In this document: in pieces, positions 1 to 64,000 of the stretch | Position numbering within the stretch: the stretch's first letter is position 1 | How the letters are laid out: every line of letters begins with the position of its first letter | Assembly: GCF_039655875.1 (NCBI RefSeq) | Contig: NZ_JBBYXK010000002.1 | Span: 682,001-746,000 of the forward strand | Direction: 5' to 3' | Source: Emcibacter sp. SYSU 3D8 | GTDB lineage: Bacteria; Pseudomonadota; Alphaproteobacteria; SMXS01 | DNA length: 64,000 nucleotides | Translations under genes and position numbers: made by a program | Notes under the pieces: model-generated | The model's input: only the letters and a program-made list of their open reading frames with translations | Databases searched by the model: none | What the model was told of the DNA's origin: nothing

Positions 1-171
1 CCCGCGATCGTGACGAGAATTCGTATCCGCATTGTCAGAGTCATAGCACGGCGGCGCGCGGCGTCCAGCGCGGCGGTTTTTCAGCATGGCCGCTGGAAAC
101 TTCGCTGGACATTACCGCGAGATGGACGTTTGCTTAACTGGCGCCGGGCCAAAAGATATTGGGGAGATATC

Positions 172-1629
172 GTGGTCGAGGAAACGGGACACCGTCCGCT
201 GTCGAGGCGGACCATCGTCTTCTACGGTCTGTCCGAAATGCCGCTGCAGGTGGCCAGCGTCGTCGTTTCCGCCTACCTGCTGAACTATTATGCCACCGAT
301 CTGGGACTCGGCCTCGCGGCCATGGGATTCGTCTGGCTGTTGGCGCGAATCTTCGATGGCGTCACCGACCCGCTGATCGGATATCTGAGCGATATCACCC
401 GGACGCGGTGGGGTCGCCGGCGCATCTGGATGGTTGCGTCCGTGCCGGTGATGATGCTGGCCGTCTGGAAACTGTTTTTTCCACAGCTGCCGGTCGACGA
501 AACCTATTTCCTGATCTGGATGCTGATGCTGTGGCTCGGCTGGACCATGCTGCTGATCCCCTATTACGCCTGGGCTGCCGAGCTATCGACCGACTACAAC
601 GAGCGGTCGGTGATCGTCGGCTGGCGCGTCTGGCTCGGCATGGCGGCCAACGTCTCCAGCAAGGCGCTGCCGGTTCTGGCCCTGCTGGTGTTCGGATTTG
701 GCGGGACGCGCGAGGTGCTGCTGATGGTCGGCGCCATGACCCTGGTGCTGGTGCCGCTAACAGTCGGCCTGACGGTCGCGAATGTGCCCGAATTGCCGGA
801 ATTCCAGCCCACCACCATTCCTTTCTGGCGCGGCCTGAAAGTGATGTGGCGCAACGGCCCGTTCCGCCGGCTGATCGTGGCGTTCTTCATCAGCTACATG
901 GGGACCACGGTCGCCACCGCGACAGTCCTGTTCTACATCCGCAGCGTGGTCGGCGAGGAAAAGCTGGGGATCGTCTTCCTGCTCGCCTTCTATCTGGCAT
1001 GCCTGGTGGGCATTCCGTTCTGGGTCTGGCTCTCGAAGCGGATCGGCAAGCACAAGACCTGGATCGCCTGCCTGATGATCTATCCCTGCACCAGCCCGTT
1101 CTATCTGCTGCTGGGCGAGGGCGACTTCTGGTGGATGATCCCGATCACCATGGCCACCGGCTTCGGCGCCGGATCGAATCAGGTGCTGGCCAGTTCCATG
1201 AAGGCCGATGTCATCGACCTGGACACCATGATGACCGGACAGAACCGTGCCGCCCTGTTCTTTTCCGTATGGGCGATGGCCACCAAGCTGGCCCTGTCGA
1301 TCGGACCGTGGCTCGCGCTGACGCTGCTCGCCTGGCTCGCCTTCGACCCGGCGCCGGGCGCGGCCAATTCGGATACCAGCCTGTGGGGCCTGAAACTCGT
1401 ATTCGCCCTGGGCCCGCCCGTCTTCATGATCGTGACCATCATTGTCGCCTGGCGCTATCCGATTACCGAGGAACGCCACCGCCGCATGCGCGCGGCCATC
1501 GAGCGGCGCAACGCGCGCCGCACCGAACGCGAACGGGTCGCGGAAGCCGTGCGGGCGACGGCGGAATGGGCTACGTATTCTCCGGCACCAGTCCCGCTCA
1601 GGCCCGGCCCGGATCCTGCCCGCGGATAG
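172..1629 (+). CDS. MFS transporter, GPH (sugar:cation symporter) type
   Basis: Integral membrane transporter of about 485 residues with roughly 12 hydrophobic segments, resembling the glycoside-pentoside-hexuronide/MelB branch of the major facilitator superfamily. The early motif GVTDPLIGYLSD and the following basic stretch TRTRWGRRR match the cytoplasmic loop 2-3 signature of that group. I start at GTG 172 because GGGGAG lies just upstream (161-166). The frame is open to position 10, but the extra 54 codons are arginine-rich and unlike a membrane-protein N-terminus. The C-terminal tail is basic and presumably cytoplasmic. The substrate cannot be read from sequence. The HxlR gene follows after 27 bases, so the two may be co-transcribed. 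Confidence 0.85.
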   Translation: MVEETGHRPLSRRTIVFYGLSEMPLQVASVVVSAYLLNYYATDLGLGLAAMGFVWLLARIFDGVTDPLIGYLSDITRTRWGRRRIWMVASVPVMMLAVWKLFFPQLPVDETYFLIWMLMLWLGWTMLLIPYYAWAAELSTDYNERSVIVGWRVWLGMAANVSSKALPVLALLVFGFGGTREVLLMVGAMTLVLVPLTVGLTVANVPELPEFQPTTIPFWRGLKVMWRNGPFRRLIVAFFISYMGTTVATATVLFYIRSVVGEEKLGIVFLLAFYLACLVGIPFWVWLSKRIGKHKTWIACLMIYPCTSPFYLLLGEGDFWWMIPITMATGFGAGSNQVLASSMKADVIDLDTMMTGQNRAALFFSVWAMATKLALSIGPWLALTLLAWLAFDPAPGAANSDTSLWGLKLVFALGPPVFMIVTIIVAWRYPITEERHRRMRAAIERRNARRTERERVAEAVRATAEWATYSPAPVPLRPGPDPARG

Positions 1630-1656
1630 GAACCCTACGATCAAGCAGGTTATCCG

Positions 1657-2025
1657 ATGACCGATCAGGATTTGATTTTCAACCGAAGACCCGCCACGGC
1701 ACAGGAGATGGCCAGCTTCAGCACGGCGCTCACGGTCCTGGCCGGAAAATGGAAGCTGGAAATCCTCTGGCATCTCAGCCTGGGTACAAAGCGGTTCAGC
1801 CAGTTGCGGCGCGCGCTGCCCCGCATCACCCAGCACATGCTGACGGCCCGTTTGCGCGAATTGGAAGCTGACGGAATGATTCACCGCAAGGTGTATGCCG
1901 AGGTGCCACCGAAAGTCGAATATACGCTCTCGCGCGCCGCAGTCGACCTGGCGCCCATGTTCGCCGCCGCGTTAGAGTGGGCATACAAGTATTCGGACAG
2001 TCTGAAGACGGACAGGCAAGGCTGA
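1657..2025 (+). CDS. HxlR-family transcriptional regulator
   Basis: A 122-residue winged-helix protein of the HxlR (MarR-related) family, usually homodimeric DNA-binding regulators. The core LAGKWKLEILWHLSLGTKRF is the family's helix-turn-helix entry, followed by ITQHMLTARLRELEADG (recognition helix) and the beta-wing VEYTLS. Length is typical. It has no cysteine, so thiol sensing as in HypR-type members is unlikely. It lies directly upstream of the P450 gene, and the 150-base gap between them carries two inverted repeats (2066-2104). The natural guess is that it controls the P450 and/or its own operon. The ligand is unknown. Confidence 0.9.
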   Translation: MTDQDLIFNRRPATAQEMASFSTALTVLAGKWKLEILWHLSLGTKRFSQLRRALPRITQHMLTARLRELEADGMIHRKVYAEVPPKVEYTLSRAAVDLAPMFAAALEWAYKYSDSLKTDRQG

Positions 2026-2065
2026 TGGCGCGGCATATCCATGCCGTGTCGTCTGGCAGACTGAT

Positions 2066-2104
2066 AGTATCTATTTCCATACTTGGTACGATTTTTAACC
2101 GTAC
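2066..2104. promoter_or_regulatory. Paired inverted repeats between hxlR and P450, candidate operator
   Basis: Two short inverted repeats lie side by side: AGTAT-N8-ATACT (2066-2083) and GTACG-N9-CGTAC (2086-2104). Each is followed by an ACTTG step, so they also look like degenerate direct repeats of each other. The stretch is AT-rich compared with its surroundings. The position between a regulator gene and its likely target suggests an HxlR binding site. This is inference; no -10/-35 pair is convincing here. Confidence 0.4.
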
Positions 2105-2177
2105 TTGACCATATTTTGCGTTTCCCGGCACTGTTCCCGCCACATCGGCCCATTAAGGCCAAGCCGGGAGAACGACC

Positions 2178-3446
2178 GTGACAAAAGCCAGCGCCAGGCC
2201 CGACGACGTCAACTTCATGGATCCCGAAACCCAGGAGTGTCCCTACACGGCCTACGGGACGCTGCGCGACCAGGCACCCGTCTGGCGCGATCCGCTGACT
2301 GGCTATTACGTAGTCACGCGCTATGACGACCTGCGCGAGATACTGCTGGACACCGAGCATTTCTCCAATGACCGGTACAGCCGCATCGCCCTGGAGCAGA
2401 TGACCGAGCGCGACCTTCGCATGCTGGCTCTGTATCAGGACAAGGGATGGGTGCCCGCGGCCACGCTGGGCGGGCGGGACGACCCTGGCCACAAGCAGAT
2501 GCGGGCGATCTTCGATCAGGCGTTCCGCGCGGGCAAGATCAAGGGGCTGGATCCGCTGGTCGAGGATATCGCCCATCGGCTGATCGACAAGTTCATCGGC
2601 GACGGGCACTGCGACTGGGTGCAGCAGTTCGCCGTACCGCTGCCGCTGACGATCATCGGCAGGCAAATGGGCGCCAAGGAAGAGGACATCTGGCGGATCA
2701 AGGCCTGGACCGACGCCTGGGTGCAACGGCTTGGCCGCATGCAAAGCGAGGAGGAAGAACGCTGGTCGGTCGAGATGGAAATCGAGGCCCAGCATTATTT
2801 CCAGCCGATCTTCGAGAGGCTGCGCAAGGAGCCGGACGACACGCTTTTGTCCGACCTGGTGAACACGGTCGTCCCCGAATGGGGCCGCACGCTGAACGAC
2901 AACGAACTGCATGCCGAGATGATGGCCGACACCTTCGTCGGCGGCTCGGAGACCAGCACCAACGCCCTGTCGGCGGGCGTAATGCTGCTGATCCAGAACC
3001 CCGATGTCTGGGCGCGCCTGAAGCAAGGCGACGACAAGGACCTGCGCACCTTTGTCGAGGAGGTGCTGCGCCTCGAGAGCCCGGTCCAAGGGCTGTTCCG
3101 CATTGCGACCAAGGAAAAGCGCATCGGCGACACGGTGGTGCCGGCCGATTCCATCCTCAATATCCGCTACGCGTCGGCCAACCGCGACGACCGGCACTTC
3201 GAGTGCCCGGAGAAGCTGGACCTTGATCGCAAGAACGCCGGCAGCCACCTGGCCTTTGGCTCGGGCGTGCACCATTGCCTGGGCGCGCCGCTCGCCCGAC
3301 GTGAGTTGTGGTGGGGCTTCAAGGCGCTGATCGAGCGCATCGACGACATGCGCTTCGCTCCCGGCAGGAACGACTTCCGGCACGCGCCCAACTTCATGCT
3401 CCGCGCGCTCAAGGAACTGCACATCGAGTTCACCCCGACGCGGTAG
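2178..3446 (+). CDS. Cytochrome P450 (bacterial soluble type)
   Basis: Heme-thiolate monooxygenase of 422 residues, a normal size for soluble bacterial P450s. Signatures in order: I-helix oxygen-activation motif VGGSETSTN (about residues 254-262), K-helix ExxR as EVLR (295-298), and heme loop FGSGVHHCLGAPLAR with ligand Cys367. It starts at GTG 2178 with GGGAG at 2166-2170. It needs a ferredoxin and a reductase, and neither is encoded in this window. It converges on the thiolase gene, only 5 bases away, and the neighbouring acyl-CoA ligase, DUF35 protein and thiolase suggest a role in oxidising a terpenoid, steroid or fatty/aromatic side chain. The substrate is not deducible. Confidence 0.95.
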   Translation: MTKASARPDDVNFMDPETQECPYTAYGTLRDQAPVWRDPLTGYYVVTRYDDLREILLDTEHFSNDRYSRIALEQMTERDLRMLALYQDKGWVPAATLGGRDDPGHKQMRAIFDQAFRAGKIKGLDPLVEDIAHRLIDKFIGDGHCDWVQQFAVPLPLTIIGRQMGAKEEDIWRIKAWTDAWVQRLGRMQSEEEERWSVEMEIEAQHYFQPIFERLRKEPDDTLLSDLVNTVVPEWGRTLNDNELHAEMMADTFVGGSETSTNALSAGVMLLIQNPDVWARLKQGDDKDLRTFVEEVLRLESPVQGLFRIATKEKRIGDTVVPADSILNIRYASANRDDRHFECPEKLDLDRKNAGSHLAFGSGVHHCLGAPLARRELWWGFKALIERIDDMRFAPGRNDFRHAPNFMLRALKELHIEFTPTR

Positions 3447-3451
3447 GCGCG

Positions 3452-4597
3452 CTACACCTTCTCCAGCACATGCACCGCGCACGCTTGGCCCAGACCCAAT
3501 ACGTGGGTAAGGCCCAGCCTTGCGCCCTCGACCTGCCTTGCGCCGGCTTCGCCGCGCAGATGGGTCGCCACCTCATAGATATTGGCGATGCCGGTCGCAC
3601 CGAGCGGATGGCCTTTCGACAGCAGGCCGCCCGAGACATTGACCGGCACCTTGCCGCCCAGCCAGGTGGCGCCCGAGTCGATGAACGCCCCGGCCTCGCC
3701 TTCGCCGCATAGGCCGAGATTCTCGTAATGTACGATTTCGGCGGTGGCGAAGCAGTCGTGCAACTCCACCAGGTTGATGTCCTGCGGGCCGATCCCGGCC
3801 TTCTCATAGGCGATCCTGGCCGCGTCGCGGGTGCAGGTGTTGAAGTCGGGCAGGGTGAGGTCGCGCTGGGTGAAGCGGTCGCTGGTCAGCGCCGAGGCGC
3901 GCACCCGCACCGCGCGGCCCATGCCCAGCTCGCGGGCCTTCTTCGCCGAGGCAATGACCGCAGCGGCCGAGCCATCCACGTTCACCGAGCACATCAGCTT
4001 GGTGTTGGGATAAGCGATCATCTCGGCGCCCATCACGTCTTCCAGCGGCGTCTCGATCTGGTACATCGCCTTGGGATTGAGCGTGGAATGGTGGTGGTTC
4101 TTCACCGACACCTTGGCGAAATGCTCGGGCTTGGTGCCGTATTTGCGCGAATGCTCCATGCCCACCTCGGCGAACAGGGCGGGCATCAGCCGCGAACCCA
4201 GCAGGCCCTCGCGCGGGATGCCGTCATCGCCGCCGCCGGCGTTCCCCAGCAGGCCCTTGCCCATCTGTTCGGCGCCAACCGCCAGCACCAGGTCGTATTC
4301 GCCTGATTTCACGGCCAGATACGCCTCGCGGAACGCGGTCGCGCCCGACGCGCAGGCATTGGTGCAATTGACCACCGGAATGCCGGTCTGACCGATCTGC
4401 TGCAGGATCTTCTGGCCGACGAACTGGGTGACGTGTCCCACATTGCCCAGATAGAGCGCCTGCATGTCCTTGATGCCGAGCCCGGCATCGTCCAGCGCCA
4501 GCAGCGCGGCTTCCGCGCCCAGGCCGTCGATGGTCCGGTGCGGGAACCGCCCGAACTTGATCATGTCCACGCCGAGTACGTAAACGTCTTCGCTCAT
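3452..4597 (-). CDS. Thiolase, SCP-x / lipid-transfer-protein type
   Basis: A 381-residue acyl-CoA thiolase of the SCP-x-like branch. The nucleophile is Cys82 in NACASGATAFREA. The second region HDCFATAEIVHYE and the GHPLGATG histidine motif are present, and the C-terminus GLGQACAVHVLE follows the SCP-x pattern. The start ATG 4597 has GGAGACC upstream, whereas the longer in-frame version begins with a Cys-rich nonsense stretch. Members of this branch often work together with a DUF35 (OB-fold/zinc-ribbon) protein, and such a gene is next upstream. Presence of the nucleophilic cysteine favours thiolysis or Claisen chemistry over the retro-aldol reaction of Ltp2-type homologues. Confidence 0.9.
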   Translation of the reverse strand: MSEDVYVLGVDMIKFGRFPHRTIDGLGAEAALLALDDAGLGIKDMQALYLGNVGHVTQFVGQKILQQIGQTGIPVVNCTNACASGATAFREAYLAVKSGEYDLVLAVGAEQMGKGLLGNAGGGDDGIPREGLLGSRLMPALFAEVGMEHSRKYGTKPEHFAKVSVKNHHHSTLNPKAMYQIETPLEDVMGAEMIAYPNTKLMCSVNVDGSAAAVIASAKKARELGMGRAVRVRASALTSDRFTQRDLTLPDFNTCTRDAARIAYEKAGIGPQDINLVELHDCFATAEIVHYENLGLCGEGEAGAFIDSGATWLGGKVPVNVSGGLLSKGHPLGATGIANIYEVATHLRGEAGARQVEGARLGLTHVLGLGQACAVHVLEKV

Positions 4598-4630
4598 GTC
4601 AGGTCTCCACAGATCGCAACAACAAAGCCC

Positions 4631-4767
4631 GTCATTCCCGCGCACGCGGGAACCCAGATGGGGAAAGGGCAGCGGCTGTCGTGGGCTTCAGTCACGACAA
4701 ACCCCCTTATTTCCGCAGCGCGCCGGTGCTCTACGAAGAGCTGGGTCCCCGCGTGCGCGGGGATGAC
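4631..4767. repeat. Dispersed-type palindromic repeat pair with long inverted ends
   Basis: Two 27-base arms, 4631-4657 and 4741-4767, are inverted copies matching at about 25 of 27 positions. Each arm also contains its own GC-rich hairpin (CCCGCGCACGCGGG). The roughly 83 bases between them are non-coding. This GTCATTCCCGCG-type arm resembles intergenic repeats spread through many proteobacterial genomes. It sits in the only large gap of the ligase-DUF35-thiolase operon and would fold into a strong stem in the transcript. Confidence 0.75.
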
Positions 4768-4793
4768 GGCGGAGGGTGGGAGTGAAAACACCT

Positions 4794-5222
4794 TCAGCCC
4801 TTCTTCGGCACGAAGAAGTAGGACACATATGTCCTGCCTTCCTTGTTCTTGTGCTCCAGCTCACGGAACACCACCTCGACCTTCATGCCTGTCTTCACAT
4901 GCTCGGGGTCAGGCTCCACGTCGATCAGCGTGCCCTTCAGCGAGCAGGCGCCGTCCAGGTCGACGGTGGCCGACACGAACGGCACCTTGATGCCCGGATA
5001 GGAGCGGTGGACGATGGAAAAGGTGTAGAGTTCGCCGGTCGTCGGCAGCCGCACCGCCTTGAACGGCTTGCGCGAGAAACACTTCGAGCAGGCCATGCGC
5101 TCGGTGGTGTAGATCTCGCCGCAATCGGCGCATTGCTGCCCTTCCAGATAGGGCGCGCCATCCGCGCCGAATTTCAGGAACGGCACGATGGTCGGCGGGT
5201 TGGCCAGGGCGGTGTCGGACAT
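4794..5222 (-). CDS. DUF35 (OB-fold with zinc ribbon) acyl-CoA-associated protein
   Basis: A 142-residue protein of the DUF35/YlxE-like family: an N-terminal rubredoxin-like zinc ribbon with Cys31, Cys34, Cys45 and Cys48 (C-x2-C-x10-C-x2-C), then an OB fold (about 60-140) ending in YVSYFFVPKK. Family members bind acyl-CoA and form complexes with SCP-x thiolases or Ltp2-type aldolases. The start ATG 5222 lies 11 bases after the stop of the ligase gene. Gene order ligase - DUF35 - thiolase on one strand argues for a channeling thiolase/DUF35 complex fed by the ligase product. Confidence 0.88.
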   Translation of the reverse strand: MSDTALANPPTIVPFLKFGADGAPYLEGQQCADCGEIYTTERMACSKCFSRKPFKAVRLPTTGELYTFSIVHRSYPGIKVPFVSATVDLDGACSLKGTLIDVEPDPEHVKTGMKVEVVFRELEHKNKEGRTYVSYFFVPKKG

Positions 5223-5233
5223 GCGTTGCTCTC

Positions 5234-6802
5234 CTAGTTCACTTGACGCGCGGTCTCGCCCCAGAAGCGGGCGCGCAGCACCTTCTTGTCGGGCTTGCCG
5301 ATGGCGGTCACCGGGATCGAATCGGCGAACTCGATGCGCTTTGGCGCCTGTACCGAGCCCTTCTTTTCCTTCACCAGCGCGATCAGCTCCTCGGCGGTGA
5401 CGGCGGCGCCGTTCCTGCGGACGATGACGGCGGTGACCGCCTCGCCCCACTTGTCGTCGGGCACGCCGATAACGGCGGCCTGGGCCACGCCCGGATGCCG
5501 GGTCAGCACGTCCTCGACCTCCTTCGGGTACACGTTGAACCCGCCGGAGATGATCATGTCCTTCTTGCGGTCGACGATGTAGAGGTAGCCCTCCTCGTCC
5601 TTGCGCGCCATATCGCCGGTGTGCAGCCAGCCGCCGCGCAAGGTGGCCGCCGTTTCCTCGGGCCGCTTCCAGTAGCCATCCATGGCGAGCGGGCTGCGCA
5701 CGCAGATCTCGCCGACCTCGCCCTGCGGCACCTCGGCGTCGTTCTCGTCGAGCAGCTTCACCTGCACGTTGGCGACCGGGAAACCACATGACGCCAAGCG
5801 CTCGGGATGGTTCGGATCGTGGTCCCAGGTGTTGAGCGTGGTCACCGTCATCGGCAGCTCGGACTGGGCATAGAGCTGCAGGAACACCGGGCCGAAAATG
5901 CCGAGCGCCTCCTTCAGCCGGGTGGGCGACATGGGCGAGGCGCCGTAGACCACCAGCTTGAGGCTGGACAGGTCCAGCTCGCGAATGCGCGGGTGCTCGA
6001 GCAGCCGGTAAAGCATGGTCGGCACCAGCCAGGTGACGCTGATCTTCTCGCGCACCACGCAATCGAGGAACCTGTCCGGATCGAAGCCTTCCTGCAGATG
6101 CACCGTGCCGCCCTTGACGAAGCTGGGCGCGACCATGGAGCCGCCGGCGTGCGACAGCGGCGTCACCACCAGGGTGCGGATGTCGCGCGGCCATTCCCAC
6201 TCGGCCAGCATCATCAGGATGGCATTGACCGATGCCCGGTGGCGGTGGATGACGCCCTTGGGCCGTCCCGTCGTGCCGCCGGTATAGACCAGCCCGACAA
6301 TGCCGGCGGGATCGGCGTCGTCCCATAATTTGGTTGGCTCGAAGCCGTCGGCCCGGGCCAGCAGGTCGTCGCCCATATTGGTCGGGCCGACGCTGAACAC
6401 GTGTTGCAGCCGGGGCGACAGCGAGGCAAGCGCCGCGCCGCGCTCGGCATAGTGCGGATCGACGGCCAGGGCGTCGGCTTCGCTGTCCTCGATGATGAAG
6501 CCATGATCCTCGACCGCACCCAGCGGATGCAGCGCGGTGTAGCGGATGCCGAGCAGGGTACAGGCGAGGCGCACCATCAACGTCTCGGGCCGGTTGGAGC
6601 CCAGCTGGCACAGCGCCATGCCGCGTTTCAGGCCGCGCGCCTGCATGGCCTGCATGATCTGGCTGATCCGGTCGCCCAGCTGCCGGTAGGTCAGGCGGAT
6701 GTCGCCGCACACCAGCGCCTCGCGGCTGCCGTAGCGCTCGATCGCCCGGCGCGAGATCTCGCCCGCGGTGGTGCCCAGATGGACTTCGGCCAGTTCGGTC
6801 AT
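5234..6802 (-). CDS. AMP-dependent acyl-CoA synthetase/ligase
   Basis: A 522-residue member of the ANL adenylating family that activates a carboxylate to acyl-CoA via acyl-AMP. The P-loop YTGGTTGRPKG is at about residues 173-183. Further motifs are the adenine-binding YAQSELPMT, the hinge-side TGDMARKDEEGYLYIVDRKKDMI, and the C-terminal lysine region GKPDKKVLR. I start at ATG 6802 (MTELAEV) because a longer in-frame TTG start at 6856 adds 18 residues with no family support. It is the first gene of a three-gene operon with DUF35 and the thiolase. The substrate is unknown; context suggests a P450-derived or branched/aromatic acid. Confidence 0.93.
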   Translation of the reverse strand: MTELAEVHLGTTAGEISRRAIERYGSREALVCGDIRLTYRQLGDRISQIMQAMQARGLKRGMALCQLGSNRPETLMVRLACTLLGIRYTALHPLGAVEDHGFIIEDSEADALAVDPHYAERGAALASLSPRLQHVFSVGPTNMGDDLLARADGFEPTKLWDDADPAGIVGLVYTGGTTGRPKGVIHRHRASVNAILMMLAEWEWPRDIRTLVVTPLSHAGGSMVAPSFVKGGTVHLQEGFDPDRFLDCVVREKISVTWLVPTMLYRLLEHPRIRELDLSSLKLVVYGASPMSPTRLKEALGIFGPVFLQLYAQSELPMTVTTLNTWDHDPNHPERLASCGFPVANVQVKLLDENDAEVPQGEVGEICVRSPLAMDGYWKRPEETAATLRGGWLHTGDMARKDEEGYLYIVDRKKDMIISGGFNVYPKEVEDVLTRHPGVAQAAVIGVPDDKWGEAVTAVIVRRNGAAVTAEELIALVKEKKGSVQAPKRIEFADSIPVTAIGKPDKKVLRARFWGETARQVN

Positions 6803-6932
6803 GTTACTACCCCGTTTCCCCGCGCCCACTCTATCGACGGCTTGCGGGCGCATCAATCAGCGGATCACGGGGCTATCCACCGCTGCCGCGCCGCGATAGG
6901 GTTCGTGCCGACCCCTGTTTGGATTCAGGCAC

Positions 6933-7916
6933 ATGCGCGCAAGGCTGGCCCTGCTGTCGATCGTCCTTTTGCTGCTGCCCGGTGTGGCGCGGGCGGAACC
7001 GGGCGACCTGAATGTGCCGTTCAGCGCGCCGCCGACCAGCATCTTCCGCTACCGCATCGACGTGACCCAGTCGCGCCAGAAGGACGGCGATTCCGGCCCG
7101 ACCATAACCGCGACCCAGGTCGCCGAGGTGTCGTTCCGGGTGCTGTCGACCCGGAGCGACGGCTACCGCATGGCGATGAGCTACGACAAGGTGGAAAGCC
7201 GGTCGCCGCAGATGAAGGCCATGGGGATCAGCGACGAGGTGGCCGACAAGATCGGCAAGCGCTTCGAGCGCACCACGCTGGTCTATCTGTGCGACCTGAA
7301 CGGCAATCCCACCCGGCTGGAGAACCTGGCTGACGTGAAGGAGGTGATGGCGAAGAACATCGGCACCCTCCGCTATTACTTCAAGCAGGCCAGGCTGCCG
7401 CCGCAGGCGGATGCGACCATGGGCAAGATGGTGGATGGCATGGAGCAGACCTACGCCAGCATGACGCCCGATCAGGCCAATCACATGCTGCTGGACGACA
7501 TCAGGCCGCTGTTCGGCACCACCGGCATCGACCTGCCGGTGGGCGGCGCGATCGTGTTCGAGGAGACCGAGCCCTGGCCCATGACCGGCACCCTGCTGAA
7601 GACCAGGGGCACCTTGCGGCTGGTGCGCCAGGATGCAAGCCAGGCGGTGATCGAGCTGCGGACCGCCTACGACCGCGACAGCGTGCGCGAGGGTCTGGCC
7701 ACCGCGCTGCAACAACGGGCCGATCAAAGTGGCGGCCAGGTGCCCGAGAGGCTGGCCAGCACCATCAAGAGCATGGAAAACTACGACGTGCAGGAATTTC
7801 AGACCACGACGCTGCGACTCGCCGACGGATGGCCGGACACGATGACTATCGAGCACCAGTCGATCATCGGGCCCGAGCGCCGCTTCAAGCGTACGGTGGC
7901 GACGCGCCTGCCTTAG
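6933..7916 (+). CDS. Hypothetical secreted protein
   Basis: A 327-residue protein that I do not recognise. A clear signal peptide (LALLSIVLLLLPGVARA, cleavage after about residue 21) is followed by a soluble, beta-rich looking region with no further membrane segment. An internal stretch YLCDLNGNPTRLENLADVKE (about 119-138) and a late VQEFQTTTLRLADGWPD stretch resemble uncharacterised periplasmic proteins that measure 'mean' mutant-like domains, but no catalytic motif is visible. It has one cysteine in the mature part. It is encoded 22 bases upstream of the metallo-hydrolase gene and is probably co-transcribed with it. Confidence 0.75.
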   Translation: MRARLALLSIVLLLLPGVARAEPGDLNVPFSAPPTSIFRYRIDVTQSRQKDGDSGPTITATQVAEVSFRVLSTRSDGYRMAMSYDKVESRSPQMKAMGISDEVADKIGKRFERTTLVYLCDLNGNPTRLENLADVKEVMAKNIGTLRYYFKQARLPPQADATMGKMVDGMEQTYASMTPDQANHMLLDDIRPLFGTTGIDLPVGGAIVFEETEPWPMTGTLLKTRGTLRLVRQDASQAVIELRTAYDRDSVREGLATALQQRADQSGGQVPERLASTIKSMENYDVQEFQTTTLRLADGWPDTMTIEHQSIIGPERRFKRTVATRLP

Positions 7917-7938
7917 GCAGGGCAACGAGGAGAGAGCG

Positions 7939-8835
7939 ATGGAGTTCATGAAGTGGACGGTGGGCGACGTCACCATCACCAAGGTACCGGAACTGGACCG
8001 TGTGCCGGGCATGCGCGGCCTGATTCCGGCCGCCACCCGCGAGGCGATCGAGCCCATCAAGTGGCTGCAGCCCCACTTCGTCACCCATGACCTGAAGATG
8101 CTGGCGAGCATCCATGCCCTTATTGTCGAGACCGGCGGCCGGCGCATCCTGGTCGACACCTGCGTCGGCAACGACAAGGACCGGGCATTCGACGCCTGGA
8201 ACCACATGCAGGGCCCGTTCCTGCAGGATCTGGAGAAGGCCGGCTTCCCGCGCGAGAGCATCGACACTGTGCTGTGCACCCATCTGCATATCGACCATGT
8301 GGGCTGGAACACCATGTGGGTGGACGGCAAATGGGTGCCGACCTTCCCCAACGCCCGCTACCTGATGGGCGCCGAGGAATTCGCCTACTGGAAGAGCGAG
8401 GCCGACGCCGACGATGCCCGGCCTGCCGGAGACAAGGGCATGCTCGAGACCGGCCAGGTATTCGGCGATTCCGTCCGGCCGGTGTTCGAGGCCGGGCTGG
8501 TTGACCTTGTCGGCACCGACCACATCATTACAGACGCGGTCAGGCTGATTCCGACAGTCGGCCACACGCCCGGCCATGTCAGCGTGATGATAGAATCGAA
8601 AGGCGAGACGGCGATGATCACCGGCGACTTCATGCACCATCCCTGCCAGATCGCCCGGCCGGAATGGGCCGCCGCCGTGGATTACGATTCGGACCAGTCC
8701 ACCCGCACCCGCCGCGACGTGTTCGAGCGGTATGCGGATACGCCGACACTGATCATCGGCACCCATTTCGCCAGTCCCACCGCCGGACGCCTGAAGCGTG
8801 ACGGTGACACATACCGGCTCGACGTCGAGGAGTAG
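7939..8835 (+). CDS. MBL-fold metallo-hydrolase
   Basis: A 298-residue metallo-beta-lactamase-fold hydrolase. The zinc-binding HxHxDH motif is THLHIDHVGW (His115, His117, Asp119, His120), followed by the GHTPGH histidine (His213) and the TGDFMHH aspartate region. The domain layout resembles lactonase/esterase-like MBL proteins. There is no signal peptide, so it is cytoplasmic. ATG 7939 is preceded by GGAGAGAG. Substrate unknown; near catabolic genes it could hydrolyse a lactone or thioester. Confidence 0.9.
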   Translation: MEFMKWTVGDVTITKVPELDRVPGMRGLIPAATREAIEPIKWLQPHFVTHDLKMLASIHALIVETGGRRILVDTCVGNDKDRAFDAWNHMQGPFLQDLEKAGFPRESIDTVLCTHLHIDHVGWNTMWVDGKWVPTFPNARYLMGAEEFAYWKSEADADDARPAGDKGMLETGQVFGDSVRPVFEAGLVDLVGTDHIITDAVRLIPTVGHTPGHVSVMIESKGETAMITGDFMHHPCQIARPEWAAAVDYDSDQSTRTRRDVFERYADTPTLIIGTHFASPTAGRLKRDGDTYRLDVEE

Positions 8836-8875
8836 GTCCCTTCCGGAACACCGCGTCACATCGGGGATCGGAACC

Positions 8876-10000
8876 ATGACCCGGACGCTGTCGCGCGGGG
8901 TCTTCGTCGTGCTCGTTCTCGCGGCGGCCGGCTTCTATGGCTGGAGCGGCTGGCGCGAATACCGGGAGCAAAGCACGCCGGTGGCGGCCGAGACCTTCAA
9001 GAAGCCCGACATTCCCTATGCGCCCACGCCGCAGATCGTGGTCGAGCGCATGCTGGAGGCGGCCAAGCTCGAGCGCGGCGACGTTTTGTACGACCTGGGC
9101 TCGGGCGACGGCCGGATCGTCATCAAGGCGGCGCTCAGCTTTGGCGTCAGGGCGGACGGCTTCGAACTCGACCCCAAGCTGGTCGAACAGTCGCGGGCGG
9201 CGGCACGGGAAGCCGGGCTGGAGAACAAGGTCACCTTCCTGCGCCGCGACATCCTGACCCTTGACCTGCAGGACGCCGACGTCATCACCTTGTCGCTCAG
9301 CCGCGACCTGAACCGCAAGCTGCTGCCCCAGCTGGAAAGGCTGAAGCCCGGCGCACGCATCGTCAGTCACGACTGGGGCCTGGGCGACTATGTGCCCGAG
9401 AAGCTGATCCGGTTCGCGCCCGAGGTCGAAGGCGGCCGCGAGCATCTGATCTATGTCTACACCACGCCGCTGAAGACCGCCTCGGCGGCAACGGCCGTGG
9501 ACCGGCCCGATACCGCCGGCATCAACTTCGTGCCGACGCCCGAGCCGGTCGCCGAGGAAATGCTGGTGATGGCGCGCGTGATGCCGCACGAGACCGTCTA
9601 CGACCTGGGATCGGGCGATGGCCGTATCCTGATCGCGGCCGCGCGAAAATACGGCGCGAAGGCGGTCGGCTACGAGATCAATCCCAGGCTGGTGGAAGAA
9701 TCGCGCGAGCGCATCAAGGCGCTGGGCCTCGGCAAGAAGATCGAGGTGCGCGAGGGCAATCTGTTCGAGGCCGATCTGAGCCAGGCCGACGTCGTGACGC
9801 TCTATCTGAGCCCGACCATGAATGCCAAGCTGCTGCCCCAGTTCGACCGGATGAAGCCCGGATCGCGCATCGTCAGTCACGATTTCGACATTCCCGGCAT
9901 CCGCCACCAGACCGTTGTCAAGGTGACGCCGGGCGGTGCATACAAGCGCGAGAGGACTATCTATCTGTGGACCACGCCGCTCGAGCGCGTGAAGAACTAG
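8876..10000 (+). CDS. Membrane-anchored protein with two tandem class I methyltransferase domains
   Basis: A 374-residue protein. An N-terminal hydrophobic anchor (about 8-24) precedes two homologous Rossmann-type SAM-binding domains. Domain A (about 45-200) has DLGSGDGRIV starting at Asp73; domain B (about 216-374) has DLGSGDGRIL starting at Asp243, a repeat period of 170 residues. Both copies share the lead-in (APTP / VPTP), an acidic FELDP / YEINP turn, and a closing KPG-RIVSHD strand. The single-domain relatives resemble FAM173-type lysine methyltransferases (ATPSCKMT/ANTKMT), which are also membrane-anchored. ATG 8876 is chosen over an earlier in-frame start inside the preceding gene. 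Both SAM motifs look intact. Confidence 0.88.
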   Translation: MTRTLSRGVFVVLVLAAAGFYGWSGWREYREQSTPVAAETFKKPDIPYAPTPQIVVERMLEAAKLERGDVLYDLGSGDGRIVIKAALSFGVRADGFELDPKLVEQSRAAAREAGLENKVTFLRRDILTLDLQDADVITLSLSRDLNRKLLPQLERLKPGARIVSHDWGLGDYVPEKLIRFAPEVEGGREHLIYVYTTPLKTASAATAVDRPDTAGINFVPTPEPVAEEMLVMARVMPHETVYDLGSGDGRILIAAARKYGAKAVGYEINPRLVEESRERIKALGLGKKIEVREGNLFEADLSQADVVTLYLSPTMNAKLLPQFDRMKPGSRIVSHDFDIPGIRHQTVVKVTPGGAYKRERTIYLWTTPLERVKN

Positions 10001-10016
10001 ATCTAGGGAACCAGCC

Positions 10017-11387
10017 ATGAGCGTGATGCAGGCCATCAACCCGGCGAGCGGCGACGTGATCGCCACCTACCAGCAGCACAGTGCCGGCGAGGTAACCCAG
10101 ATGGCCGACAATGCGGGCCGCGCCTTCACCGGCTGGGCGGCGACCGCCATCGACGATCGCGCCGCGCTGCTGCCGCGCCTCGCGGCCGTGCTGGAGGCCA
10201 ACAAGGAGCGCTACGCCCGGCTGATGACCGCCGAGATGGGCAAGCCGATCCGGGAAGCACGCGCCGAAATCGAGAAATGCGCCTGGGCCTGCCGCTATTA
10301 TGCCGAGCACGGTCCGGCCTATCTGGCTGATGACATTGTCCGGACCGATGCGCACAAGGCGTTCGTGGCGTTCCGCCCGCTGGGCGTGGTGCTGGCCGTG
10401 ATGCCCTGGAACTTTCCGTTCTGGCAGGTGCTGCGCTTCGCCATCCCCAGCCTGCTGGCGGGCAACGCGGCCCTGCTGAAACACGCCTCCAACGTGCCCG
10501 GCTCGGCGCTTGCCATCGAGGAGGCGCTGCGCGAGGCGGGCCTGCCGGACGACGTGTTCCAGACATTGATGATTCCCAGCACCATGGTCGAGGGCGTGAT
10601 CAGGCACGGCGCCGTGCGTGCGGTCACCCTGACCGGCAGCAACGCCGCAGGCCGGGCCATCGCCTCGGTGGCGGGCGAGTGCCTGAAGAAAAGCGTGCTG
10701 GAGTTGGGCGGCAGCGATCCATTCGTGGTGCTGGAAGATGCCGATCTGGACAAGGCCGCCGAAGCGGGTGCGGCGAGCCGGCTGTTCAACACCGGCCAGG
10801 CCTGCATCGCCGCCAAGCGGTTCATCGTCGTCGACAGCGTCGCCAAGCAGTTCGAGGAAAAGCTGGCCGAGCGCATGCTGGCCCGCAAGATGGGCGACCC
10901 CATGGACGAGTCGGTGGCGCTGGGCGCACTGGCCCGCGCCGATCTGCGCGACGAGCTGCACGGCCAGGTCGAGCGCAGCCTGAAGGATGGCGCCCGCAAC
11001 ATCCTGGGCGGCGCCATCCCCAACGAGCCCGGCGCGTTCTATCCCGCCACCATCCTGAACGGCGTCGAGAAGGGCATGCCCGCCTTCGACGAGGAGCTGT
11101 TCGGACCGGTCGCGTCGATCATGACTGCCAGGAACGAGGACGATGCGCTGGCGATCGCCAACGACACGCCCTATGGGCTGGGCGCGGCCGTGTTCACCGA
11201 GGACCGCAAGCGAGGCGAGCGCATCGCCCGCGACCATTTCGACGCCGGCGTCTGTTTCGTCAACGACTTCGTCAAGTCCGACCCCCGCCTGCCGTTCGGC
11301 GGCGTCAAGGAAAGCGGCTATGGCCGCGAGCTCGGCATCTTCGGCATCCGCGAGTTCACCAATATCAAGACGGTGGTGGTGGCTTAG
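10017..11387 (+). CDS. NAD(P)-dependent succinate-semialdehyde dehydrogenase-like ALDH
   Basis: Aldehyde dehydrogenase of 456 residues, the short Sad/YneI-like form. The cofactor loop MPWNFPFWQVLRFA, general base Glu229 (LELGGSDP) and nucleophile Cys263 (NTGQACIAAKRF) are all present, as is the end motif PFGGVKESGYGRELG. It oxidises an aldehyde such as succinate semialdehyde to the acid. ATG 10017 lies 16 bases after the methyltransferase gene, suggesting one transcript. The precise aldehyde cannot be inferred. Confidence 0.92.
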   Translation: MSVMQAINPASGDVIATYQQHSAGEVTQMADNAGRAFTGWAATAIDDRAALLPRLAAVLEANKERYARLMTAEMGKPIREARAEIEKCAWACRYYAEHGPAYLADDIVRTDAHKAFVAFRPLGVVLAVMPWNFPFWQVLRFAIPSLLAGNAALLKHASNVPGSALAIEEALREAGLPDDVFQTLMIPSTMVEGVIRHGAVRAVTLTGSNAAGRAIASVAGECLKKSVLELGGSDPFVVLEDADLDKAAEAGAASRLFNTGQACIAAKRFIVVDSVAKQFEEKLAERMLARKMGDPMDESVALGALARADLRDELHGQVERSLKDGARNILGGAIPNEPGAFYPATILNGVEKGMPAFDEELFGPVASIMTARNEDDALAIANDTPYGLGAAVFTEDRKRGERIARDHFDAGVCFVNDFVKSDPRLPFGGVKESGYGRELGIFGIREFTNIKTVVVA

Positions 11388-11486
11388 GGCGGCAATCGCT
11401 CCACAGGCCATTTTGCCCGTTTACCACCGCATCACGCGGCTCTATCGTGTGTAACCATATGGTAACAGCGTTAGGGAGACGCGGGG

Positions 11487-13154
11487 ATGGCGCAGGCTGA
11501 TATCGTGATCAGGAACGGGTTGATCGTCGACGGATCGGGCGGCAAGCCGTTCGCGGGCGACGTCGCCATCGCGGATGGCCGGATCCTGGCCGTCGGCAGC
11601 TTCGCCGGCGAGGCGAAGCAGACCATCGACGCGGCCGGCAAGGTGATCGCGCCGGGCTTCATCGACATTCACACCCATTACGACCCGCAGCTGTGCTGGG
11701 ACCGGCTGGCGACGCCGTCGCTGGAGCATGGCTGCACCACCGTGGTGATCGGCAATTGCTCGCTGTCGGTGGCGCCGATCCGCGACAAGGCGGCGGCGCA
11801 GAAGCTGGTCTCCATGTTCCGAGTGATCGAGGATATCGGCGACGCCACCTTCGAGGCCGGCGTGCCGTGGTCGTGGGAGAGTTTCCCCGACTATCTCGAC
11901 CATATCTGCCAGGGCCTGGGCATCAATGTGGGCGCGCTGGTCGGTCATTCCGTGCTGCGGCTCTACGTCATGGGCGACGCGGCGCAGGAGCGGGCGGCCA
12001 CCGACGCGGAAATCGCCGAGATGGTCCGGTTGCTGAAACAGGCCATGGAGGCCGGCGCCATCGGCCTGTCCACCTCTTATGTGGACGTGGACGAGAACAT
12101 GAAGCCGGTGCCCAGCCGCTACGCCGACATGCGCGAAAAGCTGGCGCTGGCCCGCGCCATGGTGGAAACCGGCCGCGGCGTGATGCAGACCGTGCCGTTC
12201 TTCCTCGATCCGGTGAAACAGATCGAGTGCATCGACGAACTGGCGCAGATTTCCCGCGAGACGGGGATCATGTGCACCTTGGCGCCCATCGTCTACAGCC
12301 CCATGGGGACGCTGTGGCAGGATTCGCTCGACCGGCTGACCGCCGTGCGCGAGGGCGGCGCCAACGTCTATGGCCAGTCCATGCCCCGGCCCTTCGACCT
12401 GAACATGAGACTGTCGGAGAACTCGTTCCTGCTGTTGTCCATGCCCAGCTGGGCCAAGGCACTGAAAATGGGTCTGAGCGCGCGGCTGGAGTACTTCTCC
12501 GACCCGGCCACCCAGGAAATCCTGGTCAAGGAGATGAGCGCGGGCCAGATCATGGCCGCGTTCGGCAATCTGCGGGTGGGCCGCGTCAGCCACCCCGACA
12601 ACAAGCGGTTCGAGAACCGTCCGCTGGCCGAGGTGGCCAGCGAACTGGGCGTTTCCCTGCCGCGCGCCATGATCGACATCGCCCTGCGCGACGATCTCGA
12701 CGCCGAGTTCCAGCTGGTCGGCGCCATCCACGGCGACGAGAATTTCGTGGCGAAGATCCTCGACCATCCGGCCTGCCTGGTCGGCGCGTCGGACGCCGGC
12801 GCCCACATCGCCCAGTTCTGCGGCGCGGGCGACACCTGCTACATGCTGTCGCGCCATGTCCGCGATCGGGGCGACATGAGTCTGGAGCGCGCCGTCCACC
12901 GAATGACCAAGGAAGTGGCCGACGCCTGGGGCATCGGCGACCGGGGCCTGCTGAAGCCGGGCATGGCGGCCGACGTGGTGGTGTTCGATCCCGCTACCAT
13001 CGACCGGGGCGAGGAGATCTTCGTGCACGATGTGCCGGGCAACGCCAACCGCTATATCCGCCACCCCACCGGGATCGACGCGGTGATCGTCAACGGCGCG
13101 TTGACGGTGCGGGACGGCGGCTACACCGCCGCGCGGGCCGGGCTGATCGTCTGA
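11487..13154 (+). CDS. Amidohydrolase, N-acyl-D-amino-acid deacylase (D-aminoacylase) family
   Basis: A 555-residue zinc amidohydrolase. An N-terminal beta-sandwich strand set (VIRNGLIVDGSG) leads to the metal motif GFIDIHTHYDPQ, and the C-terminus returns to the sandwich with KPGMAADVVVFDP and VNGALTVRDG. The region GASDAGAHIAQFC (about 432-444) holds the conserved late aspartate. These features define the D-aminoacylase / N-acyl-D-glutamate deacylase group of the urease superfamily. It starts at ATG 11487 with GGGAGACG upstream. It converges on the signalling operon, ending 4 bases from it. Confidence 0.9.
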   Translation: MAQADIVIRNGLIVDGSGGKPFAGDVAIADGRILAVGSFAGEAKQTIDAAGKVIAPGFIDIHTHYDPQLCWDRLATPSLEHGCTTVVIGNCSLSVAPIRDKAAAQKLVSMFRVIEDIGDATFEAGVPWSWESFPDYLDHICQGLGINVGALVGHSVLRLYVMGDAAQERAATDAEIAEMVRLLKQAMEAGAIGLSTSYVDVDENMKPVPSRYADMREKLALARAMVETGRGVMQTVPFFLDPVKQIECIDELAQISRETGIMCTLAPIVYSPMGTLWQDSLDRLTAVREGGANVYGQSMPRPFDLNMRLSENSFLLLSMPSWAKALKMGLSARLEYFSDPATQEILVKEMSAGQIMAAFGNLRVGRVSHPDNKRFENRPLAEVASELGVSLPRAMIDIALRDDLDAEFQLVGAIHGDENFVAKILDHPACLVGASDAGAHIAQFCGAGDTCYMLSRHVRDRGDMSLERAVHRMTKEVADAWGIGDRGLLKPGMAADVVVFDPATIDRGEEIFVHDVPGNANRYIRHPTGIDAVIVNGALTVRDGGYTAARAGLIV

Positions 13155-13158
13155 GGGA

Positions 13159-15231
13159 TCAGTCGGCGCCGTCGAGGGCGCGGCGTACGGCTTCCAGCAG
13201 GCGCTGGCGCGTATACGGCTTCTGCAGGAAATTCCAGCCCTCGCGCAGCGACAATTCGCGTCCGGCGACGTCGCCGCTGTAACCGCTGGTGTAGATCACC
13301 TTGAGCCTGGGGTCCCTTGACTGGAGCCTGGACGCCAGTTCGCGGCCGTTGATGCCCTCGGGCATCACCAGATCGGTGAACAGAAGGGAAAACGGGCGCT
13401 CGCGCCGCTCCCAGACCTCCAGCGCCTCCACGCCGCTCGCCGCTTCGTGAACTGCATAGCCCTGCCGCTCGAGCAGCGCCCGCGTGATGACACGCACGCT
13501 GATCTCGTCCTCGACCAGCAGGATGTTTTCCGTACCGGCAGCCGTCGGCGCCGGCGCCGGCGCCGCGCTCTCGCCCGGCACCGTGTCCGACGCGGCGAAC
13601 GGCAGGTAGACATGGAATGTGGTGCCCTTGCCGACCTGGCTTTCAACCGTCACCCATCCGCCGTGCTGGCGGACGATGCCAAACACCGTGGCAAGGCCAA
13701 GACCGGTGCCTTTCCCGGCTTCCTTGGTCGTGAAGAACGGATCGAAGATGCGGGTCAGGTTGTCGGGCGCGATACCGATGCCGGTGTCGGCGACGCTGAG
13801 GCGGACGTGGCGGCCGGCCACCGCGCCTTCGATGCCGGCGGCATCCTCGGCTGTCACATCGCTGATCCTTGTGGCCACCGTGATCCGGCCGCCCGACGGC
13901 ATCGCGTCGCGGGCATTGACCACCAGATTGAGCAGCACCTGGTCCAGCATGCCCGCATCGGCCCGTACCGCCAGCGGCGCATCATGGAGTTTCAGGTGCA
14001 ACCGGACGTCGTCGCCCAGCAACCGGTTCAGCATCCTGCCCAGACTGGTCACCGCGCGGTTGATATCGAGCGACCGCGACTGCAGCACTTGGCGGCGGCT
14101 GAAGGCGAGCAACTGGCGAGTAAGGTTGGCGGCCCGTTCCGCCGCGCCGCGGATGTCGTCCAGATAGCCGGAGGCTTCAGCGGGCAGTTCCTCCGCCATG
14201 CAGGCCATTTCGGCCTGCATCATGATGGCCGCCAGGATGTTGTTGAAATCGTGCGCGACGCCGCCGGCGAGCCGGCCGATGGCCTCCATCTTCTGGGCCT
14301 GGCGAAATTCCTCTTCCAGCTGGCGGCGCTCGGTGATGTCCTCGGCCATCCCGACCATCTGGATGATTTCGCCGGAAGACGTGCGCACCGGAAACGCCCG
14401 GTCGTGAATCCACCGCTGGGTGCCGTCCGGACGGCGGATCCGATAGGTCTCGTCGTAGGTCGCGCCGCTGTGCTGTTCGGCCGCCGCGGCGTCGACCCGC
14501 TCACGATCATCCTCGTGGACCGCGTCGAGCCACAGGGCCGGCGATTGGTAGAGGTCCTCGCACGGGCGCCCCCAGATACGTTCGAAAGCCGGGCTGACGT
14601 AAATCATTCGGGATTTGGGCGGGTCGGTGATCCAGAACACCTCATCGATGGTTTCGGCCACCAGCCGGAATCGCTGCTCGCTTTCGCGCAGCGACGCCTC
14701 GACGGCCTTGCGCTCGGCAATGTCCGTCTCGAGCGTCCGATTGGTCTGTTCAAGCTGAAGGCTCTTTTCCTCGAGCTTGCGGATCAGGGTCTTGCTGTAG
14801 AGCTTGAGGATGGAATCCTCGTCGGCCTTCGGCTCTTTCGGGCGCGGCGTGCCGGACCGGGCCGGGCCGGATTCGACTTGGCGCAGCGTCGCGATGAAAT
14901 CCTCCGGCTCGGCGGGTTTCATGATGAACGCGTCCGCGCCCAGATCCATGGCCAGCGTCTCGTCGTCGGCCTCCGTGTAGGTGGCGGTGTAGACGATGAA
15001 CGGCACGGCGCTCAGGCGCGGATCCGCCTTCCAGTGGCGCAGCAGCGTATAGCCGTCCATCACCGGCATCAGCAGGTCGGACACGACGATGTCAGGGAGG
15101 GACTGCCGCGCCAGGACCAGCGCCTCGGCACCGTGCCGGGCGGCAACGACGTCGTATCCCACACCCTCGAGCAGGGCCTTCAGGTAGTAGAGGTTGTCCT
15201 CCTTATCGTCGACGACGAGGATCGTGGTCAT
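13159..15231 (-). CDS. Hybrid histidine kinase: REC-PAS-HisKA-HATPase-REC
   Basis: A 690-residue soluble hybrid sensor kinase. Order: N-terminal receiver with phospho-acceptor Asp52 (VVSDLLMPVMDG), a coiled linker rich in Leu/Glu, a PAS domain (about 215-310), HisKA with His327 (AHDFNNILAA), an HATPase_c domain with GKGTGLGLATVFGIV, and a C-terminal receiver with Asp620 (LLFTDLVMPEG). No membrane segment. The AHDFNN H-box belongs to the HisKA type common in PAS hybrid kinases. Its ATG (15231) overlaps the stop of the receiver gene as ATGA, so translation is coupled. Having receivers at both ends lets it take phosphate from one partner and pass it on. Confidence 0.93.
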   Translation of the reverse strand: MTTILVVDDKEDNLYYLKALLEGVGYDVVAARHGAEALVLARQSLPDIVVSDLLMPVMDGYTLLRHWKADPRLSAVPFIVYTATYTEADDETLAMDLGADAFIMKPAEPEDFIATLRQVESGPARSGTPRPKEPKADEDSILKLYSKTLIRKLEEKSLQLEQTNRTLETDIAERKAVEASLRESEQRFRLVAETIDEVFWITDPPKSRMIYVSPAFERIWGRPCEDLYQSPALWLDAVHEDDRERVDAAAAEQHSGATYDETYRIRRPDGTQRWIHDRAFPVRTSSGEIIQMVGMAEDITERRQLEEEFRQAQKMEAIGRLAGGVAHDFNNILAAIMMQAEMACMAEELPAEASGYLDDIRGAAERAANLTRQLLAFSRRQVLQSRSLDINRAVTSLGRMLNRLLGDDVRLHLKLHDAPLAVRADAGMLDQVLLNLVVNARDAMPSGGRITVATRISDVTAEDAAGIEGAVAGRHVRLSVADTGIGIAPDNLTRIFDPFFTTKEAGKGTGLGLATVFGIVRQHGGWVTVESQVGKGTTFHVYLPFAASDTVPGESAAPAPAPTAAGTENILLVEDEISVRVITRALLERQGYAVHEAASGVEALEVWERRERPFSLLFTDLVMPEGINGRELASRLQSRDPRLKVIYTSGYSGDVAGRELSLREGWNFLQKPYTRQRLLEAVRRALDGAD

Positions 15232-15620
15232 GGAATCCTCGTGCCGGCCCGGCCCGGCGGTGCGACCTGTTCGATTTCGGCGACGAAGGTCTCCGGGTTG
15301 ATCGGCTTTTCGATATAACCGTCGCACCCAGCCTCCAGCGACTTCTCGCGGTCACCGACCATCGCATAGGAGGTGACGGCGATGATGGGCGTGGCGTCCA
15401 AAGCCGGCATCTGGCGCAAGACGCGGGCGACCTGGTGTCCGTCCATGCCGGGCAGCTGGATATCGAGCAGGATCAGGTCCGGCACCGTTTCCGCGGCCAG
15501 AGCAATGCCTTTCAGTCCGTTCTCGGCCATGGACACCGCATAGCCATTCCGCACCAGCAGGAAACTGGTCAGATAGCGATTCTGCTCATTGTCCTCGATC
15601 AGCAGGACAGTTCGGCTCAC
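15228..15620 (-). CDS. Single-domain response regulator (CheY/DivK-like)
   Basis: A 130-residue receiver without an output domain. The acidic pocket (LLIEDNEQN), phospho-acceptor Asp53 (LILLDIQLPGMDGHQ), the switch threonine (VTSYAM) and Lys (YIEKPINP) are all present. Overall it looks like DivK-type receivers that relay phosphate or act allosterically. It overlaps its upstream kinase by 4 bases (ATGA at 15617-15620) and its downstream hybrid kinase by 4 bases (15228-15231), so it is physically the middle link of a phosphorelay. Confidence 0.93.
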   Translation of the reverse strand: MSRTVLLIEDNEQNRYLTSFLLVRNGYAVSMAENGLKGIALAAETVPDLILLDIQLPGMDGHQVARVLRQMPALDATPIIAVTSYAMVGDREKSLEAGCDGYIEKPINPETFVAEIEQVAPPGRAGTRIP

Positions 15621-18193
15621 GGCGCTTTCCTTTCCAGCGGGAGAACGACAGAGAACACGCTGCCGCGGCCGGGCTCGCTGTCGACCGCGATGTCGCCGCC
15701 CAGCAATGCCGCCAGACGGCGACAGATCGCCAGACCGAGGCCGGTGCCTTCGTGCTGGCGCGCCAGGCCGGTATCGATCTGCCGGAACGGCTGGAACAAC
15801 GTCGCCAGGTCGGCGGCCGCGATGCCGATGCCGCTGTCCCGCACCCGGATGGTCAGGACCGGTCCGGCGGCGCCTCCCTCGGCAAGGTCGGCCACAAGGG
15901 TCACGCCTCCGGTTTCGGTAAACTTGACCGCATTGTTCAGCAGGTTGAGCATTATCTGCTCGACCCGGCGCCGGTCGCTGGTCATGGCACCCAGCCGCGG
16001 CGAAATGCTGGCGGTCAGGGACAGCCCCTTCTTCTCGGCGAACGGGCGGATCGTATCGACCACGTTCTCAAGCACCGCCGGCAGGTCGAACCTTTCCGTG
16101 CGCACTTCAAGCTGGCCGGCCTCGATCTTGGAAATGTCCAGCACGTCGTTGATCAGCGCCAGCAGGTGACGCGCGCTGCTCCGGACCATGCCCAGCTGCT
16201 TGGCCTGCTCGTCGTTGAGCGGCCCCGCCAGTCCCTGGGCGAGGATGCCGGTAAAGCCGATGATGGAATTGAGCGGCGTGCGCAATTCGTGCGACATGGT
16301 GGCGAGAAACGCGGACTTGATCCTGTCCGCCGACTCCGCCCTGACCAGCGCGACCTCCAGTTCGCCGGTGCGCTCGGCCACCTTCTGCTCGAGCGTCTCG
16401 TTAAGATCGCGCAGCGCCTGCTCGGCACTCTTTCGCTCCGAAATGTCGATTCCCACGCCCACCAGGCAATCCCGTCCATTGTAGGTCACGTGCCGCCCGG
16501 TGAAGTAATAGGGCGTTCTGCGGCCATCCTTGGAGAGGAACGCCGCCTCGACGAAGGAATCGCCTTCGCTGAATACCTCGGAAATGCGCTCGCCCACGCG
16601 CGCCGAATCGTCGGTATCGAAAAAATCCAGCGGATGCATCAGCGCGATTTCGTCGTGCCCATAGCCCGAGACGGTCTCGAAATTGCGGTTCCAGCGCACG
16701 AACCGGCCGCTGCTGTCATAGAAGTAAAGAATTCCCGGCATGCTCTCGATCAGGATTTCCGTGAACCGGCGTTCGTTCTCGGCAAGGGCCGCGGCACGTT
16801 CGCGCTGGGTCTCGGCGTGCATGGCATCGAGCGCCAACGAAATGTCACCGGCTGCCTCCCGCAGCAGCTCGCTTTCCTTGTCGTGGAAAAAATCCTTCTG
16901 TTCCGCATAGACGCACAGCGCCGCGCACACTTCGCCCTGGCTCGAGATGGGAAAGGTAGCCGCCGACTGAAATCCGCTTTTCGCCAGCGCCGGCCACCAC
17001 GGCCTGGTGGCGGGATCCGCCAGCAAATCGTTGCTGACGAACGGTTCGGTAAAGCGGAACCGATAGCCGTCACTCTCGCCGGTGTGCGGTCCGTCGTCGC
17101 CGAACACCTGGATCGAATCGAGCAGACCGGTATCGTCGCCGCACTGGGCGACAGGTGTGAAACTGCCGGTCTCGTCGTTCCGCCAGCCAATCCACGCCAT
17201 GCGGAATCCGCCCAGTTCCACCAGCGCACTGCAGATCCGGCCGCACAGCTCGCCGCTGCTTCCGGTCGCGACGATGGCCTGGTTGACCTCCGTCAGGGCC
17301 GCATGGAGGCGGGACACCCGCTCGAGTTCCCGCTCATGGGCTATCTGGGCCGTGATGTCGCGGGCGATGATCGAGGCGCCGATCATCTGCCCATCGGGGC
17401 TTTTCACCGGTGACGCCGTGATCGACACGTCGATGGTCCTGCCATCCCGGGTGAGCCGCGTGGTTGTGAAATTGTCGATGCGCTCGCCCCGGCGGATGCG
17501 GCGCAGGACGGCGACCTCCTCGTCGCGATGGCTGGGCGGGATCAATGCCAGTACCGAGCTGCCGACGATCTCGTGCGCCTTGTAGCCGAACAGCCGCTCG
17601 GCGCCCTCGTTCCAGTCGGTGACGATGCTGTTCATATCCTTGGCCAGGATGGCGTCGTTCGAGGATTCGACAATCGCCGCCAGACGCGACCCCGCCATGT
17701 CGCCAAAATGCCGGTGGAGCTCGAGCTGGGCCATGACCTGGCGTCCCAGCGCCAGCAACGCGGCACGCTGCCCATCATCGATCTGGCGTGGCACGCGGTC
17801 GGCGACGCACAGGGTGCCCAGCGCATGGCCGTCACCGGTGATCAACGGCGCACCGGCATAAAAGCGGATGCCTGCATCAGGCCCCGCCGGCGGGCTGGCA
17901 AACCTGACGTCCTGGGCAATGTCCGGCACCACGAACACGTCGCGGCCGAGAATCGCATATGCGCAAAGGGCGGTGTCGCGCGGCGCGCTGGCATAGGGGA
18001 CGCCGACACTGGACTTGAGCCATTGACGCGTCGCGTCGACCAGCGACACCATGGCCATGGGCGCGGCGCAAATCCGGGCGGCCAGCGCCGTCAGATCGTC
18101 GAACGCCTGTTCCGGCGGGGTATCAAGCACCCCGTAGCGGCGCAGCGCTTCCAGCCGGGCGGATTCATCAGGTGGATGTGGCGCCGCCATCAT
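15617..18193 (-). CDS. Multi-sensor histidine kinase: GAF-PAS-GAF-PAS-HisKA-HATPase
   Basis: An 858-residue cytoplasmic kinase. GAF 1 spans about 8-160 (family-typical RLEALRRYGVLDTPPEQAFD). PAS 1 (about 170-290) has FGYKAHEIVG, GAF 2 covers about 300-455, and PAS 2 is at about 470-590. A short coiled coil leads into HisKA with His635 (MSHELRTPLNS), then HATPase_c with NLLNNAVKFT and GTGLGLAICRRL. It has no membrane segments, so it senses an internal cue such as redox, light or a small ligand; no chromophore cysteine or heme motif was identified. Two adjacent ATG codons (18193, 18190) are possible starts. First gene of the operon; a 243-base divergent gap to the arsC-like gene should hold the promoter. 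Confidence 0.92.
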   Translation of the reverse strand: MMAAPHPPDESARLEALRRYGVLDTPPEQAFDDLTALAARICAAPMAMVSLVDATRQWLKSSVGVPYASAPRDTALCAYAILGRDVFVVPDIAQDVRFASPPAGPDAGIRFYAGAPLITGDGHALGTLCVADRVPRQIDDGQRAALLALGRQVMAQLELHRHFGDMAGSRLAAIVESSNDAILAKDMNSIVTDWNEGAERLFGYKAHEIVGSSVLALIPPSHRDEEVAVLRRIRRGERIDNFTTTRLTRDGRTIDVSITASPVKSPDGQMIGASIIARDITAQIAHERELERVSRLHAALTEVNQAIVATGSSGELCGRICSALVELGGFRMAWIGWRNDETGSFTPVAQCGDDTGLLDSIQVFGDDGPHTGESDGYRFRFTEPFVSNDLLADPATRPWWPALAKSGFQSAATFPISSQGEVCAALCVYAEQKDFFHDKESELLREAAGDISLALDAMHAETQRERAAALAENERRFTEILIESMPGILYFYDSSGRFVRWNRNFETVSGYGHDEIALMHPLDFFDTDDSARVGERISEVFSEGDSFVEAAFLSKDGRRTPYYFTGRHVTYNGRDCLVGVGIDISERKSAEQALRDLNETLEQKVAERTGELEVALVRAESADRIKSAFLATMSHELRTPLNSIIGFTGILAQGLAGPLNDEQAKQLGMVRSSARHLLALINDVLDISKIEAGQLEVRTERFDLPAVLENVVDTIRPFAEKKGLSLTASISPRLGAMTSDRRRVEQIMLNLLNNAVKFTETGGVTLVADLAEGGAAGPVLTIRVRDSGIGIAAADLATLFQPFRQIDTGLARQHEGTGLGLAICRRLAALLGGDIAVDSEPGRGSVFSVVLPLERKAP

Positions 18194-18436
18194 AGCGTGC
18201 CCGTCCCCGGATCATTTACGCTGGCTGGCGCCATCCCCATCGTGCGGCCTCGTACAATCCCGCTCATCATTACGTCTTACAGGCCTGCTGCCTATCTAAA
18301 GATTCGGCCGGCGCGGCCCCCCGCGAATACCCTGTCAGAAAAAATTCACTGGAATTGGTGCGCGGGTTTCAGAACCATTACCGCCACGGATGGCTGCCGC
18401 ACGGGCGGCACGCCACTATTGTGCCATGAGGTCACC

Positions 18437-18961
18437 ATGCCCAAAGACGGTGTATACGACGTCCTGTTCCTGTGCACGCGGAACGCCGCGCGCAGCATTA
18501 TCGCCGAGGCTGTCCTGAACAAACTGGGGCAGGGCAAATTCAAGGGATACAGCGCCGGCACCAAGCCCAAAGGGTCGATCGACCCGTATGCGCTCAACCT
18601 GCTGCGCCAGATGCATTACCCGGTCGAGGAGCTGCGCTCCAAGTCCATCGAGGAATTCAATGCGCCCGGCGCCCAGGCCTTCGACTTCATCATTACCCTG
18701 AGTGACAGCGCGGCAGGCGAGATCACGCCTCAATGGCCCGGCAAGCCGGTGACCGCGCACTGGACGTTTCCGGATCCGTCGCGCTTCGACACTGGCGACC
18801 ATGGCGAGGCCGAAATCGCCGCCGAGTTCGCCGAGACCTACAAGGACATCCACGCCCTGTTGTCCACCTTCGTCAGCCTGCCCCACCAATCGCTGGACCG
18901 GCTCAGCCTGGAAGACAAGGTGGACGAGATGTCGGCCGCGCACGCCGCCCGGAAGGCCTGA
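18437..18961 (+). CDS. ArsC-like / low-molecular-weight phosphatase-fold protein lacking resolving cysteines
   Basis: A 174-residue protein of the LMW-PTP / arsenate reductase family. The P-loop is Cys13-TRNAAR19-S (C-x5-R-S), followed by the family strands KSIEEF, LSDSAAGE, WPGKPVTAHW and FPDP. In thioredoxin-coupled ArsC the segment reads CDNAAGE-CP; here the two cysteine positions are Ser89 and Thr97, and Cys13 is the only cysteine in the protein. A classic disulfide relay therefore cannot run. It could be a phosphatase, use an external thiol such as mycothiol/glutathione-glutaredoxin, or have another job. No ars operon partners lie nearby. ATG 18437 is supported by GAGGTCACC upstream. Confidence 0.82.
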   Translation: MPKDGVYDVLFLCTRNAARSIIAEAVLNKLGQGKFKGYSAGTKPKGSIDPYALNLLRQMHYPVEELRSKSIEEFNAPGAQAFDFIITLSDSAAGEITPQWPGKPVTAHWTFPDPSRFDTGDHGEAEIAAEFAETYKDIHALLSTFVSLPHQSLDRLSLEDKVDEMSAAHAARKA

Positions 18962-18971
18962 GGCGGCCTTA

Positions 18972-19433
18972 TCAGGTGCCGTCCTTCGGGCGCCGGTGGA
19001 CCAGACTGTCACCTAGAAAGTGGAACACGGCTTCGCCGGCGTCGTTGCGCAATTCATGGCGAATGGTGACGCGGCCGATATCGGCGCGCTTCTTCCACGG
19101 CCGCTTTTCCAGAATCTCGGCCCAGGCGCGGACGCGGTCGCCAGGCTTCAGCGGCTTGCGCCAGCGGACCTTGTCCCAGCCGATGCCGCAAACCCAGTGC
19201 ACATCGCCGAATACCTGGTGATCGAGCAGCCGCCAGATTGCCGTGGTGTAGATGCCGCTGGCGGTAATCCCCTGGAATACCGGATGGTCGGCGGCAAGCG
19301 CCTCGTCATTGTGGAAATATTGCGGATCGTACCGCGAGGCGAAGGCGATCATTTCTCGCCGCTCCAGCGTGAAGGGCTCGGACTCAACCGTCTCGCCCAC
19401 CGCCAGATCCTCGAAATACCGCCATTCGGCCAT
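18972..19433 (-). CDS. MaoC-family hot-dog dehydratase/hydratase
   Basis: A 153-residue hot-dog-fold protein of the MaoC branch. The motif FASRYDPQYFHNDEALA contains the Asp-x5-His catalytic pair typical of (R)-specific enoyl-CoA hydratases, and GITASGIYTTAIWRLL resembles the following hydratase-box helix. Length is normal for a single-domain MaoC protein. It likely hydrates a 2-enoyl-CoA or acts as an acyl-thioester binder. It converges on the arsC-like gene and is divergent from the MFS gene. Confidence 0.88.
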   Translation of the reverse strand: MAEWRYFEDLAVGETVESEPFTLERREMIAFASRYDPQYFHNDEALAADHPVFQGITASGIYTTAIWRLLDHQVFGDVHWVCGIGWDKVRWRKPLKPGDRVRAWAEILEKRPWKKRADIGRVTIRHELRNDAGEAVFHFLGDSLVHRRPKDGT

Positions 19434-19529
19434 GGCCTTCGCCTTTCCATGCAGCTAGCCTGTTGCCAACCTATTTAGACTGTTTGTCGACGATGCCACA
19501 ATGACCGCGCCCACGGGGAGGGGCGCCCG

Positions 19530-20777
19530 ATGAATTACCTGGCCTTCATCCTGTCAAACCCGCGCTTTCTGGCCTACGGGTTCATGATGCTGTTCTTCTC
19601 CGGCTTCGGGCAGACCTACTATTTCGGTCCCTATACGGATTCGGTGCGGCAATCGTTCGACCTGAGCCACGGCGACATCGGCCTGCTGTTCTCGCTGGCC
19701 ACCGGCATGGCCGGGCTGCTGATGATGTGGGCCGGGCGCAAGATCGACGATGTGGACCTGCGCACCTTCACCCTGCTGATCTGCGTCACCCTGATCGCCG
19801 GCTGCTTCACCATGTCGACCGCCAATTCGATCCCCACCCTGATGCTGGCGTTCTTCCTGCTGCGCATCTCGGGGCAAGGGCTGATGATGCATGCCTCGTT
19901 CACCTCCATGGCGCGCTATTTCGACAAGGAGCGCGGCAAGGCGATCTCGGTCGCCTCGTTCGGCATGGCGCTGGCCCAGGCGACCTTTCCGGTGATGGCC
20001 AAGACGCTCAACAGCAATTTTGGCTGGCGCGACGCCTGGTATTACAACGCCCTGTTTCTCACGGTCACGCTGATCCCGATGATGCTGTGGCTGCTGGTCG
20101 GCCACAAGGAGCGGCACGAGGCGTTCCTGCGCGACAACGAGGAGGGCCAGCACGCCGCCAGCCAGAAAAACGGCTGGGCGCGGCGCGTGCTGCTGCGCGA
20201 TGTGCGCTTCTTCCTGATGTTTCCCTCGGCCATGACCATGCCGTTCATCCTGACCGGGTTCATCTTCCACCAGCAGCATGTGGCCCGGCTGCAGGACTGG
20301 CCGATGGGTCTCCAGCCCAAGGCGTTCATCGCCTTTGCCGCCGTTGCCTTCCTGTGTTCGATCGTAGCGGGACCGCTGGTCGACAGGCTGGGCGCCCGCA
20401 AGATGATCGCCTGGAACACGCTGCCCTTCATGGCGGGCATGATCGCGCTTGCCGTCACCAGCCACCCGATCGCCGCCTGGCTCTATCTTGGCCTGTCGGG
20501 CGTCACCCTGGGCTTCGGCATCCCGGTCGGCGCCGCGTTCTGGACCGAGATGTACGGCCCGCGCCATGTGGGCACGGCCCGCGCCATCATGAGCAGCTTC
20601 GGCATGCTGGCCACGGCCCTGTCGCCGTATGTGATGGGCCTTGCCTTCGACCACGGCGCGTCGGTCAGCCTGCTGGCCTCGCTGTGCGCGGCCTATCTGG
20701 GATCGAGCGCCATACTGGTCTGGCTCGTGGTCTATAAATATTGGGATCGGCCCCAACTACAGGAGCAGGCGCCATGA
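19530..20777 (+). CDS. MFS transporter, OFA-like
   Basis: A 415-residue major facilitator with about 12 membrane segments. It resembles monocarboxylate/oxalate-formate-antiporter-type MFS proteins: the region RISGQGLMMHASFTSMARYF with the charged loop DKERGKAIS after TM4 and the late GPRHVGTARAIMSSFGM segment are characteristic. ATG 19530 follows GGGGAGGGG. The stop overlaps the next gene's ATG (ATGA at 20774-20777), so the transporter and the isomerase-like protein are translationally coupled. This implies that it imports or exports the substrate of that enzyme. Specificity unknown. Confidence 0.88.
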   Translation: MNYLAFILSNPRFLAYGFMMLFFSGFGQTYYFGPYTDSVRQSFDLSHGDIGLLFSLATGMAGLLMMWAGRKIDDVDLRTFTLLICVTLIAGCFTMSTANSIPTLMLAFFLLRISGQGLMMHASFTSMARYFDKERGKAISVASFGMALAQATFPVMAKTLNSNFGWRDAWYYNALFLTVTLIPMMLWLLVGHKERHEAFLRDNEEGQHAASQKNGWARRVLLRDVRFFLMFPSAMTMPFILTGFIFHQQHVARLQDWPMGLQPKAFIAFAAVAFLCSIVAGPLVDRLGARKMIAWNTLPFMAGMIALAVTSHPIAAWLYLGLSGVTLGFGIPVGAAFWTEMYGPRHVGTARAIMSSFGMLATALSPYVMGLAFDHGASVSLLASLCAAYLGSSAILVWLVVYKYWDRPQLQEQAP

Positions 20778-21382
20778 TCAGGTTCGAGTTCTTCTTCGAT
20801 TGCTCCAGCCCGTGGACCTATCTGGGCTTCCTCAACATCCAGCCGATCGCCGCCGAGTTCAGGGTCGACATCGACTGGAAGCCCATCCTTGTCGGCGGCA
20901 TCTTCAACTCGGTGAATGACAGCGTCTACCGCAACCGGGAGAACCCCGTGCCGGCCAAGGCGGCCTATTCGCGCAAGGACCTGTATGACTGGGCGCGGCT
21001 GGCCGGCATCGAGATCAACTGGCCGTCGATCTTCCCGATCAACAGCGTGAAGGCCATGCGCGGCTGCCTCGTCGCCGCCGAGGAGGGCAGGCTCGTACCC
21101 TTCGCGTCTCGGGTGTTTCACGCCTATTGGGGCGAGAACCTCGACATCAGCGACGATTCGGTGCTGGCCGGAATCGTGGCGGAGACCGGCCTGGACCGGA
21201 CCCGATTCTTCGACGGTATCGCGCGGCAGGACATCAAGGACCGGCTCAAGGCCAACACCCAGGACGTGATCGACCGCGGCGGCTTCGGCTCGCCCACCAT
21301 GTTCGTGGGCGGCACCGACATGTATTTCGGCAACGACCGGCTGCCGCTGGTGCGCGCGGCGTTCGAACGGCTCAGCCGCTAG
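20774..21382 (+). CDS. 2-hydroxychromene-2-carboxylate isomerase / GST-kappa-like DsbA-fold protein
   Basis: A 202-residue thioredoxin-fold protein of the DsbA/HCCA-isomerase/GST-kappa family. The N-terminal catalytic region FFFDCSSPWTYLGF has the serine used for glutathione activation, and GFGSPTMFVGGTDMYFGNDR near the end matches the cis-Pro and C-terminal thioredoxin strands. These enzymes use glutathione to isomerise aromatic ring-cleavage products such as hydroxychromene carboxylate. Its start overlaps the stop of the MFS gene by 4 bases. Its last 11 bases overlap the convergent thioesterase gene. Confidence 0.85.
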   Translation: MIRFEFFFDCSSPWTYLGFLNIQPIAAEFRVDIDWKPILVGGIFNSVNDSVYRNRENPVPAKAAYSRKDLYDWARLAGIEINWPSIFPINSVKAMRGCLVAAEEGRLVPFASRVFHAYWGENLDISDDSVLAGIVAETGLDRTRFFDGIARQDIKDRLKANTQDVIDRGGFGSPTMFVGGTDMYFGNDRLPLVRAAFERLSR

Positions 21383-21815
21383 CCAGCGCCTCGCCCTCGA
21401 TCCGGCGCATGGCCTCGAGGAAGGAGGGCATCACCGGCACGGGCCGGCGGGTGACCATGTCGGCACAGACCATCACGGTCTCGCCCGACGCCAGCAGATC
21501 GTCGGCGCCCGCGGCGTGGATCTCGAACAGGTTGGTGATGCTGGTGCGTCCCACTCGGGCGGCGCGCACGCATACATCGATCTCCTGATCGAAGACCAGC
21601 GGCTGGCGGTATTCGACCAGCGATCTGACCAGATGGAAGTCGAGGCCCGAGCGCGCCACCTCGTCCTTATAGTCGTAGCCGGTGGCGCGCATATACTCGG
21701 TATGCGCGACGTCGAAATAGGTCAGGTAGTGGGCGTTGAACACGACGCCCTGCGCGTCGACCTCCGCATAGCGGGTGCGAATCCGGTGGTGGAACCTGAA
21801 ATCGGTGCGTGCCAT
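21372..21815 (-). CDS. Acyl-CoA thioesterase (4-hydroxybenzoyl-CoA thioesterase type)
   Basis: A 147-residue hot-dog thioesterase. The motif RYAEVDAQGVVFNAHYLTYFD contains the catalytic Asp in the YAEVD-x-x-G-V-x-N/F arrangement of YbgC / 4-HBT-like enzymes. It hydrolyses acyl-CoA or aryl-CoA esters. I use ATG 21815 (MARTDFRFH); the in-frame extension to 21890 reads as non-conserved and would lie in the promoter region shared with the aldehyde dehydrogenase. Consistent with the CoA-ester theme of the neighbourhood. Confidence 0.87.
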   Translation of the reverse strand: MARTDFRFHHRIRTRYAEVDAQGVVFNAHYLTYFDVAHTEYMRATGYDYKDEVARSGLDFHLVRSLVEYRQPLVFDQEIDVCVRAARVGRTSITNLFEIHAAGADDLLASGETVMVCADMVTRRPVPVMPSFLEAMRRIEGEALASG

Positions 21816-21950
21816 CCGGACACTTTTAACGAAGTGCGGCGTTCCTGCAATGCAGGGTGTGGCAGTTATGAGTTTGCCACACACTCGCATCTGCTAGAAT
21901 TCGGCAATGTATCGGAATACATCTCTGACTTGCCATTCGGGAGTGCCAGG

Positions 21951-23360
21951 TTGTTCGAGCGTCGGATTGGTGTAGCCGTTGAAAAACAGCGCCGCGCGTT
22001 CCTGGAAAAAGGAGCGCCGAAACTTGCCGAGCGGCTTGAGCAATTGCGCGCGCTGGATGATCTGATCCAGCAGAATCACCGGCGGATGGCCGAAGTGCTC
22101 ATGGAGGATTTCGGCCACAGAAGCCGCCACGAAACCCTGCTTGCCGAGGCGCTGGGTTCCCTGATGGTGCTGCGGCACACCCGCAAGCACCTGGCCCGCT
22201 GGATGAAGCAGCGCCCCGTACCGATCAACCGGCTGCAGCACCCGCTGGCGAAAGCCTATGTGCAGTACCAGCCGCTCGGCGTGATCGGAATCATGGCCAC
22301 CTGGAACTATCCCTACAAGCTGTGCCTCGTGCCGCTGGGGCAGGCTCTTGCCGCCGGCAACCGGGTGATGCTGAAGCCGTCGGAGATGACCCCGGGCGCC
22401 TCGGCACTGATGAAGGAACTGCTGGCCGCGACGTTCGACGAGGATTGCGTGAGCGTGGTTACCGGCGGTCCGGAGGTCGCGGCCGCATTCTCGCGCCAGA
22501 AGTTCGACCACCTGATGTTCACCGGATCGGCGGCCACCGGCAGGTTGGTGATGCGGGCTGCCGCCGAGAACCTGGTGCCCGTCACGCTGGAACTGGGCGG
22601 CAAATCTCCCGTGATTATCGGCGAGGGCTACGACATGGCCAAGGCGGCGGGCGCCATCGCCTTCGGCAAGCTGATCAATGCCGGCCAGACCTGCATCGCC
22701 CCGGACTACGGCTTCGTGCCGGAGCAGCGCGTGGATGCCTTCGCCCATGCATTCGCCCGTCAGGCCGCCACCATGTACCCGACGCTGGCCGCCAACGAGG
22801 ACTACAGCGCCATCGCCAGCGAGCATCACTATGACCGCCTCTGCCACCTGATCGCCGACGCGCGGGACAAGGGCGCGGAAGTAATCGAGATCAACCCGAT
22901 GGGCGAGGCGCTGGACAACCGGCGCAAAATCGCCCCGACCCTGATCCTGCAGGCAAACGACGACATGGCGGTGATGCGCGAGGAGGTGTTCGGCCCGGTG
23001 CTGCCGATCAGGTCCTACCGTTCCATCGGCGACGTGATCGACTACATCAATGCCCGGGAGCGGCCACTGGCGCTGTATCACTTCACCAACGACAACGATG
23101 AGAAGCAAACCGTGCTGGACCGCACCCTGTCGGGCGGCGTCACCATCAACGACACCATGCTGCATGTGGCGATCGAGGACCTGCCATTTGGCGGCGTGGG
23201 GGCCAGCGGCATGGGCGCCTACCACGGCGAGGCCGGGTTCCGCACCTTCAGTCATGCGCGTTCGGTGATGGAACAGGGACGCATCGCCTTCAACAAGGCC
23301 GCCTGGCCTCCGTTCGGCCCGCGCATCGAGCGAATCGCCCGGTTTCTGATCGGCAGCTGA
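21951..23360 (+). CDS. Coniferyl aldehyde dehydrogenase-like ALDH
   Basis: NAD(P)-dependent aldehyde dehydrogenase, 469 residues from TTG 21951. No ATG or GTG exists in frame near the expected N-terminus, and GGGAG at 21939-21943 is correctly placed for this TTG. Signatures: ATWNYPYKLCLVPLGQALAA (cofactor loop), general base Glu214 (LELGGKSP), nucleophile Cys248 (NAGQTCIAPDY) and PFGGVGASGMGAYHGEAGF. This pattern is that of coniferyl aldehyde dehydrogenase (CalB-like), which oxidises hydroxycinnamaldehydes or medium-chain aldehydes. The gap to the divergent thioesterase gene is 135 bases. Confidence 0.88.
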   Translation: MFERRIGVAVEKQRRAFLEKGAPKLAERLEQLRALDDLIQQNHRRMAEVLMEDFGHRSRHETLLAEALGSLMVLRHTRKHLARWMKQRPVPINRLQHPLAKAYVQYQPLGVIGIMATWNYPYKLCLVPLGQALAAGNRVMLKPSEMTPGASALMKELLAATFDEDCVSVVTGGPEVAAAFSRQKFDHLMFTGSAATGRLVMRAAAENLVPVTLELGGKSPVIIGEGYDMAKAAGAIAFGKLINAGQTCIAPDYGFVPEQRVDAFAHAFARQAATMYPTLAANEDYSAIASEHHYDRLCHLIADARDKGAEVIEINPMGEALDNRRKIAPTLILQANDDMAVMREEVFGPVLPIRSYRSIGDVIDYINARERPLALYHFTNDNDEKQTVLDRTLSGGVTINDTMLHVAIEDLPFGGVGASGMGAYHGEAGFRTFSHARSVMEQGRIAFNKAAWPPFGPRIERIARFLIGS

Positions 23361-23439
23361 TTCATTGCGTCTCAAGCGGATGACAGGCTTGGGAAAACAG
23401 GTATTATCGGCGGCTCAACCGCCGGAATCGGAGTACTTC

Positions 23440-23940
23440 ATGCTGCGGAAGACCGCTCTCATGGCCACCGCCTTCGCGCTGGTCGCGGCCCAGACCATGC
23501 CGTCCTTCGCCCAGGAGTGGCGGCACCTCTACGCGCAGCAGGAAAACGCCCTGGCTGGCGTGCTGGGCCAGGACGAGGTGGCCGGGATGGCCTATCTGAG
23601 AATTCCGTTCGGCGGCCCGGCCCACCTGCGCAAGTCCGATGTGAAGTACGGCTTCAATCTGGCCGCCCGCATGCCCGACAGCGTCTCGACCAATTATGTC
23701 GACACAAGGCGCAACCTGATGGCGATGGCCGATCTGAAGTTCACGCCCGACGGGTTCGAGGATCTCATGGTCAACGGTCTGAGCATGCGCGAGACCGAGC
23801 AGCGCCTCGCTTATCGCAACGAAGGCGAACCTTCGGCGTGGTGGACCTATGGTCTCATGGCGCTGGCGCTGGGCATCGGCGCCGTGGTCGTCGTCAGCGC
23901 CTCGAACGACGGCTTCACCGAAGAAAACGCCCCGCAATGA
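23440..23940 (+). CDS. Hypothetical exported protein with C-terminal membrane segment
   Basis: A 166-residue protein that I do not recognise. A signal peptide ([18 protein letters not shown]) is followed by a soluble part and a single C-terminal hydrophobic segment ([20 protein letters not shown]), then a short acidic tail. No cysteine motif or catalytic signature was seen. The start ATG 23440 has GGAG 6 bases upstream; a longer in-frame start at 23365 lies within the previous intergenic space and lacks a ribosome site. Function unknown. Confidence 0.72.
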
Positions 23941-23969
23941 CGATTCGTGCATGCGGCGTTTTCTGCGTG

Positions 23970-23998
23970 TTGACAATGCAGGATGCCGCTCATATGGT
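23970..23998 (+). promoter_or_regulatory. Sigma-70-type promoter for rpmJ
   Basis: TTGACA at 23970-23975 and TATGGT at 23993-23998 with a 17-base spacer, 42 bases before the rpmJ start. The -35 is a perfect consensus match and the -10 matches 4 of 6. Confidence 0.6.
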
Positions 23999-24040
23999 CC
24001 GCGCCTCGAATTCAGCCGCAACGCGGTCCGGAGCAGTACA

Positions 24041-24166
24041 ATGAAAGTCAAGAACTCACTCAAGTCGCTGAAGTTGCGTCACCGCGACTGCCGCGTCATC
24101 CGCCGCAAGGGCCGCGTCTACGTCATCAACAAGACGCAGCGCCGCTATAAGGCACGCCAGGGCTGA
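24041..24166 (+). CDS. rpmJ: 50S ribosomal protein bL36, type B
   Basis: A 41-residue protein, [17 protein letters not shown]...RRYKARQG, matching alphaproteobacterial bL36. It has only Cys17 and so lacks the zinc-binding cysteine cluster of type-A bL36; this is the zinc-independent ('C-minus') form. It binds 23S rRNA in the large subunit. It is a monocistronic gene with its own promoter upstream and a strong intrinsic terminator starting 26 bases after the stop. Confidence 0.96.
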
Positions 24167-24191
24167 ATCCAGCCGCAGGCGAAGAATTTAG

Positions 24192-24225
24192 GGGCCGCGT
24201 CCACAAGACGCGGCCCTTTTTCTTT
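24192..24225 (+). terminator. Rho-independent terminator after rpmJ
   Basis: Perfect 10-base-pair GC-rich stem (GGGCCGCGTC / GACGCGGCCC), 5-base loop, followed by TTTTTCTTT. It ends rpmJ and lies just before the convergent end of pyk. Confidence 0.92.
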
Positions 24226-24235
24226 GGGGCGTGGT

Positions 24236-25660
24236 TCAGTCGTCCTCCAGCACCCGGGCGATCCGCAGCACGTTCGTGCGGCCCGGCGTCCCGAACGGCT
24301 CGCCCGCAGTGACAACGATATAGTCGCCGGTGCGGGCAAAGCCCTGCTGTTTGGCGACCCGGCGGGCCTTGCCGACCATTTCGCTGAAATTGCTGGCGTC
24401 CTCGCCGATGACGCTGTGCAATCCCCAGCCCAGCGTCAGCCGTCTCGCCGTATCCTGCCGGGGCGTCAGCGCCACGATCGGCACGGCAGGGCGCTCGCGC
24501 GCCGCGCGCAACGCGGTAGAGCCGGACGTGGTGTAGGTGACGATGGCCGCCGCGTTGATGGTCTGCACCACCTGACGCGCGGCGGTGGTGATGGCGTCGG
24601 CGCTGGTCGCCTCGGGAATCGGCCGCACCGAATCGATATAGGTGCGGTAGTGCGGGTCCTGCTCGACCTTGGTGCCAACCCGGTTCATCACCTCGACCGC
24701 GGCGATGGGGTACTCGCCCGCTGCCGATTCCGCCGACAGCATGACCGCGTCGGCGCCCTCGAACACCGCGTTGGCCACGTCCGACACCTCGGCGCGCGTC
24801 GGCACCGGGGACTTCACCATCGATTCGAGCATCTGTGTGGCGACCACCACCAGCTTGCCGCGCCGGCGGGCGGCATCGATGATCGTCTTCTGCGCCCCGG
24901 GGACATCCTCGACCGGCATCTCCACGCCCAGATCGCCCCGCGCCACCATGATCGCGTCGACGATTTCGGTGATGGCGTCGATCTCCTTCAACGCCTGGGG
25001 CTTTTCGATCTTGGCCAGCAGTCCGGCGCGGCCGGCGACCAGATCGCGGGCGGCGGCCACATCCGCGGCGGTCTGCACGAAGGACTGGGCGATCCAGTCG
25101 ACGCCCAGGCCCAGCACGAACTCCAGGTCGCGCTTGTCCTTTTCGGTCAGCGGCGGCAGCGGCAGGACAGCCTCGGGCAGGTTGACGCCCTTGCGATCGG
25201 ACAACGCACCACCGACTTCGACCAAGGTCACCGCCGTGTCCACGCCGGATTCGAGGACCTTCAGCCGGATCTTGCCGTCGTCCAGCAACAGCCGCTGGCC
25301 GGGCTCGAGGGCGGCGAATATCTCCGGATGGGGAAGCTGGGCGCGCTGCTTGCCGCCAGGCGACGGGTCCCGGTCCAGCAGGAACCTGTCGCCTTCGCGC
25401 AGCATCACCGGTCCCGCGGCCAGGCCGCCGATGCGGAATTTGGGGCCTTGCAGGTCGGCAAGCACGCCGATCGGCTGCCCGGCGGCCGCTTCGACCTCGC
25501 GGACGGCCTGGTAGAGCGCCGCGATCTGGCCATGGTCGCCGTGGCTCATGTTGAGGCGGAACACGTCCGCGCCGGCCCGATAGAGCGCGTCGATCATCTC
25601 CGGTGTGCTGCTGGCGGGGCCAAGTGTGGCGATGATTCGGATGCTGCGTGACCGGCGCAT
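24236..25660 (-). CDS. pyk: Pyruvate kinase
   Basis: A 474-residue pyruvate kinase that makes ATP and pyruvate from phosphoenolpyruvate and ADP. The N-terminus RIIATLGPASSTPEM, the nucleotide/cation region RLNMSHG, the active-site signature IMVARGDLGVEMP and the SAESAAGEYP stretch are all present, as is the C-terminal allosteric domain. I start at ATG 25660 (MRRSRSIRI) with GAGAGGAA upstream; a start at 25705 would add 15 unrelated residues. It stands alone on its strand and converges on rpmJ. Confidence 0.97.
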   Translation of the reverse strand: MRRSRSIRIIATLGPASSTPEMIDALYRAGADVFRLNMSHGDHGQIAALYQAVREVEAAAGQPIGVLADLQGPKFRIGGLAAGPVMLREGDRFLLDRDPSPGGKQRAQLPHPEIFAALEPGQRLLLDDGKIRLKVLESGVDTAVTLVEVGGALSDRKGVNLPEAVLPLPPLTEKDKRDLEFVLGLGVDWIAQSFVQTAADVAAARDLVAGRAGLLAKIEKPQALKEIDAITEIVDAIMVARGDLGVEMPVEDVPGAQKTIIDAARRRGKLVVVATQMLESMVKSPVPTRAEVSDVANAVFEGADAVMLSAESAAGEYPIAAVEVMNRVGTKVEQDPHYRTYIDSVRPIPEATSADAITTAARQVVQTINAAAIVTYTTSGSTALRAARERPAVPIVALTPRQDTARRLTLGWGLHSVIGEDASNFSEMVGKARRVAKQQGFARTGDYIVVTAGEPFGTPGRTNVLRIARVLEDD

Positions 25661-25803
25661 TGCGGCAGTTCCTCTCTGGGCGAACGTCGGCTTCCGAAGT
25701 ACCATACCGCCAGCTTCAGGACCACGCGCGAAAAGCCCGATCCAACCATCGCGCGGCGCGGCGCAAACCGTTAATATACCGAGAAAATTCCCGTTGAGGC
25801 CTC

Positions 25804-26637
25804 TTGAAACTAGCCTTTTTCATTGCCGCGCACCGAAATCCGCAGCAGGTCGAGGATCTGGCGCATCTGCTGTCCGATCCGCGCGATTCGGTGGTGCTGC
25901 ACATCGACCGGAAGGCCGACGCCGCTGTCCACGACACGGCGCGGCGGCTGCGCGACCGCCTGAGCGCCCGGCTGTTGCCGTCCCGCACCATATATTGGGG
26001 CGGATGGAGCATGTCCCGCATCCTGCTCGACGCAATCAGGGATCTGTGCGCAAGCGGACTTGACTGGGACTACCTGATCAATCTGAGTGGTCAGGACATG
26101 CCGCTGCGTCCCATCGACGAACTGCGGACCTTCCTCGCCGCACGTCCGGGGGCCAATTACATCGATTGCCGTCAGATCAGCGAACTCGACAATCCGCTGC
26201 GCGGCGTGATCCAGCGGCGCGTGCGCTGGATCACCTATGAGGGGGCGGGGCGAACACGGCGGCTTCCCGTGCCGATGACGCTCCTCCACCGCGGCCGGGT
26301 TCGCTATTACGGCTCGCAATGGGTGATGCTGAGCCGGCCGTTCTGCGACTGGGTTGCCCGCACCGGCGCGCGCGACGCCGGCTGGTCCACGCTTCCCGTC
26401 ACCTTCGCCTCGGACGAGCTCCTGTCACAGCAGATGATCATGGCCAGCCCGTTCCGCCATACGCTGGTCAAGGACAACAAGCGCTACTACCGCTTTGCCG
26501 GCAGGGCCCATCCCGTCGTGCTGCAGCGGGATGACCTGCCCACGGTGGACGCATCGGGCGCATTCTTCGCCCGCAAGTTCGATCCGGCGGTGGACGCCTC
26601 GATCATCCGCGAACTTGCCGCGCGCATCGCCCCCTGA
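25804..26637 (+). CDS. Core-2/I-branching beta-1,6-GlcNAc-transferase family (GT14) protein
   Basis: A 277-residue glycosyltransferase-like protein. KLAFFIAAHRNPQQVEDL and VVLHIDRKAD open the fold, and YLINLSGQDMPLRPIDEL is the hallmark GT14/DUF5928-like motif seen in bacterial homologues. WVMLSRPFCDW and SDELLSQQMI follow later. It presumably transfers a sugar to a cell-surface polysaccharide. The start appears to be TTG 25804 with GAGG 4 bases ahead; no ATG lies nearby in frame. Confidence 0.85.
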   Translation: MKLAFFIAAHRNPQQVEDLAHLLSDPRDSVVLHIDRKADAAVHDTARRLRDRLSARLLPSRTIYWGGWSMSRILLDAIRDLCASGLDWDYLINLSGQDMPLRPIDELRTFLAARPGANYIDCRQISELDNPLRGVIQRRVRWITYEGAGRTRRLPVPMTLLHRGRVRYYGSQWVMLSRPFCDWVARTGARDAGWSTLPVTFASDELLSQQMIMASPFRHTLVKDNKRYYRFAGRAHPVVLQRDDLPTVDASGAFFARKFDPAVDASIIRELAARIAP

Positions 26638-26705
26638 GCTTGCATTCCAGATCATAGCCGCTAAGTTCCCGCTGGACCGGAACAGACAGTAACAGGGAGC
26701 GTTTC

Positions 26706-26948
26706 ATGGCCGATGTCGGCGGTATCGCGGCGGGTCAACTGAAGTCGCTGATCGAGCGGATCGAGCGTCTGGAAGAAGAGAAGAAGGGCCTCGCCGATGA
26801 TATTCGCGATGTCTATGCCGAAGCGAAGGGCAACGGTTTCGACCCCAAAGTCATGCGTCAGGTGATTCGCCTGCGCAAGATGGAACGGGGCGATCGTCAG
26901 GAGCTGGAGGCGCTGCTTGACCTCTATATGAGCGCCATCGAGGGGTAA
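26706..26948 (+). CDS. gapR: Nucleoid-associated protein GapR (DUF2312)
   Basis: An 80-residue DUF2312 protein, the alphaproteobacterial GapR family. GapR binds AT-rich, overtwisted DNA and helps topoisomerases ahead of replication forks in Caulobacter. The coiled-coil block [17 protein letters not shown] and the signature [14 protein letters not shown] are typical, as is the C-terminal [12 protein letters not shown] 26706 has AGGGAGC upstream. It is followed 2 bases later by the M3 peptidase gene. Confidence 0.93.
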
Positions 26949-26950
26949 TT

Positions 26951-28729
26951 ATGGCCGAATCCGCAATCGCCAATACTGTGCTGCCCGAATGGGACCTGTC
27001 GGATCTCTATCCCGGTCCCGAGTCGCCCCAGCTCAGGGACGCCCTGGCCGAGCTCGAGCGGCAGGCCACCGGATTCGAGGCCAGTTTCCAGGGCAAGGTC
27101 GGCGCCCTGACCGGCGACCAGCTCGGACAGGCAGTCCGGGTTTTCGAGCAGATCGAGGAACTGGCGGGCCGGATCGGCAGCTATGCGGGCCTGTATTACG
27201 TTACCCGCCTGGATAACGCCGAAACCGCGCGTTTCAGCCAGGGAATCCAGGAACGGCTGACCGACATCAGCGCACATCTGCTGTTCTTCACCCTCGAGAT
27301 CAACCGCATCGAGGACGCCACGTTCGACGCGCTGATGGCCAGCCCGGTATTGAACCATTACCGTCCCTGGCTCGACGAGGTGCGGCTGTTCCGCGAGCAT
27401 CAATTGTCCGACGAGGCCGAACACCTGCTGCACGACAAGTCGGTGTCGGGACGTTCCGCCTGGGCCCGCCTGTTCGACGAGACCATCGCCGGCCTGCGCT
27501 TCCAGGTGGACGGTGAAAGCCTGACCGAAGAACAGGTCCTGGGCCTGCTCTCCGACAAGGACGCCGGCCTGCGCCGCAAGGCCGCCGAGGCGCTGACCGA
27601 GGTGTTCGGCAAGAACATCCGCCTGTTCGCCCTGGTGATGAACACGCTGGTCAAGGACAAGGAAGTGGAGGACCGCTGGCGGAAATATGCGACGCCGGCC
27701 GCCTCGCGCCATCTGGCCAACCAGGTCGAACCGGAAGTCGTCGATGCGCTGGTAAGCGCCGCCCGCGACGCCTATCCCCGGCTGTCGCACCGCTATTACG
27801 CGCTCAAGGCCAGGTGGATGGGGGTCGAACGGCTCAACTTCTGGGACCGCAACGCGCCGCTGCCCGAGCACGACGATGCGCACATTCCGTGGGAGCAGGC
27901 CACATCCACGGTGATCGAGGCCTACCGCGCCTTCTCGCCCAAGCTCGCCGATGTGGCGCACCCGTTCTTCGCCAACAACTGGATCGACGCGCCGGTGAAG
28001 CCGGGCAAGCAGGGCGGCGCCTTCGCGCACCCGACCGTGCCGTCGGCGCATCCCTACCTGCTGCTGAACTACCAGGGCAAGACCCGCGACGTGACCACGC
28101 TCGCCCACGAACTGGGCCACGGCGTGCATCAGGTGCTGGCGGGGCCGCGCGGCGCGCTGATGGCCGGCACCCCGCTGACCTTGGCCGAGACAGCCAGCGT
28201 CTTCGGCGAGATGCTGACCTTCCAGGCGCTGCTCGCCCAGACCACCGATCCGGTGCGCCGCAAGGTGATGCTGGCATCGAAGGTCGAGGACATGATCAAC
28301 ACCGTGGTGCGCCAGACCGCGTTCCACACGTTCGAGGAAAAGGTCCATGCCGAGCGGCGGACCGGCGAGCTGACGCCGCAGCGGCTGGGCGAAATCTGGA
28401 TGGGCGTGCAGGCCGACAGCCTGGGGCCGGCCATCGAGCTGACCGACGCGTACCGCGACTATTGGTGCTACATCCCGCACTTCATCCATACGCCGTTCTA
28501 TGTCTACGCCTATGCCTTCGGCGATTGCCTGGTGAACTCGCTCTATGCGGTCTACCAGCAGCAGCCCGAGGGTTTCGAGGACAAGTATCTCGACATGCTG
28601 CGGGCGGGCGGCACCAAGCGGCACAAGGAGTTGCTGGCGCCGTTCGGGCTCGATGCGTCGGACCCGGCGTTCTGGCAGAAGGGATTGTCCATGATTTCTG
28701 CTATGATCGACGAACTGGAATCGCTGTAG
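26951..28729 (+). CDS. pepF: M3-family oligoendopeptidase (PepF type)
   Basis: A 592-residue zinc metallopeptidase of family M3 that cleaves short peptides in the cytoplasm. The zinc motif is HELGHGVHQ (HExxH), with the downstream glutamate region ETASVFGEML. The oligopeptidase N-terminal helical domain occupies about 1-200. No signal peptide. It follows gapR with a 2-base gap and is followed 9 bases later by an uncharacterised gene, so the three are likely one operon. Confidence 0.93.
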   Translation: MAESAIANTVLPEWDLSDLYPGPESPQLRDALAELERQATGFEASFQGKVGALTGDQLGQAVRVFEQIEELAGRIGSYAGLYYVTRLDNAETARFSQGIQERLTDISAHLLFFTLEINRIEDATFDALMASPVLNHYRPWLDEVRLFREHQLSDEAEHLLHDKSVSGRSAWARLFDETIAGLRFQVDGESLTEEQVLGLLSDKDAGLRRKAAEALTEVFGKNIRLFALVMNTLVKDKEVEDRWRKYATPAASRHLANQVEPEVVDALVSAARDAYPRLSHRYYALKARWMGVERLNFWDRNAPLPEHDDAHIPWEQATSTVIEAYRAFSPKLADVAHPFFANNWIDAPVKPGKQGGAFAHPTVPSAHPYLLLNYQGKTRDVTTLAHELGHGVHQVLAGPRGALMAGTPLTLAETASVFGEMLTFQALLAQTTDPVRRKVMLASKVEDMINTVVRQTAFHTFEEKVHAERRTGELTPQRLGEIWMGVQADSLGPAIELTDAYRDYWCYIPHFIHTPFYVYAYAFGDCLVNSLYAVYQQQPEGFEDKYLDMLRAGGTKRHKELLAPFGLDASDPAFWQKGLSMISAMIDELESL

Positions 28730-28738
28730 GAGCGAGTC

Positions 28739-29713
28739 GTGGCGCGGGTCTCCACGAAGCGGATAGGCCGGATGGTGCGAACCTGGTGGATGCGCGTGCG
28801 CCAGTGCTATCTGCCCGTATCCGACACGGCGTCCCGTCATTCACGGGAAGACGGCAGGGCCGAATTCGAGGCCATGAACCGTCTGACGCCGATCCTGGCC
28901 GAGGCGGGCGCCGCCTATGTGGCCCTGCTCGAGCGCCAGGCCTCCGACACCGCCGCCGACAACGTGCTGATCGAGGCGGCCGCCACGGCGGGCGTCGCAT
29001 CGCGGGCACTCAGGTTGATACCGGCGCCCAGATTGCGCAGCGCCCAGCGCCAGGAATACGTGGCCGGCGTATTCGCCTATGCCGAGGCGCTGATCGCTGC
29101 GACCGAACGCCAGACCGTTATTTCACGCCAGATTCGGACCGCCCGGACAAAGAAGGACCTGGCCACCGAGTTGTTGCTCGCGTCCGCCCAGGACCAGATC
29201 CTGATCGACCTGCTGGCCCGGGAAAATGTCTTCCAGCACGCTGCGGCCGATGCGATCCGCACCGCCAATCCGCAATATTTCCTGACCCGTGCACGGGCCG
29301 AACTCAACTCGGCGATGATCCGTCTGCTGGAGCGGCCCGACGCCGCTGGCCAGTCGCTGGAGCCGGCCAAGCTGGCCGCGGCCCGGCGGGCCATCGACAA
29401 GGCCGAGGGCCTGCTGCGCAAGGCTGCCGCATCGGCGCCGCGCTACTACGACTGGTTGCGCCGCCACGAGGATCCCAGCGGCCTGGCCAATACGGCGCCC
29501 ATGCGCACCGCCATGGGCGCGCTGAAGAAGGGGCTGGAAGACAGCATCGCCACCGAGCGCGCCATCGCCTCCGGCGCCCGCGCGCTGGCTGACGCGGTGG
29601 ATGGTGCGCCCTCGCTTGCCATGCGGCTGGGCCACGGCCCCCATCCCCACGTGACGATCGCCAGCCTCGTGGTGCGGCGGCTGGCCCCCGCGCAGACCGT
29701 GCGAAAATCCTAA
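28739..29713 (+). CDS. Hypothetical protein, helical
   Basis: A 324-residue protein that I do not recognise. It starts at GTG 28739 with AGGAG 7 bases upstream. The sequence is mostly Ala/Arg/Leu-rich and predicted helical, without a signal peptide or strong membrane segment. There is a single Cys near the N-terminus and a short proline/histidine patch (HGPHPHVT) near the end. Tight spacing to pepF suggests co-expression. A structural or DNA-associated role is possible, but nothing in the sequence proves it. Confidence 0.7.
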   Translation: MARVSTKRIGRMVRTWWMRVRQCYLPVSDTASRHSREDGRAEFEAMNRLTPILAEAGAAYVALLERQASDTAADNVLIEAAATAGVASRALRLIPAPRLRSAQRQEYVAGVFAYAEALIAATERQTVISRQIRTARTKKDLATELLLASAQDQILIDLLARENVFQHAAADAIRTANPQYFLTRARAELNSAMIRLLERPDAAGQSLEPAKLAAARRAIDKAEGLLRKAAASAPRYYDWLRRHEDPSGLANTAPMRTAMGALKKGLEDSIATERAIASGARALADAVDGAPSLAMRLGHGPHPHVTIASLVVRRLAPAQTVRKS

Positions 29714-29744
29714 AGTCACGTGCGCTGGTACTCCGTGTCGATTG

Positions 29745-29772
29745 TTGCGGTGCAGTGTTCGTCTGCTATAGT
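29745..29772 (+). promoter_or_regulatory. Promoter of the pnt operon
   Basis: TTGCGG at 29745-29750 and TATAGT at 29767-29772 with a 16-base spacer. An upstream TGC gives an extended -10. Start of pntAA follows 50 bases later. Confidence 0.5.
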
Positions 29773-29821
29773 CCGCCCCAACGATAAGCATCGCCAAAAA
29801 ACGGCATAACGGGACTTTTTC

Positions 29822-30967
29822 ATGAAAATCGCTGTACCCAAGGAACGGCGGCCGCACGAGCGCCGTGTCGCGGTCTCGCCAGACACCGTGAAGAAACTCA
29901 AAGGCCTGGGATTTGACGTTGTCGTCGAATCCGGCGCGGGCGACGCCGCCTCGTTGCCCGACCGTGTCTTTGCCGAAGCGGGCGCGACCATCGCGCCGGA
30001 CGCTGCCGGCACCTATGCCGACGCGGACGTCGTCTTGAAGATTCAGCGCCCGCTGCGCGCCGGCGAAGGCGACGTGGACGAATTCGCCATGATCAAGCCC
30101 GGCGCCTACCTGATCGCGTCGCTGATGCCCTACCAGGACATGGACGGCGTGAAGGCCTATGCCAGCGCCGGCATCAACGCCATGGCGATGGAGCTGATGC
30201 CGCGCATCACCCGCGCCCAGTCCATGGACATCCTGAGTTCCCAGAACAATCTGGCCGGTTACAAGGCCGTGGTGGAAGCCGCCAATCACTACAAGCGGGC
30301 CATGCCGATGATGATGACGGCGGCCGGCACCGTGGCGCCCGCCAAGGTGATGATCTTCGGCGCCGGCGTTGCCGGGCTGCAGGCTGTCGCCACCGCCAAG
30401 CGCCTGGGCGCCATTGTTTCGGCCACCGACGTGCGTCCCGCCACCAAGGAACAGGTGGAATCGCTGGGCGGCAAATTCCTGATGGTCGAGGACGACGAGT
30501 CCAAGGCCGCCGAGACCGCCGCCGGCTATGCCAAGGAAATGAGCGACGCCTACAAGGCCAAGCAGGCCAAGCTGATCGCCGACACCATCGCCAAGCAGGA
30601 CATCGCCATCACCACGGCGCTGATCCCGGGCCGCCCCGCGCCCAAGCTGATCGACGACGCCATGGTCGCCTCCATGAAGCCGGGTTCGGTGATCTACGAT
30701 CTGGCGGCCGAAACAGGCGGCAACTGCACGCTGACCGAGCCGGGCGAGGTGGTGGTGCGCAACGATGTGACCATCATCGGGCACTTCAACGTGCCGAGCC
30801 GCATCCCGGTCGATGCGTCGAACCTGTTTGCCAAGAACCTGCTGAACTTCATCACCCCCCATGTGACGGACGGCGTCCTGTCCTTCACCTGGGACGACGA
30901 GACGGTGGCCGGCATCCTGCTGACGCGCGACGGCCAGATCGTCCATCCGCAATTCACCGGAGCCTGA
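29822..30967 (+). CDS. pntAA: NAD(P) transhydrogenase, subunit alpha part 1
   Basis: A 381-residue soluble NAD(H)-binding dI subunit of proton-translocating transhydrogenase. The N-terminus [20 protein letters not shown] and the Rossmann motif [19 protein letters not shown] are typical of PntA/alanine-dehydrogenase folds. It is separate from the membrane segment gene, the three-gene arrangement common in alphaproteobacteria. The enzyme couples hydride transfer from NADH to NADP+ with inward proton flow. Gap to the next gene is 2 bases. Confidence 0.96.
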
Positions 30968-30969
30968 TC

Positions 30970-31299
30970 ATGGAACAGCTTGCCGTTAGTCCCGTCGTCT
31001 TCCAGCTGGCGATTTTCGTGCTGGCTATCTTCGTCGGCTATTATGTGGTCTGGAGCGTCACGCCCGCCCTGCATACGCCGCTGATGGCCGTTACCAACGC
31101 CATTTCGTCGGTGATCGTGGTCGGTGCGCTGATCGCGGTGGGCGTACAGCTCCCCGAATTCGCCGGCCAGATGGCCGAAATGACCTGGACCTCCAAGATC
31201 CTCGGCTTCCTCGCCCTGATCATGGCGTCGGTCAATATCTTTGGCGGCTTCCTCGTCACCCAGCGCATGCTGGCCATGTACAAGAAAAAAGAAAAGTAA
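30970..31299 (+). CDS. pntAB: NAD(P) transhydrogenase, subunit alpha part 2
   Basis: A 109-residue membrane protein with about three to four hydrophobic segments, corresponding to the first part of the transhydrogenase dII domain. [27 protein letters not shown] is the family signature region, though I cite only its identity. It ends in a lysine-rich cytoplasmic tail (YKKKEK). Its position between pntAA and pntB makes the assignment secure. Confidence 0.95.
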
Positions 31300-31309
31300 G
31301 GGGCCGGAA

Positions 31310-32713
31310 ATGTCCGCGAACCTAACCGCCATCCTCTATCTCGTCGCCGGCGTGCTGTTCATCCTGGCGCTGCGCGGCCTGTCGTCACCCGTCACCTCCC
31401 GGCGCGGCAACACCATGGGCATGATCGGCATGGCCATCGCCATTGTCACGACCCTGGCCAATGTCGCCGCCCACGGCGTCGATCCGGCGACCATCGGGCT
31501 GATCGTCGGCGGCCTCGCCATCGGCGGCGGCATCGGCGCCGTGATCGCCCGCAAGGTGGCCATGACCGCCATGCCCCAGCTGGTGGCCGCATTCCACAGC
31601 CTGGTCGGCCTCGCGGCCGTCATGGTGGCGGCCAGTGCGTTCTATTCGCCTGTCGCGTTCGGCATCGGCGAACCGGGGGCGATCCACACGGCCAGCCTGG
31701 TCGAGATGTCGCTGGGCATCGCCATCGGCGCCGTCACCTTCACCGGCTCGGTCATCGCCTTCACCAAGCTGCAGGGCCTGGTGTCGGGCGCACCCGTGGT
31801 GTTTCCCGGTCAGCATCTGCTGAACGCGCTGCTCGGCATCATCCTGCTGCTGCTGATCGTCTATTTCTGCGTCGCGCAGGAAGCCTGGGTGCTGTGGGCC
31901 ATCGCCGGCCTGTCGCTGGTCATCGGCATCACCCTGATCATCCCGATCGGCGGCGCCGACATGCCGGTCGTGGTGTCCATGCTGAACTCCTATTCGGGCT
32001 GGGCGGCTGCCGGTATCGGCTTCACCCTGTCGAATACGGCGCTGATCATCACCGGCGCACTGGTGGGCAGCTCGGGCGCGATCCTGAGCTACATCATGTG
32101 CAAGGCGATGAACCGCTCGTTCTTCAGCGTCATCCTTGGCGGTTTCGGGGGAGAATCCTCGTCGGCCTCGGCAGGCGCGGTGGAAACCCGCCCGGTCAAG
32201 CGCGGCTCGGCCGAGGACGCGGCCTTCATCATGAAGAACGCCGGCTCGATCATCATCGTCCCCGGCTACGGCATGGCCGTCGCCCAGGCGCAGCACGCGC
32301 TGAAGGAAATGGCCGAGGAGCTGAAGAAGGAAGGCGTCGTCGTCAAATACGCCATCCATCCGGTCGCCGGCCGCATGCCCGGCCACATGAATGTGCTGCT
32401 GGCCGAAGCCAATGTGCCCTATGACGAGGTGTTCGAACTCGAGGACATCAACTCGTCGTTCAGCCAGACCGACGTGGCCTTCGTCATCGGCGCCAACGAC
32501 GTGACCAACCCGGCGGCCAAGACCGACAAGACCAGCCCGATCTACGGCATGCCCGTGCTGGACGTGGAGAACGCGAAAACCGTGCTGTTCATCAAGCGCG
32601 GCATGGCGGCCGGTTACGCCGGCGTCGAGAACGAGCTGTTCTTCCGCGACAACACCATGATGCTGTTCGGCGACGCCAAGAAGATGGTCGAAGAGATCGT
32701 CAAGTCGCTGTAA
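31310..32713 (+). CDS. pntB: NAD(P) transhydrogenase subunit beta
   Basis: A 467-residue subunit with an N-terminal group of about nine membrane helices (dII) and a C-terminal NADP(H)-binding domain (dIII, about 285-467). The dIII motif GYGMAVAQAQHAL, HPVAGRMPGHMNVLLAEA and the ending GDAKKMVEEIVKSL are conserved. ATG 31310 follows AAGGGGCCGG; an earlier in-frame start at 31241 is inside pntAB. A strong terminator lies 22 bases after the stop, closing the operon. Confidence 0.96.
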   Translation: MSANLTAILYLVAGVLFILALRGLSSPVTSRRGNTMGMIGMAIAIVTTLANVAAHGVDPATIGLIVGGLAIGGGIGAVIARKVAMTAMPQLVAAFHSLVGLAAVMVAASAFYSPVAFGIGEPGAIHTASLVEMSLGIAIGAVTFTGSVIAFTKLQGLVSGAPVVFPGQHLLNALLGIILLLLIVYFCVAQEAWVLWAIAGLSLVIGITLIIPIGGADMPVVVSMLNSYSGWAAAGIGFTLSNTALIITGALVGSSGAILSYIMCKAMNRSFFSVILGGFGGESSSASAGAVETRPVKRGSAEDAAFIMKNAGSIIIVPGYGMAVAQAQHALKEMAEELKKEGVVVKYAIHPVAGRMPGHMNVLLAEANVPYDEVFELEDINSSFSQTDVAFVIGANDVTNPAAKTDKTSPIYGMPVLDVENAKTVLFIKRGMAAGYAGVENELFFRDNTMMLFGDAKKMVEEIVKSL

Positions 32714-32734
32714 GGCGCATTGCCCATGCTTCGG

Positions 32735-32763
32735 AAAGGCCGCCTCCGGGCGGCCTTTTCTTT
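32735..32763 (+). terminator. Rho-independent terminator after pntB
   Basis: AAA then GGCCGCC / GGCGGCC stem of 7 base pairs with a 4-base loop, followed by TTTTCTTT. Confidence 0.9.
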
Positions 32764-32822
32764 GGCGACTGCATAGTCTGCAAATCCACGCGCCGATGGC
32801 AGCTATGGGTGGAAAGCAACCG

Positions 32823-33221
32823 CTAGCATTTCACTCTGAATGGGTGCTCACAATTGCTCTCAATGAACGCTGCGACCTCTCGGAGTCGCTCTGGATAAGG
32901 CTCCACGTTTCTCCAGCGACTGTGCGGAAAGAACCTGAAACCGGCTCCCCACAGCAGCTCAACCTTCTTCCATTGCTCAAGGTCGGACTTCTTCGGCGCC
33001 TTGAATGCTCGCCCCATCCAATGCAGCGCCCCGCCGCATTGGGGGCAGGTAGCCGTGCTCTGCTCTGATATCTTCCATGACTTTCGACAATCGAAGCAGG
33101 CGTGCGCGACTAAGTAATCTGGCCCACGAGGACGGACACCGGAATCGGGACCGGGGATCGCTCGATTCCCAATCGCTTTGCGGAGTTCCATACGCTCAGA
33201 TTTCGAGGGCGCTTGCACCAT
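32823..33221 (-). CDS. Zinc-ribbon hypothetical protein, likely acquired
   Basis: A 132-residue protein with two CxxC knuckles, ACFDCRKSW (Cys42, Cys45) and ATCPQCGGALHWMGRAF (Cys59, Cys62), the layout of a single zinc ribbon. The rest is Trp/Lys/Glu rich (DLEQWKKVELLWGAGFRFF) and unlike any enzyme I recognise. Base composition and codon use are visibly lower in GC than the genes on both sides, suggesting horizontal transfer. The start could be ATG 33221 or ATG 33191; neither has a good ribosome site. Confidence 0.65.
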   Translation of the reverse strand: MVQAPSKSERMELRKAIGNRAIPGPDSGVRPRGPDYLVAHACFDCRKSWKISEQSTATCPQCGGALHWMGRAFKAPKKSDLEQWKKVELLWGAGFRFFPHSRWRNVEPYPERLREVAAFIESNCEHPFRVKC

Positions 33222-33507
33222 AGGCAGCTAATTACAGCATTTTACCGATGACCGGAATGGGTCGATAGCGGACTCTGCGGAGCAACGTCATGCAAACTCA
33301 ATGATCGCCTTTTCCTTTTGCGCCGGCTCGAAGCCGCGTGCTACCAAACCACCATGATGCAGCGCCCGAACACAATCCTGTGGATTATTCCCGGTCTCCG
33401 CGACCGGGACGGTGCCTGAATCTGCATCCCGACCGGCCGCGCGGGCGACGCGCCGCCGCTCCCTTGCCAACGCGATCGCTCCCGTCCCACGCTCAAGGAA
33501 CGATCGC
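33222..33507. other. Intergenic gap without a clear feature
   Basis: About 286 bases between the divergent zinc-ribbon and DMT transporter genes. The end near the zinc-ribbon gene is AT-richer. No RNA gene, strong promoter or repeat was recognised. Confidence 0.5.
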
Positions 33508-34437
33508 ATGACCCCGCAGACAGCTTCATCGGCACAACGCTCACGCCTCGCCATCGGCTACGGCCTCGGCGCGCTGGGCTCGATCCTGTTCGCGACCAAG
33601 GGCATCGCCATCAAGCTGGCCTATGAAGAGGGCGTCGATACCGAGACGCTGCTCGCGCTGCGCATGCTGTTGTCGCTGCCTTTCTATGTGGTCGTCGGCG
33701 TGATGGCGCTGCGCGGCCGGCAGACAGGCGGCGCCGAACCGCTGGGCCGCAACCTGATCGTCAAGGCCGGGCTGGTCGGCATCCTCAGCTACTGGTTCGC
33801 CAGCTACACCGACTTCCTCGGGCTGAATTACATTTCGGCCCAGCTCGAGCGGCTGATCCTGTTCACCTATCCGTTGTTCACGGTGCTGTTCGGTGCGCTG
33901 CTGTTCCGCCAGCATGTGCGGCCCCGGGCGCTGTTCGCCTTCGTGTTTTCCTATGCGGGGCTGGCGCTGATCTTCGCCGGAGCCCCGGCCGGCACGGGTG
34001 ATTCGCTGCTGATCGGCGCGAGTCTCGTCATCGCCTCGGCTATCGCCTTCGCGCTCTACCAGCTGCTGGCCAAGCCGATGATCGGCCGCATCGGGCCCAG
34101 CCTGTTCACCTGCATCGCCATGAGCGCCGCGTCCATCGTGGTGGTCGCCCAGTTCCTGCTGACCCATGAGGTCGGCGCGCTGGCGGTGTCGCCCAACGCG
34201 TTCGCCTGCTCGCTGTTCCTCGCCATCGGCGCGACGGTGATCCCGTCGTTCCTGATGAACGCCGCGCTCCACCGCATCTCGGCCCAGGCCAACGCGGTGA
34301 TCGGCACGCTCAGCCCCATCGCCACCATCGTCCTCGCTGCCGCGATCCTGGGCGAGGTGATGACCGGCACCGAATGGATCGGCGCGGTGCTGATCATCGC
34401 CGGCGTCGGCTGGTTCACGCTTATGGAGCGGCGGTGA
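33508..34437 (+). CDS. DMT-superfamily (EamA) transporter
   Basis: A 309-residue integral membrane protein with ten hydrophobic segments in two EamA repeats. The first begins GYGLGALGSILFATKGIAIKLA and the second around LLIGASLVIASAIAFALYQL. Such exporters move metabolites or amino acids outward. ATG 33508 has AAGGAA upstream and is preferred over the in-frame start at 33412, which lacks family support. Neighbours give no clue to substrate. Confidence 0.87.
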   Translation: MTPQTASSAQRSRLAIGYGLGALGSILFATKGIAIKLAYEEGVDTETLLALRMLLSLPFYVVVGVMALRGRQTGGAEPLGRNLIVKAGLVGILSYWFASYTDFLGLNYISAQLERLILFTYPLFTVLFGALLFRQHVRPRALFAFVFSYAGLALIFAGAPAGTGDSLLIGASLVIASAIAFALYQLLAKPMIGRIGPSLFTCIAMSAASIVVVAQFLLTHEVGALAVSPNAFACSLFLAIGATVIPSFLMNAALHRISAQANAVIGTLSPIATIVLAAAILGEVMTGTEWIGAVLIIAGVGWFTLMERR

Positions 34438-34489
34438 AGGCGCTATTATCACCGAGACAGATTATTTGGCCGTATGCGGGCCCAGGAAT

Positions 34490-34642
34490 ATGACGATTCA
34501 CATAACAGATCCGGAGACTGATCGTCTTGCCCGCGAGTTGGCCGAACTAATGGGAACGTCAATTACTGCTGCGGTGAGAGCCGCCGTGAAAAATGAACTG
34601 AACCGCGAACGCCACAAACGCGGAATGCCCGCGATCAAATAG
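34490..34642 (+). CDS. Orphan VapB-like (Rv0623-type) antitoxin
   Basis: A 50-residue protein starting MTIHITDPETDRLARELAEL, matching the N-terminal ribbon-helix-helix-like part of VapB/Rv0623-family antitoxins, which read as TLHIKDPETDRLVRELA-type sequences. The C-terminal toxin-binding part is short (NRERHKRGMPAIK). AGGA precedes the ATG. No PIN-domain toxin gene follows; a terminator comes 24 bases after the stop. Lower GC than its neighbours. Probably a decayed or orphan antitoxin. Confidence 0.62.
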   Translation: MTIHITDPETDRLARELAELMGTSITAAVRAAVKNELNRERHKRGMPAIK

Positions 34643-34665
34643 CCCACAACCCCCAGAAACACGAA

Positions 34666-34688
34666 AGCCGCCCATCGGGCGGCTTTTC
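34666..34688. terminator. Bidirectional terminator between the antitoxin and rpsU
   Basis: AGCCGCCC / GGGCGGCT 8-base-pair stem with a 3-base loop, flanked by GAAA on the left and TTTTC on the right, so it can act on both strands. It lies 22 bases past the end of rpsU. Confidence 0.8.
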
Positions 34689-34709
34689 GATCCGGAATCG
34701 GCGTGAGAC

Positions 34710-34916
34710 TTACACGCCGCCGTCGCGTTCGGCGCGCTTGCGCTCGAGCTTGCGAGCCCGGCGGATGGCCGTGGCGTGCTCGCGGGCGCGGCGCTCGGAG
34801 GGCTTTTCGTAGAAACGGCGAAGCTTCATTTCCCGGTAGATACCTTCGCGCTGCATCTTCTTCTTCAGGGCGCGCAGCGCCTGATCAACGTTGTTGTCAC
34901 GAACGGAAACCTGCAC
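34710..34916 (-). CDS. rpsU: 30S ribosomal protein bS21
   Basis: A 68-residue bS21 of the small ribosomal subunit. It contains the conserved [20 protein letters not shown] start and the [16 protein letters not shown] block, ending in a basic tail ([14 protein letters not shown]). The start is GTG 34916 with GGAGAG just upstream; a longer in-frame ATG at 34973 would add 19 residues absent from the family. Divergent from the COQ9-like gene, the arrangement usual in alphaproteobacteria. Confidence 0.95.
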
Positions 34917-35065
34917 GTTCTCTCCTGTTGTTGATGTCACCGTACGGTAGACATATAGCTGTATCGCCAGCATGTTTCAGCCAGCAAGTTGGCGCGTGTG
35001 TAACACTTCGCCAAACGCTTGTGAAGCCCTTTGACCGCGCCGCGCCCAGCAACCATATTCAATTC

Positions 35066-35740
35066 ATGAGCGATACTTCCGCCGACGCACTCGATTCCAT
35101 CCGCCGCGACGTGCTTGCCGCCGCGCTGACCCATATACCGTTCGACGGCTGGAGCGGCATCAGCCTGGGAAAGGCGGCCAGGGACATCGGCGTGGACGCG
35201 GGCGCCGTGGGCATGGCGTTTCCCGCCGGCGCAGCCGACCTGCTGGATTTCTTCGCGCAAGACGCCGATTCCCGCATGCTCGCCCGAGTCGCCGAACAGG
35301 GCATCGGCGACATGCGCATGCGCGACCGCATCCGCACCGTGGTCAAGACCCGCATCGACGTCATCGCCGAGCACCGGGAGGCAGAGCGGCGGGCCCTCAG
35401 CTTCGCCGCGCTGCCCCAGAATGCCGCGCTGGGCCTGAAGACCCTGGCGCGCAGCGTCGACCTGATGTGGCGCGCCGCCGGCGACACCTCCACCGATTTC
35501 GCCTTCTACACCAAGCGCGCCACACTGGCGGCGGTGTACTCGGCCACCGTCATGTACTGGATCGGGGACAGTTCCGAGGGCAATGCCGACACCTGGGCGT
35601 TCCTCGACCGCCGGATCGAGAATGTCATGACCGTGGAAAAGACCAAGCTGAAGCTGCGCAAGACGCTGCAGCAAGGCCCCTCGCTGGCCGCCTTGCTGTC
35701 GCGGCTGCGCTATCCCGGCGAATCCCGGATGAAGCCCTAG
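35066..35740 (+). CDS. COQ9-family protein
   Basis: A 224-residue protein of the COQ9 family, which bind lipids and assist ubiquinone hydroxylation in mitochondria and alphaproteobacteria. The N-terminal part has a TetR-like helix-turn-helix fold (IPFDGWSGISLGKAARDIGVD), and the C-terminal part has the lipid-pocket segment DLMWRAAGDTSTDFAFYTKRATLA with the FYTKR signature. ATG 35066 is the first plausible start. ubiX and a UbiH-type hydroxylase are encoded within 7 kb. Confidence 0.88.
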   Translation: MSDTSADALDSIRRDVLAAALTHIPFDGWSGISLGKAARDIGVDAGAVGMAFPAGAADLLDFFAQDADSRMLARVAEQGIGDMRMRDRIRTVVKTRIDVIAEHREAERRALSFAALPQNAALGLKTLARSVDLMWRAAGDTSTDFAFYTKRATLAAVYSATVMYWIGDSSEGNADTWAFLDRRIENVMTVEKTKLKLRKTLQQGPSLAALLSRLRYPGESRMKP

Positions 35741-35803
35741 ATCATTCCGCCGTCAGGCGGCGTCGCCTGGACCCTGAAGCATGGGCGGCTTCAACGGCCT
35801 GCC

Positions 35804-36877
35804 TCAGTCGTCCAGCGGAAAGACCTGCGTCACATGGCCCATCTTGCGGCCGGGGCGGGCCTCGGCCTTGCCATAGAGATGCACGAACGTGCTGGGCTGC
35901 GCCTGCCAGTCGGCCACCTGCTCGATATCGTCGCCGATCAGATTGGTCATCACCGCACGGTGGGTCTGGGTCGTCGGCCCCAGCGGCAGGCCGCAAATGG
36001 CGCGGATATGGTTCTCGAACTGGCTGGTCCTGGCGCCTTCGATGGTCCAGTGGCCGGAATTGTGCACCCGGGGCGCGGTCTCGTTGACCAGCAATCCGCC
36101 ATCCACGGTCTCGAACAGCTCCACGGTCAGCACGCCGATATAGTCGAGTCCCTCGGCAATCTTGGTGGCGATGGTCTGGGCCCGCTGTTCCATCCGTTCC
36201 GAAATCAGCGCCGGCGCGGTGGTGCGGAACAGGATGTGATCGCGGTGCTCGTTCTCGACCACCGGGTAGAACTGGATGGCGCCCGACTGGCCGCGCACGC
36301 AGACGATGGACAACTCGCGGGTGAATTCGACGAACGCCTCGATGATGCATGACTGGCCCAGCATCTGGGCGTAAGCCCGGCCCATATCGGTGCGTTCGCG
36401 AATCAGGACCTGGCCTTTGCCGTCATAGCCGCCGCGCTGGGTTTTCAGCACACAGGGAAATCCCAGCAAGGGCGCTTCGCCGACCAGGTCGTCGAGCAGC
36501 TGGACGGCGGCGAACGGCGTTGTCGGCACGCCGATGCGATTGAGGTAGGACTTTTCGTCCAGCCGGTTCTGCGATGTCTTCAGCGCCTGCAGCGAGGGAT
36601 GCACCGGCTTGTCCTTGCTGGCGAACAGCACGGTCTGCTGGGGGATGTTCTCGAATTCGTAGGTCATCACGTCCACCTTGTCGGCGAACGCCTTGAGCGC
36701 CTCCTCGCGCTTGTAGGGCGCGACGATGGTCTCGTCGGCCACCTGCGAGGCCGGACTGTCTTCCTCCGGCGTGAAAATGACGGTGCGGTATCCCAGCTTC
36801 CCGGCCGCCTGCGCGAGCATACGGCCAAGCTGGCCACCCCCGAGGATGCCGATCGTGCCACCTGGTGCGATACGCAT
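35804..36877 (-). CDS. purK: N5-carboxyaminoimidazole ribonucleotide synthase
   Basis: A 357-residue ATP-grasp enzyme that carboxylates AIR to N5-CAIR in purine synthesis. The N-terminus TIGILGGGQLGRMLAQAA, the FENIP stretch, the KTQRGGYDGKGQ ATP-grasp region and the metal-binding VNETAPRVHNSGHWT are diagnostic. The gene follows purE by 8 bases and the two catalyse successive steps. Confidence 0.97.
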   Translation of the reverse strand: MRIAPGGTIGILGGGQLGRMLAQAAGKLGYRTVIFTPEEDSPASQVADETIVAPYKREEALKAFADKVDVMTYEFENIPQQTVLFASKDKPVHPSLQALKTSQNRLDEKSYLNRIGVPTTPFAAVQLLDDLVGEAPLLGFPCVLKTQRGGYDGKGQVLIRERTDMGRAYAQMLGQSCIIEAFVEFTRELSIVCVRGQSGAIQFYPVVENEHRDHILFRTTAPALISERMEQRAQTIATKIAEGLDYIGVLTVELFETVDGGLLVNETAPRVHNSGHWTIEGARTSQFENHIRAICGLPLGPTTQTHRAVMTNLIGDDIEQVADWQAQPSTFVHLYGKAEARPGRKMGHVTQVFPLDD

Positions 36878-36885
36878 TGTGCCTA

Positions 36886-37380
36886 CTATGCCTCGTCGAT
36901 GGGTTCGACGGCGACGGATTCGGTCAGCGCGCGGTGCCAGGCATCGAGCCGCGCCGCAACCTTCTCATCCAGCAGCGCCACGACACGGGCAGCGAGCAAT
37001 CCGGCGTTCTTGGCGCCGGCCGCGCCGATAGCGAGGGTGCCGACGGGAATGCCGCCCGGCATCTGGACGATGGACAGCAGACTGTCCTGGCCCTTCAGCG
37101 CCTTCGATTCCACAGGCACGCCGAATACGGGAAGGATCGTCATCGACGCGGTCATGCCGGGAAGATGCGCTGCGCCGCCTGCGCCGGCGATGATCACCTT
37201 CAGGCCACGGCCGCGCGCCGCCTTGGCGTATTCCACCATGCGGTCGGGCGTTCGATGCGCCGAGACGATGCGGGTCTCGTAGGCCACGCCAAGTTCGGCC
37301 AGGATGTCGGCGGCATGCTTCATGGTCGTCCAGTCGGACTGGCTTCCCATGATGATCCCTACCAGCGGCGTATCCGCCAT
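36886..37380 (-). CDS. purE: N5-CAIR mutase
   Basis: A 164-residue class I PurE that converts N5-CAIR to CAIR. Signatures [28 protein letters not shown] and [13 protein letters not shown] are all conserved, including the active-site His of AHRTP. ATG 37380 (MADTPLVGI) is favoured over the one 15 bases upstream. First gene of the purE-purK operon. Confidence 0.97.
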
Positions 37381-37474
37381 TGCTTTGCCTTCCACCGGAA
37401 AAGCGCGCGATTATAGGCGGGATCGCGCCGGGAGCAAGCGCGGTTCGGATGCCCGAAGCAGTGCTCTCACACAG

Positions 37475-37675
37475 CTAGGCTATAATGTCGGGGGTGAGCT
37501 CATTACGCACCTTGGATATCTGGTCCTTCAGGGCCAGCTTGCGCTTCTTCAGCCGCTGGACACGAATCTGATCCACATGCGCCTGCGTCTGCAGGGCCAA
37601 GATCGAAGCGTCCAGATCGCTGTGCTCAATCTCCAACTGGGCCAGTTTGGCTTCCAGTGCCGCTCGATCGATCAT
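37475..37675 (-). CDS. DUF465 (YdcH-like) small protein
   Basis: A 66-residue coiled-coil protein of the YdcH/DUF465 family. The pattern LEIEHSDLDASILALQ followed by VQRLKKRKLALKDQISKV is typical, with the end PDIIA. Function of the family is unknown. ATG 37675 is used; the longer ORF reaches into the divergent gene. A second, shorter family member lies at 38896. Confidence 0.85.
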   Translation of the reverse strand: MIDRAALEAKLAQLEIEHSDLDASILALQTQAHVDQIRVQRLKKRKLALKDQISKVRNELTPDIIA

Positions 37676-37751
37676 CGTGCCTAAGAATCCGTAAAGTTCC
37701 CGCGCGCATGATAGCAGCGGAGTACCAATTGCCGTAGCCTTTCGCTCGCAT

Positions 37752-38201
37752 ATGTCCCCTGCTGGCACATTCTGGTGTTTTTCCCTCTCGGTCTACGGCG
37801 CGCCCGGCGTGGAGGCGGCGTGCCTGGACCTCCAGGATCGTTTTGGCGCCGACGTGAACCTGGTGCTCTATTGCCTGTGGATCGGCCGCGCACTGACGCC
37901 TCAGGCCCTTGACGCGGCGCTCGAAGCGGCGGCGCCGATCCAGACCTACATCCAGCCGCTGCGCGATATGCGCCGTTCGCTGCCCAAGGATGATGGCGGC
38001 GCCCGCGATGCCGTCAAACGCGCCGAGCTGGCGGCGGAAAAGCTGGAACAGGACGCTCTCGAGGCGCTGGGCGAGGGCGCCGCGCCGGACGCAAACCTGG
38101 CGCGGCTCAATCTGCGCCTCTATGCCGGACGGCTCGCGGCCGATGCAGATGCATTCGCGGCGGCGGCCGCACCGCTATTGGCGGCGACCAGCGTCGCTTG
38201 A
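37752..38201 (+). CDS. TIGR02444-family protein
   Basis: A 149-residue protein beginning GTFWCFSLSVYGAPGVEAACLDLQDRFGADVN, which matches the family defined by TIGR02444 (short proteins, function unknown). The central part is Ala/Arg rich and helical. It starts at ATG 37752, divergent from the DUF465 gene, and converges on ubiX. Confidence 0.8.
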   Translation: MSPAGTFWCFSLSVYGAPGVEAACLDLQDRFGADVNLVLYCLWIGRALTPQALDAALEAAAPIQTYIQPLRDMRRSLPKDDGGARDAVKRAELAAEKLEQDALEALGEGAAPDANLARLNLRLYAGRLAADADAFAAAAAPLLAATSVA

Positions 38202-38209
38202 ACCTGCGC

Positions 38210-38758
38210 TCATTCCCGCCAGCGGTGCGCCAGCTCATTGTCGATCCCGAACAGGTCGAGGATGCGGCCGACCGAATGATCGACGATCTGCTGCACGGAT
38301 TGTGGCCGGGGGTAGAAGGCGGGAAGCGGCGGGGCGATGATGGCGCCCATCTCGGTAAGCGCCGCCATGGTCCGCAAATGGCCCAGATGAAGCGGCGATT
38401 CGCGCAGCATCAGCACCAGCCGGCGGCGCTCTTTCAATGCAACGTCGGCGGCGCGGGTAAGCAGGGTGGTGGTGACGCCGGTGGCGATTTCCGACATCGA
38501 GCGCACCGAACAGGGCACGACAGCCATGCCCAGGCCCCGGAACGAGCCGGAGGCGATGGCCGCGCCCACATCCGCGGCCGGGTAATAATGGTCGGCCAGC
38601 GCCCGGACATCCGCCGGCTTCAGCTCGGTCTCATAGCCCAGGGTCATCTCGGCGGCCTTCGAGATCACCAGATGGCTTTCCACCCCCGTTTCCCTCAACG
38701 CGCGCAGCAGGGTGACGCCATAGATCACGCCCGACGCGCCGGTGATTCCGACGATCAA
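38210..38758 (-). CDS. ubiX: Flavin prenyltransferase UbiX
   Basis: A 182-residue flavoprotein-fold enzyme that prenylates FMN to make the prenyl-FMN cofactor of UbiD-type decarboxylases. Features: IVGITGASGVIYGVTLLRAL (flavin-binding loop), VVPCSVRSMSEIATG, RRLVLMLRESPLHLGHLR and the late PAFYPRPQSVQQIVDH. The first codon is TTG 38758, with GGGAACAG ahead; no ATG lies nearby in frame. No ubiD is in this window. Confidence 0.94.
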   Translation of the reverse strand: MIVGITGASGVIYGVTLLRALRETGVESHLVISKAAEMTLGYETELKPADVRALADHYYPAADVGAAIASGSFRGLGMAVVPCSVRSMSEIATGVTTTLLTRAADVALKERRRLVLMLRESPLHLGHLRTMAALTEMGAIIAPPLPAFYPRPQSVQQIVDHSVGRILDLFGIDNELAHRWRE

Positions 38759-38840
38759 TCTGTTCCCGCTCGGGTTTTGCGTGGGAATGGAGATGAGTCC
38801 TCCGCTTTGCAGCCTAGATTAGAATCGTTCTTCCGTGACT

Positions 38841-38869
38841 CTGCCGCCGTGGGCGTGATGTAGTATACT
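38841..38869 (+). promoter_or_regulatory. Sigma-70-type promoter of the second DUF465 gene
   Basis: CTGCCG (38841-38846) and TATACT (38864-38869) with a 17-base spacer, 26 bases before the start. Confidence 0.5.
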
Positions 38870-38895
38870 GGCTAGATGCCTATAAGGAGATTTTG

Positions 38896-39060
38896 ATGAC
38901 CACAGAGTCGCACCTGTCCGCACTCGAAACCAAGCATCACCGTCTCGATGACGAAATAAGCGGCGAAATGCATCGCCCCACGCCGGACCAGGTCCGGCTG
39001 ACCTCCCTGAAGCGGGAAAAACTTCGAATCAAGGAAGAGATCACGCGGTTGCAGGACTGA
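38896..39060 (+). CDS. DUF465 (YdcH-like) small protein, second copy
   Basis: A 54-residue protein, beginning MTTESHLSALETKHHRLDDE, with the typical LTSLKREKLRIKEEITRL ending. Same DUF465 fold as the 66-residue protein at 37475, so two family members lie within 1.5 kb. AAGGAGA is well placed before ATG 38896 and a good promoter lies upstream. Probably a genuine single gene with a role in cell physiology that is not known. Confidence 0.82.
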   Translation: MTTESHLSALETKHHRLDDEISGEMHRPTPDQVRLTSLKREKLRIKEEITRLQD

Positions 39061-39135
39061 CACCCGCGTCGCCACCCGGCGGGCCGTTTCTGCGGGCCGC
39101 CGGGCGTAGCGCGGTTCAAGTCCGATCGCGGACTG

Positions 39136-39753
39136 CTAGTCGAACGTGATGTCCGGCTGGGGCATCTTGCCCAGGTCGACATAGGGCTGCTCGTCCATAC
39201 CGGCCGAGTCTCCCTGCGCCGCCCGCGCCTTGTCGGCGCGTGCCGCCGCGATCTGGATGGCCTCGTCCAGTTCCCTCTGGGTGCACAGTCCCAGCGACAC
39301 CGGATCGGTGGGCTTCAGATTGGTGATGTTCCAGTGGCTCCGATTGCGGATCGAGGCGATGGTCGGCTTGGTGGTGCCGATCAGCTTGCCGACCTGCGCA
39401 TCGGTCAGTTCCGGATGATTCCGCACCAGCCACGCAATGGCGTCCGGGCGGTCCTGACGCTTGGATACCGGCGTGTAGCGCGGACCCCGGCGCTTTTTCG
39501 CTTCGGGGATGACCGGCTGGTTGAGCTTCAGCCGCTCGGCCGGGTCGCCTTCACAGCGGACGATCTCTTCCTTGGTAAGCTGGCCATTGCTGACCGGGTC
39601 CAGTCCGACAATGTTCTGTGCCACCTCGCCGTCGGCGATGCCCTGCACTTCCAGTTCGTGCAGGCCGCAGAATTCGCCAATCTGACGAAAGGTCAGCTTG
39701 GTGTTGTCGACGAGCCAGACAGCGGTTGCCTTGGGCATCAACGGTAGGTTCAT
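39136..39753 (-). CDS. trcR: Cell-cycle transcriptional regulator TrcR (DUF1013)
   Basis: A 205-residue DUF1013 protein, a regulator found across alphaproteobacteria and annotated as TrcR, which works with cell-cycle gene control. It carries two helix-turn-helix-like blocks: FRQIGEFCGLHELEVQGIADG (about 23-43) and DAQVGKLIGTTKPTIASIR (about 119-137). ATG 39753 with GGAG 8 bases upstream is used; the preceding TTG would add one residue. Upstream DNA carries a perfect palindrome (39813-39822). Confidence 0.88.
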   Translation of the reverse strand: MNLPLMPKATAVWLVDNTKLTFRQIGEFCGLHELEVQGIADGEVAQNIVGLDPVSNGQLTKEEIVRCEGDPAERLKLNQPVIPEAKKRRGPRYTPVSKRQDRPDAIAWLVRNHPELTDAQVGKLIGTTKPTIASIRNRSHWNITNLKPTDPVSLGLCTQRELDEAIQIAAARADKARAAQGDSAGMDEQPYVDLGKMPQPDITFD

Positions 39754-39812
39754 CAATAGTCTCCTGTGCGCCGCATCGGCGCCGACGGGAAGTCAATGCT
39801 CGGATGTTCGCC

Positions 39813-39822
39813 CCTATATAGG
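39813..39822. promoter_or_regulatory. Palindrome in the trcR promoter region
   Basis: Perfect CCTATATAGG palindrome 60 bases upstream of trcR. TATATA inside could serve as a -10 on the minus strand, or the palindrome could bind a regulator. No matching -35 was clear. Confidence 0.3.
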
Positions 39823-39953
39823 CTCAGGGGCGCGCGAAAGAAAGATTTTGTCTGGATCCACCGCTTTCAGGAGGCTGGACCTGAATGCGGGCAGAAGATC
39901 GATTCCTGAGTGCTTGAGCAGCGTGCCGGCATCCAACAGCGACGCGGGCTGTT

Positions 39954-40952
39954 CTAGTCCACCTTCAGGATGATCTTGCCGATATGGGCGCTCGATTCGA
40001 TCCGGCGATGGGCCGCGGCGGCATCGGCGAGCGGCATTACCGAGTCGATGACCGGCGCAATCCTGCCACTTTCGAACAGCGGCCAGACGGTTTCGTGGAT
40101 GCCGCGCACCACGGCGCCCTTCTGCTCGGGCGTCCGCGCGCGCAGCGTCGAACCGGTGATGGTGAGCCGCTTCAGCATCATGGTGAAAATCGGGATCTCG
40201 GCCGTATTGCCGCCCAGCGCGGCGATGCTGACATGCCGGCCCTCGAGCCGCATGATCGAGAGGTCGCGGGCCAGGTAATCGCCGCCCACCATGTCGAGCA
40301 CAACGTCGACGCCGTCGCCGGTCTCGGCCTTGATGACCTCTACGTAATCCTCGGTCTTGTAATTGATGGCGCGCTTTGCACCCAGATCGACGCAGGCCTG
40401 ACACTTTTCCGCCGTCCCGGCGGTGGCATAGACCTCGGCGCCCAGCGCCGCAGCGAGCGCGACGGCAGAGGTGCCGATGCCCGACGAGCCGCCATGCACC
40501 AGCAGGCGCTCGCCCTTCTGCAGCCGGCCGCGCTCGAACACATTGGTCCAGACCGTGCAATACGTCTCCATGATGGCCGCGCCCTGCTCGAAGCTGAATC
40601 CCTTCGGCAAAGGCAGCGCCTGGATCGCGGGAACCGCGCAATAGGTGGCATAGCCGCCGCCCGCCAGCAGCGCGCAGACCCTGTCGCCCAGCTTGAACCC
40701 GGTAACGCCGTCGCCGATCGCCGCCACTTCGCCCGCGCATTCCAGGCCCATGATCTCCGACGAGCCTTTCGGCGGCGGATAATGGCCCTCGCGCTGCGCC
40801 GCGTCCGCCCGGTTCAGCCCGGCAGCGCGGACCCGGATCAGGATTTCGCCGGCCTTCGGCAGATCCACCGGAATGTCCCGCACTTCCATGTTCTCGGGGC
40901 CGCCGAATTTGACGGTAACGATGGCCGGTGCGGTCTTTGGCAGGTCGGACAT
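39954..40952 (-). CDS. NAD(P)H:quinone oxidoreductase, zinc-independent MDR family
   Basis: A 332-residue quinone-oxidoreductase of the medium-chain dehydrogenase/reductase superfamily. The Rossmann motif LLVHGGSSGIGTSAVALAAAL and the N-terminal KAGEILIRVRAAGLNRADAAQREG are diagnostic; GYATYCAVPA follows. It lacks the zinc-ligand cysteines of alcohol dehydrogenases. ATG 40952 has GGAATCTCC upstream. It is divergent from the DUF1192 gene, with a 63-base gap. Confidence 0.92.
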   Translation of the reverse strand: MSDLPKTAPAIVTVKFGGPENMEVRDIPVDLPKAGEILIRVRAAGLNRADAAQREGHYPPPKGSSEIMGLECAGEVAAIGDGVTGFKLGDRVCALLAGGGYATYCAVPAIQALPLPKGFSFEQGAAIMETYCTVWTNVFERGRLQKGERLLVHGGSSGIGTSAVALAAALGAEVYATAGTAEKCQACVDLGAKRAINYKTEDYVEVIKAETGDGVDVVLDMVGGDYLARDLSIMRLEGRHVSIAALGGNTAEIPIFTMMLKRLTITGSTLRARTPEQKGAVVRGIHETVWPLFESGRIAPVIDSVMPLADAAAAHRRIESSAHIGKIILKVD

Positions 40953-41015
40953 TCTGGAGATTCCCATTTTGGAGTAGAGTCCGGGCACCTTACCAATGAC
41001 GAACAGGAGGACAAG

Positions 41016-41207
41016 GTGGATTTGGACGACCTGCCCCGCCCGCGCCCGGCCGGTGCCGCCGATCTTGCCCGGGAAGCGCTCGATAACCTGTCGATTTATG
41101 AACTCAAGGAGCGCATCGCGCTGCTCGAGGCCGAGATCGTGCGGACCCGGAAATTGATGGACTCCAAGGAAACCAGCCAATCGGCGGCCGCAAAGCTGTT
41201 CAAGTAA
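41016..41207 (+). CDS. DUF1192 small protein
   Basis: A 63-residue DUF1192 protein. The core LSIYELKERIALLEAEIVRTR is the conserved helical segment of this alphaproteobacterial family. It starts at GTG 41016 with a perfect AGGAGG 5 bases away. Function unknown. A strong terminator lies about 110 bases downstream. Confidence 0.85.
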   Translation: MDLDDLPRPRPAGAADLAREALDNLSIYELKERIALLEAEIVRTRKLMDSKETSQSAAAKLFK

Positions 41208-41319
41208 ACGGGCCGATGTCTGAACGCCGTTAATCCGACGTTAAGGTTCATCCGTATAGGTTGAGACCATCAGATCGGCTTTCCCCTCCCTTGGCCGGTC
41301 TGATGACTCCCCCAGACTT

Positions 41320-41352
41320 GGCCGCTCAGGCATTGCCGAGCGGCCTTTTTTT
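41320..41352 (+). terminator. Rho-independent terminator after DUF1192
   Basis: GGCCGCTC / GAGCGGCC stem of 8 base pairs, 10-base loop, then TTTTTTT. It lies just beyond the end of the convergent UbiH-type gene. Confidence 0.88.
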
Positions 41353-41371
41353 GTCCGCGCCGGCCGGCGTG

Positions 41372-42610
41372 CTACAGCGCTTCGCCCTTCAGCAGGCGCG
41401 GCAACGTGCCGACAGTGCCGCGGGCATGCTGCATGAAGAAGCGCTTCAGCGGATCGATCCGGTTGACCACGGCCAGGCCGGCGTCGCGCAGCAGGCGCAC
41501 CGGCGCCACGTCGTTGGTGAACAGGGCGTTGAGACGATCGGTGACGGCGGCAAGCGTCAGTGTGTCGATGCGGCGCCACCTGTCGTAGCGCTCCAGAACC
41601 AGCGGCGAGCCGATGTCGAGGCCGAGCCGTGCATTGTCGACCAGCAGCTCGGCCAGCGCCGCCACGTCGCGCCAGCCCAGGTTCAGGCCCTGGCCCGCGA
41701 TGGGATGGATGCCGTGGGCCGCGTCGCCCACCAGCGCCAGACGGTCGGCACTGAAGCGCTCGGCTACATGTACCGCGTAGGGATAGGAGAACCGCGGGCC
41801 GACAGCATGCACCGCGCCGAGAAAGCCCTCCACCCGCTTCGAGATCTCGGCGTTGAAGGCGTTTTCGTCCAGCGCCAGCATGGCCCTGGCCACGTGATGC
41901 TTCTCGCTCCACACCAGCGACGAGCGCTTGCCGGTGATCGGCAGCACAGCAAACGGGCCGGCGGGCAGGAAGCGCTCGTGGGCGATGCCCAGATGATCCT
42001 TTTCATGCTCGATGGTGGTGACGATGCCGGTCTCGGCATAGTCGCGGCCCAGCACCTTGATGCCTGCCGCATCGCGCAGCGGCGATTTCCGCCCGTCGGC
42101 GGCCACCACCAGCGAGGCGCGCAGCGTGCCATGGCCGCCCAGCCGCGCGCTGACGCCGCCCGGATGCGGCTCCAGGCCATCGACCGTGGCCGGGTATTGC
42201 AGGTGGACCGTACCCAGGTCCTGGATCGCCCTGAGCAGGCCCAGTCTGATGTGCCGGTTCTCGACCAGATAGCCGAACGGCTCACGGCCGAGAGCCCGAT
42301 GATCGAAGTCGAGGAAGACGGGCGCCGCGCCATCGGTAACCCGGATATTCAGGATCGGCTGGGCATGCGCCGCCATGTGCCGCCACGCGCCGATCGTCTC
42401 CAGCAGACGCCAGGAGGCATAGGCGATGGCCGTCACCCTGCCGTCGAAACCGGGGTCGACCGTGGCATCCAGGCTGGCGCGCTCGGCGACAGTTGTCTGG
42501 ATTCCCGCGCATCCCAAAGCCACGGCGAGGCTGAGACCCGCGAGGCCGCCGCCGACGATCAGCACGTCGGTGCGCGGGGACGAGGCCGGTGTCGGATGCT
42601 GCACGGTCAT
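41372..42610 (-). CDS. UbiH/UbiF/COQ6-family FAD-dependent hydroxylase
   Basis: A 412-residue flavoprotein monooxygenase. The N-terminal FAD motif is DVLIVGGGLAGLSLAVAL (GxGxxG), the DG-type motif LVVAADGRKS is mid-protein, and the signature RLALVGDAAHGIHPIAGQGLNLG binds the flavin ribityl chain. These features define the ubiquinone-pathway hydroxylases (UbiH, UbiI, UbiF, COQ6); the exact ring position is not determinable. Two ATG choices (42622, 42610) exist, neither with a strong ribosome site. Confidence 0.92.
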   Translation of the reverse strand: MTVQHPTPASSPRTDVLIVGGGLAGLSLAVALGCAGIQTTVAERASLDATVDPGFDGRVTAIAYASWRLLETIGAWRHMAAHAQPILNIRVTDGAAPVFLDFDHRALGREPFGYLVENRHIRLGLLRAIQDLGTVHLQYPATVDGLEPHPGGVSARLGGHGTLRASLVVAADGRKSPLRDAAGIKVLGRDYAETGIVTTIEHEKDHLGIAHERFLPAGPFAVLPITGKRSSLVWSEKHHVARAMLALDENAFNAEISKRVEGFLGAVHAVGPRFSYPYAVHVAERFSADRLALVGDAAHGIHPIAGQGLNLGWRDVAALAELLVDNARLGLDIGSPLVLERYDRWRRIDTLTLAAVTDRLNALFTNDVAPVRLLRDAGLAVVNRIDPLKRFFMQHARGTVGTLPRLLKGEAL

Positions 42611-42693
42611 GACGCGAACCATGGACGGCGGCGCAATACGTTGTCCAGCCCATTGACCGGGCCGCAATTGCCTAAATAACAGACAGTCTATAA

Positions 42694-43248
<555 letters not shown>

Positions 43249-43271
43249 CAAGATTAGGGAGAACCAATCCA

Positions 43272-44576
43272 ATGAAGATCAAACCAACCCTTATGGCCGC
43301 GGCTACGGCGATTGTCGCCGTGGGCATGGCCGCCATGCCCGCATTCGCGCAGGAGGCCGATCCGACGCCCGTTCTCGATACCGGCAATACGGCGTGGATG
43401 CTGACCTCGACCGCTCTGGTCCTGTTCATGACCATTCCGGGCCTGGCCCTGTTCTATGCCGGCATGGTCCGCAAGAAGAACATCCTGTCCACCGCCATGC
43501 AGAGCTTCACGATCACCTGTCTGATGACGCTGATCTGGATGATCATCGGGTACTCGCTGGCCTTCACCGAAAACCCCAACCCGGGCCTGAACAAGTTCTT
43601 CGGCGGCTTCGACAAGATGTTCCTGTCGGGCCTGACCGTTGACGGCCTCAGCGGCACCATTCCGGAAAGCCTGTTCATGGTCTTCCAGATGACGTTCGCC
43701 ATCATCACGCCCGCCCTGATCACCGGCGCCTTCGCCGACCGCATGAAGTTCTCGGCGCTGCTGTGGTTCATGGGCGTGTGGAGCATCATCGTCTACGCCC
43801 CCGTGGCTCACTGGGTGTGGGGCGGCGGCTTCCTTGCCAATGCCGGCGTCCTCGACTTCGCCGGCGGTACCGTGGTGCACATCAACGCGGGTATCGCGGG
43901 TCTTGTCGCCTGTATCGTGCTGGGCAAGCGCACCGGCTACGGCCAGGAGAACATGGCGCCGCACAACCTGACGCTCAGCCTGATCGGCGCCTCCATGCTG
44001 TGGGTGGGCTGGTTCGGCTTCAACGCCGGTTCGGAACTGGCCGCTGACGGCCGCGCCGCCATGGCCATGGTCGTGACCCAGATCGCCACGGCTGCCGCCG
44101 CGCTGAGCTGGATGTTCATCGAGTGGATGGTCCACAAGAAGCCCAGCGTTCTCGGCATCATCTCCGGCGCCGTTGCCGGCCTGGTGGCGATCACCCCGGC
44201 TTCCGGTTTCGTCGATCCCATGGGTGCGCTCTGGATCGGCATCGCCGCCGGCGTGATCTGCTTCTTCGCTGCCACGACCCTGAAGAAGGCGCTGCGCTAT
44301 GATGACTCCCTCGATGTCTGGGGTGTTCACGGCGTGGGCGGCATCGTCGGCGCAGTGCTGACCGGTGTCTTCGTCTCCGAAGCGGTAAGCGGCACGGCCC
44401 CGAGCATGGGCCAGGTCATCATCCAGATCGAAGGCATCGTCGCCACCCTGCTGTGGAGCGGCATCGCCAGCTTCGTCATCCTGAAGGTCATCGACATGAC
44501 CATCGGCCTCCGGGTTTCCAAGGAGCAGGAAGTCGAAGGCCTCGACATCAGCCTGCACGGGGAATCCCTGCAGTAA
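43272..44576 (+). CDS. amtB: Ammonium transporter AmtB
   Basis: A 434-residue Amt channel. It has a signal peptide (AAATAIVAVGMAAMPAFA), as in AmtB proteins, then 11 membrane helices. The pore histidines sit in GGTVVHINAG and WGVHGVGGIVG, and VWMFFGFN-like stretches appear as WVGWFGFNAGSELA. The C-terminal tail (EVEGLDISLHGES) carries the P-II-contact region. It conducts NH4+/NH3 and is blocked by GlnK. Preceded by the glnK gene under a sigma-54 promoter. Confidence 0.96.
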   Translation: MKIKPTLMAAATAIVAVGMAAMPAFAQEADPTPVLDTGNTAWMLTSTALVLFMTIPGLALFYAGMVRKKNILSTAMQSFTITCLMTLIWMIIGYSLAFTENPNPGLNKFFGGFDKMFLSGLTVDGLSGTIPESLFMVFQMTFAIITPALITGAFADRMKFSALLWFMGVWSIIVYAPVAHWVWGGGFLANAGVLDFAGGTVVHINAGIAGLVACIVLGKRTGYGQENMAPHNLTLSLIGASMLWVGWFGFNAGSELAADGRAAMAMVVTQIATAAAALSWMFIEWMVHKKPSVLGIISGAVAGLVAITPASGFVDPMGALWIGIAAGVICFFAATTLKKALRYDDSLDVWGVHGVGGIVGAVLTGVFVSEAVSGTAPSMGQVIIQIEGIVATLLWSGIASFVILKVIDMTIGLRVSKEQEVEGLDISLHGESLQ

Positions 44577-44682
44577 GCCTATCGGCCGGACCACGGGTCA
44601 CCGCGGTCCGGCCAACCCATTCTCCCCCGGCCTCTCCCAGGCCGGTTTCTCCCCCCGGGCCTGCCCAGAACTTCATCGTTCC

Positions 44683-44704
44683 GGGCGGGCCCGGCCCGTT
44701 TTTT
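44683..44704 (+). terminator. Probable terminator of glnK-amtB
   Basis: CGGGC / GCCCG short stem enclosing GC bases, followed by six T residues. The stem is short, so confidence is moderate. Confidence 0.45.
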
Positions 44705-44796
44705 GGGCAGCGGCGGTCATGCCCGGAACCAGGCCGGGCGCGGCCTGAACTGCCAACCTGTTGAAAGCATGTCTCTTTTACCCTGTTCCATCGAAT

Positions 44797-44812
44797 TGGC
44801 ACGGTTCTTGGT
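44797..44812 (+). promoter_or_regulatory. Sigma-54 promoter of the second amt gene
   Basis: TGGCAC-N5-TTGGT, with a -24/-12 spacing identical to that of glnK-amtB and the same 15-base core TTGGCACGGTTCTTG. It lies 74 bases upstream of the start. The duplication suggests joint control by NtrC. Confidence 0.75.
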
Positions 44813-44885
44813 TCGGAACTGGCGTCAATGCGGTCGACCTGCCTGCGGTTTGACCGCCGGGAAGAGAGCAACAGGGAGAGATTGA

Positions 44886-46115
44886 ATGGAAGCGTCCGAT
44901 CGGGCGGCTGACGTATTTTTCGTACTCATGGGGGCGATCCTGGTGTTCGCCATGCATGCGGGCTTCGCCTTTCTCGAGGTCGGCACGGTACGCAAGAAGA
45001 ATCAGGTCAACGCCCTGATGAAAATCCTGGTCGACTTCGCAGTATCGACCATTGCCTACTTTTTCGTCGGCTACGGGGTGGCCTATGGCGTCCACTTCCT
45101 GCAGAGCGCGGCAATGATCTCCGGCGCGGCCGATGGCAGCGGATTCGCCGCCAGCGGCTTCGACCTGGTGAAGTTCTTCTTCCTGCTGACCTTCGCCGCG
45201 GCGATCCCGGCCATCATTTCGGGTGGCATCGCCGAGCGCGCCCGGTTCACGCCCCAGCTGATCGCCACGGCGGTCATCGTCGGCGTCGCCTATCCGTTCT
45301 TCGAAGGACTGGCGTGGAATAACAATTTCGGCTTCCAGGATTTCTTGGAGGCCCAGTTCGGCGCCCGGTTCAATGACTTCGCAGGCTCCATCGTGGTGCA
45401 TGCGTTCGGCGGCTGGCTGGCGCTGGGCGCGGTGCTGATGCTGGGCGCGCGGCACAACCGGTACCGCAAGGACGGCGCCGTCGTCGGCATTCCGCCCTCG
45501 AACATCCCCTTCCTGGCGCTCGGCTCGTGGCTGCTCTGCATCGGCTGGTTCGGCTTCAACGTGATGAGCGCCCAGAGCGTCGCCGCCATCAACGGCCTGG
45601 TGGCGATCAATTCGCTGATGGCGATGGCGGGCGGCATCCTCGCCGCCTGGGCGGCGGGCCGCAACGATCCCGGCTTCACCCACAATGGCGCCCTGGCCGG
45701 ACTTGTCGCCGTTTGCGCCGGCTCCAACGTGATGCATCCCGTCGGTTCGCTGGCGGTCGGCGCCATTGCAGGCGCCCTGTTCGTCTATGCATTCACCTGG
45801 TGCCAGAACAAGTGGAAGATCGACGACGTGCTGGGCGTCTGGCCGCTGCACGGGCTGTGCGGCCTGTGGGGCGGCATCGCCTGCGGCATCTTCGGCCAGG
45901 ACTCGCTGGGCGGCCTGGGCGGGGTGACCTTAATGAGCCAGCTGGTCGGCAGCCTGATCGGCGCCGGTCTGGCATTGGTCGCCGGATTGGCGATCTACGG
46001 CCTGTTGCGCGTCTCGATGGGCATCCGCCTGACCCAGGAGGAGGAATTCCGCGGCGCCGACCTGTCGCTCCATAGCATCGGCGCGACGCCGGAAGAGGAC
46101 GTCAGCGGGCGGTAG
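44886..46115 (+). CDS. Second ammonium transporter (Amt family)
   Basis: A 409-residue Amt/Rh-family channel with about 11 membrane helices. Unlike AmtB, it has no cleavable signal peptide. The pore histidine motifs are AGSIVVHAFGGW and GVWPLHGLCGLWGG, both intact, and the helix LCIGWFGFNVMSA corresponds to the AmtB WFGFN helix. No P-II gene lies next to it, unlike amtB. It starts at ATG 44886 with AGGGAGAG. Likely a backup or methylammonium-like channel under nitrogen control. Confidence 0.93.
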   Translation: MEASDRAADVFFVLMGAILVFAMHAGFAFLEVGTVRKKNQVNALMKILVDFAVSTIAYFFVGYGVAYGVHFLQSAAMISGAADGSGFAASGFDLVKFFFLLTFAAAIPAIISGGIAERARFTPQLIATAVIVGVAYPFFEGLAWNNNFGFQDFLEAQFGARFNDFAGSIVVHAFGGWLALGAVLMLGARHNRYRKDGAVVGIPPSNIPFLALGSWLLCIGWFGFNVMSAQSVAAINGLVAINSLMAMAGGILAAWAAGRNDPGFTHNGALAGLVAVCAGSNVMHPVGSLAVGAIAGALFVYAFTWCQNKWKIDDVLGVWPLHGLCGLWGGIACGIFGQDSLGGLGGVTLMSQLVGSLIGAGLALVAGLAIYGLLRVSMGIRLTQEEEFRGADLSLHSIGATPEEDVSGR

Positions 46116-46120
46116 AATTG

Positions 46121-46162
46121 CCGGGGAACAAGGCTGCGCCGCAGGCCGGTCCTGTTCCCCGG
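46121..46162. repeat. Perfect 10-bp inverted repeat after the second amt gene
   Basis: CCGGGGAACA (46121-46130) and TGTTCCCCGG (46153-46162) are perfect inverse copies around a GC-rich 22-base centre. No T run follows, so it is not a classical intrinsic terminator. It could still form a Rho-linked or mRNA-stabilising stem. Confidence 0.6.
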
Positions 46163-46227
46163 TAAGCGAGACTCTTGTCGGGATTCCCGGTGACCGGTAC
46201 AGTACGGCGCGTTTTGCTTTTGTTCCG

Positions 46228-47460
46228 GTGTGCCCTTTGCTCAACCCCGTCTTCAGGAATTTGCCCGCCCATACGTGGACCCAGCTCCGCGCGCTGCTCG
46301 ACGGCGTTCCCGCCGGCCGCAATGCGCCGCTCGACCTGACCATTGGCGAGCCGCGCCACCCGATGCCCGCGTTCATCAACGAGGTGCTCGAGGCGAACAG
46401 CGCCGGCTATGCCAAATACCCGCCGATCCAGGGCACGCCCGCCTGGCAGCAGGCGGTGGCGGGCTGGCTGGAGCGCCGCTATGGCCTGACCGGCATCGAT
46501 CCGGACCGGCACGTCCTGCCGGTGTCCGGCACCCGCGAGGGCCTGTTCTCGATCGCGTTCGTGGCCGTGCCCCAGCGCAAGGCGGGGCAGCAGCCGACGG
46601 TGCTGATGCCCAATCCGTTCTATCAGTGCTATGCCGCTGCGGCGCTGTCGGCGGGCGCCGAGCCGGTCTATCTGCCGGCCACCGCCACAACCGGCTTCCT
46701 GCCCGATTTCACCGCGCTGGACGAGGCGGCGCTTGCGCGCGCCGCTTTGGTCTATCTGTGCACGCCCGCCAATCCGCAAGGAACCGTGGCCAGCCAGGAC
46801 TATTTCGACACGCTGATCGGCCTGTGCCGGCGTCACGACATCACGCTGGTGGTCGACGAGTGCTATGGCGAGATCTACACCGACGCGCCGCCCGTGGGCG
46901 CGCTGGAGGCATGCCGCGACATGGCCCGGCGCGGATTGGGCGATCCGGCCGATCCCTATGCCAATGTGCTGAGCTTCCAGTCGCTGTCGAAGCGCTCCAA
47001 CGTGCCGGGGCTGCGCTCGGGCTTCGTTGCCGGCGACCCCCGGTTGATCGCCGCGTACCGCGAGCTGCGCTCCTATGGCGGCGCGCCGTCGCCGCTGCCG
47101 GTCTATGCTGCCGCCGCGGCGGCCTGGAACGACGAAACCCATGTGGACGAGAACCGGGTGCTCTACCGGGCCAAGTTCGACGCCGCCGACTCCATCCTGC
47201 AGGGCCGCTTCGGCGCCTACCGGCCGGGCGGCGGCTTCTATCTCTGGCTCGACGTGGGCGATGGCGAGGCGGCGGCGCGGACGCTGTGGGCCAGGGCCGG
47301 GGTGCGCGTGCTGCCCGGAGCTTATTTGGCGCGGCCCGACGCTTCAGGCTATAATCCTGGCGCGGCCTATATCCGGGTCGCGCTGGTGAACTCGCTGGAG
47401 GTTACGGAACTGGCCCTGCAGAGCATCCGCGACATACTCGAGACGGTGGACGCCCGCTGA
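46228..47460 (+). CDS. dapC: Succinyldiaminopimelate aminotransferase-like (DapC) PLP enzyme
   Basis: A fold-type I aminotransferase of about 410 residues. [13 protein letters not shown], the [20 protein letters not shown] stretch and the PLP-lysine region [17 protein letters not shown] are typical of the DapC/class I aminotransferase group of alphaproteobacteria. It would convert N-succinyl-2-amino-6-oxopimelate to the diaminopimelate precursor, for lysine and cell wall. Start candidates are GTG 46228 and TTG 46237, neither with a clear ribosome site. Its stop overlaps the ftsK ATG by one base. Confidence 0.82.
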
Positions 47461-49853
47461 TGGCAACGATCAGTTCATCGGCGGCACGGCGTTCCTTCCT
47501 GCCCGCGGCGTTCGTCATGTTCATTCGCCGCCGGCTGATCGAGCTGGGGGGCCTGCTGGTGATCGCCGCCGCCGTTGCCTTCGCGGCCGCCCTGCTCAGC
47601 TACGACATCGCCGACCCCAGCACCGACACCAGCATCGGCGACCAGGCCATTATGACCGCCAACTGGCTGGGCACGCCCGGCGCCTGGGTCGCCAATATCC
47701 TGTTCCAGTGGGTCGGCATCGCCGGCTATGTGTTCCCCTTGGCCATGCTCGGCTGGGGATGGCGGATCATGACCCATCAGGGCCTGCGGTCTATCTGGTT
47801 CTATCTGGCGCTGCTGCCGCTCTGCGTGGTGCTGGCTGCCTTTTCCGCCAAGGCCCTGGCGCCGGGCCTGGAATGGCCGGTCACCGGCGGGGCGGGTCCC
47901 GGCGGCACCCTTGGATGGCTGCTCTACGACAAGGCGCTTCAACCCTATCTGACACCCGTGCTGCCGCCCCAGCTTCCGGGCCTGTTGCTGGGCGCTGCGG
48001 CCATGATGCTGCTGCTGCCGGCCATGGGCTTCAGTATTCACCACTGGCAGACGGTGGGCCGCGTGCTGTACTGGCCCATCGCCCAATTGATCGAATGGCG
48101 CGGCGCACGCGGCGAGGACGAACCACGCGTGGTGCGCCGGAAAGCCCCGCCGCGCGAGAAGCGGGAGCGGATCGCGCCCGTGCTGGGCGGTCAGTCCAGC
48201 CGCCCCGCCGATCCGGAGCTGGACACTCCGCCGAAGGAACGGAAGTCGATCATCTCCCGCGAGGCGAAAAAACCCCGGGAAGGCAAGCGCGCCGCCGAGG
48301 AAAAGCAGCAGGCGCTCGAATTCGACCCCGGCTCGTCGTCATTCAACCTGCCGCACCTGTCGCTGCTCGAGGAACCCGAACCCGGCCGCAAGACCGACCG
48401 GGTGAACGAAGAGGGCCTGGAGCAGAACGCCAGGCTGCTTGAATCCGTGCTCGACGATTTCGGCGTCCAGGGCCGCATCAGCCAGGTCCGTCCCGGCCCC
48501 GTCGTCACGCTCTACGAACTCGAGCCGGCGCCGGGCACCAAGTCTTCCCGCGTGATCGGCCTGGCCGACGACATCGCCCGGTCGATGAGCGCCGTGTCGG
48601 CCCGCGTCGCCGTGGTGCCGGGCCGCAACGCCATCGGCATCGAGCTGCCCAATGTCGGCCGCGAGACCGTGCTGCTGCGCGAGCTGCTGGGCGACATCTC
48701 CTACGAGAAGACCAGGACGCGGCTGCCGCTGGCGCTGGGCAAGGATATCGGCGGCACCCCGGTCGTCGCCGACCTCGCGGCCATGCCGCATCTGCTGATC
48801 GCCGGCACCACCGGTTCGGGCAAGTCGGTCGCCATCAACACCATGATCCTGTCGCTGCTCTACAAGCTGCCGCCGCAGGACTGCCGGTTCATCATGATCG
48901 ACCCGAAGATGCTCGAACTGTCGGTCTATGACGACATTCCGCACCTGCTGACACCGGTGGTGACCGACCCGCGCAAGGCGGTGGTCGCGCTCAAATGGGC
49001 GGTGCGCGAGATGGAGGACCGCTACAAGGCCATGTCCAAGCTGGGTGTGCGCAACCTGGCGGCCTACAACGAGCGCATCATCGAGGCCGAGCGGAAGGGC
49101 GAGGCCCTGGTGCGGACAGTGCAGACCGGCTTCGACCCCGAATCCGGGCGGCCGATCTACGAGGAGCAGCCTCTGGAGATGCGGCCACTGCCGCTGATCG
49201 TGATCATCGTCGACGAAATGGCCGACCTGATGATGGTGGCCGGCAAGGACGTGGAAGGGTCGATCCAGCGCCTGGCGCAGATGGCCCGCGCCGCCGGCCT
49301 GCACCTGATCATGGCCACCCAGCGTCCGTCGGTCGATGTCATCACCGGCACCATCAAGGCCAATTTCCCCACCCGGATCAGCTTCCAGGTCACGTCGAAG
49401 ATCGACAGCCGAACCATCCTGGGCGAGCAGGGCGCCGAGCAGCTGCTGGGCCGGGGCGACATGCTCTACATGGCGGCAGGCGGCAAGGTCACACGCGTCC
49501 ACGGACCGTTCGTCACCGACGCCGAGGTCGAGGATGTGGTGCGTTTCCTGAAAGCCCAGGGCGCGCCCGAATACATGTCGAGTGTCACCGAGGAGCCCGA
49601 GGGCGGCTTCGAGACCATTCTCGACATGGCCGGCGGTGACGGCGAGGCCAGCGGCGAGGAATTGCTCTACGACCAGGCCGTGGCGTTGGTGGCGCGCGAA
49701 GGCAAGGCCTCGACCAGCTTCGTCCAGCGTCACCTGCAGATCGGCTACAACCGCGCCGCGCGCATCATCGAGCGCATGGAAAAGGAAGGCGTGGTGAGCG
49801 GCGCCAACCATGTGGGCAAGCGCGAAGTGCTGGTCGGCGACCACAGCGCCTGA
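47460..49853 (+). CDS. ftsK: DNA translocase FtsK
   Basis: A 797-residue chromosome-segregation motor at the division septum. N-terminal membrane domain with about four to five helices (1-215), a charged linker (about 216-320), then the RecA-like motor with Walker [11 protein letters not shown] (Lys455) and Walker B-like [12 protein letters not shown]. The C-terminal gamma winged-helix domain ends in [21 protein letters not shown] and binds KOPS sites. The linker is shorter than in E. coli, as is usual in alphaproteobacteria. Its ATG overlaps the stop of the upstream aminotransferase gene. Confidence 0.96.
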
Positions 49854-49964
49854 GGACGGACCCCGGGCAGGATCGCCGCCCCGTAAATTATGCCCCTCTC
49901 CCCGCCGCATGGAACTTTGTCGGCCAGGATTCTTTAAGGCTGTCTTCCAACAGGGGTATCGGGA

Positions 49965-50750
49965 ATGCAGCTTCGGGTGCGCGCAGAACTTGTCTATGGC
50001 TTTCAGGCGGCAACACAGGTGCGGGCGTCAATCGAAGCCGCCCTGTCGGCCGACCAGACCGTTATCTCGGAATCGCTCACGGCTGGCGGCGATCAACCGC
50101 TCGTCCGCGACTTCGACGAGGCCACCGGCCAGCGCCAGTTCAGGACCAGCCTGTCCGGCGAAGCCGCGATCATCTACGAAGCGGTCGTCGACAATGGCGA
50201 GAGAGCGCCGCTGCCGCATGGTGCCCGCGAACATCTCTGGTCCGAGCTGCCGCTGGACTGCCTGCCCTATCTCCTGCCCAGCCGGTTCTGTCCGTCGGAC
50301 AAGTTCATGCGGTTCGCGCAGCGGGAATTTTCGGGACTGAGCGATGGCGGCGCCAAGGTGCACGCCGTACTCGACTGGCTGCACGAGCATGTCGATTATG
50401 TGGCGGGCGTAAGCACGGCCGAGACGACGGCCGAGCGGACCTTTGTCGACCGCGCCGGTGTTTGCCGCGACTTCACCCATCTGGGCATCACGCTGTGCCG
50501 CAGCCTCAACATTCCGGCCCGGGCGGTCAGCGCCTATGCCTGGAAACTCGCGCCGCCCGACTTTCACGCCATTTTCGAAGTCTATCTCGGCGGACAATGG
50601 TGGCTGGTCGATCCGACGCGCCTGTCGCCCGTCGAGGGGATCGTGCGCATCGCCTGCGGCCGGGATGCCGCCGATATCGCATTCATGACCACCTCGCAGA
50701 ACTGCGACTGCCGCAAGGTGGCGATATCCGTCGAGCTGGCACAGCCGTGA
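49965..50750 (+). CDS. Transglutaminase-like cysteine-hydrolase family protein
   Basis: A 261-residue protein with an N-terminal beta-rich half and a C-terminal transglutaminase core. Catalytic triad: Cys167 in DRAGVCRDFTHLGI, His in PDFHAIFEVYL and Asp in WWLVDPTRLSPVEG. It lacks a signal peptide, so it acts in the cytoplasm. Such proteins are usually proteases or amidases of unknown substrate. Several related alphaproteobacterial copies carry the same FTHLGI(T)LCRSLNIPAR pattern. Confidence 0.88.
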   Translation: MQLRVRAELVYGFQAATQVRASIEAALSADQTVISESLTAGGDQPLVRDFDEATGQRQFRTSLSGEAAIIYEAVVDNGERAPLPHGAREHLWSELPLDCLPYLLPSRFCPSDKFMRFAQREFSGLSDGGAKVHAVLDWLHEHVDYVAGVSTAETTAERTFVDRAGVCRDFTHLGITLCRSLNIPARAVSAYAWKLAPPDFHAIFEVYLGGQWWLVDPTRLSPVEGIVRIACGRDAADIAFMTTSQNCDCRKVAISVELAQP

Positions 50751-50847
50751 AGGTCATGCCGGGATGCCCGCACGGACCGTCGTTTTCCCCGCGCGGGTTG
50801 CCGCTTCATTCATGGAAAAGTCAGGTTTCAGGGTCTAGGGTGCGGCC

Positions 50848-51504
50848 ATGAACAGAATGATCGCATCCATTTTCGCCGCCGTCCTCCTGGCATCCGCGGC
50901 CCCGGCCGGCGCCGCGCCCGCGCCCAGGGAAGCCGCCGAGAAGCTGCCGACCACCGAGGCGCAGGATCTGGCCGCCGTGCAGTCCTACCTGAAAGGTATC
51001 ACCACGCTGCGTGCCCGCTTCCAGCAGGTGGCGCCGAACCGTCAGGTCAGCGCCGGCACCATGTCGCTGCAGAAGCCCGGCAAGCTGCGCTTCGAATACA
51101 CGCCGCCCACCCCGATCCTGGTGGTGAGCGACGGAACCGTCATCACCCTGATCGACTATGATCTGAAGCAGGTCACCCGCTGGCCGATCAACGACACGCC
51201 GCTCCGGCCGCTGGTGCGCAGCGATTTCATGTTCGGCGAGGATGTCGAGGTGCTGGGCATCAAGCGCAACGCCCAGTGGATCAATGTCGCGATCAGCGAT
51301 CCGAAAAAGCGCGATGAGGGCAGCATGCTGCTGACCTTCTCACGCAACCCACTGACGCTGACCGAATGGCAGGTGCTCGACGAGCGGGGGCAAACGACCA
51401 TCGTCACCCTGGATGACCTGCAGACCAATGTGCCGCTCGAGAAGTCGCTTTGGTCCTGGAAAGATCCGCGTCCGAAACGCCGTGGTCCGCCGACCAAAAA
51501 CTAG
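50848..51504 (+). CDS. lolA: Outer-membrane lipoprotein carrier protein LolA
   Basis: A 218-residue periplasmic chaperone that carries lipoproteins from LolCDE to the outer membrane. The signal peptide (IASIFAAVLLASAAPAGA) precedes the LolA fold: TTLRARFQQVAPNRQVSAGTM-like strand set and the motif GKLRFEY TPPTPILVVSDG. The DYDLKQVTRWPINDTPL stretch matches family members. Start ATG 50848 is close to the preceding gene. Confidence 0.94.
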   Translation: MNRMIASIFAAVLLASAAPAGAAPAPREAAEKLPTTEAQDLAAVQSYLKGITTLRARFQQVAPNRQVSAGTMSLQKPGKLRFEYTPPTPILVVSDGTVITLIDYDLKQVTRWPINDTPLRPLVRSDFMFGEDVEVLGIKRNAQWINVAISDPKKRDEGSMLLTFSRNPLTLTEWQVLDERGQTTIVTLDDLQTNVPLEKSLWSWKDPRPKRRGPPTKN

Positions 51505-51640
51505 CGCCAACTATAAAAACCGGTTTTTTCGTCAGTGATTCGCGCTTTATGAAAAGCGAAAGTTGTTTAGCGCTTGCTTTATGGGCAGGGCCGCGCATTT
51601 GGTGTGCACCCGTAAGGTCTTGATACCAAAAACCGAATTG

Positions 51641-51663
51641 AATTGCATATCTGTGATGCAATT
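51641..51663. promoter_or_regulatory. Perfect 8-bp inverted repeat, candidate operator
   Basis: AATTGCAT-N7-ATGCAATT lies between lolA and the next gene in an AT-rich setting. Its symmetry and one-turn-plus centre spacing fit a dimeric regulator site. Four T residues follow, but the stem is too AT-rich for a classical terminator. Confidence 0.4.
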
Positions 51664-51749
51664 TTAGGCAAAAAGATTGTTGAAATTTTGTGACCGGGCA
51701 ACCAAATACAGGCCAGCGACGCCCTTCGCGGTGCAGTATCACATCCCCT

Positions 51750-51911
51750 CCCTTGGTGTTCTGCATCTGGCGTCGTCGGTACCGGACCCCCCTCCTGGTA
51801 CCATGCGTAACAGCGCAGAGCCCGGTCAGGAATTTTATCTTGGCCGGGCTTACGCTTTTCAGGGGGCCAGCATCCGTTCTCGACCTGATCGCCCCGGCCC
51901 CCTAAAAAGGG
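51750..51911 (+). ncRNA. Candidate structured RNA (possibly 6S-like)
   Basis: The sequence folds as nested stems: CCCTT/AAGGG closing pair (51750-51754 with 51907-51911), an open region, GGCG-TCG/CGA-CGCC (51769-51775 with 51881-51893), CCCCCT/AGGGGG (51788-51793 with 51861-51866), GCGTA/TACGC (51805-51809 with 51851-51855) and a 10-bp apical stem (51819-51828 with 51841-51850). A rod about 160 nt long with a large bubble near its ends is the architecture of 6S RNA. The ends are uncertain and the similarity is structural only, so treat the 6S name as a guess. Confidence 0.35.
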
Positions 51912-51925
51912 CCGCGGAGGTGCTC

Positions 51926-52516
51926 ATGGACGACGATGACGATTTCGACGGCGATTTCGACGACGATCAGGTTGCCGCCCTCACCGCGGTAAGACGGCTG
52001 GGCGATGTCGTGGCCCGGATTCCCTGGTTCAGCCGGATCGGCCAGCCGCTCAGCGACGAGGAACGGGACCTGGCGCAGCGCTATCTCGACATGCTGGGGT
52101 TTCCCGACGCGGCGCCCGTACCGCTCGAGGACTGGACCGAGGCCGGCGATGCCGCCGACAGCATCGACCTCAACAGCGAGGGCTGGGAGGTGGAGGAGCA
52201 GTTGCGCGCCGACCTGAGCCGCGCCGCGCTGGACTATTTCGACGAAGACACCCTGGCCGACACGCTGGGCTTTGTCACCGAAGCCGCCGGTCCGGTCGTC
52301 GTCGAGGCGATCGCCAGCGCCGCATCGCTGTGGCCGGTCGAGGACGATGCGGTGATCGAGGCCGCCACCGGCGCCGCCGTGCAGGCCTGCTATCAGGCCG
52401 CGCTGGTGTTGGCCGCCCAGGCGGTGGAAGAGCACCCCTTCGCCCTCAGGTTCCGGCTGTTCGAGCTGGGCCGCTGGCCGGTGGGACTGAGCGGCCGGTC
52501 GTTCAACATCTTCTAG
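51926..52516 (+). CDS. Hypothetical acidic protein
   Basis: A 196-residue acidic protein that I do not recognise. It begins with a run of Asp residues (MDDDDDFDGDFDDDQ) and then has a helical central part and an Ala-rich end (ATGAAVQACYQAALVLAAQAV), closing with GLSGRSFNIF. Single Cys in the late helix. GGAGG sits 6 bases before ATG 51926. Function unknown; followed 22 bases later by xthA. Confidence 0.75.
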   Translation: MDDDDDFDGDFDDDQVAALTAVRRLGDVVARIPWFSRIGQPLSDEERDLAQRYLDMLGFPDAAPVPLEDWTEAGDAADSIDLNSEGWEVEEQLRADLSRAALDYFDEDTLADTLGFVTEAAGPVVVEAIASAASLWPVEDDAVIEAATGAAVQACYQAALVLAAQAVEEHPFALRFRLFELGRWPVGLSGRSFNIF

Positions 52517-52538
52517 TGCCTCTCATTCAGGAATCCCC

Positions 52539-53333
52539 ATGAGCCTGCGGTTGTCGACCTGGAACATCAATTCCGTGCGCTTGCGGATCGATCTGGTGAC
52601 GGCGTTCCTCGAACGCATGCAGCCGGATGTGATCTGCCTGCAGGAAACCAAGACGCCGGACCCGTTCTTTCCGCTGAAGGCATTCGAGAAGCTGGGCTAT
52701 GTGCATCACGTCATCGCCGGGCAGAAGGGCTATCACGGCGTCGCCATTCTGTCCCGCCGGCCGTTCGAGAGCGGCGAGCGCCGCAACTGGTGCGGCAAGG
52801 ATGACGCCCGCCATGTTCACGCCACGCTGCAAGGCGGCATCGAAGTGCACAATTTCTACATTCCCGCCGGCGGCGATATCCCGGACCCGGCGGTGAACGA
52901 GAAGTTCGAACACAAGCTGAAGTTCCTCGACGAGGCAACCGAGTGGTTTACCGGCCGGTGCCGGCCGGAGGGCAGGATGATCCTGGTCGGCGACCTGAAC
53001 GTGGCGCCATCGGAATTCGACGTCTGGTCCCACAAGCAGCTTCTGCGCGTGGTGTCGCACACGCCGGTCGAGGTCGAGAAACTGACCCGGCTGTACAACA
53101 CCGGCTGGGTCGACGCGATCCGCGAATTCCATCCCGAGCCGGAGAAGCTGTTTTCCTGGTGGAGCTACCGGTCGCCGGACTGGCGCACGTCGAACCGGGG
53201 CCGGCGTCTTGATCACATCTGGGTGACGCCGCCGCTGAAGCCGTATCTGCGCTCGGTGCACATCATGGACGAAGCGCGCAGCTGGGAAAAGCCGTCCGAC
53301 CATGTGCCGGTAACGGTGGACCTGGAGGACTGA
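52539..53333 (+). CDS. xthA: Exodeoxyribonuclease III
   Basis: A 264-residue AP-endonuclease/3'-exonuclease of the EEP fold for base-excision repair. Signatures: STWNINSVRLR, CLQETKT (metal-binding Glu), YHGVAILSRRP, GDLNVAPSEFDVW (Asp/Asn active site) and the final SDHVPV (His). Length is typical of the XthA family. It converges on the MBL-fold gene. Confidence 0.97.
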   Translation: MSLRLSTWNINSVRLRIDLVTAFLERMQPDVICLQETKTPDPFFPLKAFEKLGYVHHVIAGQKGYHGVAILSRRPFESGERRNWCGKDDARHVHATLQGGIEVHNFYIPAGGDIPDPAVNEKFEHKLKFLDEATEWFTGRCRPEGRMILVGDLNVAPSEFDVWSHKQLLRVVSHTPVEVEKLTRLYNTGWVDAIREFHPEPEKLFSWWSYRSPDWRTSNRGRRLDHIWVTPPLKPYLRSVHIMDEARSWEKPSDHVPVTVDLED

Positions 53334-53361
53334 CCAGCAGCAGCGGCTGGCCGGTGGCGGG

Positions 53362-54183
53362 CTAGATTGCCAGCTGCATCCCGTCGCGGGACACGATGGT
53401 GCCCGGCCGCGCCGCCTCGGCGTCAACGGCAACCCTGTCCATGAACGCATCGTCGTGGCTCGGGTCGTGGTGGAAGATCACGAAGGTCTTCACCCCGGCG
53501 GCGTCGGCAAGGCGCATGCCTTCCTGCCAGGTGGAGTGACTCCAGCCCTTGTGAGCCGGGTACTCGGCGTCGGTGTAGGTGCAGTCGTAAATGAACAGGT
53601 CTGCGCCGTCGATCAGGTCCAGGATGGTCCGGTCCAGCCCGTCCTCGACCTGCTCCGTGTCGGTCACGTAGCAGACCGCGCGGCCACCGAACTCCACACG
53701 GTACCCGGTTGCCCCATCCTGATGGTTAAGCGGCGCCGTTCGTATCCGGATACCGTTGCCCGGATCCAGTACATCCCCCGGCGTGAAGTCGTGAAAGCTC
53801 AGGTTGCCGCGGAAGAAATCAAGGGTGAGCGGGAAGCGCGGCGCGCTCATGAAATCCGACAGCACCTGCCTCACACCGGCACCGGTGCCGGCGCGGCCGG
53901 CCCAGATACGGCAGGTCGTCTTCGGGTTGTAGAGCGGCCCGCACGCCGGCAGGCCGATCACATGGTCATAATGGAAGTGGCTGAACAGCAGGTCGAAATC
54001 CTGCGGCCCCTGCAAGGTGGCCGCGAGCGGCCTGATGCCGGAGCCCGCGTCGAAGACCAGCAAGCGGCCGCCGCAGCGCATTTCGACGCAGGACGAATTG
54101 CCGCCATATTTGGCGGTATCGGGACCGGAGCAGGGAATCGACCCGCGCACGCCCCAGAAGCGGACGGTGAACTCGTCCGCCAT
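53362..54183 (-). CDS. MBL-fold metallo-hydrolase (RNase Z/CpdA-like branch)
   Basis: A 273-residue metallo-beta-lactamase-fold protein. The start TVRFWGVRGSIPCSGPDTAKYGGNSSCVE is characteristic of a cytoplasmic branch near the cAMP-phosphodiesterase/RNase Z type, and the zinc motif is SHFHYDHVIG. Later YVTDTEQVEDGLDR and FIYDCTYTDAEYP supply the Asp and His ligands, with a final HHDPSHDD. The gene starts at ATG 54183, one base after the stop of the response regulator, so the two may share an mRNA and a signalling pathway. Confidence 0.9.
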   Translation of the reverse strand: MADEFTVRFWGVRGSIPCSGPDTAKYGGNSSCVEMRCGGRLLVFDAGSGIRPLAATLQGPQDFDLLFSHFHYDHVIGLPACGPLYNPKTTCRIWAGRAGTGAGVRQVLSDFMSAPRFPLTLDFFRGNLSFHDFTPGDVLDPGNGIRIRTAPLNHQDGATGYRVEFGGRAVCYVTDTEQVEDGLDRTILDLIDGADLFIYDCTYTDAEYPAHKGWSHSTWQEGMRLADAAGVKTFVIFHHDPSHDDAFMDRVAVDAEAARPGTIVSRDGMQLAI

Positions 54184-54184
54184 G

Positions 54185-54874
54185 TCAGGGCCGCAACCGG
54201 TAGCCGCCGCCCTCGGTCACCAGGATCTCGGCATTTGCCGGGTCCCGCTCGATCTTCTGTCGCAGCCGGTAAATATGCGTTTCCAGGGTGTGGGTGCTGA
54301 CGCTGGCGTTGTAGCCCCATACCTGATCGAGCAGCACGTCGCGGCTGACCGCGCCTGCGGCGCGGTAGAGATATTTCAGGATGTCGGTTTCCTTGCCGGT
54401 CAGCCGTATTTTCTGGCTGCCGCGCTCCTCGTCGACCAGCACCTTCTGGCTGGGACGGAACGTATAGGGCCCCATCCGGAACACGGCATCCTCGGATTGT
54501 TCGAACTGGCGGATTTGCGCGCGCATGCGGGCAAGCAGCACGGCAAAGTTGAACGGCTTCACCACGTAATCATTGGCGCCCGAGTCCAGACCCAGAATGG
54601 TGTCGGCGTCACTTGCGGCGGCAGTCAGCAGGATGACCGGCATCTTGAGGCCGGACTTGCGCAGCTGGCGGCAGACCTCGCGGCCGTCCAGATCGGGCAG
54701 GCCGATGTCGAGCAGGATAAGATTGTAGTCGCTCGCACGGGCGCGCTTCAGCCCGTCGGTCCCCGTCGAGGCTTCCTCGACGGTGAAGTCATCGATCAGC
54801 GAAAGCTGATCAGCGAGCGAGCGCCGCAGATCGACATCGTCGTCGATCAGCAGCACATGCTTGTGTATCGACAT
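54185..54874 (-). CDS. OmpR-family response regulator
   Basis: A 229-residue two-component regulator with an N-terminal receiver (phospho-acceptor in LILLDIGLPDLDG) and a C-terminal winged helix that includes GKETDILKYLYRAAG and THTLETHIYRLRQKIE. It is a DNA-binding transcription factor that resembles the CenR group, but I do not assign that name. Its partner kinase is not nearby. ATG 54874 has GGAGGGGG upstream. The longer frame to 55360 is a shadow. It is followed immediately by the MBL-fold gene. Confidence 0.92.
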   Translation of the reverse strand: MSIHKHVLLIDDDVDLRRSLADQLSLIDDFTVEEASTGTDGLKRARASDYNLILLDIGLPDLDGREVCRQLRKSGLKMPVILLTAAASDADTILGLDSGANDYVVKPFNFAVLLARMRAQIRQFEQSEDAVFRMGPYTFRPSQKVLVDEERGSQKIRLTGKETDILKYLYRAAGAVSRDVLLDQVWGYNASVSTHTLETHIYRLRQKIERDPANAEILVTEGGGYRLRP

Positions 54875-54944
54875 GGAGACCCCCTCCTGAACGCCGAAAT
54901 GCTTTCCACTGTTATACGGCTTCTTGCCGCCGTATATAAGTCCG

Positions 54945-56093
54945 ATGAACTGGAACCCGTCACTGGCGCGTGATCCCGACGCACGGCATGCCCTGCTGCG
55001 CCGCGTGGAAGAGGCGTTCGCGGCCCTGCGGCGCGGCCGGCTGGTCACGGTGACGGGCGAGCAGGGCGCCACCTTGTGCCTGGCGGCGGAGACCGTATCG
55101 CCGGAGACCATGGGCGATCTGAAGCGCCGGTCGAAGGCGACGCCCATGGTGGCGCTGACCGCCCACCGGGCCGCCGTGCTGCGGATCAACCCGACAGGCG
55201 CGGATATCATCCGCGTGCCGCTTGCCTCGCACTTCAATGCCAGGCTGGTCCGGTCGCTGGCCGATCCGACCCATGATCTGGACAATCCCATGCGCGGACC
55301 GTTCGCCCGTTCGTGGGACCCGGTGCCGGATACCACGCGCGCCGCCATCAAGTTGTGCAAGCTGGGTCAATTGCTCCCCGCGGTCGTCGGCGTGCAGGTG
55401 GACGGCGCGCCCAACGAATCGATCCCGGCCGTGTCGGTCGCGGATATCGAGGCCTATGACGAGGTTGCAGCCGTCAGCCTGCATCCGGTCTCCTCGGCCC
55501 GCGTGCCGCTGCGCGGCGCCGAAGCGTCGCGGGTGATCGCCTTCCGGCCCGAGGATGGCGGCGTCGAGCATCTGGCCATCGTCATCGGCGATCCCAATCC
55601 CGACCAGCCGGTGCTGATCCGGCTTCATTCCGAATGCTTCACCGGCGACCTGCTGGGTTCGCTCAAATGCGACTGCGGCGAACAACTGCGCGGCGCCATC
55701 GACGCCATCGGCGAGGCTGGCAGCGGCATTCTGCTGTATCTGGCGCAGGAGGGCCGGGGCATCGGCCTGATCAACAAGCTGCGCGCCTATCACCTGCAGG
55801 ACGACGGCTTCGATACGGTCGAGGCCAACGAACGCCTCGGTTTCGATGCCGATGAACGCCTGTTCCTGCCAGCCGCCGAGATGCTGCGCAGCCTGGGCTT
55901 CGACCAGGTGCGGCTGATGACCAACAATCCGGACAAGGTCGACTCGCTCGCCCGTTTTGGGATCGAGGTGGTGGAGCGGGTGCCGCACGAGTTCCCGTCC
56001 AACGCCCACAACGAACTGTATCTGGCGACCAAGGCCCGGCGCAGCGGGCATTACCTGTCGGGGCCGGGCCTGAAAGCCCGGAGCAAGAGCTGA
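54945..56093 (+). CDS. ribA: GTP cyclohydrolase II with N-terminal extension
   Basis: A 382-residue protein whose C-terminal half (about 200-380) is GTP cyclohydrolase II of riboflavin synthesis. The zinc cysteines lie in HSECFTGDLLGSLKCDCGEQ, and the active-site stretch YLAQEGRGIGLINKLRAY and RLMTNNPDKV are complete. The first 190 residues form a domain that I do not recognise as an intact RibB; it is a long N-terminal region found in some alphaproteobacterial homologues. ATG 54945 is the first ATG of the frame, with a weak ribosome site. The YkuD gene overlaps its stop. Confidence 0.88.
   Translation: MNWNPSLARDPDARHALLRRVEEAFAALRRGRLVTVTGEQGATLCLAAETVSPETMGDLKRRSKATPMVALTAHRAAVLRINPTGADIIRVPLASHFNARLVRSLADPTHDLDNPMRGPFARSWDPVPDTTRAAIKLCKLGQLLPAVVGVQVDGAPNESIPAVSVADIEAYDEVAAVSLHPVSSARVPLRGAEASRVIAFRPEDGGVEHLAIVIGDPNPDQPVLIRLHSECFTGDLLGSLKCDCGEQLRGAIDAIGEAGSGILLYLAQEGRGIGLINKLRAYHLQDDGFDTVEANERLGFDADERLFLPAAEMLRSLGFDQVRLMTNNPDKVDSLARFGIEVVERVPHEFPSNAHNELYLATKARRSGHYLSGPGLKARSKS
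56080..56092 (+). promoter_or_regulatory. Ribosome site and apparent CTG start for the YkuD gene
   Basis: GGAG at 56080-56083, 6 bases before CTG at 56090-56092, which overlaps the ribA stop codon TGA (56091-56093) in the form CTGA. No ATG, GTG or TTG is available in this frame before residue 20. This fits translation coupling with an unusual start codon. Confidence 0.55.
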
Positions 56094-56590
56094 GCCTGCT
56101 GATCCGTGTCGAGCGTGAGGGCTGGCTGTCGTGGGGCGACCGGCAGGTGCGCTGCGCACTGGGCAAGGGCGGCGTCCGGGCCGACAAGAAGGAAGGCGAC
56201 GGCGCCACGCCCGTGGGGCGGTTCGTGATGCGGCGGGTCTATTACCGTCCCGACCGGCTGGAGACGCCCGTGACTCGGTTGCCCATCATCCAGCTGTTTC
56301 CCGACGATGCCTGGTGCGACGATCCGGATTACCCCACCTACAACAGCAAGGTTGTCACACCCTATCCGGCCCGCACCGAGACCCTGTGGCGCGACGACCA
56401 CCTCTACGACATCATCGTGGTGCTGGGACATAACGACGCGCCGGTGGTGCCGGGCGCCGGCAGCGCCATATTCCTGCATGTGGCGGCGCCCGGCTACTGC
56501 CCTACGGAAGGCTGCGTCGCCGTCGCCATCGAAGACCTGATGGACATATTGCGCGAGGCGCGCAAGGGCGCGGAGATCGAGGTCCTGTAA
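56090..56590 (+). CDS. YkuD-domain (L,D-transpeptidase-like) protein
   Basis: A 166-residue protein of the YkuD superfamily when read from the CTG at 56090. It begins with LLIRVEREGWLSWGDRQVR, which matches the usual N-terminus of this group, then CALGKGGVRADKKEGDGATP, the glycine/lysine motif. The active cysteine is Cys142 in PTEGCVAVA, with His in IFLHVAAPG. It has no signal peptide and resembles the short cytoplasmic YkuD branch, so a crosslinking role in peptidoglycan is not certain. The first canonical start (GTG 56147) would cut off 19 conserved residues. Confidence 0.75.
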   Translation: MSLLIRVEREGWLSWGDRQVRCALGKGGVRADKKEGDGATPVGRFVMRRVYYRPDRLETPVTRLPIIQLFPDDAWCDDPDYPTYNSKVVTPYPARTETLWRDDHLYDIIVVLGHNDAPVVPGAGSAIFLHVAAPGYCPTEGCVAVAIEDLMDILREARKGAEIEVL

Positions 56591-56592
56591 CC

Positions 56593-56760
56593 ATGATTAC
56601 CGTATGGAGCCGCAAGACATCCCAGAACGTATTCAAGGTCATGTGGCTGCCGCGGTTCCTGCGGCCCTCACCGCCGGACAACCAGTTGCAGAAAAGGCCC
56701 GCCTACCGTGAGCACGTCATGGTGTCGTTCGAGGAACTGCGCGGGCGGCTGGCGTACTGA
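56593..56760 (+). pseudogene. Internally deleted glutathione S-transferase remnant
   Basis: A 55-residue open frame. Its start MITVWSRKTSQNVFKVMW is the thioredoxin-like N-terminus of a bacterial GST; its end KRPAYREHVMVSFEELRGRL is the C-terminal helix of the same protein class. The middle, about 150 residues of GST, is missing, and a short junction (LPRFLRPSPPDN) joins the two ends in frame. This is what an in-frame deletion would leave. The product could not bind both substrates of a GST. It sits 3 bases after the YkuD gene. Confidence 0.68.
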
Positions 56761-56777
56761 CCGATCACGCGGCCGTC

Positions 56778-57455
56778 TCAGCCGCGGGCGCCGAAGATGG
56801 CCGAGCCCACGCGCACATGGGTCGCGCCCATCTCGGCAGCTTTTTCATAATCGCTGCTCATGCCCATGCTGAGGCCGGCAAGGCCGTTGCGGCGGGCGAA
56901 TTTCTTCAGCAGCGCGAAATGGGGCGCGGGCGGATCCCCGACCGGCGGGATGCACATCAGCCCCGCCAGGGTCAGGCCATGCACATCGCGGCATTCGGCG
57001 ACAAAGGCATCCGTGTCCAGCGGCATGACGCCGCCCTTCTGGTCTTCCTCGCCCGTATTGACCTGAACGAAACACACGGGGAGGGCGCCGGTTTCGGCGC
57101 CGTGCCGGGCAATGGCCTCGGCCAGCCTTGGCCGGTCGATTGTGTGAATGACGTCGAACAGGGAAAGCGCGTCCTTCACCTTGTTGGTCTGCAGCCCGCC
57201 GATCAGATGAAGCACCACGTCGGGATATTTCGCCTTCAGCGCCGGCCACTTGGCCTCGGCTTCCTGTACCCGGTTCTCGCCGAAATGACGCTGGCCGGCG
57301 GCGAGCGCCAGTTCGATCACCTCGGCCGGATGGGTCTTGGACACCGCGATCAGGGTCACGTCGGCGCCGCTGCGCCCGCCTGCCCGCGCGGCCTTGTCGA
57401 TACGGGCGCGCACTTCGGCCAGGTGGGCGGCGATCTGCGAGGCGGTAGGGGTCAT
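56778..57455 (-). CDS. YggS/PLPBP-family pyridoxal phosphate homeostasis protein
   Basis: A 225-residue alanine-racemase-fold protein binding PLP but not a racemase. The lysine region VTLIAVSKTHPAEVIELAL and the loop HFGENRVQEAEAKW, LHLIGGLQTNKVKDAL and SMGMSSDYEKAAEMGATHVRVGSAIFG are all family signatures. It buffers PLP in the cell. ATG 57455 and ATG 57470 are both possible. It is divergent from the ThiE/TenI-like gene, with about 47 bases between them. Confidence 0.94.
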   Translation of the reverse strand: MTPTASQIAAHLAEVRARIDKAARAGGRSGADVTLIAVSKTHPAEVIELALAAGQRHFGENRVQEAEAKWPALKAKYPDVVLHLIGGLQTNKVKDALSLFDVIHTIDRPRLAEAIARHGAETGALPVCFVQVNTGEEDQKGGVMPLDTDAFVAECRDVHGLTLAGLMCIPPVGDPPAPHFALLKKFARRNGLAGLSMGMSSDYEKAAEMGATHVRVGSAIFGARG

Positions 57456-57502
57456 GGTTGTGCCTGTCATTTCCGTTGCCTGTATATTAGCGTCCCATCC
57501 TG

Positions 57503-58120
57503 ATGGCCAGTCCCAAGCTTGACACCCTTTGGCGCCTGTCGAAGGCCGCGCAGAGCCGCGACGCCCGCGCGCGCGGGCTGCCGCCGCTGTGGTTCATGAC
57601 CGACCGCGCGCGCGTCGCCGATCCCGGGGCAGTGGCGCTGACTTTGCCCAGGGGCGCCGGCATCATCCTGCGCGACTACGATGCGCCGGGCCGGGCCGAA
57701 CTGGCCCATGCGCTGGCCGGCATTGCCCGCCGCCGCGGCCTGCTGTTCCTGGTGGCGGGCGACGAGGCCCTGGCTGCCGCATCCGGTGCAGACGGCATTC
57801 ACCTGCCGGAATGGCTGGCGGGACGGATTCGGGCGATCCGGCGCCGCCACCCTTCCTGGCTTGTCACCGCTGCCGCCCATGGCCGGACGGCGCTTCGCCG
57901 CGCGGCGCTGGCGGGCGCGGATGCGGTGTTCGTGTCTCCCGTGTTCCCGACACGCAGTCATCCGGATGCGCCGTGTCTGGGCGTCCTGCGCTTCGCGGCG
58001 CTGGTCCGCTCGGCAGACGTGCCGGTCTATGCGCTGGGCGGCGTGAATGCTCAATCCATTGCACGGCTGCGCGCCACGGGGGCAGCGGGAGCCGCCGCCA
58101 TTGGCGGAATCGCCGCCTAG
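57503..58120 (+). CDS. Thiamine phosphate synthase / TenI-like protein
   Basis: A 205-residue TIM-barrel protein of the ThiE/TenI family. The pyrophosphate-side loop SPVFPTRSHPDAPCLGV and the glycine loops GADGIHLPEW and YALGGVNAQSIARLRATGAAG are present. However, motifs typical for a fully active ThiE (GQED and the TKK of the VFPT loop) are not matched, so it may be the TenI type that isomerises or binds thiazole phosphate, or a divergent ThiE. No TPP riboswitch was found upstream. Confidence 0.75.
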   Translation: MASPKLDTLWRLSKAAQSRDARARGLPPLWFMTDRARVADPGAVALTLPRGAGIILRDYDAPGRAELAHALAGIARRRGLLFLVAGDEALAAASGADGIHLPEWLAGRIRAIRRRHPSWLVTAAAHGRTALRRAALAGADAVFVSPVFPTRSHPDAPCLGVLRFAALVRSADVPVYALGGVNAQSIARLRATGAAGAAAIGGIAA

Positions 58121-58123
58121 GGA

Positions 58124-59701
58124 TCAGAGTGGCAACCGCCGTGTGATCCCCACCGCCTCCAGAAACGATTCGTCGTGGCTGACAATCAGCAATGCGCCGT
58201 CAAAGGCCCGCAAGCCGGCCTCGAGAACCTCGACCGAGTCCAGATCCAGATGGTTGGTCGGTTCATCGAGCAGGAGAAGGGGAGGCGGCGTGGTCCCGCC
58301 CAGCGTACACGCCAGGCCCACGCGCAGCATCTCGCCGCCGCTCAGCGTCGACACTGTCTGCAGCGCGGAATCGGCGCGGAACCTGAAACGAGCCAGGGCG
58401 GCGCGGCAGGCATTCTCGTCCGCATCCGGATTGAGACGCAGGAAATTGTCTCGAATCGAGCGGCCCGGATCGAGGCAACCGACCCGCTGGTCGAGCAAGC
58501 CGAAAGGCGTCATGCGCCGGACGCTGCCCGTCCAGGCCTGCAATTGCCCGGTCACCAGGGCGAGCAGCGACGACTTGCCGGCACCGTTAGGTCCGGTAAC
58601 GGCAATCCGCTCCGGGCCGGTGACATCGAACGACATCCCATCGATCAGCGGCTTTCCCGGCTCATAGCCTGCGGATACGGCCTCGAGCACCAGCACGATC
58701 CTAGCCGCGCCAAGGCCGGTAGGCGCGAGGGTCACGGAAAACGGCTCGAATATTTCAATGCGGCGGCGGGCCTCGGCGGCAGCCTCTGTTGCCTGGGCAT
58801 GGCGTCGCTCGGCCAGGCGTGCGTTGGCGCCGGTGGTGTTCTCGCAGCGGTTTTTCTGCCCATTGAGCAGGATGCGCGGCGTACCGCCCTGGGACCGGCG
58901 CCGATGCCCCGCGCCGTCCTTGCGGGCCTTGCGCTGTGCGGTCGCCTGGGCGCGGGATACCACGTCGCCGAGATGGCTTTCCGCGTCGGCGAGGTCCCGC
59001 CGTGCCGCCGCAAGCTCCAGAGCCCGCCACTCGCGGAACCGGCTCCAATTGCCGCCATGGCGGGTGGCGCCCAGCGACGTCAACTCGACGATGGCGTCCA
59101 TCTCGTCCAGCAATTCGCGGTCGTGACTGACGACGACAGCACCCGCCCGCCAGCCGCGCAGAAGATCTGAAACGGCACGGCGTCCCTCACGGTCCAGATT
59201 GTTCGTCGGCTCGTCCAGCAGCAGGAAGTCAGGCTCGGAGAACAACAGGGCGGCAAGGCCGGCCCGGGTCCGTTGCCCGCCCGACAGCGCCAGCAGCCGG
59301 GTATCCGGAGCCGCGTCCAGCCCAACCCGCGCAAGGGCCCCCGCAAGGCGCGCGTCGATGCTCCAGTCCGCATCGGCCAGCTCCTCGCCGGCAGCGGCGC
59401 CGCGTTCGGCCCGCCGGAGCAGGTCCATTGCGCCCGCCACGCCGAAAAGATCCGCGATGGTGTCATCAGCGCCAGGCTGGACGGATTGGCGCAGCATACC
59501 GATACGTCCGGTCACGCGAACGGTGCCCGATTGAATGGGAACGTCACGGGCTATCAGCCCCAGGAGCGTGGATTTGCCGGCGCCGTTGCGGCCGACAAGA
59601 CCAACCCGTTCGGCGCCGAATGCGAGGTTCAGATCCTCAAGAAGCAGCCGGCCGTCAGGCGTTGACCAGGAAAGACCGGATATGGTGATGGATGCAGGCA
59701 T
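58124..59701 (-). CDS. ABC-F family ATP-binding protein
   Basis: A 525-residue protein with two ABC ATPase domains and no membrane part. Domain 1: Walker A GLVGRNGAGKSTL, signature LSGGQRTRAGLA, Walker B FLLLDEPTNNLD. Domain 2: GPNGAGKSSLL, LSGGEMLRVGLA and LLLLDEPTNHLD. The linker between them (about 235-310) is charged and Arg-rich. Members act on ribosomes or in antibiotic resistance/translation control. ATG 59701 has GGAGATAT upstream; six further residues to 59719 are unlikely to be used. Confidence 0.92.
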   Translation of the reverse strand: MPASITISGLSWSTPDGRLLLEDLNLAFGAERVGLVGRNGAGKSTLLGLIARDVPIQSGTVRVTGRIGMLRQSVQPGADDTIADLFGVAGAMDLLRRAERGAAAGEELADADWSIDARLAGALARVGLDAAPDTRLLALSGGQRTRAGLAALLFSEPDFLLLDEPTNNLDREGRRAVSDLLRGWRAGAVVVSHDRELLDEMDAIVELTSLGATRHGGNWSRFREWRALELAAARRDLADAESHLGDVVSRAQATAQRKARKDGAGHRRRSQGGTPRILLNGQKNRCENTTGANARLAERRHAQATEAAAEARRRIEIFEPFSVTLAPTGLGAARIVLVLEAVSAGYEPGKPLIDGMSFDVTGPERIAVTGPNGAGKSSLLALVTGQLQAWTGSVRRMTPFGLLDQRVGCLDPGRSIRDNFLRLNPDADENACRAALARFRFRADSALQTVSTLSGGEMLRVGLACTLGGTTPPPLLLLDEPTNHLDLDSVEVLEAGLRAFDGALLIVSHDESFLEAVGITRRLPL

Positions 59702-59838
59702 GGATATCTCCGGCAGCAAGATGAACGGGCATTGCTGTCAGGTAGAAATCCATGGGGCACCTATTCGCGGGGTGTTGGCGTCAGACACAGATAGACACGC
59801 CCTCCGCGGCATTCAAGCCAGGCAGGGCGCCAAAGCGA

Positions 59839-60897
59839 TCAGAAACCGAAGCTGGTGCCGACGTAGAAGCTGCCGCCCAATCCGTCGAGGGCGGTTTCAC
59901 GGAAGACCGTGCGCGAGTCGAAGAACTTCAGGCGGCCAAGCAGATGGATGCCCGGGCGAAGCTCGTAGGCGGCGCCGATCTCGACGCTATACAGCTGGTC
60001 GATATCCGTCGCGTGCAGCAGGCTGAGAGGGTTGTGGTCGGCGAAATAGCCGCCCACGGCGATGCTGGTCACCCAGCTGCCGAAATCGTAGCTCAGGCCC
60101 AGATCGTAGCTTTCGTAGCCGGGTGCATCCTCGGCCGCGCCGCGCAGATAGGACGCGGCCAGCGTGAAGCCGCGATAACCCAGATTGACGCCCACATTGT
60201 AGGCGGATTCGGGCCGGGCGAAGGGCGGCACGCTGGTATAGGCCAGACTGGCCGCGTCGAGCCCGGTGCTCATGGCCGCCGAACTCAGATAGACCTCGAA
60301 GCCGCGCCTGGCCGGGTCGAGACCCAGCGGATCGTCGGCGGAATAGCCGGTGGCGTAGCCGATGCGAAGGCCCGCATAGTGCGGCACCATGACCTGCGGA
60401 TCCCGCAGCATGGCGACGGTGAGCGGCTTGCTGAGATTGACCGATGCCGACCTGGTGAACAGCGCCCGGTCGTCAAACCCGGTACGGGTCATGGCGGTCG
60501 TGCCCGGCGCCCCGAACGCCCCCTGGACGGCGCCGGACGAGAATGCCGGCATGTTGCCGATGTCGGCCTGGAACGACAGCCGGCTGGCTTCCCGCAATTC
60601 GATCTTGTCGGATTCGTCCAGCTTGATGTCGGCGCCGATGCGCATGCCATCGAGTTTGGGCTTGGCGCGCAGATTGAACAGGGCGGTCTCGGCGCCCGGT
60701 GCCGGGGTGGTGATGGTTGCTGCCGTGCCGGCCTTGTCCTTGGCCAGCGACTGCCATGGCTGCGGAGCGGGGCGCGTCGGCTCGAGCAATTGCAGGTCGC
60801 CGCCGTCGACAAACCTTATGGAATCCTGCGCGGCCGCTTGAAGCCCGAAGGCCAGCGCCGCTACCGATACCAATATGCCTTTAACCAGCCGCCCCAT
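59839..60897 (-). CDS. Outer-membrane beta-barrel (porin-like) protein
   Basis: A 352-residue exported protein. A signal peptide (LVSVAALAFGLQAAA) leads to an N-terminal soluble part and a C-terminal series of amphipathic strands (GLRIGYATGYSADDP, YNVGVNLGYRGFTLAASYLRG, SYDLGLSYDFGSWVTSIAVGG) that end in YVGTSFGF; a C-terminal Phe is the usual outer-membrane insertion signal. It lacks cysteines. It is likely a porin or barrel of unknown pore specificity. No close operon partner. Confidence 0.82.
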   Translation of the reverse strand: MGRLVKGILVSVAALAFGLQAAAQDSIRFVDGGDLQLLEPTRPAPQPWQSLAKDKAGTAATITTPAPGAETALFNLRAKPKLDGMRIGADIKLDESDKIELREASRLSFQADIGNMPAFSSGAVQGAFGAPGTTAMTRTGFDDRALFTRSASVNLSKPLTVAMLRDPQVMVPHYAGLRIGYATGYSADDPLGLDPARRGFEVYLSSAAMSTGLDAASLAYTSVPPFARPESAYNVGVNLGYRGFTLAASYLRGAAEDAPGYESYDLGLSYDFGSWVTSIAVGGYFADHNPLSLLHATDIDQLYSVEIGAAYELRPGIHLLGRLKFFDSRTVFRETALDGLGGSFYVGTSFGF

Positions 60898-61245
60898 CTT
60901 GCTCGCGGTGCAATCCCGTCGGGAAGCGCCGTGCTCCTTGTTCGTTTCCTCGTGCGTGGACGCGGAGTGATCTAGACCAAACCCGCCTCACGCTCAACAT
61001 ATCTGATCTTCAATCTTATATATACTCGCTCCTACCCGTCCGGCAAATCAAGAAGACTCACAGGCGAGCACCATGAAAATACGAGCAATTTTATGGTTAT
61101 CCACAGCGAATCGGTCGATTCCGGGCGGCATCGCGCTGCCGGGGCTTGGCATTCGCCCTTAAACCGGTTGTTCTACCGGCGGCGCGGCCTGTATAAAGTG
61201 CCGGCGGCGCGCCCCGCGACCCCTTTATCAGACTGAGGCGAACAT
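60898..61245. other. 348-base intergenic gap
   Basis: The gap between the porin-like gene and the DUF3576 gene. It contains an AT-rich TATATATA stretch near 61017-61024, a perfect DnaA-box 9-mer TTATCCACA (61097-61105), and a 29-codon open frame (61073-61162) with no recognised product. The two genes diverge from here, so their promoters lie in this space. Confidence 0.6.
61097..61105 (+). promoter_or_regulatory. Isolated DnaA-box-like 9-mer
   Basis: TTATCCACA is the consensus DnaA box. A single site in a divergent promoter region may be regulatory or chance; no cluster of boxes suggests an origin. Confidence 0.3.
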
Positions 61246-61701
61246 ATGCCGAGGATAGCGTTTCGAGTCATCGTGCTGACAGGCACGGCCATTCTGGCCG
61301 CGTGCGGCGGCGGCAGCAAGGAAGTGGCCGACCGTTACCGGCCGGTCCAGCTGGAGCAGGCCGCCAGTATGCGGGTCAATGGCTACCTGTGGCAGGCGAC
61401 GCTCGAGACCCTGCATTTCATGCCCATCGCGTCGACGGACGCGACCGGCGGCGTGATCGTCACCGACTGGTACACCGATCCGTCGGCGCCCAATGAACGG
61501 GTGAAGATGCGCGTGGCGGTGATGGATTCGCGCCTGCGCGCCGACGCGCTCAGGATCGCGATCAACCGCCAGGCCCGCGACCGGAGCGGCGAATGGACCG
61601 AACAGCCGGTGCAGCAGGCGACCGTGGCCGGCGTCGAGGATGCCATCCTGGTCCGTGCCCGGCAAATTCGCATCGGCACCGTGACCGAAAAAGACGACTG
61701 A
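61246..61701 (+). CDS. DUF3576 lipoprotein
   Basis: A 151-residue lipoprotein. The lipobox-like LAACGGGSK follows a short hydrophobic signal (VIVLTGTAI), then a DUF3576 domain (about 45-150) with IASTDATGGVIVTDWYTDP and ALRIAINRQARD. The gene before leuS in many alphaproteobacteria is this family. ATG 61246 is preceded by GAGGCG. It likely sits in the outer-membrane assembly context together with the lptE gene usually downstream of leuS. Confidence 0.88.
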   Translation: MPRIAFRVIVLTGTAILAACGGGSKEVADRYRPVQLEQAASMRVNGYLWQATLETLHFMPIASTDATGGVIVTDWYTDPSAPNERVKMRVAVMDSRLRADALRIAINRQARDRSGEWTEQPVQQATVAGVEDAILVRARQIRIGTVTEKDD

Positions 61702-61724
61702 CTTCCTGATCAAGAAACGGGTTC

Positions 61725-64000
61725 ATGAGCCGCTATAACGCCAAGGCCGCCGAGCGGAAATGGCAGGACATCTGGACGGAGCAAGACAGCTTCGCCACCC
61801 GCGAGGACGCGGATAAGCCCAGATACTACGTGCTGGAGATGTTCCCCTATCCGTCGGGCCGTATTCATATGGGCCACGTCCGCAACTACACCATGGGCGA
61901 CGTGGTGGCGCGCTACAAGCGCGCCCGCGGCTTCAATGTGCTGCATCCCATGGGTTGGGACGCCTTCGGCATGCCGGCCGAGAACGCCGCCATGGAGCGC
62001 AAGGTGCATCCGGCGGCCTGGACCTGGCAGAACATCGACACCATGCGCGGCCAGCTGAAAAGCCTCGGTCTCGCCATCGACTGGGCGCGCGAATTCGCGA
62101 CCTGTAGCCCGGACTATTACCGGCACGAGCAGGCGCTGTTCCTGTCCTTCCTGGAAAATGGCCTGGTCGAGCGCAAGGAAAGCTACGTCAACTGGGATCC
62201 GGTCGATCACACGGTGCTGGCCAATGAGCAGGTGATCGACGGCAAGGGCTGGCGTTCGGGCGCACCGGTCGAGCGGCGCAAGCTGTCCCAGTGGTTCTTC
62301 AAGATCACCGACTTCGCCGAGGACCTGCTGGCCGGGCTCGATACCCTGGACCGGTGGCCCGAGAAGGTGCGCATCATGCAGCGCAACTGGATCGGTCGGT
62401 CGGAGGGCGCCCGCGTCCATTTCCGGATCGCCGGGACCAACGAGACGATCGAGGTCTACACCACCCGTCCCGACACGTTGTTCGGCGCCAGTTTCTGCGC
62501 CATCGCCGCCGATCACCCCATCGCCCAGCAGGCGGCGAAGCAGAATGCCGACGCAGCTGCCTTCATCGAGGCCTGCAAGCGAAACGGCACCAGCGAAGCC
62601 GAGATCGAAACCGCCGAGAAGATGGGATTCGACACGGGCCTCAAGGTCACGCATCCGTTCGACCCCGACTGGACGCTGCCGGTCTACATCGCCAATTTCG
62701 TGCTGATGGAATACGGCACGGGCGCCATCTTCGGCTGTCCGGCCCATGACCAGCGCGACCTGGACTTCGCCCGCAAATATGGTCTGCCGGTAACGCCGGT
62801 CGTGTTTCCCGAGGGCGAGACGCCCGACAGCTTCAGCGTCGCCGACAAGGCCTATGACGGCGACGGCAGGCTGGGCAATTCCCGCTTCATGGACGGCCTG
62901 GCCGTGCCCGAGGCCAAGAAGCGCGTGCTGGACGAACTCGAAAAGCTTGAAGCCGGCACCCGAGAAGTAAACTACCGGCTGCGCGATTGGGGCGTGTCGC
63001 GCCAGCGCTACTGGGGCTGCCCGATTCCGGTCATCCACTGCGGCGATTGCGGCGCGGTGCCGGTGCCACGCGGCCAGCTGCCCGTGCTGTTGCCCGATGA
63101 CGTGACCTTCGATGTGCCCGGCAACCCGCTCGAGCGGCATCCAACCTGGAAGCATGTGGACTGCCCGGCCTGCGGCAAACCGGCGCGGCGCGAGACCGAC
63201 ACCTGCGATACCTTCGTCGATTCGTCGTGGTACTTCCTGCGCTTCTGCGGGCTGGATCCGGACCGGCCGCTCGACCGCGAGGCCGTCGACCGCTGGATGC
63301 CGGTCGATCAGTATATCGGCGGCGTCGAGCACGCGGTGCTGCACCTGCTCTATGCCCGGTTCTTCACCCGCGCACTGGAAAAATGCGGTCTGGTCTCGCT
63401 GGCCGAGCCGTTCCAGGGCCTTTTCACCCAGGGCATGGTCAACCACGAAACCTACAAGGGTCCTGACGGCAAGTGGCTGTCGCCCGAGGACATCGTGCGG
63501 ACCGGCGACAGCCTGGCCACGCGGGACGGCCAGCCGGTGACCATCGGACGCTCGGAAAAAATGAGCAAGTCCAAGAGGAACACGGTCGATCCAACCGACA
63601 TCATCGCAACCTACGGCGCCGACACGGCCCGCTGGTACATGCTGTCGGACAGCCCGCCCGAGCGCGATCTGGACTGGTCCGAAAGCGGCATCGAGGGCGC
63701 CTGGCGCCATGCCCAGCGTGTCTGGCGCCTGGTCAGCGAGGCGACCGGCCTGCCTGGCGCGGATACGCCCGTGCCCGGCGGCCTGAGCGAATCCGCCGTT
63801 GCGCTGCGGCGCTCGACCCACAAGGCGATCAAGGCGGTGACCGAGGGTATTGACAATTTCCGGTTCAATACGGCGGTCGCGCAGATCTACGAATTGACCA
63901 ATGCAATCAATAGCTTCAAGGCTCCCGGACCTGCCGATGGCTGGGCGCTGCGCGAGGCACTGGAGACGCTGGTGCGTCTGTCGGAGCCGATGATGCCGCA
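61725..64000 (+). CDS. leuS: Leucyl-tRNA synthetase, 3' end beyond the window
   Basis: The first 758 codons of leuS are present; the gene runs off the right edge. HIGH motif [13 protein letters not shown] (about residues 44-56), the CP1 editing-domain region, a zinc-like insertion [11 protein letters not shown] with CPACGK, and the KMSKS loop [10 protein letters not shown] (Lys612 to Ser616) are all seen. It charges leucine to tRNA-Leu. Family proteins are about 860-880 residues, so about 110 residues are missing. Start ATG 61725 is separated from the DUF3576 gene by 23 bases. Confidence 0.97.

Follow-up and report, generated by a model that had tools for sequence, protein, structure and literature searches.

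Where does translation begin in a gene whose reading frame contains no ATG, GTG or TTG ahead of a conserved stretch of its protein? The question is raised by a YkuD-domain gene directly downstream of ribA in the genome of Emcibacter sp. SYSU 3D8, within the 64,000-nucleotide stretch of DNA analysed here (hereafter the window). The frame of this gene is open from stop to stop between 55856 and 56590, with its upstream stop at codon -78, and a scan of the frame confirmed what a sequence-only reading of the same DNA had stated, namely that no canonical start lies between that stop and GTG 56147. The same reading had proposed a rare start at CTG 56090, coupled to the end of ribA. Both features on which it relied are present: a GGAG (56080-56083) separated from CTG 56090 by 6 bases, and a CTGA in which the CTG (56090-56092) and the ribA stop TGA (56091-56093) overlap by TG. 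It had left out two further in-frame CTG codons, at 56096 and 56099. Translation from 56090 yields LSLLIRVEREGWLSWGDRQVRCALG.., and the N-terminus quoted earlier, LLIRVEREGWLSWG, begins two codons later. The features of the junction are collected in Table 1.

Table 1. Features of the ribA–YkuD junction, in positions of the window.
Feature	Position	Strand	Remarks
ribA (GTP cyclohydrolase II), upstream gene of the pair	54945..56093	+	stop TGA 56091-56093; Pfam GTP_cyclohydro2 E 7e-60
GGAG, putative Shine-Dalgarno sequence of the YkuD gene	56080..56083	+	same distance in 7/7 genus members
CTG, candidate judged the most likely start codon	56090..56092	+	-4 overlap (CTGA) with the ribA stop
CTG, rival start codon	56096..56098	+	column used as start by 33/94 relatives
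CTG, weaker rival start codon	56099..56101	+	TTG in L004, GTG in L008, CAT in L007, CTG in 4
YkuD-domain protein, putative L,D-transpeptidase, 166 aa from CTG 56090	56090..56590	+	PF03734 E 1.1e-14
GTG, first canonical in-frame start, judged not to be the start	56147..56149	+	not GTG in L005, L006

The ribA and YkuD genes

The match of the upstream gene to TIGR00505 is above the cut-off, and its start at ATG 54945 is our own choice. The N-terminal part of RibA (55008-55196, +) has a DHBP synthase match that stays below the Pfam cut-off (22.6 vs 26.4 bits), and the protein is perhaps RibBA-like with a degenerate RibB half. Between ribA and a divergent response-regulator-like gene, a perfect 8-bp inverted repeat (TATACGGC-N8-GCCGTATA, positions 54913-54936 of the window) was seen by eye; it could be an operator.

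The downstream protein matches the YkuD catalytic domain (PF03734) with 55.7 bits against a cut-off of 23.4, and it begins directly with the domain. Residues H130, T139, G141 and C142 do not vary across an alignment of 40 proteins and fit the active-site motif of YkuD L,D-transpeptidases (His, Ser/Thr, Gly and Cys). A search by sequence for a relative of solved structure found none, the only match being unrelated (E 0.95). B. subtilis YkuD (4a1i) and M. tuberculosis LdtMt1 (4jmn) carry the same Pfam domain and are weak fold matches (best E 1.5e-4), and the 50 fold matches shown, which include YkuD L,D-transpeptidases, have 8-15% identity and TM-scores of 0.41-0.52 by query length.

Two nucleotides past the YkuD stop lies a 55-aa ORF (56593-56757, +) whose matches to a 214-aa glutathione S-transferase gene are confined to the two ends of that gene. 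G002 carries the intact gene at the corresponding place (L033:3504-4145, no internal stop; GST_N and GST_C), and G003 (L007) likewise has both ends; the stretches examined of L003, L005, L006 and L008 gave no match. Judging from these comparisons, the ORF looks like the remnant of a glutathione S-transferase gene that has undergone an internal deletion.

The absence of a canonical start across the genus

We compared seven genomes of the genus (L002-L008), consisting of the window's own genome and six sister species. The YkuD gene is present in all seven with ribA immediately upstream, an order also found in G007, which belongs to the nearest other genus, and CTGA stands at the same place over the ribA stop in all seven. 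At the three columns 56090/56096/56099 the codons read CTG/CTG/CTG in L002, L003, L005 and L006, CTG/CCG/TTG in L004, CTG/CTG/CAT in L007 and CTG/CTG/GTG in L008. CTG 56090 is the sole nearby NTG kept in 7/7 genomes, with CTG at the 56096 column in six. In four genomes, the window's own among them (L002, L005, L006 and L007), the first 18 codons contain no canonical start, and in L005 and L006 there is none ahead of codons 49 and 41, respectively. The other three do have one, namely TTG at codon 3 in L004, GTG at codon 3 in L008 and GTG at codon 6 in L003. That several species lack a canonical start here disfavours chance. Taken together with the protein-coding character of the upstream segment, it makes a start codon outside ATG, GTG and TTG very likely for this gene. 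The rare start proposed by the sequence-only reading is to this extent well supported, by six other species and by a conserved, structured N-terminus (see below), while CTG 56090 is not its sole candidate, as 56096 must be considered as well.

The conservation of CTG 56090 is in itself weak evidence, because its C is also the wobble base of the last ribA codon (AGC in six genomes, CGC in L004). A synonymous change of this C to T would create TTG in all seven genomes and has not occurred. The GGAG is kept in L008, as GGAGG, despite different encoded RibA residues; L007 has both the GGAG and an equally long AAGG further upstream.

Choosing among the CTG codons

For start statistics we used a sample of 400 kb, a tenth of the genome. 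It holds 246 genes with a coding score of at least 12; for 101 of them the first canonical start is the same in G003. Of these 101 starts, 58 follow a Shine-Dalgarno match of 4 bases or longer, and in 33 of the 58 the aligned spacing is 5-7. The aligned spacing of the GGAG is 5 to CTG 56090, within this commonest range, 11 to CTG 56096 (a spacing seen at 2/58 starts) and 14 to CTG 56099 (0/58). The GGAG by itself is unremarkable, since 1822 of 5000 random 25-base sites of the genome also have a match of at least 4 bases. The geometry of the overlap was compared with 79 neighbouring gene pairs, counting canonical starts only and choosing, between -60 and +40, the shared start that lies furthest upstream. 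The -4 overlap of stop and start was the commonest arrangement, occurring in 20/79 pairs (17 with ATG, 2 with GTG and 1 with TTG); a gap of +2, as for CTG 56096, occurred in one pair and a gap of +5, as for 56099, in none. Among 56 other neighbour pairs, six also contain an in-frame CTGA, each with a canonical start nearby, and the overlap alone therefore proves little.

Relatives outside the genus point in more than one direction. In G008, a member of the same family, an ATG occupies the 56090 column in an ungapped alignment, and the ATG that the sequence-only reading had asked for in relatives, as support for CTG use, is present in that one genome. G007 instead has TTG at the 56096 column, 3 nt after the ribA stop and with a Shine-Dalgarno spacing of 10. 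Among 94 relatives outside the genus the 56096 column is the commonest single start (33/94, vs 11/94 at 56090), in a tally that took the canonical codon nearest 56096 without gaps, and thus leans against 56090, and in which species may recur. G009 begins 8 codons further upstream, so the position of the start varies within the family.

These data leave two main readings. It is quite possible, if the less probable of the two, that the gene starts at CTG 56096 (or 56099), 2 or 5 nt past the ribA stop, where terminating ribosomes would reinitiate downstream. The preference of the 94 relatives, the similarly long spacing in G007, and the fact that L004, with CCG at 56096, has TTG at 56099 and L008 has GTG there all speak for such a start. 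The rarity of its Shine-Dalgarno spacings and of its gaps speaks against it, as does the absence of NTG at 56096 in L004 and at 56099 in L007. In Shine-Dalgarno spacing, in the geometry of stop and start and in conservation, no other single codon does as well as CTG 56090, and on balance we consider that the gene is probably translated from this codon, in a -4 (NTGA) overlap with ribA. The weights were set by judgement, the largest for 56090, a smaller one for 56096 or 56099 together and a small remainder for everything else.

The segment ahead of GTG 56147

A start at GTG 56147, with the upstream conservation incidental, is very improbable. This codon is the first canonical start of the frame and is present in 5/7 genus members, and the Pfam match begins near it, at profile position 25 of 146. 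It is missing, however, in L005 and L006, which have no canonical start before codons 49 and 41, and the Shine-Dalgarno match ahead of it is 3 bases at most. Relatives also keep the segment upstream of it: the residues encoded there align with those of relatives that are 48-65% identical and begin with ATG, GTG or TTG nearby (40 aligned proteins). Residue 11 is a glycine in at least 90% of these 40 proteins, a level of conservation not listed for it in a set of 45. An AlphaFold2 model built with 45 sequences (mean pLDDT 94.7) places strands at residues 4-8, 12-15 and 18-21. GTG 56147 encodes residue 20, within the third predicted strand, and a protein starting there would lose strands 1 and 2 and have strand 3 cut. 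As judged from the alignments and the model, the segment ahead of GTG 56147 is genuine protein, conserved and structured, and a start at GTG 56147, which the sequence-only reading had named as a possible refutation, fails on both its conservation and its predicted effect on the fold.

Along the frame, substitutions among the seven genus genomes change from a ribA pattern to a YkuD pattern. Pairwise differences by codon position in the YkuD frame number 205/40/6 over the 40 codons upstream of the gene, which is the pattern of ribA, 53/75/93 over codons 4-18, 29/34/151 over codons 19-40 and 228/150/772 over codons 41-159. In the last of these, 772 of 1150 differences fall at third positions, which shows purifying selection on that part of the gene. 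Among the genus members, codons 4-18 change rapidly and their coding signal is weak, which we count against the certainty of the CTG 56090 start.

Even less credence is due to the production of RibA and YkuD as one protein through a -1 frameshift near the end of ribA. The YkuD frame is indeed the -1 frame of ribA and is open for at least 26 codons upstream in 7/7 genomes, but an X XXY YYZ heptamer is absent from the last 26 ribA codons of all seven, and no fused ribA-YkuD gene was found in the 12 distinct genomes that have ribA immediately before YkuD (19 loci when duplicates are counted), each of which has the ribA stop. With neither a slippery heptamer nor a fused gene, we rejected the frameshift. 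Least credible of all is a canonical start masked by a sequencing error, or a gene in decay: by their titles, five of the seven genomes were assembled from metagenomes, but the arrangement is common to seven separate genomes, six of them other than the window's own, which refutes the error at 56090 that the earlier reading had allowed for, unless the same error recurs in every one, and the purifying selection on codons 41-159 speaks against decay.

A putative route to initiation at CTG

If CTG 56090 is the start, ribosomes finishing RibA at UGA 56091 would halt within reach of the GGAG at 56080. The 16S tail would then pair with the GGAG, placing CUG 56090 in the P site, and fMet-tRNA would be accepted there even though the first base is mismatched, a step favoured by the ribosomes that terminate close by; we consider this course the most likely one. 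The geometry of the junction is observed, and the points that we infer are initiation itself, the CTG at which it occurs, its coupling to ribA and a low output; restart, dependence on ribA and low yield are drawn from published data on CUG (excerpt of PMC11497404) and on -4 pairs (excerpt of PMC12548453). According to the former, which cites another study, CUG works at 0.86% of AUG and makes up 0.024% of bacterial initiation codons. A DnaA-leader CUG with a Shine-Dalgarno sequence gives toeprints in vitro and is described, in the excerpted text of PMC8443254, as unused in vivo. Both the unused DnaA-leader CUG and the low efficiency of CUG count against a start at CTG 56090.

Near the end of ribA there is also a possible hairpin (CCGGGC-N6-GCCCGG, 56064-56081, +) that covers the first two bases of the GGAG. 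The fold of a 71-base region around it is no more stable than those of shuffled sequences (z +1.02), and by eye its stem is kept only in part in L008. On these two grounds we do not claim a coupling hairpin.

Rarity and known parallels

A screen of 347 conserved coding segments (the 400 kb compared with G003) flagged 19, of which 11 had a coding score below 12 and one, ORF 1669, ran off the end of the stretch. Inspected by eye, the YkuD ORF was alone among the 19 in having no plausible canonical start in both genomes. Including the YkuD gene, 17 pairs had no shared nearby canonical start, and the inspection of 7 of the other 16 gave no convincing second case. Because neither the screen nor these seven pairs gave a second case, CTG does not appear to be used freely in the sampled tenth of the genome. 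Switches to CUG are also scarce elsewhere, with 4 in 68,906 reconstructed starts from 36 triplets of related genomes (our sum from an excerpt of PMC5622118). A literature search on CTG start codons in Alphaproteobacteria, limited in its wording, found nothing on the YkuD gene.

A non-canonical start conserved throughout a genus is known in kind, and the closest case is sigR of Streptomyces, whose GTC start is repressed by IF3 and is found in 32/34 species together with a conserved ribosome binding site (excerpt of PMC5472188). As in the predicted case described here, a start outside the canonical set is kept genus-wide; the same excerpt reports no evidence that other actinobacterial genera use the GTC start of sigR. 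The two genes differ in that the sigR start was studied by experiment, has a strong binding site (AGGAGGTG) and belongs to a regulator (PMC5472188, in part), whereas the YkuD gene has a CTG and a 4-base match, encodes an enzyme and is known here from its sequence. Another rare start outside ATG, GTG and TTG is the ATT/ATC of infC, which encodes IF3; the available text of PMC5472188 describes infC as autoregulated by IF3, whereas no such loop is evident for the YkuD gene. As for the overlap, NTGA (-4) is described as much more common between neighbouring genes than any other spacing (excerpt of PMC12548453), and in coupled NTGA pairs TGA and NTG share two bases (excerpts of PMC12548453 and PMC6728339), as they do at the ribA-YkuD junction if CTG 56090 is the start. 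The difference is that N is C here, whereas the 20 pairs with a -4 overlap in our sample use ATG, GTG or TTG, in a count restricted to canonical starts. By analogy with sigR, the CTG might act as a genus-wide, built-in throttle, such that a cell-wall enzyme would depend entirely for its synthesis on ribosomes coming straight from the end of RibA, at a low and IF3-sensitive rate; we regard this idea as unlikely.

The YkuD gene is an ordinary one; what is unusual is a very rare start codon that appears to be kept throughout a genus and is easily missed in annotation. A program restricted to ATG, GTG and TTG must misplace the start of this gene, and the proteins of L005 and L006 would lose 49 and 41 of 166 codons, respectively. 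If true, a CTG start kept in seven species would offer a naturally occurring test of whether coupling can sustain CUG initiation.
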